DNA of 64,000 nt from Turbatrix aceti (taxonomy: Eukaryota; Nematoda; Chromadorea; Rhabditida; Panagrolaimidae): NCBI GenBank assembly GCA_963969345.1, contig OZ017769.1, positions 744,001-808,000 on the forward strand, read 5' to 3'. Positions within the stretch are counted from its first letter, which is position 1; each line of letters begins with the position of its first letter. A program made the position numbers and the translations under genes. Positions 1 through 64,000 of the stretch are shown in pieces. The notes under the pieces were generated by a model that saw only the letters and a list, made by a program, of their open reading frames with translations, did no database searches and had not been told where the DNA came from.

Positions 1-385
1 TGTACGCATCCGCAATTGAAATTATAATTCCTCTGATTTCCCCTTGAGTCTGTAAATACCTGATCAGGCCTGATAGCGTGCTGTTTTCGTGTAGAGAGCA
101 TTGAAAAGGTTGAAAATCGTTGCAAGGTGAACGAACGAATAAAGCAAGCAACGCTCACACTTTCTTTTTAAATGGAGGAGGATCCAAATGCGAAAACTTC
201 CGTGCAAAAAAAGAACGTGAAATAAATGGCAGAAATTTTCATATCATATTAAAAAATTAGCATAACCAAAAAACAAACTTCGTATCACTGCCAAAGTCAT
301 TTACATCGATGCGTAGTCTCAAACAACGCGACTGCTTGACTACACCGCGGCGCGACGTGTTTGGCGGTTCTAAAGTGCACAAGAA
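1..385. other. 5' flank of the kinase gene, no gene seen
   Basis: This is AT-rich sequence with no ORF or RNA gene that I recognise. It precedes the first ATG of the kinase at 386 and probably holds its promoter, but I see no convincing core element. Confidence 0.4.
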
Positions 386-2184
386 ATGCCCGACGCGGAT
401 GACGCGTTCAGAAGACTCTACACTCTACCGTTCTACCATGGATTGCGATCAAAGACGGATGTTGAACACGACCTAAAGGAGAAGGGGGACTATCTCTTTC
501 GGGTCATCAAAGGCCACACCAACGAAGTTGTGCTCAGCGCGCTGGTTGCCGGCAACCCCCGATATGCCCATTGCCCGATACAGTACAACACTAAGGATAA
601 GACGTGGGATATTGCAATTCACAGAGGCAAGGATAATAAAAAGGATGAAAGTTTGAAGACTGTTACGGTTTCATTTCCGACACTGGACAAGCTTACAAAT
701 CACTACAAGGTTGATTACGATCAGTTTGAGTTGGTAACCAGGTTGGCGATTTCAGTCAAAAATTCTCATCCGTGGCACGATTCTGAAGCACCCAGTGAGA
801 CGACCAAAGTGGCTTCTACCGACCAGTTGTCTCAGATTCGACAAAGAGAAGGATCTCCTTGGACAGGGAAACTTCTGCACCGTCGTCAAGGGCAGGATTA
901 AGATTAAGGGTCGTGCTGATGTATTTGTTGCCATCAAGGTATGTTAGATTAAAAAAACTAGCAAAAAATTTTGCAAAAATGTTGGTTCTCAAAGCGAAAT
1001 TTTTTTGTTTTTTTGAAGTTAAAAATTGTTTTATTATCGAATTTTTATTTTTTTTTGCTTATAAATATGACTCAAACATTTAGATGCTCCGTGATATCCC
1101 GGCTCAGTGCCCCATCCCCAAATCAATGCGTCAGGATCTTCCCCCGCCCACGAAGGATCCCAACAACGAATCAGACGAATCGACGGAAGGAATGTTTCGC
1201 GAAGCGAAGCTCATGTCGAGGTGTCGTCACCGCAACGTGATAACCTTCCACGGCGTGGCCTGTGACCATCCACCTGTCATGATTGTCATGGAATACTGCC
1301 CGGGGGCTTCGCTGGATGTCCACCTGCAGCGTGAAAAGGACGCTATCGTCGAGGGCGAGCGCATACTCTTTTGCTTCGAGACCGCCCGCGGCATGCGATA
1401 CCTCCACCACCACGGCTTCATCCACCGGGATCTGGCTGCGAGAAACTGTCTCATCTCTTCGAGCGGTGAAATCAAGATAGCCGATTTTGGGTTGACTCAG
1501 AAAATCAACGAAGGCCATTGTCTGAATCCGGATGCCATGCCCATTCGATGGATGGCACCTGAGACTATCGCGCGGCAGCCCAAGTACTCGACGAAGAGTG
1601 ACATCTGGTCGTACGGCGCGCTGGTCTACGAGATCTTCGCCAACGGCGTGAAGCCCTTCAACGACGTCGAGGATTTTAAAAAAATCAGTAAACTCATTCG
1701 AAAGTGCCAAATGCCTGTGCTTGCGGACAAAACGCCAAAGGGCATCAAGGAATTGGTCAAAAAGTGCTGGTAGGTAAATTTTTAATTTTTGCTGGACTGT
1801 TTCTTTTTTTCAATTTTCCATCGGCAACAATTTTTGTTTTTCAGGACCGAAAAACCCGACCACCGACCGGACTTTAAGGACATTGTCAAACAGATTCTGA
1901 GCATATCCAAGGCCGAGGCAAAGTACAAATGGCCGGTCGCAGCGGACTGCTCCACAAACCGCATATCCGGCGTCGTCAGAGTCTCCACAAACATGGACAC
2001 TGCCGAGATCGATTTGGAGAACAGCGTTGATGACCACAACAGCGAAAGCTACACTCCTCCTTTCAGTCGCGCAACCAGTGAAGAGACGCTCGACAAGCTA
2101 TCGTCCGAGGTCGCCAATCCCCATGAAAAATCATCCATGAAAAGTACGAATCGTAAACCTAGCGCTAAGTATTCTCGGGAATGA
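386..2184 (+). CDS. SH2-containing non-receptor tyrosine kinase (Fer/SPE-8-like)
   Basis: Exons are about 386-938, 1084-1769 and 1845-2184. The N-terminus is an SH2 domain (FYHGL, then GDYLFRVI with the phosphotyrosine-binding Arg). A linker ending HPVRRPKW leads to a tyrosine-kinase domain: Gly loop LGQGNF, VAIK lysine, HRDLAARN catalytic loop, DFGL, and MPIRWMAPE, a typical tyrosine-kinase substrate-loop motif. The C-terminal tail is Ser-rich. About 35 mostly polar residues sit between VAIK and the alpha-C helix. SH2-kinases of this form are strongly expanded in nematodes and act in cytoplasmic phosphotyrosine signalling, often in sperm. The oddity is a frame change between the SH2 domain (frame of 386) and the Gly loop (frame of 843). 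A 22-base GT...AG segment at 734-755 would reconcile the frames exactly if removed. Whether that is an ultra-short intron, an indel or an assembly error is open, so the gene could be a pseudogene. Confidence 0.85.
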
Positions 2185-2261
2185 TGCATAAAAATTCAGC
2201 GAGAAATAAGTTTGATAACAATGAAAATGTTTTTTTATCGTTATCATTGTTCGTAATCGAA

Positions 2262-2938
2262 CTACCACGGATGATTGGATAGAAAAAGCGTCAGCATGGA
2301 ACACTCGCTCGTCTTTTCAATTTGTTTTTTCGGAAGATCTTTGACCTTGTCCAGAATACTTTTGTCCGCAGCGTAGCAAGATGTCGTGTTGAACTCCGGG
2401 ACCCCGCAGTGCCAGTAGATGACAGAAGCCGGATAGTAGTAATTGTTGCAAATTGTACCGTATTTTCCAAAAAGTGGCTTTGCTGTCATTTCTTTTTCGT
2501 TCAGATCTGGGAGGACGTTTTTGGTATCGTAAGACGCATCAAAAGGCAAGGTCATTCCATCCACCGTAATTGTGCCATTGTTGCTTCGACAGAACATGAG
2601 GGCACACTGGATCGAGCGAATGTCGTCGCAGTTGGCGTCTGTACCGACCATAAATTTTTTCAAGTAATTGTCGTTTATTTTAAATTCATTGAAAAACTCT
2701 GACGACTCGCAGTGAATAAAATTCTCGTATTTGAAACTTAGGCCCCTAAAAAAATTATTCATGTCAATAAAATTTAAAAAACGGCTTACCGGGACTCAAA
2801 ACGCCAACAGCCGTCTATTTTATGCGCACGTTTTTTGTAATATTGCCGAACATAGGCACTCACCTCGGCATAATCGCATTCTGCACCAAGAACGTTGCCG
2901 TACAAGAAAACGGAGAAAAAAAAGAGGAGCACCAGCAT
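2262..2938 (-). CDS. Small secreted cysteine-rich protein
   Basis: Two exons on the minus strand: about 2938-2790 and 2745-2262, 210 residues. The start is the ATG at 2938, which begins a hydrophobic signal peptide (MLVLLFFFSVFLYG). The intron runs GTAAG to TTTTTTTAG, and the frame is continuous across it (phase 2). The mature part has about ten cysteines and N-glycosylation sequons (NGT, NTT) and no further membrane segment, so it should be secreted with several disulfides. The Cys spacing recalls nematode-specific secreted families of the DUF19/T20D4.11 kind, but I cannot assign it. It converges tail to tail with the kinase gene, 77 bases away. Confidence 0.6.
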
Positions 2939-3813
2939 TAAAAATTTTACATTTGATGACTAAAATGTAGGGTTTTGGGAAGACTGGGAGTGAGGCGCAT
3001 TGTCAAAAGTTTTCACGTTTGAAAAAAAATCATGATTCATATCGGAAAAAAAAACAAAGTTGTCTGTCCCGTCAGAAGACAAGGAAAAACATTCCAGTCG
3101 TTTTACAAATTCCTTGAAATAATTAACAAAATAAACGTTTATTTGCTCGCGTAATTTTGTTTTCAAAATGCAACAAAAAAGTTTTTTGTTCCAAGTGCGT
3201 GCAAAATTTACCTGCAGTCTTAATAATCAGATAATTAAAATAAATCCTTTTATACATAATTAATCTAGGATTTGTGGTTCTAAAAAGGTGCTAATAATGT
3301 GCGAAACTAAATTTAAATCCGACGGAATAAGATATTATAATACAAATGACAAATACCCATTTTCGTATTCTTCGTTTATTCCAATGCAAAAAAACGATAT
3401 ACAGTATTACAAGTTGGGTAAATATAAGTATCGTAATTAAAATTTAGTGAAAATTTCGACCACAATTTTTTGTGGCAAAATCCCCAGTTTGCGTTAAAAT
3501 TCCAAAAAAAATCAAAAATAGTAACCAAAAAGCACAATAGCAATTGTACAAACTTTAAAACCTCGTATTACAAAAAAATCAGGTAACCGTAAGTTCTTCA
3601 CATATCTGATAGATACCGTATCCCAATTAGATACGGTCGCTGATATATGGATACCGGCATCTGCGTTCTTCGGCTGATTCAATTAGCGAGAAGTAAGCAC
3701 CTGCCGGGCAGAAAACAGCGTATTCCGGCCAGATACCTGTATCCGATCCCGAGCCACGAGACGCCATTGCCGAAAAGGGCTGCTCCTCTATAGAAGCACG
3801 CTTGCTTTTCTTG
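2939..3813. other. AT-rich intergenic sequence
   Basis: I see no gene supported by coding signal here, only short chance ORFs in A/T-rich sequence. Confidence 0.4.
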
Positions 3814-4061
3814 CTACACGTAGAATTCAGGCTCAGGCTTCTTACCGATAGGCATGATGAGTTCGGGATCAAGGATGTAGCTGGAGCGATCCTTCTGACA
3901 CCTCCAGTAGCAGACGACTGCGATGAGGCAGAGAAAGATGGCGACAAGGAGGGCGAGGAGGATGAAGATTTGCAGCTGCTGGCTAATGCCGAATATGGTT
4001 GGCAGTTTGATAGAACCCATTCGGGAGTCGAGCATGCTATGCTGTTTTTTGAATTCTGAAA
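3814..4061 (-). CDS. Possible small single-pass membrane protein (or terminal exon)
   Basis: The minus-strand ORF from ATG at 4035 to the stop at 3814 encodes 73 residues with one strong membrane segment (about residues 24-43, IFILLALLVAIFLCLIAVV), followed by a short, charged, Tyr-containing tail. A good splice acceptor (ATATTTTCAG) lies just upstream at about 4062, so this may be the last exon of a longer gene or follow a trans-spliced leader. I did not find an upstream coding exon before the retroelement at 4284. The family is not recognised. Confidence 0.3.
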
Positions 4062-4278
4062 ATATTTAAAAAATTTAGAATTCATTAAAATTTTTTTCAT
4101 TTTAGAATTTTCGCGCCAAGACCAATTTGTTTTTTTTCCCAAAAAATGTTTTTTTGTTTTCAACAACAAGTCAATAAAACTAAAAATGACATTTTATAAT
4201 AATTAGTTTAACCTTAAAATCAGTTGGTATGTGCACTTTCGCACGCACGAACAACGCGGAAGCAAATGCCTTTTTATT

Positions 4279-4283
4279 ATGTG
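4279..4283. repeat. Left target-site duplication (ATGTG) of the retroelement array
   Basis: The five bases ATGTG directly precede the first LTR. The same five bases directly follow the last LTR at 25165-25169, marking the ends of one integration event. Confidence 0.85.
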
Positions 4284-4683
4284 TGCAATGTCCCAACATT
4301 GCCCTTCTTACCCAACATTGCCCAATATTGTTTTAACCCCTTAACAGCTGCTAGGTTAACAGGTGCAACAGGTGCACGGCATGACCTGTGCCATTGCGTG
4401 CCACGGCACTTGACCTAGCACCTAACCCCGCCCCCTTTTTGGGTCCCTATAAAAGGAACCCACACTCCCACACAATTATTCATATATTATCTTAGTAAGT
4501 TATTTGTTCTTAGATTCTTATTATCTTATTATTCATTCATCTTTGTTGTTCATTTATTGTTTGCGTTTAATACTTTGTTCTTTACTACGTTATTTATATT
4601 TTGGTTATCTCATATTCTGTTGTCGAGATAAATATCGCGTTGTATTAGTATCCTTACAGAGGGAACCATACGGGGACACATCA
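4284..4683 (+). repeat. LTR1 (5' LTR, haplotype A)
   Basis: A 400-base LTR with TG...CA ends. It contains TATAAAAGG at about 4449, a plausible core promoter, and ends ...GGGGACACATCA before the PBS at 4687. At the diagnostic positions it matches LTR4 and differs from LTR2 and LTR3. Confidence 0.9.
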
Positions 4684-4686
4684 AAT

Positions 4687-4704
4687 TGGTGCCACGCCCT
4701 AACT
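4687..4704 (+). promoter_or_regulatory. Primer binding site of copy 1
   Basis: TGGTGCCACGCCCTAAC starts three bases after LTR1. It should pair with the 3' end of a tRNA ending GGCACCA. The tRNA identity is not determined. The same site follows LTR2 (11564) and LTR3 (16748). Confidence 0.65.
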
Positions 4705-4762
4705 CTGTAAGTTGATACTTACTTTTTGTTTCCGGAAACACGAATTACCGCCTAGCTAGCGG

Positions 4763-7435
4763 ATGGTTATTACTCGACAACAACTAAACGACATGTCTAC
4801 GTTATTCGAAAAAGGATCCACCTTGGATCAAATCATCAAACAACTACAACTCTTCGCAGGAAGCACCCTGAAATCAATAAACGCCGCTGATAATGCTGTG
4901 AAAGAAGCCGATTTACGACTGACGAAACTGGAAAATACAATGGAAATGATGGCCAAGGAACTCAAGACGCTGATGGAAAATGCTGCAAACGACAACGACA
5001 AACTGAAGAAGACACTGATGGAAAACGCCGAAAACTACTACGAGAGAAAGCTGATGGAAACTGTCGGAACTGACTACAAGGAACTGAAGAAAATGCTGGA
5101 ACAACAAATGATGACCGCGGAAAAGGAACGCGCAGAAATGGAAGGTGAGATTTTAAACATGTTTAAACAATTTCAGGAAATCAAGGAAACGCTGATCAAG
5201 AAAGTGAAAGAAACGGAAGAATTGAAAATCGCGATGCTGAAACCAGGAAAGAGAGAAGCAGTACAAATGGAAAAGGAAAATGAAACGGCGACAGAAAAGG
5301 AAAATGGAACGGCGACAGAAAAGGAAAATGAAACGGCGACAGAAAAGGAAAATGAAACGGCGACAGAAAAGGAAAATGGAACGGCGACAGAAAAGGAAAA
5401 CGAAACGGCGACAATGGCAAAAATGATGGAGAAAATGACAGCGACAATGGAAGCGATGAAGGCAGAAATGGAAGAAATTGCTACGACGAAAAAGCCAGCG
5501 ACAGAAAACAAGAAAACGACAATACTACGACGCGACAACTTCTTTGATCCCAAAGAAACACAATCAACTACGGCAGTAACCCAACTAATCGAACAACTCA
5601 ACGAAATGAAAATCCAACGCGAAATCGAAGCTATGAAAAAGGAACTGGAAGAACAGAAAAAGAATCGAAACAACGCCCCAACCCGTATCATATTTGGTAC
5701 AAAGAACGTCACACATGGAAACCTGGAACTAACCTACGAAACACACGACTCAAACACGAATGGTATTCTCAAAACGGCGCAACTCAACATGCTATCAATC
5801 AATATTCCCGCAGATGAAGTACCCCAATTTACCGGAGATCCAGCACAAGTCTTCACCCAATGGTTACGACAACTCGAACTACAAATGACCAAATACCCAT
5901 TCGAACTCAACGAGCGACGACGTCTTGCCCACCTAGTATCAAAACTCAAAGGAACAGCTCTTCTGGCATACGACTCATTCCCGCCAAACGTCAGAAACAG
6001 CTTCTACGAAGCGACCGAAGCACTAAACCGTCGATTCCCCAACGACCAAGCAAAGAAAAACGCTACAGAATCCTTCGCAAGCTGCTACCAGAACAAAGGA
6101 GAAAAAGTCCACAACTACTACGAACGCCTAGCTACACTTATTTACACCATGATGGAAGGTGAACCAACTGAAATCATCGAAAACGTCCTACTACGCGAAA
6201 CAATCAACCGAATGAAACCCAGTCTACGTGAATACGTCAGCAGCAAAGATCCAGAAACCGTCGAAAAAGCTCTTACTTTAGCTCAACGACAAGAACGAAT
6301 CGAAGAAAAACGTACCCAATCAATATCCTCCGTCAACGAAACGACCAATCAAATAGCCAAAGCTCTAACAATTTCATCAAAGAACCTGCAGAAATGCTTC
6401 AAATGCCAAAAACCTGGACACTTCGCTAATGAATGCCGCACTCTTATTTGTCACTACTGCAACAAACCCGGACACATGGAGAATAACTGCTGGTCAAAGA
6501 ACAACAAGAACCAAAATCAACGATCCCGTACTCAATACTACAACCGCCAACCGTCACCCTACCCAAGATACACAAGAAACAACCACTCCTCCTACAAGAA
6601 CTTCAACCGTAATCGATCGTCATCACCAAGAAACAATCACCGCAATGGACGCGACAACCGACGAAATCATAGCAGAACGCCTGAACACAAAACAACTGTT
6701 AGGTTTGCAAACACAAACCCTATCTACGCAGCGATGAACACTCTACTACCAATCAACATCAATAATTCAACGACTCAAATCAAGAAACCAGACCTATCGA
6801 CAAAATTTCTAATGGCCTTAAGTATAATGGCCATTTTTGTCACGCCATCTACCGCTCTCATACAAGCCGACGACGTACTATTCTGTACAGCAAATGCACC
6901 AACGTCATACTGGACACTTCCAAACAAGCCACCTTGTCATACACCTGAATTTCATACCCTGGATGCTGTAGTGGAAACAGCATGGGATGTCCACAGACCA
7001 AACACAATCGAATACCAGACAACAGCTCATCACTGTCAATGCCGCCGCACAACTCAAACGCATCAACGAAGTTTCTTTGGAACTGACATCTACTCCGAAC
7101 CAATTATTGAACCAGTATCTACAACCGTTGCTGAATGCAAAAGAATGGCTACCGTTCAACTATCAGACCACGGCATACTCCAAAACCAAACCGATTTTTT
7201 TGGAACCAACAACACACTCAACTTTCCCGACTATTGGTTTCCCCGCTACTTATTTGCCGACACCGAATCAGTCATCAACTGCTACCACAGCACAACAAAC
7301 ATCTACACCCGACATGGAACCGAAGAAGTGACAAAGGCTATTCCTTGTCGAGATAAATATCGCGTTGTATTAGTATCCTTACAGAGGGAACCAGACGGGG
7401 ACACATCAAATTGGTGCCACGCCCTAACTCTGTAA
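4763..7435 (+). CDS. Truncated Gag plus partial envelope-like ORF, copy 1
   Basis: This 890-residue ORF matches the first ~870 residues of the full-length polyprotein at 16824. It has an N-terminal coiled coil, an octapeptide repeat (EKEN[E/G]TAT), a Gag capsid-like core, two CCHC zinc knuckles, Arg/Asn-rich nucleocapsid, an internal hydrophobic segment and the start of the Cys-rich envelope-like region. At about 7344 it jumps into the 3' end of an LTR and stops after 29 residues encoded by LTR and PBS. It carries several private bases before about 5835 (haplotype A) and matches the other copies afterwards. It lacks protease and polymerase, so it is at most a Gag-type protein. Confidence 0.85.
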   Translation: MVITRQQLNDMSTLFEKGSTLDQIIKQLQLFAGSTLKSINAADNAVKEADLRLTKLENTMEMMAKELKTLMENAANDNDKLKKTLMENAENYYERKLMETVGTDYKELKKMLEQQMMTAEKERAEMEGEILNMFKQFQEIKETLIKKVKETEELKIAMLKPGKREAVQMEKENETATEKENGTATEKENETATEKENETATEKENGTATEKENETATMAKMMEKMTATMEAMKAEMEEIATTKKPATENKKTTILRRDNFFDPKETQSTTAVTQLIEQLNEMKIQREIEAMKKELEEQKKNRNNAPTRIIFGTKNVTHGNLELTYETHDSNTNGILKTAQLNMLSINIPADEVPQFTGDPAQVFTQWLRQLELQMTKYPFELNERRRLAHLVSKLKGTALLAYDSFPPNVRNSFYEATEALNRRFPNDQAKKNATESFASCYQNKGEKVHNYYERLATLIYTMMEGEPTEIIENVLLRETINRMKPSLREYVSSKDPETVEKALTLAQRQERIEEKRTQSISSVNETTNQIAKALTISSKNLQKCFKCQKPGHFANECRTLICHYCNKPGHMENNCWSKNNKNQNQRSRTQYYNRQPSPYPRYTRNNHSSYKNFNRNRSSSPRNNHRNGRDNRRNHSRTPEHKTTVRFANTNPIYAAMNTLLPININNSTTQIKKPDLSTKFLMALSIMAIFVTPSTALIQADDVLFCTANAPTSYWTLPNKPPCHTPEFHTLDAVVETAWDVHRPNTIEYQTTAHHCQCRRTTQTHQRSFFGTDIYSEPIIEPVSTTVAECKRMATVQLSDHGILQNQTDFFGTNNTLNFPDYWFPRYLFADTESVINCYHSTTNIYTRHGTEEVTKAIPCRDKYRVVLVSLQREPDGDTSNWCHALTL
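5274..5412 (+). repeat. 24-base coding tandem repeat in gag, copy 1
   Basis: The unit GAAAAGGAAAATGAAACGGC plus GACA (EKEN[E/G]TAT) is tandemly repeated. Copy 1 has one unit fewer than copies 2 and 3, which accounts for the 890 versus 898 residue difference. Confidence 0.85.
7344..7408 (+). repeat. Partial LTR (3' 65 bases) inside unit 1
   Basis: Only the end of the LTR (TTGTCGAGATAAATATCGCG to ...ACACATCA) is present, joined directly to truncated envelope-like sequence. It is followed by a PBS, leader and a second gag start. It has the haplotype B base (CCAGACGGGG). Confidence 0.85.
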
Positions 7436-7487
7436 GTTGATACTTACTTTTTGTTTCCGGAAACACGAATTACCGCCTAGCTAGCGG

Positions 7488-7811
7488 ATGGTTATTACAC
7501 GACAACAACTAAACGACATGTCTACGTTATTCGAAAAGGGATCCACCTTGGATCAAATCATCAAACAACTACAATTATTCGCAGGAAGCACCCTGAAATC
7601 AATAAACGCCGCTGACAATGCTGTGAAAGAAGCCGATTTACGACTGACGAAACTGGAAAATACAATGGAAATGATGGCCAAGGAACTCAAGACGCTGATG
7701 GAAAACGCTGCAAACGACAACGACAAACTGAGAAGTGACAAAGGCTACACAGAAGAAAGTGGTTTTCTTTTTTATGCCATCGCCGCCGATGCCGTCGCCG
7801 CCGGCAGCTAG
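7488..7811 (+). pseudogene. Second, truncated gag start in unit 1
   Basis: The first 81 codons repeat the Gag N-terminus (haplotype B bases). Homology stops at 7731. It is followed by 16 bases copied from the envelope-like region (7732-7747) and then by unrelated sequence giving an 107-residue dead-end ORF. It is a rearrangement product, not a functional gene. Confidence 0.75.
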
Positions 7812-8483
7812 CATTGCTGGGGAGGAAGGACCTCTACACTCGCTATAGTGTCTATCTTCACTTTTTTGTTCGTATAGAGCTATGCTGTCCGGTGCTTTCT
7901 TGTTGTTGTCAAGCTGTGCCGCTTGGCTACTGAAGAAGAAAAGGAAGACCGTGCAGTATATATACGACGGAGAGGACAACGACTGAGAATGGCAACAGGA
8001 CCGCTACTGCACGCAGGGAAGGAACACTGGTTGGTTAGTTAGTGGATGGTTAGTGGACTCTACTGACACGAGGCACGCTGGTTGCTTCAATTTATTTATG
8101 GGTGAAGTTGGTAAGTCTGTCGTCTGTTGACTGGATTCATACCGGTGTTCTTTGTATTTTCACATAGAATGCGCGTGGCGTGTATTTTTGCCTAGATGGA
8201 CCTAAAAATTACCGTTCGAAAAATTTGGATCGAAGGGGGTCCAAAAATCAAAAATGACCAAAATGCGCAAATTTTTTTGGCGCTTAATAATTTTCCGATA
8301 GCTCTATTGATTTTTTTGGGATGACCATCTCTGTCGTCTTAATTTTTTCCTTGCATATCCCCCTCTTTTGAACTGGATTTGCCTAGTTATAATTTTCCCA
8401 TCTCTAAGCCGACGTCGGCATCGGCATTTTTTCTCCAGTAAAAAAATCCCAGTGGGGGTCTTTCGGTTTTTTCTGTTTGCTTG
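7748..8483 (+). other. Non-element segment in unit 1, left part
   Basis: This sequence is absent from the full-length element and is repeated in unit 2 from 14649. It contains a TATATATA-like box near 7957, an ATG followed by a strong donor (GTTGGTAAGTC) near 8100-8115, and otherwise no ORF that I recognise. The origin could be captured host DNA or another transposon. Confidence 0.5.
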
Positions 8484-8795
8484 TGTAGTAGTTCTCTATG
8501 CCACTCGCGATAGATACTTTACTCACAAGCAAAGACCTGTAACCAATACATATAATACAACATACAACAGGTCCAATCACTACCTCAACAAGGGTGGAGT
8601 TCCGTCGGGTTGAGGTCTTTGGGTTGCTCTGGGCTTGCCTTCGGCCGGGCGTCGATCACGCAGCCAACGAACACGACCGCTCGCGGCGACAGACAAAACA
8701 ACAACTGAGACAATAGGAAAGGGAAATACAGGAAACAATTATTCTACGCGAGATAAGAGTGCGCACGCGTTGCACCAACTCGTACTCGCGTAACA
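8484..8795 (-). repeat. 3' LTR of nested element
   Basis: A 312-base direct repeat of 9722-10033. No difference was seen between the two by eye, implying recent insertion. Confidence 0.9.
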
Positions 8796-8805
8796 CTTCC
8801 CTCTC

Positions 8806-9666
8806 TCAACAGAAACGGACAATAAGGGCTGAATCATGGGACAGGGGCAAATCTCCTTCCTGAGACGTCGTCGTCGGATTCACCCTGCGACGGGTAGTCG
8901 TCGGGACACGTTTCCTTGCAAACACTCTGCGTCTGCGGCTTCTCGAAATCCGGCGTCGGTTTCGGTTGTCGTCCAAGAGTGCTTCGGCAGGACTGATGTT
9001 ACCGGGAACCATCTTGCTGGGACTGGTTCGGATGCTGAGCAGCATCAGGCGGACTGCTTCCTGCAGGTCCACCACATCGGCGTTCATCTTCAGTCCATCC
9101 GTGAGCATGTGCACGTATCGCTCGGCTGGATACGGCAGGGACGGACAATGCTGGATGCTTTGAACATCTTCAATCGTAGGCAATAGTGCTGGGTGCGCTG
9201 CCTTCGCACGTGGCACGCACTTGCCTTCGGTGATAACAGGAACACTCGCTATCACCACTTTCCCCTCCTTTTTGACATTGCACTGGCTTGCAATCGTCTG
9301 GGGTACCGCTTCTGCTCGTCCTTCAAACTTGACTTTCGAGAGCTGGTCATCGTTGGCTGCTTCTGCGATCCGCACGGCAAGGGTCCGACCGGCCTGGTCA
9401 CCCTTCCGTTCATGAATGGTCGCTGCACCGATGTGATCCTGGGATCCTGCGAAGTCGTCGAATTGATGGCACGTGCACTCCTTGACATATAGACACGACC
9501 ATCGGGTTTTCTGCTGATTGACCCTGGCCTCCTGGATCGATGATCGCTTTGAGACTGCAACCGCTCCGATTGCTGGCCCTGCAGCTTTCGCGGCAAGCGG
9601 TTTGCTCTTCTTCGCATCCTTCTCGGGCTCGGTCGTGAGATCTGTCTTGTTCGGAGTTGCGGGCAT
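8806..9666 (-). pseudogene. Deleted gag-pol remnant of nested element
   Basis: The minus-strand ORF of 286 residues begins MPATPNKTDL with a Lys-rich, gag-like start. It ends with an integrase C-terminal signature (NISPAEALLDDNRNRRR), followed by an Arg-rich tail running to the purine tract. The protease, RT, RNase H and integrase core are missing. It looks like an in-frame internal deletion joining the gag start to the integrase end, so catalytic function is not expected. Confidence 0.65.
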
Positions 9667-9721
9667 GGCTTGGATCGGCTTCTCGTCACCTCTGTAGGTC
9701 GCCGAATCCTCTCGTCACCAA

Positions 9722-10033
9722 TGTAGTAGTTCTCTATGCCACTCGCGATAGATACTTTACTCACAAGCAAAGACCTGTAACCAATACATATAATACAACA
9801 TACAACAGGTCCAATCACTACCTCAACAAGGGTGGAGTTCCGTCGGGTTGAGGTCTTTGGGTTGCTCTGGGCTTGCCTTCGGCCGGGCGTCGATCACGCA
9901 GCCAACGAACACGACCGCTCGCGGCGACAGACAAAACAACAACTGAGACAATAGGAAAGGGAAATACAGGAAACAATTATTCTACGCGAGATAAGAGTGC
10001 GCACGCGTTGCACCAACTCGTACTCGCGTAACA
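9722..10033 (-). repeat. 5' LTR of nested element
   Basis: A 312-base repeat matching 8484-8795. On the minus strand it is followed by the PBS TGGTGACGAGAGGATT. Confidence 0.9.
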
Positions 10034-10038
10034 GCTTG

Positions 10039-10998
10039 AAATAATTTTTTTCATGCATTAAATGGACAGAGATGGACGATGTTTTGAACAAAAAAATTAT
10101 TTATGTACTACGTTGTTGACAAAATTTTTTTTCAAGGATTTGAAATTTTTGAAACTGAGATTTTGTTTATTACATAAACAGTTTTTGAATTTTCGTTCGT
10201 TGAGAAAAATATCTTGAAATATTCACAATTTTTTTATTTCAATAAATCTTTTTCAGTCAATTAACCCAAATAACACACATTATTACTTGTGCCCTAGTTT
10301 TTCTTCCCGCGTTGATGTAATGTGGCTTATCATGTTGCCTTCCTTTTTGCGGTTGTTAATTCTTGGAGTTGACAGACACACGCATTTTTGGTGTCATGGA
10401 TTTTTCTGGAAAACAGACAAATAGGTGTTCTGGTACTTTCATGCTTATCTTCCATAAAACGGCTTAATTTTTTTTATTGCATTTTTAAAATAAAAAAATA
10501 ATTACTTTTGGCTTTAATTAACCTAAAATAGTTTTTTGCAAGCAATTTGAGTTAAAATTAACGGATATTTTTTAGCGTACTGGAAATAATGTTATTTTTT
10601 TGGATTTTTTGAACTTTATTTTTAACTCCGGATTGGATCTCAAATTTCAGTTTAACTCTGGCTGCGGTCCAAAAAGCCTGTTCAAATTTGATTTTTGGTC
10701 TTATTAGCACTCTTTTTAATTAAGCTCGAATGAAATCTGCTCTATAACTTTTTTTTTATTGAATTACTAATATTCCCGGGATTCCATGTGATTTGTTCCT
10801 TTACTTTTACTTTACTTTATTACTCTTACTCGTGCATAATATTTAATTTACGGTATAATATTTAATTTACGGTAACGCAGTTAAAAATGATTAACACAGT
10901 GGAATTTGACAAAATAGTCTAAACATTCTGTTTGTTCCTGTGCGCAACTGGAAAGATACGAAATTTGAGATGAGAAATATCTAAAATGTTTACCTGCC
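10039..10998 (+). other. Non-element segment in unit 1, right part
   Basis: This is the AT-rich continuation of the segment interrupted by the nested element. It is matched by about 15388-16344 in unit 2. It includes a short tandem duplication of ATAATATTTAATTTACGGT near 10850. I see no coding signal. Confidence 0.5.
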
Positions 10999-11560
10999 TG
11001 CAATGTCCCAACATTGCCCTTCTTACCCAACATTGCCCAATATTGTTTTAACCCCTTAACAGCTGCTAGGTTAACAGGTGCAACAGGTGCACGGCATGAC
11101 CTGTGCCATTGCGTGCCACGGCACTTGACCTAGCACCTAACCCCGCCCCCTTTTTGGGTCCCTATAAAAGGAACCCACACTCCCACACAATTATTCATAT
11201 ATTATCTTAGTAAGTTATTTGTTCTTAGATTCTTATTTATTTATTTATTTATTTATTTATTTCACCATTACTCAGTGGTTAGTTATCATTAGACCAGATG
11301 TTAGGAGGCACAAATGATGTCCACGTAGGTGTAAATGTCTCGATTCGTTTTGGGCGCGATTTCTTCTTCCCATCGTTGCTGTGGTCTTAGATTCTTATTA
11401 TCTTATTATTCATTCATCTTTGTTGTTCATTTATTGTTTGCGTTTAATACTTTGTTCTTTATTACGTTATCTATATTTTGGTTATCTCATATTCTGTTGT
11501 CGAGATAAATATCGCGTTGTATTAGTATCCTTACAGAGGGAACCAGACGGGGACACATCA
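10999..11560 (+). repeat. LTR2 (haplotype B) with retroposon insertion
   Basis: A 400-base LTR interrupted by 162 bases (insert plus target duplication), giving 562 bases. It is preceded by non-element sequence (TTTACCTGCC), not by a purine tract. It carries the haplotype B bases. Confidence 0.88.
11223..11399 (-). mobile_element. 5'-truncated non-LTR retroposon fragment in LTR2
   Basis: About 147 bases (11238-11384) are flanked by a 15-base target duplication (TCTTAGATTCTTATT at 11223 and 11385). On the minus strand the insert ends in an (AAAT)n tail. A long target duplication and a 3' microsatellite tail are typical of LINE or SINE target-primed insertion. LTR1, LTR3 and LTR4 lack it. Confidence 0.8.
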
Positions 11561-11639
11561 AATTGGTGCCACGCCCTAACTCTGTAAGTTGATACTTACT
11601 TTTTGTTTCCGGAAACACGAATTACCGCCTAGCTAGCGG

Positions 11640-14336
11640 ATGGTTATTACACGACAACAACTAAACGACATGTCTACGTTATTCGAAAAGGGATCCACCT
11701 TGGATCAAATCATCAAACAACTACAATTATTCGCAGGAAGCACCCTGAAATCAATAAACGCCGCTGACAATGCTGTGAAAGAAGCCGATTTACGACTGAC
11801 GAAACTGGAAAATACAATGGAAATGATGGCCAAGGAACTCAAGACGCTGATGGAAAATGCTGCAAACGACAACGACAAACTGAAGAAGACACTGATGGAA
11901 AACGCCGAAAACTACTACGAGAGAAAGCTGATGGAAACTGTCGGAACTGACTACAAGGAACTGAAGAAAATGCTGGAACAACAAATGATGACCGCGGAAA
12001 AGGAACGCGCAGAAATGGAAGGTGAGATTTTAAACATGTTTAAACAATTTCAGGAAATCAAGGAAACGCTGATCAAGAAAGTGAAAGAAATGGAAGAATT
12101 GAAAATCGCGATGCTGAAACCAGGAAAGAGAGAAGCAGTACAAATGGAAAAGGAAAATGAAACGGCGACAGAAAAGGAAAATGAAACGGCGACAGAAAAG
12201 GAAAATGAAACGGCGACAGAAAAGGAAAATGGAACGGCGACAGAAAAGGAAAATGAAACGGCGACAGAAAAGGAAAATGGAACGGCGACAGAAAAGGAAA
12301 ACGAAACGGCGACAATGGCAAAAATGATGGAGAAAATGACAGCGACAATGGAAGCGATGAAGGCTGAAATGGAAGAAATTGCTACGACGAAAAAGCCAGC
12401 GACAGAAAACAAGAAAACGACAATACTACGACGCGACAACTTCTTTGATCCCAAAGAAACACAATCAACTACGGCAGTAACCCAACTAATCGAACAACTC
12501 AACGAAATGAAAATCCAACGCGAAATCGAAGCTATGAAAAAGGAACTGGAAGAACAGAAAAAGAATCGAAACAACGCCCCAACCCGTATCATATTTGGTA
12601 CAAAGAACGTCACACATGGAAACCTGGAACTAGCCTACGAAACACACGACTCAAACACGAATGGTATTCCCAAAACGGCGCAACTCAACATGCTATCAAT
12701 CAATATTCCCGCAGATGAAGTACCCCAATTCACTGGAGATCCAGCACAAGTCTTCACCCAATGGTTACGACAACTCGAACTACAAATGACCAAATACCCA
12801 TTCGAACTCAACGAGCGACGACGTCTTGCCCACCTAGTATCAAAACTCAAAGGAACAGCTCTTCTGGCATACGACTCATTCCCGCCAAACGTCAGAAACA
12901 GCTTCTACGAAGCGACCGAAGCACTAAACCGTCGATTCCCCAACGACCAAGCAAAGAAAAACGCTACAGAATCCTTCGCAAGCTGCTACCAGAACAAAGG
13001 AGAAAAAGTCCACAACTACTACGAACGCCTAGCTACACTTATTTACACCATGATGGAAGGTGAACCAACTGAAATCATCGAAAACGTCCTACTACGCGAA
13101 ACAATCAACCGAATGAAACCCAGTCTACGTGAATACGTCAGCAGCAAAGATCCAGAAACCGTCGAAAAAGCTCTTACTTTAGCTCAACGACAAGAACGAA
13201 TCGAAGAAAAACGTACCCAATCAATATCCTCCGTCAACGAAACGACCAATCAAATAGCCAAAGCTCTAACAATTTCATCAAAGAACCTGCAGAAATGCTT
13301 CAAATGCCAAAAACCTGGACACTTCGCTAATGAATGCCGCACTCTTATTTGTCACTACTGCAACAAACCCGGACACATGGAGAATAACTGCTGGTCAAAG
13401 AACAACAAGAACCAAAATCAACGATCCCGTACTCAATACTACAACCGCCAACCGTCACCCTACCCAAGATACACAAGAAACAACCACTCCTCCTACAAGA
13501 ACTTCAACCGTAATCGATCGTCATCACCAAGAAACAATCACCGCAATGGACGCGACAACCGACGAAATCATAGCAGAACGCCTGAACACAAAACAACTGT
13601 TAGGTTTGCAAACACAAACCCTATCTACGCAGCGATGAACACTCTACTACCAATCAACATCAATAATTCAACGACTCAAATCAAGAAACCAGACCTATCG
13701 ACAAAATTTCTAATGGCCTTAAGTATAATGGCCATTTTTGTCACGCCATCTACCGCTCTCATACAAGCCGACGACGTACTATTCTGTACAGCAAATGCAC
13801 CAACGTCATACTGGACACTTCCAAACAAGCCACCTTGTCATACACCTGAATTTCATACCCTGGATGCTGTAGTGGAAACAGCATGGGATGTCCACAGACC
13901 AAACACAATCGAATACCAGACAACAGCTCATCACTGTCAATGCCGCCGCACAACTCAAACGCATCAACGAAGTTTCTTTGGAACTGACATCTACTCCGAA
14001 CCAATTATTGAACCAGTATCTACAACCGTTGCTGAATGCAAAAGAATGGCTACCGTTCAACTATCAGACCACGGCATACTCCAAAACCAAACCGATTTTT
14101 TTGGAACCAACAACACACTCAACTTTCCCGACTATTGGTTTCCCCGCTACTTATTTGCCGACACCGAATCAGTCATCAACTGCTACCACAGCACAACAAA
14201 CATCTACACCCGACATGGAACCGAAGAAGTGACAAAGGCTATTCCTTGTCGAGATAAATATCGCGTTGTATTAGTATCCTTACAGAGGGAACCAGACGGG
14301 GACACATCAAATTGGTGCCACGCCCTAACTCTGTAA
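11640..14336 (+). CDS. Truncated Gag plus partial envelope-like ORF, copy 2
   Basis: This 898-residue ORF has the same architecture and the same breakpoint as copy 1 (jump into the LTR end at about 14245). It is haplotype B throughout and nearly identical to the first 870 residues of the full-length element, which has a private Ser-to-Arg change at about 18164. The zinc knuckles and internal hydrophobic segment are intact, and there is no protease or pol. It could make Gag-like protein from LTR2, although that promoter carries the retroposon insertion downstream of its TATA box. Confidence 0.85.
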   Translation: MVITRQQLNDMSTLFEKGSTLDQIIKQLQLFAGSTLKSINAADNAVKEADLRLTKLENTMEMMAKELKTLMENAANDNDKLKKTLMENAENYYERKLMETVGTDYKELKKMLEQQMMTAEKERAEMEGEILNMFKQFQEIKETLIKKVKEMEELKIAMLKPGKREAVQMEKENETATEKENETATEKENETATEKENGTATEKENETATEKENGTATEKENETATMAKMMEKMTATMEAMKAEMEEIATTKKPATENKKTTILRRDNFFDPKETQSTTAVTQLIEQLNEMKIQREIEAMKKELEEQKKNRNNAPTRIIFGTKNVTHGNLELAYETHDSNTNGIPKTAQLNMLSINIPADEVPQFTGDPAQVFTQWLRQLELQMTKYPFELNERRRLAHLVSKLKGTALLAYDSFPPNVRNSFYEATEALNRRFPNDQAKKNATESFASCYQNKGEKVHNYYERLATLIYTMMEGEPTEIIENVLLRETINRMKPSLREYVSSKDPETVEKALTLAQRQERIEEKRTQSISSVNETTNQIAKALTISSKNLQKCFKCQKPGHFANECRTLICHYCNKPGHMENNCWSKNNKNQNQRSRTQYYNRQPSPYPRYTRNNHSSYKNFNRNRSSSPRNNHRNGRDNRRNHSRTPEHKTTVRFANTNPIYAAMNTLLPININNSTTQIKKPDLSTKFLMALSIMAIFVTPSTALIQADDVLFCTANAPTSYWTLPNKPPCHTPEFHTLDAVVETAWDVHRPNTIEYQTTAHHCQCRRTTQTHQRSFFGTDIYSEPIIEPVSTTVAECKRMATVQLSDHGILQNQTDFFGTNNTLNFPDYWFPRYLFADTESVINCYHSTTNIYTRHGTEEVTKAIPCRDKYRVVLVSLQREPDGDTSNWCHALTL
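14245..14309 (+). repeat. Partial LTR inside unit 2
   Basis: Same 65-base LTR end and same junction as at 7344-7408, showing that units 1 and 2 descend from one rearranged molecule. Confidence 0.85.
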
Positions 14337-14388
14337 GTTGATACTTACTTTTTGTTTCCGGAAACACGAATTACCGCCTAGCTAGCGG

Positions 14389-14712
14389 ATGGTTATTACA
14401 CGACAACAACTAAACGACATGTCTACGTTATTCGAAAAGGGATCCACCTTGGATCAAATCATCAAACAACTACAATTATTCGCAGGAAGCACCCTGAAAT
14501 CAATAAACGCCGCTGACAATGCTGTGAAAGAAGCCGATTTACGACTGACGAAACTGGAAAATACAATGGAAATGATGGCCAAGGAACTCAAGACGCTGAT
14601 GGAAAATGCTGCAAACGACAACGACAAACTGAGAAGTGACAAAGGCTACACAGAAGAAAGTGGTTTTCTTTTTTATGCCATCGCCGCCGATGCCGTCGCC
14701 GCCGGCAGCTAG
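14389..14712 (+). pseudogene. Second, truncated gag start in unit 2
   Basis: A copy of the 7488-7811 arrangement with the same 16-base envelope-derived patch at the junction. Confidence 0.75.
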
Positions 14713-16344
14713 CATTGCTGGGGAGGAAGGACCTCTACACTCGCTATAGTGTCTATCTTCACTTTTTTGTTCGTATAGAGCTATGCTGTCCGGTGCTTTC
14801 TTGTTGTTGTCAAGCTGTGCCGCTTGGCTACTGAAGAAGAAAAGGAAGACCGTGCAGTATATATACGACGGAGAGGACAACGACTGAGAATGGCAACAGG
14901 ACCGCTACTGCACGCAGGGAAGGAACACTGGTTGGTTAGTTAGTGGATGGTTAGTGGACTCTACTGACACGAGGCACGCTGGTTGCTTCAATTTATTTAT
15001 GGGTGAAGTTGGTAAGTCTGTCGTCTGTTGACTGGATTCATACCGGTGTTCTTTGTATTTTCACATAGAATGCGCGTGGCGTGTATTTTTGCCTAGATGG
15101 ACCTAAAAATTACCGTTCGAAAAATTTGGATCGAAGGGGGTCCAAAAATCAAAAATGACCAAAATGCGCAAATTTTTTTGGCGCTTAATAATTTTCCGAT
15201 AGCTCTATTGATTTTTTTGGGATGACCATCTCTGTCGTCTTAATTTTTTCCTTGCATATCCCCCTCTTTTGAACTGGATTTGCCTAGTTATAATTTTCCC
15301 ATCTCTAAGCCGACGTCGGCATCGGCATTTTTTCTCCAGTAAAAAAATCCCAGTGGGGGTCTTTCGGTTTTTTCTGTTTGCTTGAAATAATTTTTTTCAT
15401 GCATTAAATGGACAGAGATGGACGATGTTTTGAACAAAAAAATTATTTATGTACTACGTTGTTGACAAAATTTTTTTTCAAGGATTTGAAATTTTTGAAA
15501 CTGAGATTTTGTTTATTACATAAACAGTTTTTGAATTTTCGTTCGTTGAGAAAAATATCTTGAAATATTCACAATTTTTTTATTTCAATAAATCTTTTTC
15601 AGTCAATTAACCCAAATAACACACATTATTACTTGTGCCCTAGTTTTTCTTCCCGCGTTGATGTAATGTGGCTTATCATGTTGCCTTCCTTTTTGCGGTT
15701 GTTAATTCTTGGAGTTGACAGACACACGCATTTTTGGTGTCATGGATTTTTCTGGAAAACAGACAAATAGGTGTTCTGGTACTTTCATGCTTATCTTCCA
15801 TAAAACGGCTTAATTTTTTTTATTGCATTTTTAAAATAAAAAAATAATTACTTTTGGCTTTAATTAACCTAAAATAGTTTTTTGCAAGCAATTTGAGTTA
15901 AAATTAACGGATATTTTTTAGCGTACTGGAAATAATGTTATTTTTTTGGATTTTTTGAACTTTATTTTTAACTCCGGATTGGATCTCAAATTTCAGTTTA
16001 ACTCTGGCTGCGGTCCAAAAAGCCTGTTCAAATTTGATTTTTGGTCTTATTAGCACTCTTTTTAATTAAGCTCGAATGAAATCTGCTCTATAACTTTTTT
16101 TTTATTGAATTACTAATATTCCCGGGATTCCATGTGATTTGTTCCTTTACTTTTACTTTACTTTATTACTCTTACTCGTGCATAATATTTAATTTACGGT
16201 ATAATATTTAATTTACGGTAACGCAGTTAAAAATGATTAACACAGTGGAATTTGACAAAATAGTCTAAACATTCTGTTTGTTCCTGTGCGCAACTGGAAA
16301 GATACGAAATTTGAGATGAGAAATATCTAAAATGTTTACCTGCC
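14649..16344 (+). other. Non-element segment in unit 2 with the empty site of the nested element
   Basis: This is the uninterrupted version of 7748-10998. Near 15380 it reads ...TTTGCTTGAAATAATT, the exact unoccupied target of the nested LTR element. No gene was recognised. Confidence 0.75.
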
Positions 16345-16744
16345 TGCAATGTCCCAACATTGCCCTTCTTACCCAACATTGCCCAATATTGTTTTAACCC
16401 CTTAACAGCTGCTAGGTTAACAGGTGCAACAGGTGCACGGCATGACCTGTGCCATTGCGTGCCACGGCACTTGACCTAGCACCTAACCCCGCCCCCTTTT
16501 TGGGTCCCTATAAAAGGAACCCACACTCCCACACAATTATTCATATATTATCTTAGTAAGTTATTTGTTCTTAGATTCTTATTATCTTATTATTCATTCA
16601 TCTTTGTTGTTCATTTATTGTTTGCGTTTAATACTTTGTTCTTTATTACGTTATCTATATTTTGGTTATCTCATATTCTGTTGTCGAGATAAATATCGCG
16701 TTGTATTAGTATCCTTACAGAGGGAACCAGACGGGGACACATCA
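16345..16744 (+). repeat. LTR3 (haplotype B), 5' LTR of the full-length element
   Basis: A 400-base LTR with an intact TATAAAAGG at about 16510 and the PBS at 16748. It differs from LTR4 at a few positions, although the two flank the same internal region. Confidence 0.9.
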
Positions 16745-16747
16745 AAT

Positions 16748-16765
16748 TGGTGCCACGCCCTAACT
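16748..16765 (+). promoter_or_regulatory. Primer binding site of the full-length element
   Basis: TGGTGCCACGCCCTAACT begins three bases after LTR3. It is the presumed tRNA primer site for minus-strand synthesis. Confidence 0.65.
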
Positions 16766-16823
16766 CTGTAAGTTGATACTTACTTTTTGTTTCCGGAAAC
16801 ACGAATTACCGCCTAGCTAGCGG

Positions 16824-19800
16824 ATGGTTATTACACGACAACAACTAAACGACATGTCTACGTTATTCGAAAAGGGATCCACCTTGGATCAAATCATCAA
16901 ACAACTACAATTATTCGCAGGAAGCACCCTGAAATCAATAAACGCCGCTGACAATGCTGTGAAAGAAGCCGATTTACGACTGACGAAACTGGAAAATACA
17001 ATGGAAATGATGGCCAAGGAACTCAAGACGCTGATGGAAAATGCTGCAAACGACAACGACAAACTGAAGAAGACACTGATGGAAAACGCCGAAAACTACT
17101 ACGAGAGAAAGCTGATGGAAACTGTCGGAACTGACTACAAGGAACTGAAGAAAATGCTGGAACAACAAATGATGACCGCGGAAAAGGAACGCGCAGAAAT
17201 GGAAGGTGAGATTTTAAACATGTTTAAACAATTTCAGGAAATCAAGGAAACGCTGATCAAGAAAGTGAAAGAAATGGAAGAATTGAAAATCGCGATGCTG
17301 AAACCAGGAAAGAGAGAAGCAGTACAAATGGAAAAGGAAAATGAAACGGCGACAGAAAAGGAAAATGAAACGGCGACAGAAAAGGAAAATGAAACGGCGA
17401 CAGAAAAGGAAAATGGAACGGCGACAGAAAAGGAAAATGAAACGGCGACAGAAAAGGAAAATGGAACGGCGACAGAAAAGGAAAACGAAACGGCGACAAT
17501 GGCAAAAATGATGGAGAAAATGACAGCGACAATGGAAGCGATGAAGGCTGAAATGGAAGAAATTGCTACGACGAAAAAGCCAGCGACAGAAAACAAGAAA
17601 ACGACAATACTACGACGCGACAACTTCTTTGATCCCAAAGAAACACAATCAACTACGGCAGTAACCCAACTAATCGAACAACTCAACGAAATGAAAATCC
17701 AACGCGAAATCGAAGCTATGAAAAAGGAACTGGAAGAACAGAAAAAGAATCGAAACAACGCCCCAACCCGTATCATATTTGGTACAAAGAACGTCACACA
17801 TGGAAACCTGGAACTAGCCTACGAAACACACGACTCAAACACGAATGGTATTCCCAAAACGGCGCAACTCAACATGCTATCAATCAATATTCCCGCAGAT
17901 GAAGTACCCCAATTCACTGGAGATCCAGCACAAGTCTTCACCCAATGGTTACGACAACTCGAACTACAAATGACCAAATACCCATTCGAACTCAACGAGC
18001 GACGACGTCTTGCCCACCTAGTATCAAAACTCAAAGGAACAGCTCTTCTGGCATACGACTCATTCCCGCCAAACGTCAGAAACAGCTTCTACGAAGCGAC
18101 CGAAGCACTAAACCGTCGATTCCCCAACGACCAAGCAAAGAAAAACGCTACAGAATCCTTCGCACGCTGCTACCAGAACAAAGGAGAAAAAGTCCACAAC
18201 TACTACGAACGCCTAGCTACACTTATTTACACCATGATGGAAGGTGAACCAACTGAAATCATCGAAAACGTCCTACTACGCGAAACAATCAACCGAATGA
18301 AACCCAGTCTACGTGAATACGTCAGCAGCAAAGATCCAGAAACCGTCGAAAAAGCTCTTACTTTAGCTCAACGACAAGAACGAATCGAAGAAAAACGTAC
18401 CCAATCAATATCCTCCGTCAACGAAACGACCAATCAAATAGCCAAAGCTCTAACAATTTCATCAAAGAACCTGCAGAAATGCTTCAAATGCCAAAAACCT
18501 GGACACTTCGCTAATGAATGCCGCACTCTTATTTGTCACTACTGCAACAAACCCGGACACATGGAGAATAACTGCTGGTCAAAGAACAACAAGAACCAAA
18601 ATCAACGATCCCGTACTCAATACTACAACCGCCAACCGTCACCCTACCCAAGATACACAAGAAACAACCACTCCTCCTACAAGAACTTCAACCGTAATCG
18701 ATCGTCATCACCAAGAAACAATCACCGCAATGGACGCGACAACCGACGAAATCATAGCAGAACGCCTGAACACAAAACAACTGTTAGGTTTGCAAACACA
18801 AACCCTATCTACGCAGCGATGAACACTCTACTACCAATCAACATCAATAATTCAACGACTCAAATCAAGAAACCAGACCTATCGACAAAATTTCTAATGG
18901 CCTTAAGTATAATGGCCATTTTTGTCACGCCATCTACCGCTCTCATACAAGCCGACGACGTACTATTCTGTACAGCAAATGCACCAACGTCATACTGGAC
19001 ACTTCCAAACAAGCCACCTTGTCATACACCTGAATTTCATACCCTGGATGCTGTAGTGGAAACAGCATGGGATGTCCACAGACCAAACACAATCGAATAC
19101 CAGACAACAGCTCATCACTGTCAATGCCGCCGCACAACTCAAACGCATCAACGAAGTTTCTTTGGAACTGACATCTACTCCGAACCAATTATTGAACCAG
19201 TATCTACAACCGTTGCTGAATGCAAAAGAATGGCTACCGTTCAACTATCAGACCACGGCATACTCCAAAACCAAACCGATTTTTTTGGAACCAACAACAC
19301 ACTCAACTTTCCCGACTATTGGTTTCCCCGCTACTTATTTGCCGACACCGAATCAGTCATCAACTGCTACCACAGCACAACAAACATCTACACCCGACAT
19401 GGAACCGAAGAAGTGACAAAGGCTATTCCTTCGTCAATACCCTGCTACTATCGACATGGATCCTGCCAATTAGAAGATCATGGAGTTCTAATTTGGACGC
19501 CAGACCAAACTCATCAATGCAAGTACATTCAAATGAGGAAGATGGAAGGCTCATTTGGTGGAAACGTTTTCATTGCCGAAAACAAACAATTCGCCCTATC
19601 ATTTCACCCCAACAACGAACAAATCAGAACGAACGACTGCAACACCACATTTCTACTATCAGATCAAGGATACGCTGTACCACTCCGTACGTGGAACTCA
19701 ACTATAAGTAAACGTGATAACAAAATCACGCAGAAACCACGAATCAAACGCCAATCCGGAATTGTTCTCACTGAACAATTCGCTGCTCAACTAACGGCAC

Positions 19801-22800
19801 TTCAAAGAAACACGGACAACACCGCCAAACAATTCTTCACCGCATCAGTCCGCCATGTCTGCTCAGCATTGGAAGCTATTGCCGACGCAACCGTTGCACT
19901 AGCCACAGCAAATCCGACACTTCTCGCTCGAGAACTCTTGAATCAAACGTCAATCAAAGCAAAGCTAATCACCGCTACAACACTTGAAGTCAAAGCCTGT
20001 ACCGAAATTCCATTCGAAACAATTACATTCCTACCTCAGAAACAATGCTACGACCGACTACCAGTGGAATTCGTCTATCATCATCACAAACTACAAGCCT
20101 TTCTAGATCCAATCTCTCGGATACTGGAACCGACAGCAAAAGAAACGCCATGCTCAGAATCACCATACATCTTCATTGACCGACACAATGGACAGCTACA
20201 ACGCTACGATCAAACGACAGGACACATCGAATTTGCCCACAAACTCATCGAGATTGGCAGATTCAGAACTATCGACTTTCCAGAAATCAACATTGGAGAC
20301 AAGCACCAGATTTACACCAACTTGGTATTGACCAACCTCTCAGAAGTCTTTTCATTCCAACGCTTTGAAAAAGATCTATCAAATCATCTGAACGTCCAAG
20401 AAATGATAGAAACCTACCAATATTCCCTCGACAATGGACTACTGCTACAAACAACCCAGCCCTACAAAACCGTCAAAGAAAAGAAAGCCATGCACTTTGC
20501 CGAATCGCTTGTTGCCAACGGCCTCTTTGGTTTTCTCACTGGTGGTATTTTCGCCCCATCTCAAATATGGATATTCGCCTGCTGCACATACGTCACAGCC
20601 GCAGTAATTGCCAAAATCATCATGCCCGCCTTGGTACAAGAAATCATGCGATACACCAATCTACCCTTTCTGACAAACCGCGTGATCAACAACGTACAAC
20701 AATGGAACAGACAACGCAACGAACGACGACAAGAACGAGAAAGACAACGACAAGAAGCAGAAAGTCTTCCCCTGCAGAACTTAGTTCCTACACGAACTTT
20801 CACCAATCAAACCTGTGCTACTACAAAAGCCCACTTGAACGGCTACCTCAACGGAATTCCCGCAAGAATGCTACTCGACACCGGAGCTGTATTTTCTATC
20901 ATCCACAAAAGCTTCATTGATCAACATCAACTCAAAACACGACAAGCCGAAGAAGAAATCAAACTTGTCGGAATCAACAATACCCCCATACCATGCCGAC
21001 ACGTCGCACCAATCGTCATCACACTTCAAGAAAGAAATATTCACTGCGAACCAATCGTACTGGAAGAAGACCACTTCGCCAACTGCTACGACATTCTACT
21101 AGGAGAAGATATTCTCGAACCAAATGGCTTCATCATCGACTACACCAGCAAAACCTGTCACATCGGAAAGACAGTCGAGAAAATGACAGACGCCTACGCC
21201 TCAATGCAAATCCAAGAAGCAGAAGAAGACATTATCAACCTACCAAAAACCGACCTCTCCGCTACCTATACCGAAGAATTGGCAGAACTCATCAACAAAT
21301 ATTCCAACCTATTCAGCCGAAACGACAAAGACCTCGGCAGATGCAAGATCGCCGCACCAAAAATGATTGTCACAAGCGACAAACCAACAACTACCCAACC
21401 ATACCGAATACCAGAAACAGTCAAGCCCGCAGTCGACACCTTCATCAAAGAAATGCTAGAGACCGGCGTACTCATTGAATCAACCACTCCCTGGGTATCA
21501 GGCATAGTGGTTGTGCCAAAGAAAAATGGCAAGCTACGACCATGCGTGGATTTCCGCCGACTCAACAACGTCACAGAAATGGACCCATATCCACTGCCAA
21601 GAATCGAAACACTTCTCAACAAAACATCAGGATGCTATTGGTATAGCACACTTGATATGAAATCTGGTTTTCTTCAAATTCCACTTGATGAAGATACCAG
21701 TAGATATTGTGGCATCATCACCGAGACCGGAATATTCCAATTCACAACGATGCCTTTTGGCTTGAAAAATGCACCAGCTATATTCTGCCGCGTTATGTCA
21801 ACAGTACTACAAGGACTAGAAGAATTTGCCCTAGCATACATGGACGACATCATCATCTTCACACGCAGCCCCGACCCAAAAGAACACCTGGAAGCTCTAT
21901 CAATGGTATTTCAACGACTCAAAGAATACGGCCTCAAGATACACGCCGAGAAATGCTCCCTCGCCAACCGCAGTGTCACATACGTGGGTCACCGTATCGA
22001 CATGGATGGAATAAGCCCATCTGATGCTCATCTAAATTCCATACGGAACTACCCTCCACCCACAACCGTAACAGAAATCAAAAGATTCCTGGGCCTAGCC
22101 AACTTCTTCAGGAAATTCATCCCTCACTTCGCCGCCATCGCCAGACCCCTCACGGAGCTGACACGCAAAAACGTACCATTTCAATGGGAAGAAGCACAAC
22201 AAATTGCTTTCAAAACCCTTGTGGAAGAACTCACTCAACCACCAATCCTGACATCACCCGACTACACTCAGAAATTCATCATCCATACAGATGCAAGTCT
22301 AATCGGACTCGCAGGAGCAATTCTACAGAAAAACGACGACGAATCAACTCACGCCATCACCTACTTCTCACGACAACTTACCCCCGCCGAAAAGAACTAC
22401 TCAACAACCGAACTGGAATTATTGGCACTAATTGCCACACTGGATCATTTTCGACATATTCTATATGGAACCAAAATCATATGGAACACAGATCACAACC
22501 CATTAACTCATCTCAACGACACACCATCCAAATCTTCAAGACTCAACAGATGGTTACTACAACTACAAGACTTTGACATTACGTCCTGCTACCTGAAAGG
22601 ACCCGACAACGTACTCGCCGACGCCCTCTCCAGAGCAATATCGCCAACCCGAATCAACACGTCATACTTCGGAATGGAACCAGAAGATGAAGAAGAAGAA
22701 CAGGAAGAAGAAGAAGACAACAAATCAACCGACGCAGTAACTTCAAACAATCAAGTCATCAACAAGAACGACCAAAATACAAATTCCATCAACCAACTCA

Positions 22801-30416: not shown

Positions 30417-33400
30417 CTAGTGCGCAGACGAAACCGAGAAGCCATCGGGTGGCGGAGCAAAGGCAGTGGCCATCGGATGGAGCGCCCGGCAGCGAACAAC
30501 CACCTCGCGCAGCTCATCGATCGACCAGAGACGCCCAAGGCGGCCGTGAATGACATGGCGCATGAACCAGAGGCAGTGCTCGACGTCCTTCTGCTGCACG
30601 GTCGGATCCTCGAGGGCGGCGATGATCTGCTTGTGGCCTTCGGAGGCGGTGGAGGAGTCCTTCAGGACTGCGGAGGAAACTCCTACAACCATAGATATCG
30701 TAAAACATCAATAAAATCCTAAAAACTCACGGATAACACGGATCGGGAAAGACTTGTCAAAGGAGCGTTCGAAATCCACGACAAACGTTGCGTACGGACG
30801 ATTACCGGTAATTTTGTTGAGCACAGCGGAGGCAGCATGAGCCGTGACGCCTTCTTGGGGGTGGGTCTCGACTGGAAATTATTTTTTATCCTCCATTTTA
30901 CCAAAAAAGAGAACTTACGATAGTGGACGTATTGGTTGAGGATCTCGTAAAAGTCTGGATGGGTTGGGAAGCGAGCAGCAGCCTTGGCAACAATCTTGGT
31001 GAGCAGCAAGAACTAAAAACAAAAACCTTGCATCCAAAATTCATTTTAAAAAAACCAAACCTTGTCAAGTCGTTCGAACAAGCGATAGGCGAACTGGTAA
31101 AATTCAATGTCCTGAACGTCGAGTTCAACCAGGGGCAGCAGAAGTCGTTCGGCGACCTCGAGCGGCTTTTCCACCTTGGCAAACGTCTCACCGGCTTCTC
31201 TGTCGATGCGGAAACGAACCTCCTTGGAAGCCGATCCGCCGTCCTTGTCGTCCTTCTGCCCGGTCGGATTGGCAGCTGCCTGATTCTTCTGCTGCTGAGC
31301 CTTGGCTTTAGCGTCTTTTCGTCGTTTTTTGCGCTCTTCGGCCGATTCCTGAGGCTTTTGCTTTTCACCCTTCGCAATGGCCACAGCGTCGGCTGCGGCG
31401 GCAGCTGCAGCGTCCGTGAGGTGGAGGTAGATCTGCAATAGCATCCATCAAACCCATTTCGAATCGTTAATAAAACAAACCTTGGTAGCGAGGGTGGCAG
31501 CACGAATGTAAACCCGATTGTTGTGGATCTTGTCCGTCACGTCGAGGAGATCCTTGTAGCTGCTGATGGTCGAGCGACGGAGGCAGAAGTTGTGGAAGTC
31601 GTACTGATCGTCGAAAAAGTTGTTCACTTGCTGAAAAAGTCACTCTGATTCATAAAAAAATGAAAATAAGCACTCAAACCAACCGTTTCAATTTCGTGGC
31701 AGACCTTGAGTGCAGATCCGAGCTCACCCCGACGGAACAAAGAGTGCGCGAGCTCGACCTCAATCCAGAGCGACTGGATCTCGACCATCGAAGTCAGCGG
31801 ATCGCCCACATCCTTCGCGAACTTGGACGCGGTCTCGATCGCAGCCTCGTACTCGCCGAATCGCATCTGGTACTTGACAAGCTTGCAGTTGACGTACCTG
31901 TCCGCGGTATCAAGTTCCTGGGCCCGTTTCATGGCATCAACGGAAGCGATCATGTCTCCGCAGTGCTTGGCGATCCGCGCAGAGGCAACGAACAGCTCGA
32001 CAACCGTCGGGGTGTGATCGATGGCCCGGAGGATGAATTCTCGCGCTTTTTGGAATTCCTTGACGCAGTCGTAGTGATGGGCTATCAGGTAGAGCGTCCA
32101 CATGACCGTTGCTGGGTTTTCTGGGAGTTTGCTACCTAAAACATCCGGAAATTTAAAAATAAAGTAAAAAAAAGGTCAACAAACCGTCAAAATGAGCGCC
32201 ACTGATGCCGTTCTTGTCAATTTCAGCCGCGAGGCCCTCGAGGAGATCGCTGAGGATCTTGACTTTCTGTGGATCGGCGTAGAGCGGTCGAAGGGACTGG
32301 AAGAGCGATGGAAGGCCTTTTCGAAGTCCATCGACGACGAAAGATGAAACACGCTTCTTGAATTCGTCACCGGCAACGACGCCAAGGGCTGCGATCTTGG
32401 GATACATTACCCGGGGCTTCTTCGAGCTGATCAGGTCGTAGAAGGCCAGCCGGGCTGCGTCATCTTCGCCTGAAGACAAAAATAGACAAAAAGTTTTCAA
32501 ACGGGATTTTTCTTAAAACTTACCGATTCCCTTGACTTTCTCGTACTCCAGGTAGTAGTTTCCGTTGTCCGGATTGTAGAGAATAAGCTTCTCAAATTCA
32601 GCAGCAGCATCTTCAGTTCGGTCGAGTTTTGTCAAAATCCGGGCGCGGGTCTCCATCTTGCGTACCACGTCGATGAAAGCCGTCGGCGGGTTGTTGGTCA
32701 TCTCAAGGGCCTCCTCCACCTTTCCCGACTCTTCCAGGATCCGAATTTCGAACAAAAGAATTTCAAAGAGTTCCGCAAACATTGATTTCACGCTGTCCTA
32801 CAAAAAATCTCATTAAAAAAAATTATTTCCTCCCCGAAAAAAAAGACTCACCATAATCGATTTACGATACTGATGAATCACCTTGACAGCGACAGCATAA
32901 TCTTGAGAAAGGTAAGACGCCGTAATGTATCCCATCCACCCGGTTCGATTGTTTGGCTTGAGTGATAGCAGGGAATAGCGAGTTTGTTGAAGACCCGTAA
33001 AATCACGGATATGAGCTTGAACGAGTGCGAGATCCCGAAGAATCTGAATGTTATCCGGTGACAACTTGAGCGCGAATTTGAGTGCCTTGAGTGATTCGCC
33101 AAACTTTCGATCGGAACGCATGATCATGCCAAAGATGTGCCAACAGACGTGAGACTTGACGTCGTTGCGTAGCGCTGTTTTAGCGAGATCGACAGCTTCT
33201 GCGTGGTGGCCTGTCACGTCGAGGATCAGGGCTTTCATCGACATGGTTTCTAAAAATACATGAAAAAAATATTTAAAAAAAACGATCCACTCTCTTAAAT
33301 CCCATTTTTAGCGTTCGAAAGCAAAATAAAAGCATTTACAGCGCTTGCTTTCGTAAAACACAAAACTAACCGCAACCCATAAAAAAAACACCTCATAAAA

Positions 33401-33697
33401 ACCCCAAAATGCACACCATCTTTCCAGTTTACATCCTCCGCAAAAAAACAATCCCAGTAAGCATAAAAACAAACTCACCGCCATGGTTAGCGAGCGCAGC
33501 ATTGGACTGAATCTGCCGGATGTAACGCAGCGCAGTCTTGTGTTGCTTCTGTTCATAGAGCTTCTGAAAGCACCCTCCATGCAATCTTTTACCCCTGACA
33601 AATCCTCAAAAAACCAACCACAATCTTGCGAAACAGGCCTAATTCCCTGGTGGGAAGAGTTTGTTGTCCGTGGGTAACGACCGCGCCGTGTGACATC
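30417..33697 (-). CDS. NAA15: N-terminal acetyltransferase A auxiliary subunit NAA15
   Basis: The NatA auxiliary subunit anchors the catalytic NAA10 at the ribosome for N-terminal acetylation. Exons on the minus strand: first exon ending about 33620; then 33563-33479, 33249-32852, 32797-32524, 32469-32185, 32135-31684, 31630-31481, 31432-31061, 31012-30919, 30871-30731 and 30682-30417. From 33563 these join in frame to 838 residues, and the first exon brings it near the usual 866. TPR repeats run through most of it, with the conserved blocks LYEQKQHKTALRYI, RNDVKSHVCWHIFGMIMRSD and LSPDNIQILRDLALVQAHIRD, and a Lys-rich segment around 31250-31340. The start is unresolved. Conserved sequence ending LGLFRKIV is present at 33619-33670, but the ATG at 33697 is out of frame with it by one base. 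Confidence 0.93.
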
Positions 33698-34374
33698 GTT
33701 TATCCCTGAATCCGCGACCTTGGCGTACCAAAATGTATGTAATCGTAACGCCAAGAAAATGACAAGCGTTTCGATCGCAAAGACGAAAAAAGGAGACACA
33801 AAAGACGAGAAAGAAGAAAAAAAAGTGACAAAAGAAGCGTGTTGAAAAAAAAGATGCAAAAGAGGAAATTTTAAGCTATCGCTTTGACACGTTTTGCCAA
33901 TATCGGAGTGAAAGCAAAATTGCAAATTTTATGTTTTTTTTCTGGCTTCGCAGTTACAAAAACGATACCAAGTTAGTTTTATTTCTGTTCATGAAATTAT
34001 TTTTTTTACAAAAATTCATGAAAAACCAACATGTAAAAAAAATATGAAAAGCCTAAAAACCAGCAAAAAACCGTAACCCTACGATTTTATAACATACAAA
34101 ATGTGCAGGCACCTTCAAAAACTATAATTTTTGTCTTTACAGTAGTATTACGGTAAATACAACAACGATCCAAACGTATACACTACCGGATCCAAAAAAA
34201 TCACCAAAATAAAAAAATAAAAAAAATACTGTGGCATTCCGCGACGAATAAACAACGCGCGCGCGTAACGTGCAATGCATGCATTTATTATTCTGCCTGC
34301 ATCTTTTGAGATCTCTCACCTGCTTTATCTTGCCGTAAATTCCTTATTTTTTACATTTTCTATAACCCGTCATC
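33698..34374. other. Divergent intergenic region, NAA15 and gamma-tubulin
   Basis: About 680 AT-rich bases between two head-to-head genes, presumably holding both promoters. A GC-rich CGCGCGCGTAACG patch sits near 34257. No ORF is supported. Confidence 0.45.
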
Positions 34375-35924
34375 ATGCCACGCGAAGTCGTCAGTATTCA
34401 AGTCGGTCAGTGTGGAAATGAGATTGGTAACAGCTTTTGGAAGCACATTGCCGACGAGATTGGCATATCAAGTGATGGACAACTCGTCGATGCCGCTGGA
34501 CCCATTCCACATGGTCTGGAAACGTTCTTCTCCAAGGTCTGATCATTTTCAACTTGTTTTTGATTTTTTACGATATTTTTTGCAGGCAGATAACGATCGT
34601 CTCGTTCCTCGGGCGGTTCTGGTCGATCTCGAGCCACGCGTGATCAATGGCGTTACGAACAGCGTTTTCGGCAACCTGTTCAACATGGATCGTATTTTTA
34701 GGCCGTCAGATGGCGGTGGAGCGGGTAACAACTGGGCTATCGGTTACACTTCGGGTGCCAATAGGTGAATTATTTTTTTACGATAATTTTTTGACTTTTT
34801 TTGGTTTTCAGTGGCGCAAACGAGCAAATCATGAATCTGATTCGGATGGAAGCCGAGCTCTGCGATAACCTGGATTCATTCTCGCTTTCTCACTCGATTG
34901 CCGGCGGCACTGGCTCTGGACTGGGGTCGTGGATCGTCGAACAACTCAGCGACGAGTGAGTTTTGTTGTGTTTTGGCCTAAAAACGGACTTTTTATTTAT
35001 TTTTCAGGTACCCAAACCAGCACATGCAAACGTTCTCCGTCTTTCCATCGAGTGGAAGTGATGTCGTCGTGCAGCCCTACAATGCCATCCTCACCCTCCA
35101 TCACCTGCTGAACTGTGCGGACATGTCGGTGATCCTGGACAACGAGTCAATCACTCAGAACATAGTCAAGAAGATGCACATCAACCAGCCAGGCATGGAC
35201 GACGTCAACGCGATAATCGGTCGTCTGGCTGCTGGTCTGACGGCTCCGATGCGATGGGGTACCCCGATGTACCCCTCGATGAGTGCCATGATCGACAAGC
35301 TCGTCCCCATGTCGCCGCTTAACTTTGTTCAGTGCGGTTAGCTTTTTTTTAATTTTTTTTGCGTATTGTATTGTTGTTTTTATAGGCATCGCCCCTCTCC
35401 AACCGCTCAATTCCCGTGTCCCGCAACGAACAGCCCCTGCAGACCTGATGTCTGCCCTCACGCGACCCGATGCCATCCTCACCTCCGCGTTCAACAAATC
35501 CCCGCCCTCGTCGAACGACTGCCTCCTGGCGGGACTCGCGGTCTTCCAGGGCGACGTCAAGCACCGCACAGTCAGCGAGGTGATGTCGGCGGTGAACTAC
35601 AAGTGCCCGTTCGGGAGTCTCCTGATGCCCCTCAACGACATCGAGTCGTGCATCACCTTTCCCCAGGCGAAATCCCGATCCGCCGTGCTCGCGATCAATC
35701 ACTCGTCGACGGAGCGCATCATCACCCAGATCCTCACGCAGTACGACAAGATGTTCCGGAACAAAGCCTACCTCGCCGGCTTCGAGAGGGAGAACTGCTT
35801 CGACAACAACCTCGATTTCATGAAGCAGGCCCGCGAGACCGTCGGCCACGCGGCCCAGGCCTACTCGGATCCCTGGCGATTCGCGAATCGTCAACTCGCC
35901 TCCGCCCATGGCGAAGAGGAGTGA
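34375..35924 (+). CDS. TUBG: Gamma-tubulin
   Basis: Exons 34375-34536, 34586-34764, 34812-34955, 35008-35336 and 35386-35924 join to 450 residues, the normal size. It nucleates microtubules at centrosomes and the spindle. It starts [18 protein letters not shown], has [19 protein letters not shown] (typical of gamma rather than alpha or beta) and the GTP-binding tubulin signature GGTGSGLG. Compared with vertebrate gamma-tubulin it is diverged in the C-terminal third. It ends ASAHGEEE. Introns are 47-52 bases with TTTGCAG, TTTTCAG or TTATAG acceptors. Confidence 0.95.
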
Positions 35925-36308
35925 ATGAACGACGTTGTATTTATTGTTGCGTGATAAATCCACCTGACCTGATGAGCTCGCGCTTCACGGACTTTGCGGA
36001 TCTTCGCGCTGCAGCCTCGGTGGCGATTCGGTAGCAGTCGCCGAGGACGGATGAGCGGGGGACTATTTAGTTCAAAAATTGACAAAATCGGAGTTGTACG
36101 GCACAACTTTTGTCGCTAAACCTTCAATTTGCACCACAAAAATTCAAAATACTTGGTCAGTGTATATAAAAAACCAGTTTATTAAAAAATTATGATTTTA
36201 AAAAGATAAAAAGTTTGTCTTGCTTTGTGTGAAACAGAAAGGCACTTTGTTTTAAACATCGAGTACACAGAGGTGGTATGGGTGGGTGGCACAAAAACCA
36301 TCAAAAAG
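35925..36308. other. Convergent 3' region, gamma-tubulin and RanBP9
   Basis: The region between two stop codons, holding both 3' UTRs. No other feature seen. Confidence 0.4.
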
Positions 36309-39300
36309 TCACTCAAGCAATTGATGATCGTCGGCATGACTGTAATCTTCGTCCTCGACTTCGCCATCGACGTCGACGCCCTCGAATTCAACGTCAGAAT
36401 CGGGTGCATCGTCGGTGTCGGCGCCAGCCGGGGGAGATTCAGCGCGATCCATCTCGCACTGAAGTCCTTCGTTGGAGTATACAATTTTCTCGACATCGGC
36501 AAAGCCAATACCACCTGGCGAGTACTCGGAGAGCTTTGGTCGCATGCGTTCGAGTGCGTCGACGATTTGACAGATGGACGTGTCGGGGGACTCTAAGCCT
36601 TGGTATTCTGCAAAAAAAACAATGTATGCGTGACCGACCATAGTGCTCGCGTGAATGCCTAATTAGGCCTATTTTAGACCCCAAAAACTCACTCAAAATG
36701 CACTTGTTGAGGACTTCGGCTACCCGGAAACGATGCTCTTCACCCAGGAGGTCGGAATGGAGTTCATCCTCGAACTCGGACGGATCCCCGCAGGCTAGGA
36801 GGTCTACTGCGGTCTGAAAAACTTGTTCAATTTTAAATTTTGTATTGAACCACAAACCATAGCCAGCTCGTTGATCTCCGCGCTGATGGGTTCGCCCTCC
36901 TCGAGGAGAGTGAGCAGGTCCTGGCACTTGTCAATGACCGGCTGAAAGAGCTGCGCTCGCTCGAGGTCCGCCTGACTGATGCCCAGGGGGTCGGTGCCGT
37001 CCCACTCGAGGTCATCGTCTTCGCCCAGTCCGATGCCATTCACGTCGCTCAGGCCGTTGTGCACGTACGCAGTATCCCGACTCGAATCCGACGATCCCGG
37101 ATCCTCGGCTATGATCGTCGTTGCCGTGCCGTTCTGCGAGCTGCTGTGTCCGGGTCTCGATGATTCCGGACCAAGACCAGCGGTTGAGTTGCCATTGGTG
37201 AGCAAAGTTAATTCGGGAGCACTTTCAGCGTCCGTCATGCCCTCAACGCTGGAGGACGACGAAGCGTCTGAAGACGACGACGATGAGACCCCCCGGAGTC
37301 GGGCGGAGCGACGGATGCCGTCGCTCGATTGGGGCTCGTCGTCGGCATCAGCACTCGATCGGCGTTTGACGCCGCCCCGGAGTCGGCCGGGGTGAGGGGG
37401 GTCCGGGTCCGGGGTCGGGCTTGGGACGCGTTCGGAACGGGGGAGTTTCTAAAAAACAGACAAAGTTCGCTTTCAACCCAAGAATAAACTAAAAAAACTC
37501 ACAGCAATAATAGAAACCGCGAGATCGACAATTTCCTGTACCCTTAGTAAAATTACGAGTTCCCGGTTGTCGGCGAGCATATCTGCGTACTGAGTTTCGA
37601 TATCCGAAATCACATCACCGAGTTTTCCCTGCTTGACAGCGGTGACGAGTTCGTGGCGACGACGAATGCCATCCGGGGAAGCGAGGAGCTGGAGATTCGT
37701 CGTATGCGCAAAGCTCTCAGCGGATCTCGAGTATCCCGCGTGACAGAGCCAGTTCGCAACGACACCATTCATCCACAGTACCTTCTCCGGTGGCAGGTTG
37801 TAAGCGGCATACGCTTCACGAATTTCATTTCGTGCTGCTCGTTGCTCAGATTTGATATCAAATTTGAAAGCGTGTTGACCGAAATTTACGTGTATGGCTG
37901 CATTCAGGTATCGCATACCGATTGCCGGATAATAGTCAAATTCTAGAGGGATTTTGATGTCTTTGTAGCCTTAAAAAAGAATTTTCGTTAAAAAAAACGG
38001 AAGAAAATAAACGATAACAAATTTCGCTGCGAGACCTGTTTTATATGTATCCCCAACTTTTGACCGTAAAATTCTTCCTATTATTCAAAGGCTCCAACTC
38101 ACCAATCATTTTGCCATTCTTTGTAAAAAAAATCTGTTGTTTAACAAAATTGAGACCGCAACCAACGGTATCGCTGACACCAAACTTTGGACCGTAGGGC
38201 GTACCAATGCCAGAAGCCGTGAAAAACATTCCATCATCCCCGTGATACGCGTACGTCTTATCATCCCAACCCGGTATGCGATTGAGTTTGACGGTTCTCT
38301 CCATGATACCGATACCCAGTCTGGAAGCGCCATGATCGATATCGCGTCGGTAATCGGCAGGCAGGCGTGGAGTTGGTCTGATTGATATTTCGTAGTAGTA
38401 GACCCCACACGACCTGGGTATGGGGTGGTTGCCGCGGACTGCGCTACCGTTATTCGAGTGACTGTTACTCCTTGACACGTCGCTTCGATCGTCTTTGCCG
38501 TTGTAGTAGACGGTTAGTTTATCCGGAGTTATGTACAGGTATTGGTCCCGATCGGCTAGAGACCAGTGTGTCGGCACCGGTGTCACCTGTAACAGAGTCA
38601 GGGGTTGGTTTGCAGTCGCGTGATAAATGTGACGATGCACACAGACACCACCGGACAACAGCGGTGCGTGTGCAGGTGTCGAGAGGGGTCACACAGGTGA
38701 ACTAGTGCTGTTGTCATCGATTTGACCGATTTGGACTTGTCAGGGTATAAGAAACCTAATATTTTTTTGACAAAAAATTATGAATAATTTTTTTTCCATC
38801 CGGGATAATTTAAAATTACGATCAATCGGTTACGATACAAAACGTCGATGAACTACGATACAATCGCCGAATTTGTTTTTCTTAAATTTTTTGTACAAGT
38901 TGCATTCCAGTTTTCTGTGTGCTAGATTGCATAGCACCTAAACAATCGATAAAGGTCGGTCTGACACACTCAGAAGTGGATGAGTAGTGAAAAAGTTCAA
39001 CGAAAAAAAGTTCACCTGGACGTATAATTTAAAATTACCCTTCTACCTGCACACTACCTGTGTTGTGTACAGGTACCCGTGTCAAGTCAACTCACATCTA
39101 AGTCAGTGAAGGGATAGAGCTCAGCAATGCGTGGATCGATATGCGGCTTGACCGGTAGAGCAAGGCCACCGGTATCGCTGACGAGGGGTTCAACGCTGGA
39201 TCTCAGCGATATACCAGATGCAGTTGATGCTTCGGAGCTAGAATTGTCATACGTCCTTCGGACAGGTAACTGACCGGCAAGGCCGTAGGGATGGTAGGTT

Positions 39301-40276
39301 GGCATGCCTTGGCTGAGGACGGGTAGGTTGACGTTGAAGTGTGGGGGGAGGATGGTCGGACTGCCACCGGCTTCGGTATCCGAAGCATCGGCCATCTGGA
39401 TATCGTCCATGCTTTGGTGGATCAGCTAAATTTTATATTATTAAATTTTTAAGCATATTTTGGATATGTCAAATAATTTTTTGTTTCATTGTCATGTGTT
39501 TTGACGACGACTCACGGACGCACACCACACCACCAACCACGCTAGCAGGGGGGAAAATTTGTCAATTACTCCTGCAGTGAAAAAAAGGGGGATTTGCCGA
39601 CTATAAACGAACGCGGAGCAAGGGGGGTAGACGAAGGTCGGCCAGACGAAGTCACCTTTGGAACTGACTTCCTTCTGAAGAAGTAGTTCCCGTAGAAGTT
39701 GTCTAACCGACCACTCTCCAGGGTCGTCGTCGAGATTGTCCCCCCCCCCTCTTCTCCAAGTAGCCCTAGCTCTTGCCCAACGTGAAGAAAAAAGGGGCAC
39801 ATCGATCAAGCAACACACCATACAGCAGCCCTAGCACCCCCTTTGTACCACACTGGGAGGAACGAACACGAACGCGAGCAAGAAAACGAGCACGAGCGCC
39901 TCTCACGACTTTGTGGGGTAGAGACTGCTCTCTCTCTCCCTTCTGAGCAGCGCTGCATGTCAGGCGACAAACCATCCATCCATCCATCCATCCGGATGGT
40001 GGCTGTGCGGTGTGTGCACCCACCCCGAAAGCAGTCAGTCAGCTGGGCAGCCAGTTGCCCCTCATGTCGTGTCTCGTGCACATTCTGCGCTCAAGACCGG
40101 TTAAAAATGGCATGATAGTGCAAAAAAATGCTGGATTGTAAAATATCTACGTCAAAGCAATTTTTTCTTACCTGTCGATAGTGTCGTAAAAAGGGGGACA
40201 TGAAAGCAGACTGGTTGAGGGGGTACCCTTGTTGCTGTTGCTGCTGTTCTTGTGGCTGTTCATCGTCGTCATCCAT
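36309..40276 (-). CDS. RANBP9: RanBP9/RanBP10-type SPRY-LisH-CTLH protein
   Basis: A core scaffold of the CTLH (GID) ubiquitin ligase. Exons 40276-40172, 39425-39096, 38586-38103, 37969-37503, 37448-36858, 36813-36693 and 36607-36309 join in frame to 798 residues. It has a Gln-rich N-terminus; a SPRY domain at about 150-340 (HPIPRSCGVYYYEI, RIPGWDDKTYAYHGDDG, FFTKNGKMIG, VNFGQHAFKFDI); LisH (LWMNGVVANWLCHAGY) and CTLH at about 370-450; a Ser/Asp-rich disordered region (about 463-630); and a CRA region near the C-terminus that ends with an acidic tail. Intron 1 (746 bases) is long for this window and holds an (ATCC)n run at about 39968. The first exon is joined on the strength of an in-frame CGACAG/GTAAG donor. 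Confidence 0.93.
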
Positions 40277-41233
40277 GGCTTCAGCCTTGTCTTGGTTCCC
40301 TGCCTAGAGTAACTTTCATAGATACGTCTTCATAGCATCCATCATGGAATCCCTATTCCACCGCGCCACGCCACGACCACGAGGCATCCTCACCCGTCGA
40401 ACGTCCTCCGGTCCGGTTCGACCGCGTGTAACGTGTAACACAGACAAAAAAACAACACACATCACAATCGATAGCGTTCAGCAATAATTTTTGTGGCTTA
40501 CCTCAAAAAAAAATAGAAATGATCTAAAGAACAAAATTGAGGTGACAAAAAGGTGAAGTGTATGGAAAATCTTTTCGCACTAAAAAACGTAGAAAATCAT
40601 TGACTAACGACACCACCAAGGGTAGAAGAGGAGAGAGAGCAAGCCTGGCCTGCACAGGCTCTGGCGCAACAGCAGACACACTTCTCTCCCCGTCCCTTCG
40701 CGGGTGGGGGGACGACGACGTTGTGGTGGTGTTGTTGCCCTGCATCCATTCCCCAGCCCGCCCCGTCCGACTTTGTCTCGTTGTTGTGTCCTCATGAGGA
40801 GGAGGAAGAGGAGGGTGAACAAAAAACATACGGGAAAAGCGTATAAAGATTAGAAGGCCCTTTGAAAATCGATTACGATTACTCAAGGACTTGGACTGTT
40901 TTGATTTTAATTTTTTGGCATTTTTTCCGGGTTTCAAAAAATTGATTCAGGGTTCAAAAAATTTTTAAACAGTGTAACATGAAATTTTTTTTTGGGACTT
41001 TTTGTATCCTAAATCCATTTTTTTAGAACGCAATGAACAAAATTTGAAACAATTTTTTACAACGTGGGGGGTTTAGAAAAATTTTATTTGATCACCCCCG
41101 TCAAACCAGGACCGAAGTTGGCACCTTAGAACTCATAAATGCCCCACAGGCATTCTCGCCGTCAGTCAGCCGTCGCCATAGCAAACCAACCCCACCGACC
41201 CCGCCCATGCCCAAAAAAAAGAACCTAATTTAT
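40277..41233. other. Intergenic region upstream of RanBP9
   Basis: About 950 bases with a GC-rich, purine/pyrimidine-skewed part (40610-40810) and AT-rich remainder. ORFs here on both strands look like chance. It probably includes the RanBP9 promoter and the 3' end of the next gene. Confidence 0.4.
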
Positions 41234-42057
41234 TTATTCATTCGCATTTTCACTAGACTGTGTCGCTTCGCTCCGAACACCTGGTACATGGACATTTGAT
41301 GACTCTCGCCGTGAAAACACCTTGACAGACGGAGCCACAGGCTGGGAAAGAGGCTTCTTGGATCCCGTCTTGACAGCCTGGATCGCAGTAGTCACACGTG
41401 GGGTAAAGTTGATCGCTGTCTGGGCTTCGGATGGAGCGGGTGTAACTGTCTTGGGTTGTGCGGCAAATACCTGGGGGCGGAGCAGGTGAGAGGGCTTGCT
41501 GGTCGGTCGACGGCGCTCCATCATGACGCGATACGAGTTGGGGGTGAGGGTATGTATACTGGGGCCCTTGCGTCCGACGTGCTCGATCGAGCGGACTATT
41601 TTGATCTGAAACACAAAATTATATCATCAAAATTAAAATTTTTGTGTAGGACCTCTCCGGTGTAGTTCCCCATAAATTCAGCTTCTTCCTGTGCCTTTTC
41701 GTGGGCATCCATCTCACACAATCGTTGGTATCGCTTGCGCAGCTGGTGTTCGTCTCTGATGTAGCACGCAAGCGAGATCACCGTGGCAAGACCAAAGATA
41801 AAAAACGACACCAACGCCGGCACGTACTCAGGCAGATTCAGCAATCGGGCGCACTCCCTGCCCGACATCTGGTATGCGTGTCCGACGGTAAACTACAGCC
41901 TTTTTTTCAGTTTGAAATAATTTATGCAAATTATTTCAAAAATTCATGTAAGCCGATTTTACAGTTTTCCAGACCTACAGTACATAAAAGCCCATGACAA
42001 AGTTGTTATTTACACCTGTGTGTTCCCGTAAAGTACAAACATCGACGATCCCGTCAT
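41234..42057 (-). CDS. Single-pass membrane protein, unknown family
   Basis: Exons 42057-42016, 41892-41653 and 41605-41234 join in frame to 217 residues. A membrane segment lies at about residues 36-54 (VSFFIFGLATVISLACYI), followed by a basic/acidic helical stretch and a Ser/Pro-rich tail. There is no clear signal peptide, so it is probably a type II or III membrane protein. The start ATG overlaps the start ATG of the divergent lipase gene. I do not recognise the family. Confidence 0.65.
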
Positions 42058-43340
42058 GGCCAGTGTGTTTTTGTTATCTGCTCTGATGGTTCGGATGTTG
42101 ATCAACACACTGTATCCAGAAAAACACGCTAACAATGACCGTAAGCCAAAAATATAATCACACCCAATTACAACTTTTCTTTAGACCCCGCCTACAAGCT
42201 TCCCCTGAACTACTCAGATGCCATGGGTCGCTACTTCTACTGGCCTCTAACCCAGGTAGTATACCTCCAAGACCCCGTAAAACAGGATGAATGTCTCGGG
42301 GGTTGTTTTGATTCTTTCGAGGCCGGTCCGATATACGATGTCCGCTGTGGCCCCCAGTTCAACTTTGATCACAGGTGCATGGGTGGCTCGTTCATCTCCC
42401 ACGACTTCGGCATTATCGGTATCGGCTATGCAGGTGCAAAAGGAGGAGCACAAGTTAAATACGCCCTTGGCGTGGCGAGACTACCGGTCGCTCACCCCGA
42501 ATTGCCCATCGGCCAGGTAGATCCCTACTATTGGGGTGCGTTCAAGGCTGTCTACCTGGAGGGAGGGCTAGCAAACGACTTTCGAGCCTATCGAAGACGG
42601 TTTCCCCACTATAACATCCTCCTGCTCGGATTCTCGATGGGAGGAGCAATGGCCACGATGACAGCTGCCCATATCGCTCTCGAGTTTCCCGAGTTTCAGA
42701 ACAGTGATCGATTGAGGGTCGTATCCTACGGCATGGTGCTATTCGCCGACGTCGAATTTGCAGCCAACGTCAACAAACTGGTACCACATCAATTTCGAAT
42801 TGTACGTTCTCAAGATCCCGCGCCACGTGGTAGTGAGTACGTCAAGTTTGAAAACACTAACGTGTCTGCTTTTCATCATCCTGGCATTGATGTAGGTTGG
42901 ATTTTTTTTGGGGGCTGGAGCATCGGATACAATGTTTTTTGGGACCAAAAAAAATATTGATCTAGCTGAGTTATGCTTCGACAAAAGGTCAAAAAAATTG
43001 TTTCATCGTAAATTGAATTTGAAAATAGGTCAAAATGGCTATTTCTGCACTTTTAATGTTGAACCCCTCATTTTTTAGCCTTGAAGATAATAAAAACATT
43101 CAAATTTTTCAGATTGCCTATCCAAACGACATGCTGCCCGGAGATCCATACGAAGTGTGTCCTGAATTTTATCACTTCAACAGCTGCACTTACAGTGACA
43201 GAATGCAGCTCGAAGACAAGTATCGTGCAAAATGGAATACCACTCTCGGATTGCACATTTACTACTACACCAGTGATTTTATGGGAAGGTGTAAGCTGTG
43301 TGATAAGAATCTCATTAAGTCCTTAGTCATTGATAACTAA
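42056..43340 (+). CDS. Secreted class 3 (alpha/beta hydrolase) lipase
   Basis: Exons 42056-42140, 42185-42891 and 43113-43340 join to 339 residues. The N-terminus (MASVFLLSALMVRMLIN) looks like a signal peptide. The nucleophile elbow is GFSMGG (Ser about 179). The likely triad partners are Asp about 239 (SQDPAP) and His about 312 (LGLHIYYY), in the order expected for lipase_3 proteins. Cys pairs and the C-terminal block FYHFNSCTYSD resemble nematode secreted lipases. It would hydrolyse acylglycerols outside the cell or in the gut or lysosome. Intron 2 (221 bases) is spliced from GAT/GTAGGT to TTTTTCAG. Without splicing the ORF runs on to a stop at 42960. Confidence 0.88.
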
Positions 43341-43515
43341 TTAAAAAAATCGAACAAAGAACGAAATTGCCGATTGCAAAAAAAGTCCTAACACTAAGTT
43401 GATGCAAAATGTTATAAACAACAAATTTGTTCTCCGTTAATCCGATTAAATTGAATGCGGACCGCCGAAAAATCCTATACATTAAAGTAATTCCAAAAGT
43501 GCAAAAAAACTAACT

Positions 43516-45957
43516 TTACATGCCGATAACTCGAAGCACAAGAGCATGGAGGATGCGTGATTCATACGCGACGGATTTTGAAGGGTCCGTTACCTGGCCA
43601 TGAACCAGAGGACCGTCAGCCGCGGTGGATATTTCTTTTCCAAAAATCTCGCATTCCTCGAGCATTTTTATGGTGTCGTTCATGACTTCGTCGTGCGTGA
43701 TGACGAGATGCTTCGACATGGCTTCGAGAACCGCGAGCACGCATCGCTTCGTGTAGAACCAGGTGTCGACGCCGAGTTTCTTATCGTAAGGCTCCAATGC
43801 GTGGTTGATACGCGTCAGGCCGAATTCGCTGTTGCCCTGGAGAAAAGAAAAAAATATTAAAAAATTAAAATGTTTTATAAAAAACTTTTTTTTATTTATA
43901 AAAAAATAAAAAAAATTGCTTACCTTGCTACAGTACAACGTGCCAATGACAAGATTCATGATGCACGAATGAAAAGACTTTTTATCAGCCAATTCTTCTT
44001 CTGCCCGGGCAACTTTTCGGATGAGTGCTTCTGCGTCTTCGTTTTGATTCATCATGATCCAGCAGACGCACAGATTTGCCAGCACACTCGCGTTTACCTC
44101 CAAAATCTAAAAAAACACAAAAAATTAAATTTCCCTGGCAGAATGTCAAAAAATCAACCTACATCCTCATCTTTTTCCTTCTTGACAACCAGAGCCTCAT
44201 AAAATCCCGCCGAATCTTTGAATTTCTCAAGCATGAACAGAGTATTAGCAACGTTGAGTTTGAAGGTGTCGGTCCAGCCGCAGTGCTCGTGAACCCTGTG
44301 GAACAGCTTCTCCAGGGTGTCGTAGGCCCCGCGCTCCCAGTCGATCCTCGCCTGGGCCATGACCACGGGCAGGAGTCGCTCGAGACAGGTGTCTCTTTCT
44401 TCTACGGCCACCTTCAACGCCCGATCGTCGCTGTCTTCCTGGGCCTGGTTGAGTTTGTGCGCCGCCTTGCGCATCGCATTCGTTTCCTCGATGATCAGGG
44501 CGTCAAACTTGGAATATGCCTCGTCGGAGGATGACTGCTGGCAGATGAGGGCTTCGAAGTAGAGGTACATGTACTTGGACAGGTAGCGATAGGTGAGGTG
44601 AGCGTTTTCAGCCAGGACGTCTGCGGCAAGGTCGTAGTACTCGTACATGCAGTAGAGCAGAAGGAGGTTGGCAAAGGTCTCGGGGGGAAATGGGTTCTGG
44701 CTCAGAAGGTACTGTAACTTGGCGAAGCAATCTGGCAAGTTTGTTTCCATGTTCGCGAGAGCCTGGTTGTGCAGGGTGACGACGTCTAGTTCTTCCTCGG
44801 AACGGGGTGGCATGTCCGTGAGCGCGTCACGGGCTGCTAGTACTGAAAAAAATAGGTATTAATATAACAACTTTTCGGTCAAAAAAATAGGTAAATATTA
44901 TTGTAAAAAAATGTCAAAAAAATTTATCCATCATAAAAAATTGGATAGAAATTTTTAAATCGCACAAAAATGTGTATCGTAAAACCTATGTTTCAAATGA
45001 AAAACTCTTTTAAAGCCGTACAAAAATTTGACACAAAAAAAATTTTTTAGAAAAAAAAGTTTTGATGGCATATAAATGTTTGAGGCCAATAAAAATACTC
45101 ACAATCATGGCATTTGTACTCAATGGCAAATTTGAGGTTGCAAGCTTCGATGAGGCATGTCTCGTGGAGAAGCAAGCTATTTCCAACCGATCGGACGTCC
45201 AGGCCTTCGGTGACGAGCCCAACACCCAATTCTGCAACAAAAATTTTTATGAAAAAAAATTTAAAGTCCATAACTCACCGGGATAATCCTTGACGCCCCG
45301 GTCGATGATTTCGGCAATGTTCCTATTCGCTTCAGTAAAATTTCCCATTTTATAGTGGCACAAAGCGATGGCGTAGTTGAGATCGGCCTGGTATCCGTGG
45401 AGCAGGGTCGCGTTGACGAACTTTTGCAGGGCTTCTTCGTAGTTGTTTTCCTTGTAATCCAGACAAGCCAAGTTGACTTCGGTGTCCGGATCTTCCGGTT
45501 CGTACTGCTCGACTACGATTCTCGAATTTACGAGGTCCTCTTCCCGGTACTTGATCGCGCTGTCCAGCTTGATGACCTGTTGCATGACTTTTGGATTGTT
45601 GACCGTTGCGAGGACAGCTATCGCCTCTGGAAACATGAAGGCATTGTACAGCGCCTGGGCGTGGTAGAGTTTGTAATCCATGTGATCGGGGCAGAGGATG
45701 GTCAGCTTGTCGTAGCACTCGGCAGCCATGACAAAATCCTGCGTGACGTAGTAGCAGTAGGCGAGGAGAGAAAGAGCTGCGCGGCTATTTGGCGTCCGCT
45801 GGAGTTCGTATTGAAGGATACGCATGACATCTGCGTACTTGTGCTCCTTGATCTGAGGTTTTTTGTGTTAAAAACATTTTTAACGCCAAAAAAGATAACA
45901 AACCATGGAATAGATCGTAGAAGTGTATTCACCTTCTTTTATGGGAACAAAAGACAT
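43516..45957 (-). CDS. TTC30: Intraflagellar transport protein IFT70 (TTC30, DYF-1)
   Basis: An IFT-B subunit needed for cilium assembly and tubulin polyglutamylation. Exons 45957-45904, 45852-45279, 45231-45103, 44842-44163, 44106-43924 and 43836-43516 join in frame to 646 residues, close to the family's usual 650-665. It starts MSFVPIKEGEYTSTIYSM, then TPR repeats with the blocks TPNSRAALSLLAYCYYVTQDF, DTEVNLACLDYKENNYEEAL, GLDVRSVGNSLLLHETCLIEA, LLLLYCMYEYYDLAADVLAE and LGVDTWFYTKRC. In nematodes it would act in ciliated sensory neurons. The start exon lies about 340 bases from the divergent coiled-coil gene. Confidence 0.95.
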
Positions 45958-46296
45958 CTTGGATAACTCGAAAAACTACTTTTTGGAGTCAGCGCAAGGA
46001 CAGGCCAAGTTGTCTGTCGCCATGGCAACTCCACCGACCCCGCCAAAATTAATACGCCCTGTCCAGCAAAGCCCCATTCAAAGAGGGCTTTTGCGACAAA
46101 TAGGCACTGAAAAGCGCGGGAAAATGACGCACGATCTAGGGGCGCATTTGTCCGCGCAGCGTTTTCTTATTTAAGGTGAAGACGGCCAACAGAAAAGTCA
46201 GTCGTTTTCTTGCGCTCTTGCTGCTTTTCTTGCGTTTTTCTGATCGGCGATCGATGTCTTCGAATAACCTTTGTTCTTATTTATTTTTGTTACAGG
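45958..46296. other. Divergent intergenic region, IFT70 and coiled-coil gene
   Basis: A short region shared by two head-to-head genes. A splice acceptor (TTGTTACAG) directly precedes the ATG at 46297. I looked for a ciliary X-box (GTTRCC-type inverted repeat) and saw no convincing one. Confidence 0.35.
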
Positions 46297-47631
46297 ATGT
46301 CGTCGTCCGCGGAAGCTCTGCGCGAGGAGTTGCGTCGAATCCGACAGAAGCGCGCCCAGCTGGCTAAGACGAAGGAACACCTGCGCAAGGCGACCGAGGA
46401 AAAGAAGCTCGAAATCGCGGAAAAAGAACGCGTTTATGAAGAGTGAGTTGCATTCAGTGGGGTTTGCTGCATCAATTATTTCCGTCAATTATTTCAGGCT
46501 GAATCGGGCTTATTTGGAAGTTCGACGACGACGCGAGATCGCGGAAAAAGAAGCGTCCGAACTGGAACAAGCCGTGCTAGAAGACGCCCAATTGGACCAG
46601 GAACACGAGAAGCTGAACGCCACGCTGCAGCTGAGGAAGACTGAGACCCGGGCCGTCGTCGATGAGCTTCGAGAGGCTCAACAGCTTCACTCTGAGCTCC
46701 AAGACTACAACGCCGACCTCATCAAGCAGAAGGAGCGGTCTGCCGCGATGGTCACCAAGCTGGAGCAGCGACGGTTGGTTTTGAAAGAAGCACAGACGTC
46801 GGCCAATGCGACCCTTCAGTTGCTCGAAGAAAACCGAGAGGCTAACCTTTGCGAACTCGCCGCCAAGGAGGAGCACCTCAAGAACCTGAGAGCCAAGATT
46901 CACAATGGCTACAACCTTTGCCGGGGGCTCGAAGCTTCAGTCGGCCAACAGAATGAAGAAATCGCGACCATCGGCGACAAGTTGGAGAAGACCGATATCG
47001 AATTCAAGGCCAAGAAAGCATCCATCGACGCTGTCAACGCCGAAATCGAGGCCGAGAACCGCCACCTGCAGGAAGTCGAAGCTCAACTCGAAACCGGCAA
47101 TAACGATTTCCTTCGCGTGCAGTCCGAGTTGTCCGACAACCAGCAGAAAGTCAGCCAGCTGCGCGCAGAAGTGGAATCTGTCAAGCGGTTCGAAGGCGAC
47201 GCCCAGCAGCTCAAACACAACCTACACGCTTCTAGGCAGAAAAACGCGGCTCTCCGGCGACTGGCGACTTCTCAGAACGCAAAGCATCTGGCGATGGTCG
47301 ATGTGCTCAACAGAGTGAACGCGGAAAACGACGCCGATCGCGACGATATCCGAATCGCCGTCGAACAGTGCGGTTCCATCGAGCGGCAGAACAAAGAAGA
47401 TTCTGAGCAACGCGCGGCTGAGATTGCTGCTCTCAAGTTGCGTCTCGACGACGCGCGCCGACAGGATTCGGAGGCGAGGACCCAGCTGGAGTACTACCGG
47501 GCTCGGATGCGAACTGCCCCTGTCAGAGGTGAGTTTTTGGGTTTCGACAACGTTTTATGACTCGGTGTAATTATTTTTTTTCAGTCAGTCCTCGACGCGG
47601 ACAGTCCAGCCCGCCGACGTCCCCCAACTAG
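46297..47631 (+). CDS. Long coiled-coil protein, unknown
   Basis: Exons 46297-46442, 46498-47528 and 47585-47631 join to 407 residues. Almost the whole protein is heptad-rich (E/K/Q/R/L) coiled coil. The short last exon adds a basic Ser/Pro tail (SPRRGQSSPPTSPN) resembling CDK-type phosphorylation sites. The acceptor one base before the ATG suggests cis- or trans-splicing into the 5' leader. The family is not identified, and a centrosomal, ciliary or cytoskeletal role is only a guess from composition and from being divergent with IFT70. Confidence 0.75.
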
Positions 47632-47989
47632 CACCTGCGCCATAGTGACTACCTCGACACATCCTCTACGACATGCTGTATCCAATCAACCTAACTTACG
47701 TGTAATTGAAAATTCGTGTAACTTTTAAACATTCTGAGACAAATAAATGTACGAAATTGTCTGATTTTGATTATTTATTTCAAGGAAAATTTCCGAGGAA
47801 CGCGCTTTGGGACCGGTTTACTTTGACTTAATTTATTCAGTACAATAATTTTATTTAGACAAAAACGGAGGAGGATTGTGAATGGGGGAGCGAATAAATA
47901 ACAACTTACACCTTGTGAGTGGATTACAGATAATAGGGAGTACCCAACAGCCAGCGAGTTGACTTCAAAGAAAAAAGAGACGCCGTTAC

Positions 47990-49262
47990 TTTTTTATCTG
48001 CTGCTTTGTGCTGATTCTGAGTCCGACAACGTCTTTGCCAATCTCGGCTACCTGGCAGACGTCGCAGACACCTCCCTTGTCTAACAAAGTTGTGCGAGTC
48101 GAGGACGAAGGGATTGAGCTCGTCGTAGTTGAACTTGTGCGTGTTGGAGCCACCCTTTGCTTCCGAAGTAGGCGGCGAGTTCGAGTTGACGCAGCTTGTC
48201 AGCCTCGGTGTCGCTGGGCAGACGGCGGCGATGGAGTTCGACCAAGAGGCCGACGAGGTACTTGCAACAGACTTCGATCAGTTGCTGCGCTTCTGCCACC
48301 TGCAAAACCCCAAAAATCAGCTAAAAAAACATTCTTCCCCAAAAACCAACCTTCTGCTTCGAGTCGACGATGAGCAGCGGAACAGTGAGCAGGATGCTTC
48401 GGAGCCGAGTAACGCACTCGCCAAACTTGCCTTCCGTGGTGAGGCGATAGCAGGTCTGTAGCCTCTGGCTGAGATCGTCCGGCCTTGGCGCCCGCGGCAG
48501 AGAGAAGCTGGCTGTCGAAGGGGCCCTTCGAGACCGTGAGCAGCGGCCAGTTTTCGGTGAGTTGCCGGATGGGCAGCGGCGGAGCGAGATGAACCGCGTT
48601 GGGCTCGACGTCGGGAACAGGCTGCTAGGCGGCTTCGAGTTCAGCACGCAGCTGATCCGCTGTCTCTGTATATCCGTGGGTGACCGCGGTGAGGTAAGCG
48701 AGTGAAATCTGTCTTACTTCGCGCAACACTAAAAACCAAAACAACTTTTCCCCAAAAATATTCGTTCAACAAAAACTTACATCGAATGCGTTCCTGCACA
48801 TCGCCCAGCAAAATAGAAATTGCAAAATTGCCGTTGTAGTCTTTGAGCATCTGAGCGACTTTCTGCATCTTCTGCAACTTTTCGAGGTTTCCGGTGACCA
48901 GGTAGAGGAAGCCAAGCTTGTTCAAGTTCTTGGTCCGCATGTAGGCCAGCTCTACGATCTGGTGGTTGCCCTGGAGCAGTGCGGCTTCGGCGAGAGCTTC
49001 CCAGACGGCGTTATCGTCGATCTCCTTGGCAGCCTCGAGAGCGACTTCGATGTTGCCGCACTCCAGAGCCAGACCGAAACGGGTCTTTTGGTCCTTGACA
49101 AAGTGCAGAGCGACTTCGGAGTAGCCCTTCTTCTGGAGGTAGGCGATGATCGACTGCCCGACGAGACGGGCGTTCGACACCATGCGGATGACCTCGTCGT
49201 AGCGACGGTTGATCAGGGCGAGCTTGAAGCGGTATTCAGTCGGGTCGATGTCGATCTCTATA
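47990..49262 (-). pseudogene. COPA: Decayed C-terminal fragment of coatomer alpha subunit
   Basis: Clear alpha-COP homology: [19 protein letters not shown] (from 49262), [87 protein letters not shown] and AEIGKDVVGLRIS. The family normally has about 1,200 residues with N-terminal WD40 repeats. Here only the region after them remains. Lesions: no upstream exons; an in-frame TAG after ...AELEAA (about 48625); a deletion plus frameshift at about 48480, removing the long linker; a second deletion plus frameshift at about 48145; and another frame change before AEIGKDV. Introns are retained, so it is not a processed copy. It is best read as a duplicated pseudogene. Confidence 0.85.
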
Positions 49263-50932
49263 ATCGGCGGGTATAATTGATTTGAAGAAAAGCATAAAAA
49301 CTGGCAAAAATGTAATCCGCGCCATTAAAAATGAGGGAAAATGTCAAAACTGCACAGACAACACAACAAAAGCCATACAACAAAAAAAAAACAAAACAAA
49401 AATATTCCACAAAAGATCAAAAATAGAAAAGTAGCATAAACCGAAACAAAACGAAAAATGGCATGAACGAGAGCATCCTCAATCCCGTAAAAGTGCAAAA
49501 CAACAAAAAAACAGGTCAGAAAAGCACAAAAGAGTGTGAAAACATGGAAAACAAGAAAAAAAATCAAATAAAATACCATCAAAATTACGTTCAAAAACAG
49601 AGGCAACTTACCTCACAAATTAAAGTAACGTTTACGACAAAATCAATAAAAATCCTGTCAAATCAACAGACAATCAATAAGTAACAAAAAACGCAACAAA
49701 TTACAGTTCAATAGTAACGAGTACGTAAAAAGCACGGATGCGCGTTTTTTCAATTTTGAGTGACAGATTTATGCGCCGAGGAGGTCTTGACGCGAAAAAA
49801 ATTGTTCGATGTAAACTCGGGTTTTTTTATCCTGTTTGTGTGTACTTTTTGTCTTTTGCTTCTTTGTATTGACTGTTTTGTGTTGCTGGCAGGTAGAAGG
49901 TAACTATGCCACCGAGACCACGAGTAGATCGTCTGAAGACGGTCTACACTGCGGCGAAGCAGCTGAATTTTGGCTTTCGTCTGACTGCATTTCCAAGTTT
50001 GTCCTTGATATGGAATCTCGACCGCGTTTGCATCGCTGAAAAGAAAACAAAAAATTTTAGAAAAGCAGAAAAAATAGTAAAAAAGGTTGTCAATTTTTTC
50101 CAAAGCAGCAGATCCTGATTCGTCGAAAAAAAACGCATGTTGTCACATACATTTTTAGACCAAGTTGTATGTGAACTTGGCATTACGGTATTCGACCTAT
50201 AGAAGCCCTGGGAATTCAAAGGAGGTATACAAGGCATTTTTCTACGGTGGAAACACCCGGGCTAAGAGAATGGGACAATACAACAACAATTGGGTCAGAG
50301 TCGCATTCAAATGTTCCAGCCTTGTGCTCCAACCAAGTTCCCAGCGATAAGTTTCAGAGCGACTGCGGCAGGTGTGAATGCCGTCCCGAGGGGCACGGTG
50401 GAGCGCTCGCATTCTCAAAAGATGCGACACTACTACAGTTGTGCATTTTACGAAGTATCAAAGAGCCTTCCAAAGTTTGGTATTACCAACCAACGCACTC
50501 ACACTCTCATTTTAGGGGGAAGATTTTCTGTAAACTCGACTCGGACTCAGAGTCGACCGAAATCCGAATTTTGAGGTAACCCGAACGAAATCCTTGTCGG
50601 GTACCGTCTCCTAAAGGGCAAAGTCGCGTTTTTGTATGTGTCTCGATTGGAAAATAAATACTCGCTGTGTTTTTGAAGTTTGTTCGTTTACGATGGGCGC
50701 CGGTCTTTCATTTTTCCTTACATAAATATTGTAGGCTGTCATTCGTGTATGGGGGCGGAGTTGTTGTTTGAGCGCTTGAATTTGACCGAGTCGAGTCGAG
50801 CCGAGCCACTAGAAAGCTAGACTCGGCAACTCACACTCCCTCGACAACTGTGGAGTGGGGGTAGGGGGAAATAGGGCGTTTTTGGTATTTTGTAAGTTTT
50901 TAACCTTTCAATAAATTTTCAGTACGACTGCG
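49263..50932. other. Gene-poor region
   Basis: 49290-49750 is very A-rich. 50170-50580 holds overlapping ORFs in several frames with no family signal. CGAGTCGAGCCGAGCC-type short repeats occur near 50790. No supported gene. Confidence 0.4.
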
Positions 50933-51473
50933 ATGAACGAATCAGACTGGCAGATCAAGCTGGCTGAACAAGAAGCCGAATGGCAAAGAGTTCTTGCTGA
51001 AGGCGAAAAAATCAGACGGGAATCGGTACGTTAGCCCAGAATTTTTTTGACTGTTTTTTTTACAAATTTTTTATTTGCAGGAACTTTTTAACAACAAGGC
51101 AATGGCCTTTTATGGCACGCTTTCACCTCGAGGAATCATGGAGAAATATGAATTCCAAAAGTCGAAACTCTTCAAGCGGATGCCGAAAGGAGTGCAAAAG
51201 GGAGATGAGAACCGATTTGGTCGATGGAAGTGGATCTTCAAGTACGTCAAGGATTTCCGCGAAAATGCCGTTCGCTTTGTCGGTCCTTCGTCGACGCCAG
51301 AGACAATCGCAGAACTTGCCGTTGATGTCTACGAGAATTCGTCCGAAACGGGGCATCATCCCACTCCTGAGCATGGTCTCAAGATCGATAGAATTGCCTA
51401 CACACCGGGTCAACGTCGTTTTCTCCAAGCGGTGTGCGCGACATTCCCAGTTTCACTCACGATTGTGGACTGA
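50933..51473 (+). CDS. Small novel protein
   Basis: Exons 50933-51025 and 51081-51473 join to 161 residues. The N-terminus is a short charged helix (WQIKLAEQEAEWQRVLAEGE). The rest is mixed and Lys/Arg-rich, with no signal peptide or membrane segment. An acceptor (AATTTTCAG) lies about 11 bases before the ATG. A partial copy of exon 2 lies downstream at 51673-51746. The family is not recognised. Confidence 0.55.
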
Positions 51474-51672
51474 ATCCTTGTTTCTGCATTTTTTGCCTTT
51501 TGTTCCGCTACCTCACCCAGATTTGTACCCGGGTTATGTTGCATCCAAGAATGAATAAACATTTCTAAGAAATTGCTAAAATCTGAATCTGAAGACATCC
51601 AAAAACGGGTTCCTGATCCCTGTTATTTTTTTTAATAATTTCTACGTGCTTATTCTCACGAAAGACAGTTGC

Positions 51673-51746
51673 TTCCGCGAAAACGCCATTCGTTTTATCG
51701 GTCCTTCATCGACGCCTGAGGCAATTGCAGAACTTGCCGTTGATTT
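51673..51746 (+). pseudogene. Duplicated exon fragment of the upstream gene
   Basis: About 74 bases closely match part of exon 2 at about 51258-51331 (both contain TCCGCGAAAA, TCGGTCCTTC and GCAGAACTTGCCGTTGAT). The copy has no flanking coding frame and looks like a leftover of a tandem duplication. Confidence 0.75.
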
Positions 51747-52030
51747 TGTACGAAAAAAACAAAAGAAATCGGAAGTAAACGAAAAGAAAAAAACACCCAC
51801 ATTTTGAACGCAACTTGAATGTAATAATCGCGCTCTCTCCCTTCAAGCTCCTCTCTAGCGCGTGCGCACTCTTCGTCCACAACCACGAAAACTTACTGTG
51901 CATTTTTACTCTCCTGCTCGCACGACAACCAGTTTTTAGTCGTGTTTTATTTTATTCTTCTCGCCGTTTTTCGCGTTTATTCGTCCGTTTTTAACTTTTA
52001 TTTCTTATTTTTTGCTTACAGGTATACACG

Positions 52031-52560
52031 ATGGTTGCCAGCGCCAAGAAAGCCCCGAAGATCGCCGGTAAGGGCAAGAAAGCCAAGAAGCAGACCGTTA
52101 CCTACCACATCGAGTGCAAGAACCCCGTTGAAGACGGAATTCTCAAGACTGTCAACTTTGTAAGTTGCTTTTCTTCTCTTTTTTATGCGTAACATGCAGA
52201 CGCGATTGCTTCTGTCTTGTTTTCGTTGTTATGATGTATTTTGGGCTTAGGGCTAACTTCCCTAACAAGTCCCTTCTATTTTTATAGGAGAAATTCTTGC
52301 TTGAACGCATCAAGTACGATGGCAAGACCGGCAACCTCACTGCTGGCGGCATCAAGGTCGAGGCTGGCAAGTCCCGCATCACCGTGAACTCCGATACGCC
52401 GTTCTCGAAGCGTTACCTCAAGTACCTCACCAAGAAGTACCTGAAGAAGCACTCGCTTCGTGACTGGCTCCGAGTCATTGCCACCGGCCACGACACGTAC
52501 GAGCTCCGCTACTTCCAGATCAACCAGGGCGAGGAGGAAGCCAGCGACAATGAAGCCTAA
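52031..52560 (+). CDS. RPL22: 60S ribosomal protein L22 (eL22)
   Basis: Exons 52031-52159 and 52288-52560 join to 133 residues. It has a Lys-rich start, then the eL22 core [48 protein letters not shown] and RDWLRVIA, and an acidic end ([10 protein letters not shown]). It is a structural protein of the large ribosomal subunit. An acceptor (TTGCTTACAG) lies ten bases before the ATG, and a pyrimidine-rich leader precedes it, as expected for a ribosomal-protein gene. Confidence 0.97.
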
Positions 52561-52700
52561 GTGCATCGGGCTCAAAACTGAGTTTTTTTCATGTTTGTTG
52601 TTTTTTTGATAAGAAATAAAATTGTTTTTTACGCATCGTTTATTTCCGCGCTTTGGGACATTATTTGGAGGTTTTTATTGGACAGGAATGATGGGGATTT

Positions 52701-53531
52701 TTAGTAGTGATTGCGGCGTTGGTTTTCTACCTGGGTTTTGAGTTTGTGGAGCTGCTGAAGGCATTGACGGTAGGATTTGTCGCGCTGTGAAATGTCAGAT
52801 TGGAGTCTCGCGATGAGCTCGTTGCGTTCGAGCAGATCGTGGTCTCGTTTTATGATTTGCGACCTGAGCTCGTCGATTTCGTCTTTGAGTTTTTTGATTT
52901 CCGGTGGAATATCGGGATCGTTGTTCCGGAGCGAAAAAGACTCGATGATAGGCAACGGCGGTGGAGGAGGGGTAGCCGTCCGTTTTCTCACCTTGCGCGG
53001 AGGAGTGCCACCATTGTTATCGGCTTCTTTCAGCAGACAGAGACGACAAACCGCCGATTCGGCTTCGGACTGAAAAACGAGACCGCTTTTCAGTTGTTCA
53101 CTGAAAAAAAACGAAAAAAACAAACCTTCGAGAACGCAAAAGCGCATTTGACGGAGCACAGTGAGCACGGCACTGGCGGGCCCATCTTGCGCTCCTGATA
53201 TGTGCAAAAAACACACTTCCTGTCCACAAAGGCCGCTGGAATGTGACAGTAATGGCATGAGACTGGCTGAAAACTCGTATACATCAATTTCAAGTCAATC
53301 AGGAGAAAAGCCACCTACAGGACCGTATTTCTGCTCATTTTTGACGCATTTATCACACTGAAGCCGTGTCTTGTCTTCCAACTGTTTGAGGCAACAAAAG
53401 CATCGCTTTGGCATGAGATAACGGTAACGATAGCAGTGATTTGATGGCTTTTCGAGGCGATCGCTTTGGACGTAAACCAAAGCCAAATCGCGTGCGCACG
53501 CGCGGTCACTCTTTTTCGCTACGAGAACCAT
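52701..53531 (-). CDS. FAM76: FAM76-like Cys-rich coiled-coil protein
   Basis: Exons 53531-53319, 53266-53126 and 53069-52701 join in frame to 240 residues (fewer if translation starts at the inner Met at about 53414). It has repeated CxxC pairs (RCFCCLKQ, CDKCVKNEQKYGP, CHYCHIPAAF, CVFCTYQERKMGPP, CSLC), a Lys/Pro-rich linker and a C-terminal coiled coil (IKKLKDEIDELRSQII). This order and the spacing of KYGP, AAF and GPP match FAM76A/B, nuclear proteins of unclear function. The first Cys pair of vertebrate FAM76 seems to be missing or diverged. Confidence 0.75.
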
Positions 53532-53662
53532 AACATCTCCTCTTGACGGTTTTCAAGCGATTTTGTACTTACGGTAAGAAAGTTTCACATTTATGACCTG
53601 TTTTATTAATTATGATAACTTATCTTCTGCATTCACCGCTTTTTCAATTTTTTTCCCACAAC

Positions 53663-54026
53663 ATGGCCAAAGCGAGCAAAGCGAAGCCTGAAGAAACGCC
53701 AAAGGGAGGGGGCAAAGGTGATAAGACGCCCATGGAAACGGACAAACCCGATGAAACGTCAAAAAAAACGAACAACACTCCAAAGAAAGCGTCCATCGTG
53801 AAGTTCGAAGGCAGTGTTATCCCCCACGATTATTACGTAAGTTATTTTCGTTTTGTTTATCTGAAAATAATGATTATTGTTTTAGGAAATCGTATCCGCC
53901 AAACACGGATGTTTTGAGTCATCAAAGTATCACAAGACGGCTACTCTATCTTACTACGACTATAGAATCTGCAAAAAGAGTCAGATGTTAAAAGACGGTA
54001 AAAGTCGCTCCAGCAGAAATGGATAA
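53663..54026 (+). CDS. Small Lys-rich protein, unknown
   Basis: Exons 53663-53836 and 53886-54026 join to 104 residues. The first half is Lys/Thr/Pro-rich and disordered. The second half (IVKFEGSVIPHDYYEIVSAK...) may be folded. The GTAAGT donor and TTTTAG acceptor keep the frame. The family is unknown. Confidence 0.5.
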
Positions 54027-54114
54027 TTTTGTTTGTATTGATGACGACCTGACTGATCTGTGAAACTTCACATTTTTACCCATTGACCATGTTACCTCAT
54101 TTTCGCAATTTTCG

Positions 54115-54339
54115 TTAATCTTTATTCTTTTTGTTACCTCTATAAACAATACTTATTGGTTTGGACTTAGCAGCCGGCTTTGAGGTCGTACGCATTTGGT
54201 TTTTAGGTAACCGAGGCTTAGGAATGGAAAACGATCGCTGGGCTGGCGCCATTGGTCTGGATTTGACGTGGTTCAGCGCGTTGTCCGTGATGCGACGTAG
54301 GACCGCTGTGGCAAGGGTGTTGCAGGCCTTGGGTTCCAT
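54115..54339 (-). CDS. Small basic protein, unknown
   Basis: A single-exon ORF of 74 residues starting MEPKACNTLATAVLRRITDN, with a helical N-terminus and a basic tail rich in Lys/Pro. It converges with the small Lys-rich gene. Codon use looks coding, but there is no family match. Confidence 0.35.
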   Translation of the reverse strand: MEPKACNTLATAVLRRITDNALNHVKSRPMAPAQRSFSIPKPRLPKNQMRTTSKPAAKSKPISIVYRGNKKNKD

Positions 54340-54685
54340 GGCGACAAATTTTTAGGTAACGTTGTTTTACTTTTTTTCCGGCCAAAATAAGGAACTAACA
54401 ACAGGAAACGTTCTTTTCCGCTACTTTTGCTGCCGCAAACATCCAAAAGTCCCTTCCCGCAGCAAACAGAAGCTTATTCCGGAAGAAAGCCTGACTGAGC
54501 TTTGATTTATGCATTTTTTCGCTGTACAAAGTAACAATTACACACAAACACACCAGCAAGAAGTGAAGGACGGACCGCCCCGTCGGTGGATGGATACAAC
54601 CGAAGTCTCTTACGCGAAGACGACATAGCATATATAATTACGCCATCTGATTTTGGTTCCCAGGCCAGTGATTACGGGAAATCGA

Positions 54686-55791
54686 TCACCGTCTACCCCA
54701 GAGGTAACAAAATAGGCCAAGAATAAGCAACAGACCTGTGCAAAACAAGCACAGTATGATCTTCTTCTGCCGCGCCTTCGTTTGGTACTCCACAGCCTGG
54801 CGTACGTTCGCGTTGCCCTGCTCGACGTAAACGGTCGCGTTCTCGACGTTGGCTTCGATGCTGTCGACCATCTCGCCCTGCTCGTGCACGATGCGGGAGA
54901 GCTCGACGAAGATATCGTTCAGCTGGCTGACGTCTCGCTCGAAGGTCTGCAGCGACTGCTGCCGATCGCGAAGCTCGAGGAGATTTCGTCTATGTTGTTC
55001 CTGGAGTTGGACTCGATCCTGGGTCAACTCGGGTGGATGCTGGTTGGATAGATCGTAATCCTCGAGACGGACGGTGTTGATCTTGGCACGCTCCTTGTTG
55101 ACCGCCGAGCGCTGGACATCTTGGAAGCGCTTCACGATGGCAAAATATTGCTCGTTTAGGCGGTCTCTTTGTGCCGCAAGGTTTTTCTGAAAAAAAATAA
55201 TTTTACGAAGTAGTCAATTTTTTGAGAGTAAATTAAGCAAAAATTAGATTTAAAATTAGCAAAAGCTATCGCAAACATTCCAAAAAACAAAATGTTTATG
55301 ACAAATTCAATTTTTAACTGATCAGTGTAAAAATTACAGCGAAAAACATTTTTTATAAAAAATTCAACTTTTGAATGTAAATTAGGCTAACTTTACGTTT
55401 AAAACCATTTTTTACATCAAAAACAATCGTAAACAGTCCAAAGCGCGTTGTTTACATAAAAAGCACCACAAATCAATTATTTTCCCTTCCCCGCGTCCAG
55501 TTTTTATGCACCATGACTCACATTCCTTTTAGCCTCCACGTTGAGGTCTTCGATGAGCTTGTTTGTCTTGAGCATGATGGTATGCGATTCATGGGTGAGA
55601 TCAGCCATGAATTCCTTGAATCCAGAACCTTCTTCAGACGTTCCGATCTTGGATACGTGGGATTCGAGATTTTGAACTGGAAAAAACTGCTTGCATGCCG
55701 TTAAAAAAACCCCGCAAAACTCACCATTTTGGTTGATATTGACGATGTTAGCCACGATGGCACGAACTAGTTCTTCGTCGTCGAAAGACAT
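54686..55791 (-). CDS. STX7: Endosomal Qa-SNARE (syntaxin 7/12-like)
   Basis: Exons 55791-55725, 55676-55522 and 55186-54686 join to 240 residues. It has a short N-terminal helical region, a linker containing FAIVKRFQDVQRSAVNKE as in syntaxin 7/12, a SNARE motif with the Qa signature (FVELSRIVHEQGEMVDSIEANVE, central Gln present) and a C-terminal membrane anchor (IILCLFCTGLLLILGLFCYL). It would mediate fusion at late endosomes or lysosomes. Intron 2 is 335 bases. Confidence 0.9.
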
Positions 55792-56240
55792 GTCGTTGAA
55801 TCAAATTGGAACGTCGCCGTCGAACAGATCAGGTGATTGATTCAATTGACCGGCGCGCGCGGAAAGGTGCAATTTTCCGGTGTACAATATACAAACGAAT
55901 ATCAGAGCTTTACCGACAAAAACGGGTGAAGCAATACGGAAGTAGGCAGAGTAACGAAGAAAAAATGATAGATCGAGATTAGTGAACAATGTTCACCGTA
56001 GAGTTTCGTACAACAACGAAAAAACGAGTTCTTCCGTCGGTCTCGTGTGTGCGTATAAACGATGATACACGACCCTGGGAAGCAGCTTGCGCACATGGTC
56101 GCATGTTGCGAGCAGGTTTTCTACGAACGTACAAAATTCGTTTGGTCCATTTTTTCAAGCTTCAAAATTCCCAAAGCAGTGTCGTGTTTTTAGCTTTTTA
56201 TTGAACACGGGAAGGGTTACAACCTTTCAACAAAACCCCC
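55792..56240. other. Intergenic region between the syntaxin start and the next gene's end
   Basis: About 450 bases. No gene seen. It probably holds the syntaxin promoter and the 3' UTR of the neighbour. Confidence 0.35.
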
Positions 56241-58046
56241 CTAGATCCAGGGCAAAAAAGCAGTAAGAAATTCCCTCAAAGCCTTCCTAGGATGAGTTCC
56301 CAGTGTAAGTCCATGCATAGCACCGAGTGCCTGCAAGACGGGCGTGTAGCTTTCTTCTCGTGCACACTTGAAGACGAAATGTGCCTGGATGAATTGAGCC
56401 AGGACAGTCGCGAATGAACCATAAGACGAAAACTGATGTCGATTGACGCACAACCAGAATCCTCTCTCGTTGACCATGATGACGGGATGCCGGATGCGAA
56501 GCTCGGATCGGACGTGTCGAAGGGCCCTTTCATTTGACATTCCCTAAAACCCCACATTTCGTATAAAAAAAATTGTATGAAAAAAGTTCGGTAAAAAAAA
56601 ACAAACCGTAACTTCGACAACAATGTCTTTGAAAACAGCCGGCGACAGCCCGCCACCGTGAAGCCTCAGCAGTGCGAGGAACTTGTTGAACGTCAGAAGT
56701 GCATTCGGGTCGCGCACTCGACTGGTGACGAATCCGGTAACTTCGGAGAGAGGAATTGCAGAAGCCGCAAAGAGGCTATTCGTCTTCGGCGCGTAGCTGG
56801 TATCCCATTCGTGAACAAAATCGATTTGTCGTTTTTTCAGCCTCGATGTATGACGATCAAAGTCGAATTTGAGCTAAAAACCAACCTTTACGATAAGAAA
56901 AGTGGGCAAAAAACGAACCAGACTGGGTTGAAACTTGAAATTGGGGAAAAAAGACAGGATTTCCTCGGCCACGTTCGCGTGGTTGTGTTCACAAACACTG
57001 ATGACCCGGCGCCGGAAATCCCACGTTTTTTCGTGGAATTTGGCGAGTTCCGGGTGTCTGGGGCCGTTGACACGCATCCGATCCACATAAGTCGGGGTTC
57101 TGGGAAACTGCATTCGGCTTTCCGAGCCCGCCCGGGACGATGAACTAAGCGTGCGTTTGCGGGAGGCACGCCCGGTGGTAGACCCTGTCTGAGAACAGGA
57201 GCGGGGCGTGGAGGATTCGTTCTCCAAGGTCGGGGGCCCGGCGGAGCTGTCCCTGCTCGTCGGACGACTCGGAGTCTCCCTTCCGCTTCGACGGAGGATT
57301 GACTTGAGTTGCTTCACCGCCGATCCCGACGACGATGACGGCGTCGATGACGACGGGGTAGGCACTTGCTTTTCGGGTGACCAGATCGCGAGATTCGCCT
57401 CGGAGGTGTGGAGTACGACCGGCGCAGATGGCGTCGGAGGGACCGGTTCAATGACACATTTTCCCTCGATGATTTCTACGTCGCTGTCGCTTTCTTCGGG
57501 TGACGCGGGGAGTGTCGTGCTCGTCGAAGCCGAAAGACGGCGTCGTCCGGCAGCTGCAGAAGACGGTGATGGAGCGACATCCGACACCTCATCTTCCCCC
57601 TGCATCTTGGACACATTCAGCACCGGACCCTTTGGACTGGCAATCACGACAAATTCACTCGGTGGATCGATCACTGATTCCTTAAAAAAATCCGATTAAC
57701 AAAATTTCAAAAATTGGCAAAACAAACCCCAGTGGACTGGACAAATTCGTAGGCGACCCTGTCTTTATCCTTGAGAACAAAATTTTCCGGATTCTGCACA
57801 CTGATGTAGTCGTCGACATCGCTATCGTGTTTTCGAACGAACGCACATGCCACAGCGATGCCAACATTCTGCAAGACAGAAAAAAAGAAAGCGACATAAA
57901 AACTCAAACTCGACAAAACGGAAACTCACTGGCCAGAAAAGACGTCCGATCTGGCCAATCGTGACCGGGCACTGAACTTCAACTTTTAGAATAAGATCGG
58001 GCGTTTCTTTGAGAAATCTATGACTCAGTTTGACACTGATCCACAT
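56241..58046 (-). CDS. Novel protein with SUMO-interaction-like motif
   Basis: Exons 58046-57930, 57868-57728, 57680-56919, 56873-56607 and 56543-56241 join to 529 residues. The start is the ATG at 58046, 43 bases after a strong acceptor (GCTTTTTAG) with no upstream exon, suggesting trans-splicing. The middle is a long Ser/Pro/Thr-rich region containing SDSDVEIIEG, a typical acidic SUMO-interaction motif, and basic Arg/Ser clusters. The N- and C-terminal parts look folded. It lies 306 bases downstream of FCP1 on the same strand. No family is recognised. Nuclear function is inferred from the motifs and the neighbours. Confidence 0.65.
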
Positions 58047-58352
58047 GTCGACGCCCCTGTAGGCTTGAAAAAGCCGGCACAAATCTCTAAAAAGCACAAA
58101 AAATGAACAAACGCGCGAATCGAAAAATCTTGGCAAAATGTGACAAATACAACTTTTTGAAAATTTTACAAGTTCAAAAAATGTGTTTTTTCCTTTTTAC
58201 GACATTTATTTTATTGTATTCTTTTGTACGACGCTTTTGCTGTTTTTGTTGCACATTGTTTTTTCTATACACAATTTATTTAACCAACATCCAACAAATC
58301 CCCACCAACAAACAAACAAACAAATGCGTGCTGCCACCCACTGTTGCCCATA
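58047..58352 (-). promoter_or_regulatory. Probable intercistronic region with splice acceptor
   Basis: 306 bases between the FCP1 stop and the ATG at 58046. It is U-rich, with the acceptor GTGCTTTTTAG at about 58090. It is the same arrangement as upstream of FCP1. Confidence 0.45.
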
Positions 58353-60624
58353 TCAGCCGTTCAGCTGCGCTTCGAGATCCGCTTCAAGCTCGTCTTCATC
58401 TGAGTCAAATTCATCGTTTCCGACCATTCCGTCATCGTCGGGGTCGATTTCTTCTCGGGATGCTCGTTTCGGTTCCGGTTCTTCCTCCTCCTCGTCGCCG
58501 AAGGTCTCGATGACGCGTCTTCGCTTGCGTGAGTCAATGTCTCCGTTGCGCAGTGCTTCGTCGTCCATGTCATCGTCATCATCGTCGGCATCTGAATCCC
58601 GGGTGCCGGCGAGGGAGAGTTGACGTCTGAGCTTTTCCTGCGCCCCATTTTCTTCGTCTTCTTCCTTTTCTTCGTCTTCTCCCGTCTCATCCGGAGCCTT
58701 CGCTTCTGCCTTGACCGCCGTTACCGTAGCCGATGGCTCAGGTGCATCAGCTTCACTGTCGCTGCCCCGAACGTCATCGTCGTCGTCGTCGTCATCAGCG
58801 GCGTTGTTGCTGGACGAATCCGACTCATCGGTGTCGTCATCGTCGCCGATGAGTGCGTTGACCTCGTCTTCCATTGTCTTGATGTCGTCCCGGCTGAACG
58901 TAGCGAGATTGGGCATGGCAGGAGGCGACTCGGATCCAGATGGCGCTTCTCGGCGTTTTTTCTTGAAATACTTCTCATCCAGATTTTCGTGGGCGTATTC
59001 TTCTTTCGGCACGCTGATCCACTTGGCAGTGCAGGTATAGAGCCATTCAGGGGTTACGACCGGGATTTTCTTCTTCAGTGCTTGTCTGCATTTTCTAAAA
59101 AAAACAAAAAATATATATATAAAAAATTATTTTTCCCCCAAAACCAACTCACTCAGTGGAAGGTCTCGCAGCGATGAGTACAGTAACCTGATCAGTGATG
59201 CTATCAACTACCGTAGCTCCAAACTGGACGCAGAGCCGGTAGATGAGTGCTTTGCTCTTTTCCATGCCGAGTGGGATCACCCCGGAAAGAGCCACGACCT
59301 CACTCGCGAGCACCCGGTTCCTCATAGCCGACACGATCGATGACACGTCTACGACCTCTTTGGTCTCGTCGTAGTGGTTGAAAAACCGTTGATGAACCTC
59401 GACGAGGACCCGTTCGACGTCCTGGAGCACGTCATCGCTGTCAACGACCAGCGCGGGGAAGAGCGGGGGTTTTGGGGGCTCGACAGCCTCTTTTTCCTCT
59501 TCGACCTCGGATTCGGAGGCTTTTCTCGTGGCTGGCTCTTCTGCGGGCGCTGCTTCGGCGTCGGTTTTCGCCTGGGGTGCCTCGGCAGACTCCGCAGCCT
59601 GCTTCTGAAGCTGCTGTTCATGCATTCTCAAAATCTTGGCAGGAGCGTTGATGTCGTCGACCTCGGAAAAGTACTTGTAGGGCCTGATGCGGACAAGGGC
59701 CTCGCTGTACTGCCAGACGTCGTCCCGGTCGTCGATGATGACGATCAGCTTCCGCTGCTCGACGGACGGAAAGAGTGCAGTGATGTTATCCGTTTTGTGG
59801 TGCGCGGAGGTGAGTTCGTCTCTCGACATGATCCTGTGGCTGAAGAACTTCTTCTCCGGGTCGAGGATGCCCGCGATGATGTGCGCGTACTGTCTCTGGC
59901 CGAACGTAATGATGTGCATTTCGTAGAGCTCAGCCATTCGCTCGAGGAAAGCCCGGGTGTACGGGCGGACCTTGGTGTAGTAGAAATCCCGGTGGCAGAG
60001 GTAGCGGTGGATGTCCTCGCGGTTCTCCCTCGTTGGAACCGGGCGATTTGTCGTGTGAATGAGCGTTTGATCGAGATCGACGAGGAGGACGAGTTTTCGA
60101 TGCCGAAGTGTCTGTTCGTGGTCTTCAGCTCCTATCTTGTTCGCCAGATCGTTGGAAACCATGAGTTCGGGGACGTGGTGAATCATCGAGACCGAAGCTG
60201 CGGTCGGCGGGGCCTGGGGTCGCACAGACGCATTCGTTGGGGTATCCTCCGCTCTAAAAACATTTTTATAAAATTTGTTTGGCGTCAAAAAAAATGAATC
60301 AACTTACAGCGTTCTCAAATCCAATCCGCATTCTCCACAGATATTTTTCATGACGATGGAATGCGGACACCCGGAAGCGACATCGGCTAGGGAGTCTCCG
60401 ATGTGGATGATCGCTCCCCGCTTGAGGGTGCGGTTCAGCGAGATCAGGCCGTTTGCCAGGGGAGACCGGTAGATAAGCGTGTCCTTCGCAGGGGCCCCCT
60501 TGGCCCGGTAGGCGCAGAGCCCTGAGTTCGGCGTCACGACGCTGCCCTCGGAAGCACGGAAGCCAAGGAAGAGGAATTCGTCTTCCGGGGTCGCGCCTTC
60601 ATGCCGGAAGAGTATTTTGGTCAT
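58353..60624 (-). CDS. CTDP1: RNA polymerase II CTD phosphatase FCP1 (CTDP1)
   Basis: Exons 60624-60308, 60253-59153 and 59094-58353 join to 719 residues. The catalytic FCP homology domain has the DxDxT nucleophile motif (LLVDLDQTLIHT, Asp about 165), KVRPYTRAFLERM and VIIDDRDDVWQYS. A BRCT domain follows (about 420-490, IPVVTPEWLYTCTAKW), then long acidic Asp/Glu runs, a nuclear-type basic cluster (RKRRRVIE) and an acidic tail. It dephosphorylates the Pol II C-terminal repeats to recycle polymerase. An acceptor (TTTTGCAG) lies about 41 bases before the ATG. It sits 260 bases downstream of RBBP6. Confidence 0.95.
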
Positions 60625-60884
60625 TTACGACAGAGCGAAATCGGCGCTGTGCTTGCTTCAGAGGTCTGCAAAACGCGCGTAAAGACCTGCCGACGCGCCA
60701 AAAAGCTGTCACGACAACAAATACCTAGCGGGCAATAAAACCCGTGAAGTCCTGAGACCTGAACATAACCAGCTGATATTTATTCCTCATGTAAAAACGA
60801 CATCAAAATCACAAAAAAAATCGGATCGCACCCGCAAAAAGCGTGTCAGAGAAAAAATGGAAAAAAATAGATTCATCGTCAAAT
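60625..60884 (-). promoter_or_regulatory. Probable intercistronic region with splice acceptor
   Basis: The 260 bases between the RBBP6 stop and the FCP1 start contain an acceptor (GCGTTTTGCAG, about 60666) close to the FCP1 ATG and no evident donor. This is the layout of an SL2-type trans-splice site in nematode operons. Confidence 0.45.
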
Positions 60885-63800
60885 TCACCTCCTGGAAGAT
60901 TTCTTGCGTTCTCGTTCTCGTTCAATCGGGGACGGCGACCTGTGTCGACGCCTATGACTGCTGGTGCCCTTCCGTCCGGTGGATTCTTCGTTATCCGAGT
61001 CGTCGTAGCGCCGCTTGCTCTTCTCCTTCTCCTTATCCTTGTCGCGCCGGCTCTTCTTCTTCGACGACCGCCGGACCGAGTCCTCGTCTCCCGAATCGTC
61101 CGAGTGATGGCGTTTCCGGGACTTGTCCTTCTTCTTGTGCTTCTTCTTCTTCTTTTTCTCCTTTCTGTACTCGTCGTCGTCGTCATCGTTGGCGTGCTTC
61201 GAGCGCTTGTGCTTCCTTCTCTTCTTCGACTCCGTCACGTCGCCTCCACCGCCGCCAGGGATCTCCTCGGATTTCCGCTTCCTCGATTCTTTGTGCTTCT
61301 TTTCCGCCCGGTTTGGTTCTTCTGGCTCGGATGGCAGCTGATCCTTGAGATCGTCCTTGAATGGTTCGAGGGATTCTTCCGTGATCACCGGCTGAACCGC
61401 CTCCAAATCCATTGGCTCCGAAACTTCGAAAGAAATATCGCGAGATCCGGCTTGTTGGATTTGTCCGGCTGGAGACTTCTGCACGCTGTCGCCGAGGTCG
61501 ACCGAGACCGAAGGTGGGGTCGGAGGCGGCAAATCAATGTTCCGGAGATCGACTTCGACGACTTCTTCCTTCTTTGGAGACGATCCAGGGAGTTTCATCT
61601 TGATGGGCGCTACCTTGATTTCCCTGGCCTTGATGGGAGGCCGGATGAATGCGTCTTCCTCGGACTTGATCGTCTCATTGGATTCAGACGGCGTAGCGAG
61701 CTTCTTTTCGACCTTCTCGCGGGTTTCTTCGGGAACAGGGTCAACTACCAAAGCTTTCTTGCGTTCAACCTCTTTTTCTTCTTTTTCGTCCCGAGACCGA
61801 TGATCGCGATCGCTGGAACGAGAGTCGTCCTTCTTTGACTTGTGCCGGCGTTCAGAAGACTTTCTCAACAAGGACGACGTCTTCTTTTGATCTTCTCGGT
61901 CCCGATCGCTTCGCTTCCGGTCGGATGACGATTTGTGGTCTCCTCGACTACGGTCGCTCCGGTCGTGGTGCTTTTCCCGGTTGTCGCGTCTCTCATCGTC
62001 ACGGGAGCGATGTCGGCTGGTTTTCTTGCGGTCGTCGTGCTTCTTTTCCTTCTCTTTGGCTTCAGTCTTCGAGCTGGTGTCATGTTCGCCGAATAGGGCC
62101 TTGTGCAGATCGGAATAGTCCATATTTGTCTAAAATGACCAAAAATAATTATATACGAAAAAAAGAAACCACTTACGTCCACGAATGAATCTAGGACCTT
62201 CCACGCTTTGGACTTGGCTTCCTCAGCTGCCAGGGCTTCGAGATTGATGACCGGTTCGCCAGCTTCAGGGACAGGAGGCAGTGGAGACCTCATACCGGGT
62301 GGTATTATCGATTCTCTGGATTTTTGAGAGAATTCTGGTCTAAAAAATCATTTTTTTGAAAATGAAAAAAAAAAGAAAAACCCACTCAGTTGAAACTGGA
62401 GGCGATTGGCCGGCAGTCGTCGTCGACGAAGGAGTCGTGGCGGTGTTTTGACCATCGTAGGGCGACTTCTGACCACTACCGCCGCCGCCACTGGCAAGAG
62501 AAGTCGTCGACCGCCCGGGTGAAATCGTCGAAATCGGTGGAGAAATTCTTTGAAAAGGTCGAATCGGGGGAGGAGGTGCTGACAAGTTGGGTAGCCCAGT
62601 CGACGGCATGACAGCCCCGTTCGCCGAGATGTAGACCGGGGGTAGTATCGTAACCACCGTATCCGCGGAGGGGCTCGGCTGAAAAATAAAATTTCAAAAC
62701 AAGTTCCCCTCAACCTACTTACGACCTATCGCCAGTGTTTTTCATAAAAAAAAATTATTTTGAGTCAGTTTTGTCAATCGCAAAAAATAGCCTACCTGTG
62801 CCCTATTGCCCTGGTGCATCGTTGCCGACGAGGCGTCCAACGAGAGAGGAGGCGAGTCAGAAGACTTGGGTGACGCGCCGCCACCGACACCACCTGTGAC
62901 AACATTACACGACTCGAGATAACGCGAGACAGCTTCTCGGATTTTTTTATTTGGAACCAAGCTATCAGCAGACAGTATCTGTTCCGTGGGACAAGTAGGA
63001 CACCGCATACGCGGTGGCGACGACGCAGACGACGGGGAGGAAGAAGACGGCTTCTTGTCAGCGTCGTGGTCATCGTCGTGTTCAGCCGTGATTCTTTTGA
63101 CGAGAAATTCGTGAATGCAGGTCGCGCAGAATGACTCTCCGCAGCACGACGTGAGTAGGGCGTCGCGGAGGACCTTCTTGCAGAGCGGGCAGAGGAGTTC
63201 GCTGGGCGGGGGCGGCGGTGGAGCGGCCTTGACTTCCTGTAGCCGGACGGGAGCCGCGTCCCGGAGCTTGCGTCCCTCCCGGGCAGCGCGATGCATGATC
63301 GGCACGACGTACTTTCCCGAGGGATGCAGCATCGCGTGTGGATCGTCGGGAGTCGTCTCCATGAGCTCTTCCATCGGGATACCGGTCGTCCGACGGACAT
63401 TCTGCTGCAAGAGACCAGAGATTAACCAAAACTCACCCCTTCAAATTTGTTCAGCCAAAAAAAGTCAACCTAAAATCAAATTAGCCTAAAAGAAAAATTA
63501 TATGCAACAAAAATCGCGCAAAAAATTGTAGGAATTACGTGTTTCCCATTTATTACAAAAGAAAATCCTGAAACAAAAAGTTGCAGGAAGTAATAACAAC
63601 AAACGGATGGTAGCAGCGTGATTTCGGACTTTGTTATGCGCAGAAAAATGTTTGGAAGATTCTATTGTCATCAAATTTACCATTGGACATTGCTTGACAA
63701 AGTGACCATAGCCATTGCATCGCTGACACATGTGGTCCAGAGGTGCCTTGTTGTTGGACTGCATGGGGCGTTTGCTGTAACTGAAATCAAGCCATTTTCA

Positions 63801-64000
63801 ATCAATTCCATCAAACAACAACAGAAAACCTACTTTGAACGATTGTATTTCTGAGTTGAGACAATTTGGATATGCTTGAGTCGGTCGAGTTCTGTCATTT
63901 GTGAAAATTCAGTCTGAAACGACGAAAAGTCATAAAAATTGGTCAAAAGTGTCACAAACAAACCTCATTGATGTGGCCAGCTAACGACACGGGTGCTGCG
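60885..64000 (-). CDS. RBBP6: RBBP6-like protein (partial, N-terminus outside window)
   Basis: Exons in the window: >64000-63964, 63913-63834, 63780-63681, 63404-62796, 62678-62386, 62339-62177 and 62129-60885. It contains the end of the N-terminal DWNN region, a CCHC knuckle (CQRCNGYGHFVKQCP), a RING/U-box-like finger (LLCPLCKKVLRDALLTSCC, FCATCI, CPTC), a Pro-rich middle and a very long Arg/Ser/Lys/Asp-rich C-terminus ending RERERKKSSRR. This is the RBBP6/Mpe1 order. Family members join the cleavage and polyadenylation machinery and act as E3 ligases. The window edge cuts the gene. Confidence 0.92.

What the first reader, a model, noticed from the sequence alone, without database searches (positions are those of the whole stretch)
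16824..24722. Retroelement polyprotein with an envelope-like glycoprotein between Gag and Pol
Seen: one uninterrupted ORF places a signal-like hydrophobic segment (about residue 692), Cys-rich sequence with many N-glycosylation sequons, a furin-like RIKR (973-976) and a membrane segment (about 1248-1268) between the CCHC knuckles and the protease. Known: env of retroviruses and errantiviruses lies downstream of pol and is made from a separate message. Inferred: Gag and Pol would both face the cytosol while the envelope-like loop is luminal, so one polyprotein could thread the membrane twice and supply capsid, glycoprotein and enzymes. I know of no described element with this gag-env-pol order in one frame.
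Basis: partly seen in the sequence, partly recalled or inferred. Interest (0 to 1): 0.88.

Follow-up and report, generated by a model that had tools for sequence, protein, structure and literature searches.

The report
Retroelement with envelope between Gag and Pol
A roundworm genome carries a virus-like jumping element whose herpesvirus-type fusion protein sits in the middle of its single long protein, between the capsid and the enzymes, instead of being a separate gene at the end as in retroviruses; the same order occurs in many of its relatives.

The parts
16345..16744 (+). 5' LTR (TG...CA, 400 nt)
   Evidence: 3 differences to the 3' LTR
16748..16760 (+). probable primer binding site TGGTGCCACGCCC
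   Evidence: begins 3 nt after the LTR; family E has TGGTGCCACGACC after its LTR; primer tRNA not identified
16824..18746 (+). Gag: long N part with a 24-bp repeat array, PNMA-type capsid domain, two CCHC knuckles (18480, 18534)
   Evidence: Pfam PF14893 2.5e-7, PF00098 1.2e-8; repeat array; CCHC positions
18891..18947 (+). internal signal-like hydrophobic segment at the Gag/Env junction
   Evidence: mean hydropathy 2.07 over 19 aa; counterparts in families A-F
18942..19751 (+). Env N-terminal (surface-like) subunit, Cys-rich, ending in RIKR
   Evidence: R332 and R335 of the piece invariant in 7 of 7 aligned rows; gB-like fold
19740..19751 (+). furin-type cleavage motif RIKR
   Evidence: R-x-x-R in 7 of 7 aligned rows
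19752..20564 (+). Env C-terminal (fusion-like) subunit
   Evidence: PF24664 6.6e-10 over 19749-20165; dN/dS 0.022 A vs B
20565..20621 (+). membrane anchor, followed by Arg-rich tail
   Evidence: hydropathy 2.02; C-flank positive in 10 of 10 sequences examined
20838..21176 (+). aspartic protease (LLDTGA at 20871)
   Evidence: Pfam PF08284 2.9e-9, PF13975 1.4e-7
21513..22481 (+). reverse transcriptase and RNase H
   Evidence: PF00078 3.1e-38; PF17919 1.2e-33
22944..23426 (+). integrase (zinc-binding and core domains)
   Evidence: PF17921 2.4e-16; PF00665 4.9e-12
23877..24722 (+). tail after integrase, no Pfam match
   Evidence: 8 of 13 matches in the genome are in family A copies at 88-100%, the other 5 short or weak; position compares with CERV of Cer1
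24765..25164 (+). 3' LTR
4279..4283 (+). target site duplication ATGTG, left
25165..25169 (+). target site duplication ATGTG, right
4284..7735 (+). rearranged, internally deleted copy (gag plus the first 229 residues of the env piece, 890-aa frame)
10998..14636 (+). second rearranged, internally deleted copy (898-aa frame)

Best explanation
A nematode Ty3/gypsy retroelement in which a class III (gB / Monjiviricetes-type) fusion glycoprotein was inserted in frame between gag and pol in an ancestor, and has been kept there under selection. One full-length RNA would be translated into one polyprotein. Gag is made in the cytosol; the internal signal segment takes the chain into the ER; Env folds and is glycosylated in the lumen; its anchor stops transfer; protease, RT, RNase H and integrase are made in the cytosol again. 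Signal peptidase would leave Gag with a hydrophobic C-terminal anchor, a furin-like protease would cut Env at R-x-x-R, and the element's protease would free the Pol enzymes, as in flavivirus polyproteins (an analogy recalled, not tested). Shown: element type, order, frame, glycoprotein family and predicted fold, motifs, selection, spread among families. Inferred: topology, cleavages, single message, particle assembly and membrane fusion. I hold the shown part at about 0.95; the confidence below is for the whole.
Against: The model is of modest confidence (pLDDT 62.7, pTM 0.34, 180 of 575 residues under 50) and rmsd to gB is about 10 A. Family F env has no PF24664 match at E 0.1 (it is tied to A by a 26% match, E 1.4e-28), and P0008 has none in its precomputed list. 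G and H env were found by PF24664 alone. The gag matches of F and G are weak (3.3e-5 and 2.1e-4) and the protease match of P0010 is weak. Family E does not obey the flank-charge rule at the signal (-2 against 0) and P0010 is a tie. Acceptor-like motifs lie 290 nt (C), 522 nt (D) and 86 nt (E) upstream of the env reference point, so separate env messages are possible there. Searches with env reached no exogenous virus. No RNA, proteomic or particle data. Equal amounts of Gag, Env and Pol would be unusual for a particle.
Confidence: 0.65

Rival explanations
1. Env is made from its own message: cis-splicing or SL1 trans-splicing gives an env(-pol) mRNA, while the full-length RNA is genome and Gag-Pol message. 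The shared frame is then only economical packing.
For: Cer1 makes its CERV protein from a spliced message found with and without SL1 (PMC3315495, passages; PMC10309623, sections 7 and 9). Acceptor-like motifs lie upstream of env in C, D and E. In the window an acceptor-like CTTTCAG at 24032-24038 is followed by an ATG at 24048 in the tail.
Against: In A and B the best acceptor scores from 900 nt before to 300 nt after the env reference point are 3.8 and 4.1, and 2.6 and 1.4 upstream of it, against 8.5 or more for good sites. The element's sense strand has one donor-like and three acceptor-like sites, the other strand seven and seven, though base composition may explain part of that. Env has no stop of its own, so an env message would still run on into protease.
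Confidence: 0.25
2. Env is retained but serves spread between cells of one animal (germline or vesicle fusion) rather than infection of new hosts. This is compatible with the polyprotein explanation and concerns its use.
For: The copies seen are endogenous and family A copies are nearly identical. No exogenous relative was found in the viral contigs searched.
Against: Nothing here tells it from an infectious role; both need a working fusogen.
Confidence: 0.3
3. The region is an extended Gag or other non-membrane domain, or an insert unique to this copy.
For: None found.
Against: PF24664 and PF00606 matches, gB-like fold, 53 genomic matches and outside relatives.
Confidence: 0.01

Closest known systems
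Dingle, Ty3/gypsy element of the annelid Dimorphilus (PMC7854359, passages)
   Same: Ty3/gypsy pol with an envelope resembling herpesvirus gB
   Different: its env-like protein is described as found downstream from the integrase
Anakin, BEL/Pao elements of mosquitoes with chuvirus glycoprotein (PMC7642597, passages)
   Same: capture of a chuvirus-type glycoprotein by an LTR element
   Different: BEL/Pao, not Ty3/gypsy; the place of the glycoprotein in Anakin was not stated in the passages I saw; a later paper of that group reports no clear capture by gypsy elements (PMC10084718, passages)
Cer1 of C. elegans (PMC10309623, sections 7 and 9 and passages; PMC3315495, passages)
   Same: nematode Ty3/gypsy, single gag-pol frame with no stop, large Gag with capsid and CCHC domains, extra protein after integrase
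   Different: no envelope between Gag and Pol in what I read; the extra protein CERV is nuclear; relation by RT tree not tested here
Errantiviruses (gypsy and kin) and Atlas virus (recalled; PMC9094657 seen only in a search listing)
   Same: LTR elements with a membrane fusion protein
   Different: env after pol, separate message; other fusion classes (recalled)
Flavivirus polyprotein (recalled)
   Same: cytosolic capsid joined through an internal signal to luminal glycoproteins, then cytosolic enzymes
   Different: unrelated RNA virus; analogy only

Membership tests
Ty3/gypsy (Metaviridae) LTR element | Gag with capsid and CCHC, pol in the order PR-RT-RH-INT | tested here: met
Ty3/gypsy (Metaviridae) LTR element | LTRs TG...CA, target duplication, primer binding site | tested here: met
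   LTRs and a 5-bp ATGTG duplication around the whole 4284-25164 block; the copy itself has no duplication at its own 5' edge; primer site by position, tRNA not identified
Ty3/gypsy (Metaviridae) LTR element | RT clusters with named Ty3/gypsy references | not tested
   no named references at hand; only trees of this genome's elements and search hits
Class III fusion glycoprotein (gB / Monjiviricetes G) | sequence family | tested here: met
   PF24664 6.6e-10 in the window, above its cut-off; PF00606 in the H loci (2.2e-9 and 1.2e-5) but under that family's cut-off; no match in F
Class III fusion glycoprotein (gB / Monjiviricetes G) | class III fold | tested here: met
Class III fusion glycoprotein (gB / Monjiviricetes G) | trimer, bipartite fusion loops, fusion activity | not testable with these tools
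   needs experiment
Errantivirus | env downstream of pol as a separate ORF (recalled) | tested here: not met
   env lies before protease in the same frame
Cer1 lineage | single gag-pol frame, coiled-coil Gag, CERV-type tail from a spliced mRNA | tested here: inconclusive
   frame and a tail present; coiled coil not computed; homology of the tail to CERV and splicing not shown

The most novel reading that the evidence does not exclude
Gag-Env-Pol in one frame is the ancestral and obligatory layout of a large nematode Ty3 lineage. The internal signal peptide both inserts the envelope into the ER and leaves Gag with a membrane anchor, so a reverse-transcribing element uses a flavivirus-like polyprotein to place capsid, fusogen and enzymes on one membrane from a single message.
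Probability: 0.45. Interest if true: 0.9.

Novelty: new variant of a known kind. Interest (0 to 1): 0.8.

Why it matters
Env capture by LTR elements is thought of as adding a gene at the 3' end, made from its own message. A long-lived clade with a class III fusogen in the middle of the polyprotein shows another route from retrotransposon to retrovirus-like element, with different rules for stoichiometry, topology and assembly. Since open-framed, nearly identical copies are present in a nematode, the expression and topology questions can be tested directly.

Tried and rejected
Extended Gag or copy-specific insert: rejected. Sequence search of env against PDB: no match with one sequence; three chance-level matches with the profile, best E 0.2. 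The profile search of env in the protein collection gave the same three proteins as the single sequence, so it did not reach exogenous viruses; viral contigs gave no relative. Splice-site scoring used a recalled C. elegans-like matrix, so it is a rough guide. Rfam at gathering thresholds and tRNA scan of the window: nothing. RT tree: unrooted, it puts A-F, G and H on one side of a branch with 98/97 support, and 100/98 after adding four outside proteins, against 11 env-less elements; one row that I had labelled env-less (L075) has the same RT as H and is taken as a decayed H copy, so the tool's own count is two changes, not one, and none of its 200 bootstrap trees has one. The tool warns of long branches (F, P0009, P0010; F, E and two env-less rows). 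The label env-less rests on the lack of an env match nearby and on shorter frames (at most 1566 codons). The gag-to-RT gap could be read at three of the env-less loci: 0.72 kb, against 2.88 kb in the window element between the same query positions. The env tree agrees on ((A,B),C),D but its deep branches are long and open. Host species not identified: 145 exact SL1 22-mers, 0 in the backward control, make it a nematode. Two gave no paper; several listed only the top of more hits (12 of 868). None of the listed titles and abstract starts, nor the passages that I read, showed this order; the library lacks most subscription papers.

Full report
What is there. The frame 16824-24722 on the plus strand is open for 2632 codons. 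It lies between two 400-nt LTRs, 16345-16744 and 24765-25164, that differ at 3 positions. Pfam gives, from left to right, a PNMA-type capsid and CCHC knuckles, a Monjiviricetes fusion glycoprotein (PF24664, 6.6e-10, above its cut-off), retropepsin, RT, RNase H and integrase. A tail of about 280 residues after the integrase has no Pfam match; 8 of its 13 matches in the genome are in family A copies and the other 5 are short or weak.

Local structure. The 5' flank of this copy shows no target duplication, because the copy is part of a larger block. A perfect 5-bp repeat ATGTG stands at 4279-4283 and 25165-25169, outside the outermost LTRs, and the outer left LTR equals the right one over 401 of 401 bases. 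So 4284-25164 most likely began as one recent insertion that was later enlarged by duplications; two internally deleted copies (890 and 898 aa frames, gag plus the first 229 residues of the env piece) lie inside it. That history is an inference.

Not a one-off. The env piece matches 53 places in this 59.9-Mb genome, fragments included, at 22-100% identity; G and H were found by PF24664. Reading the matches of env, RT and gag together, 21 loci have all three in a frame of the same reported length: A 6, B 3, C 1, D 4, E 4, F 1, G 2. The gag matches of F and G are weak. In the two H loci held, env is followed by a protease motif in one frame; the H locus on C1 has its RT match in a different reported frame. 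Some copies are broken (for example one B copy has a stop in env). Of 23 RT matches with at least 45% identity over 200 or more residues, 23 have env upstream. Elements without env are also present, with frames of at most 1566 codons; at the three loci where gag was matched too, the gag-to-RT gap is 0.72 kb, against 2.88 kb in the window element between the same query positions. In the RT tree the env-bearing rows are on one side of a well supported branch, together with one decayed copy that I had labelled env-less.

Other worms. Three searches of the protein collection gave seven proteins. P0008 (Panagrellus redivivus, 2285 aa) and P0011 (unnamed source, 2245 aa) carry gag, CCHC, env, protease, RT and integrase in that order; P0010 (Panagrolaimus davidi, 1757 aa) has gag, env, a weak protease match and RT; P0009 (P. 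superbus) starts within env and runs to integrase; P0005 (P. davidi) and P0006 (Meloidogyne enterolobii) run from env into protease; P0007 (M. enterolobii) is env alone. Panagrellus and Meloidogyne were looked up and are Tylenchina; Panagrolaimus is so by recall. These are database gene models.

Selection and age. Between families A and B dN/dS is 0.198 in gag, 0.081 and 0.022 in the two env halves and 0.075 in PR-RT; between A and C 0.317, 0.098, 0.119 and 0.109 (one copy per family). Synonymous sites are near saturation, so the exact values are rough, but env is held about as firmly as the enzymes. Near-identical LTRs and seven nearly identical copies, one of them broken, point to recent movement.

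How it works. The simplest reading is one polyprotein crossing the ER membrane twice. It needs no splice signals, and the element's sense strand has few: one donor-like and three acceptor-like sites, against seven and seven on the other strand. In families A and B no good acceptor lies within 900 nt upstream of env; in C, D and E one does. With three good sites per 8.8 kb in the window element that is not beyond chance, but it leaves room for trans-spliced env messages. The acceptor-like site at 24032-24038 with an ATG shortly after recalls the CERV message of Cer1, a C. elegans Ty3/gypsy element with a single gag-pol frame (PMC10309623, sections 7 and 9; PMC3315495, passages). Signal peptidase and furin cuts, the membrane-anchored Gag and membrane fusion are inferred.

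Against what is known. gB-like envelopes in Ty3/gypsy (Dingle, PMC7854359, passages: downstream from the integrase) and chuvirus glycoproteins in BEL/Pao (Anakin, PMC7642597, passages) are in print. A follow-up lists chuvirus-type sequences in Nematoda but reports no clear capture by gypsy elements (PMC10084718, passages). In ten searches of an open-access library I saw no description of env between gag and pol. The kind is known; the layout, its persistence and its likely topology are the new points.

Noticed in passing
L070, L088 (C1:1812153 and C1:1820505), family E: The 574-nt, 100% identical LTRs of a family E element contain the exact SL1 22-mer at LTR position 496, not followed by a splice donor. 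98 of 145 SL1 matches in the genome are followed by GTAA, 47 are not. It looks as if SL1 was fixed in the LTR through a trans-spliced RNA.
   Followed up: partly
window 4279-25169: One 5-bp target duplication encloses a 20.9-kb block of one open-framed and two internally deleted copies, apparently one insertion enlarged by duplication.
   Followed up: partly
L039, L040, L056: Families G and H carry a long Thr-rich, mucin-like stretch between the two halves of the envelope.
   Followed up: no
C4:773501, C5:9296354, C6:83533, C18:2666, C1:3210561, C2:238722, C2:355207, C2:1243970 of G000: Eight frames of 417-418 codons (and one of 290 at C2:12083504) match a capsid piece at 38%; possibly a gag-only element or domesticated gag family.
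   Followed up: no
window 24032-24050: Acceptor-like CTTTCAG followed by an in-frame ATG in the tail after integrase, a possible separate (trans-)spliced message as for CERV of Cer1.
   Followed up: partly
window 1084-1773, 42223-42960, 59149-60288: Ordinary gene pieces: protein kinase, class 3 lipase, NIF-type phosphatase.
   Followed up: no
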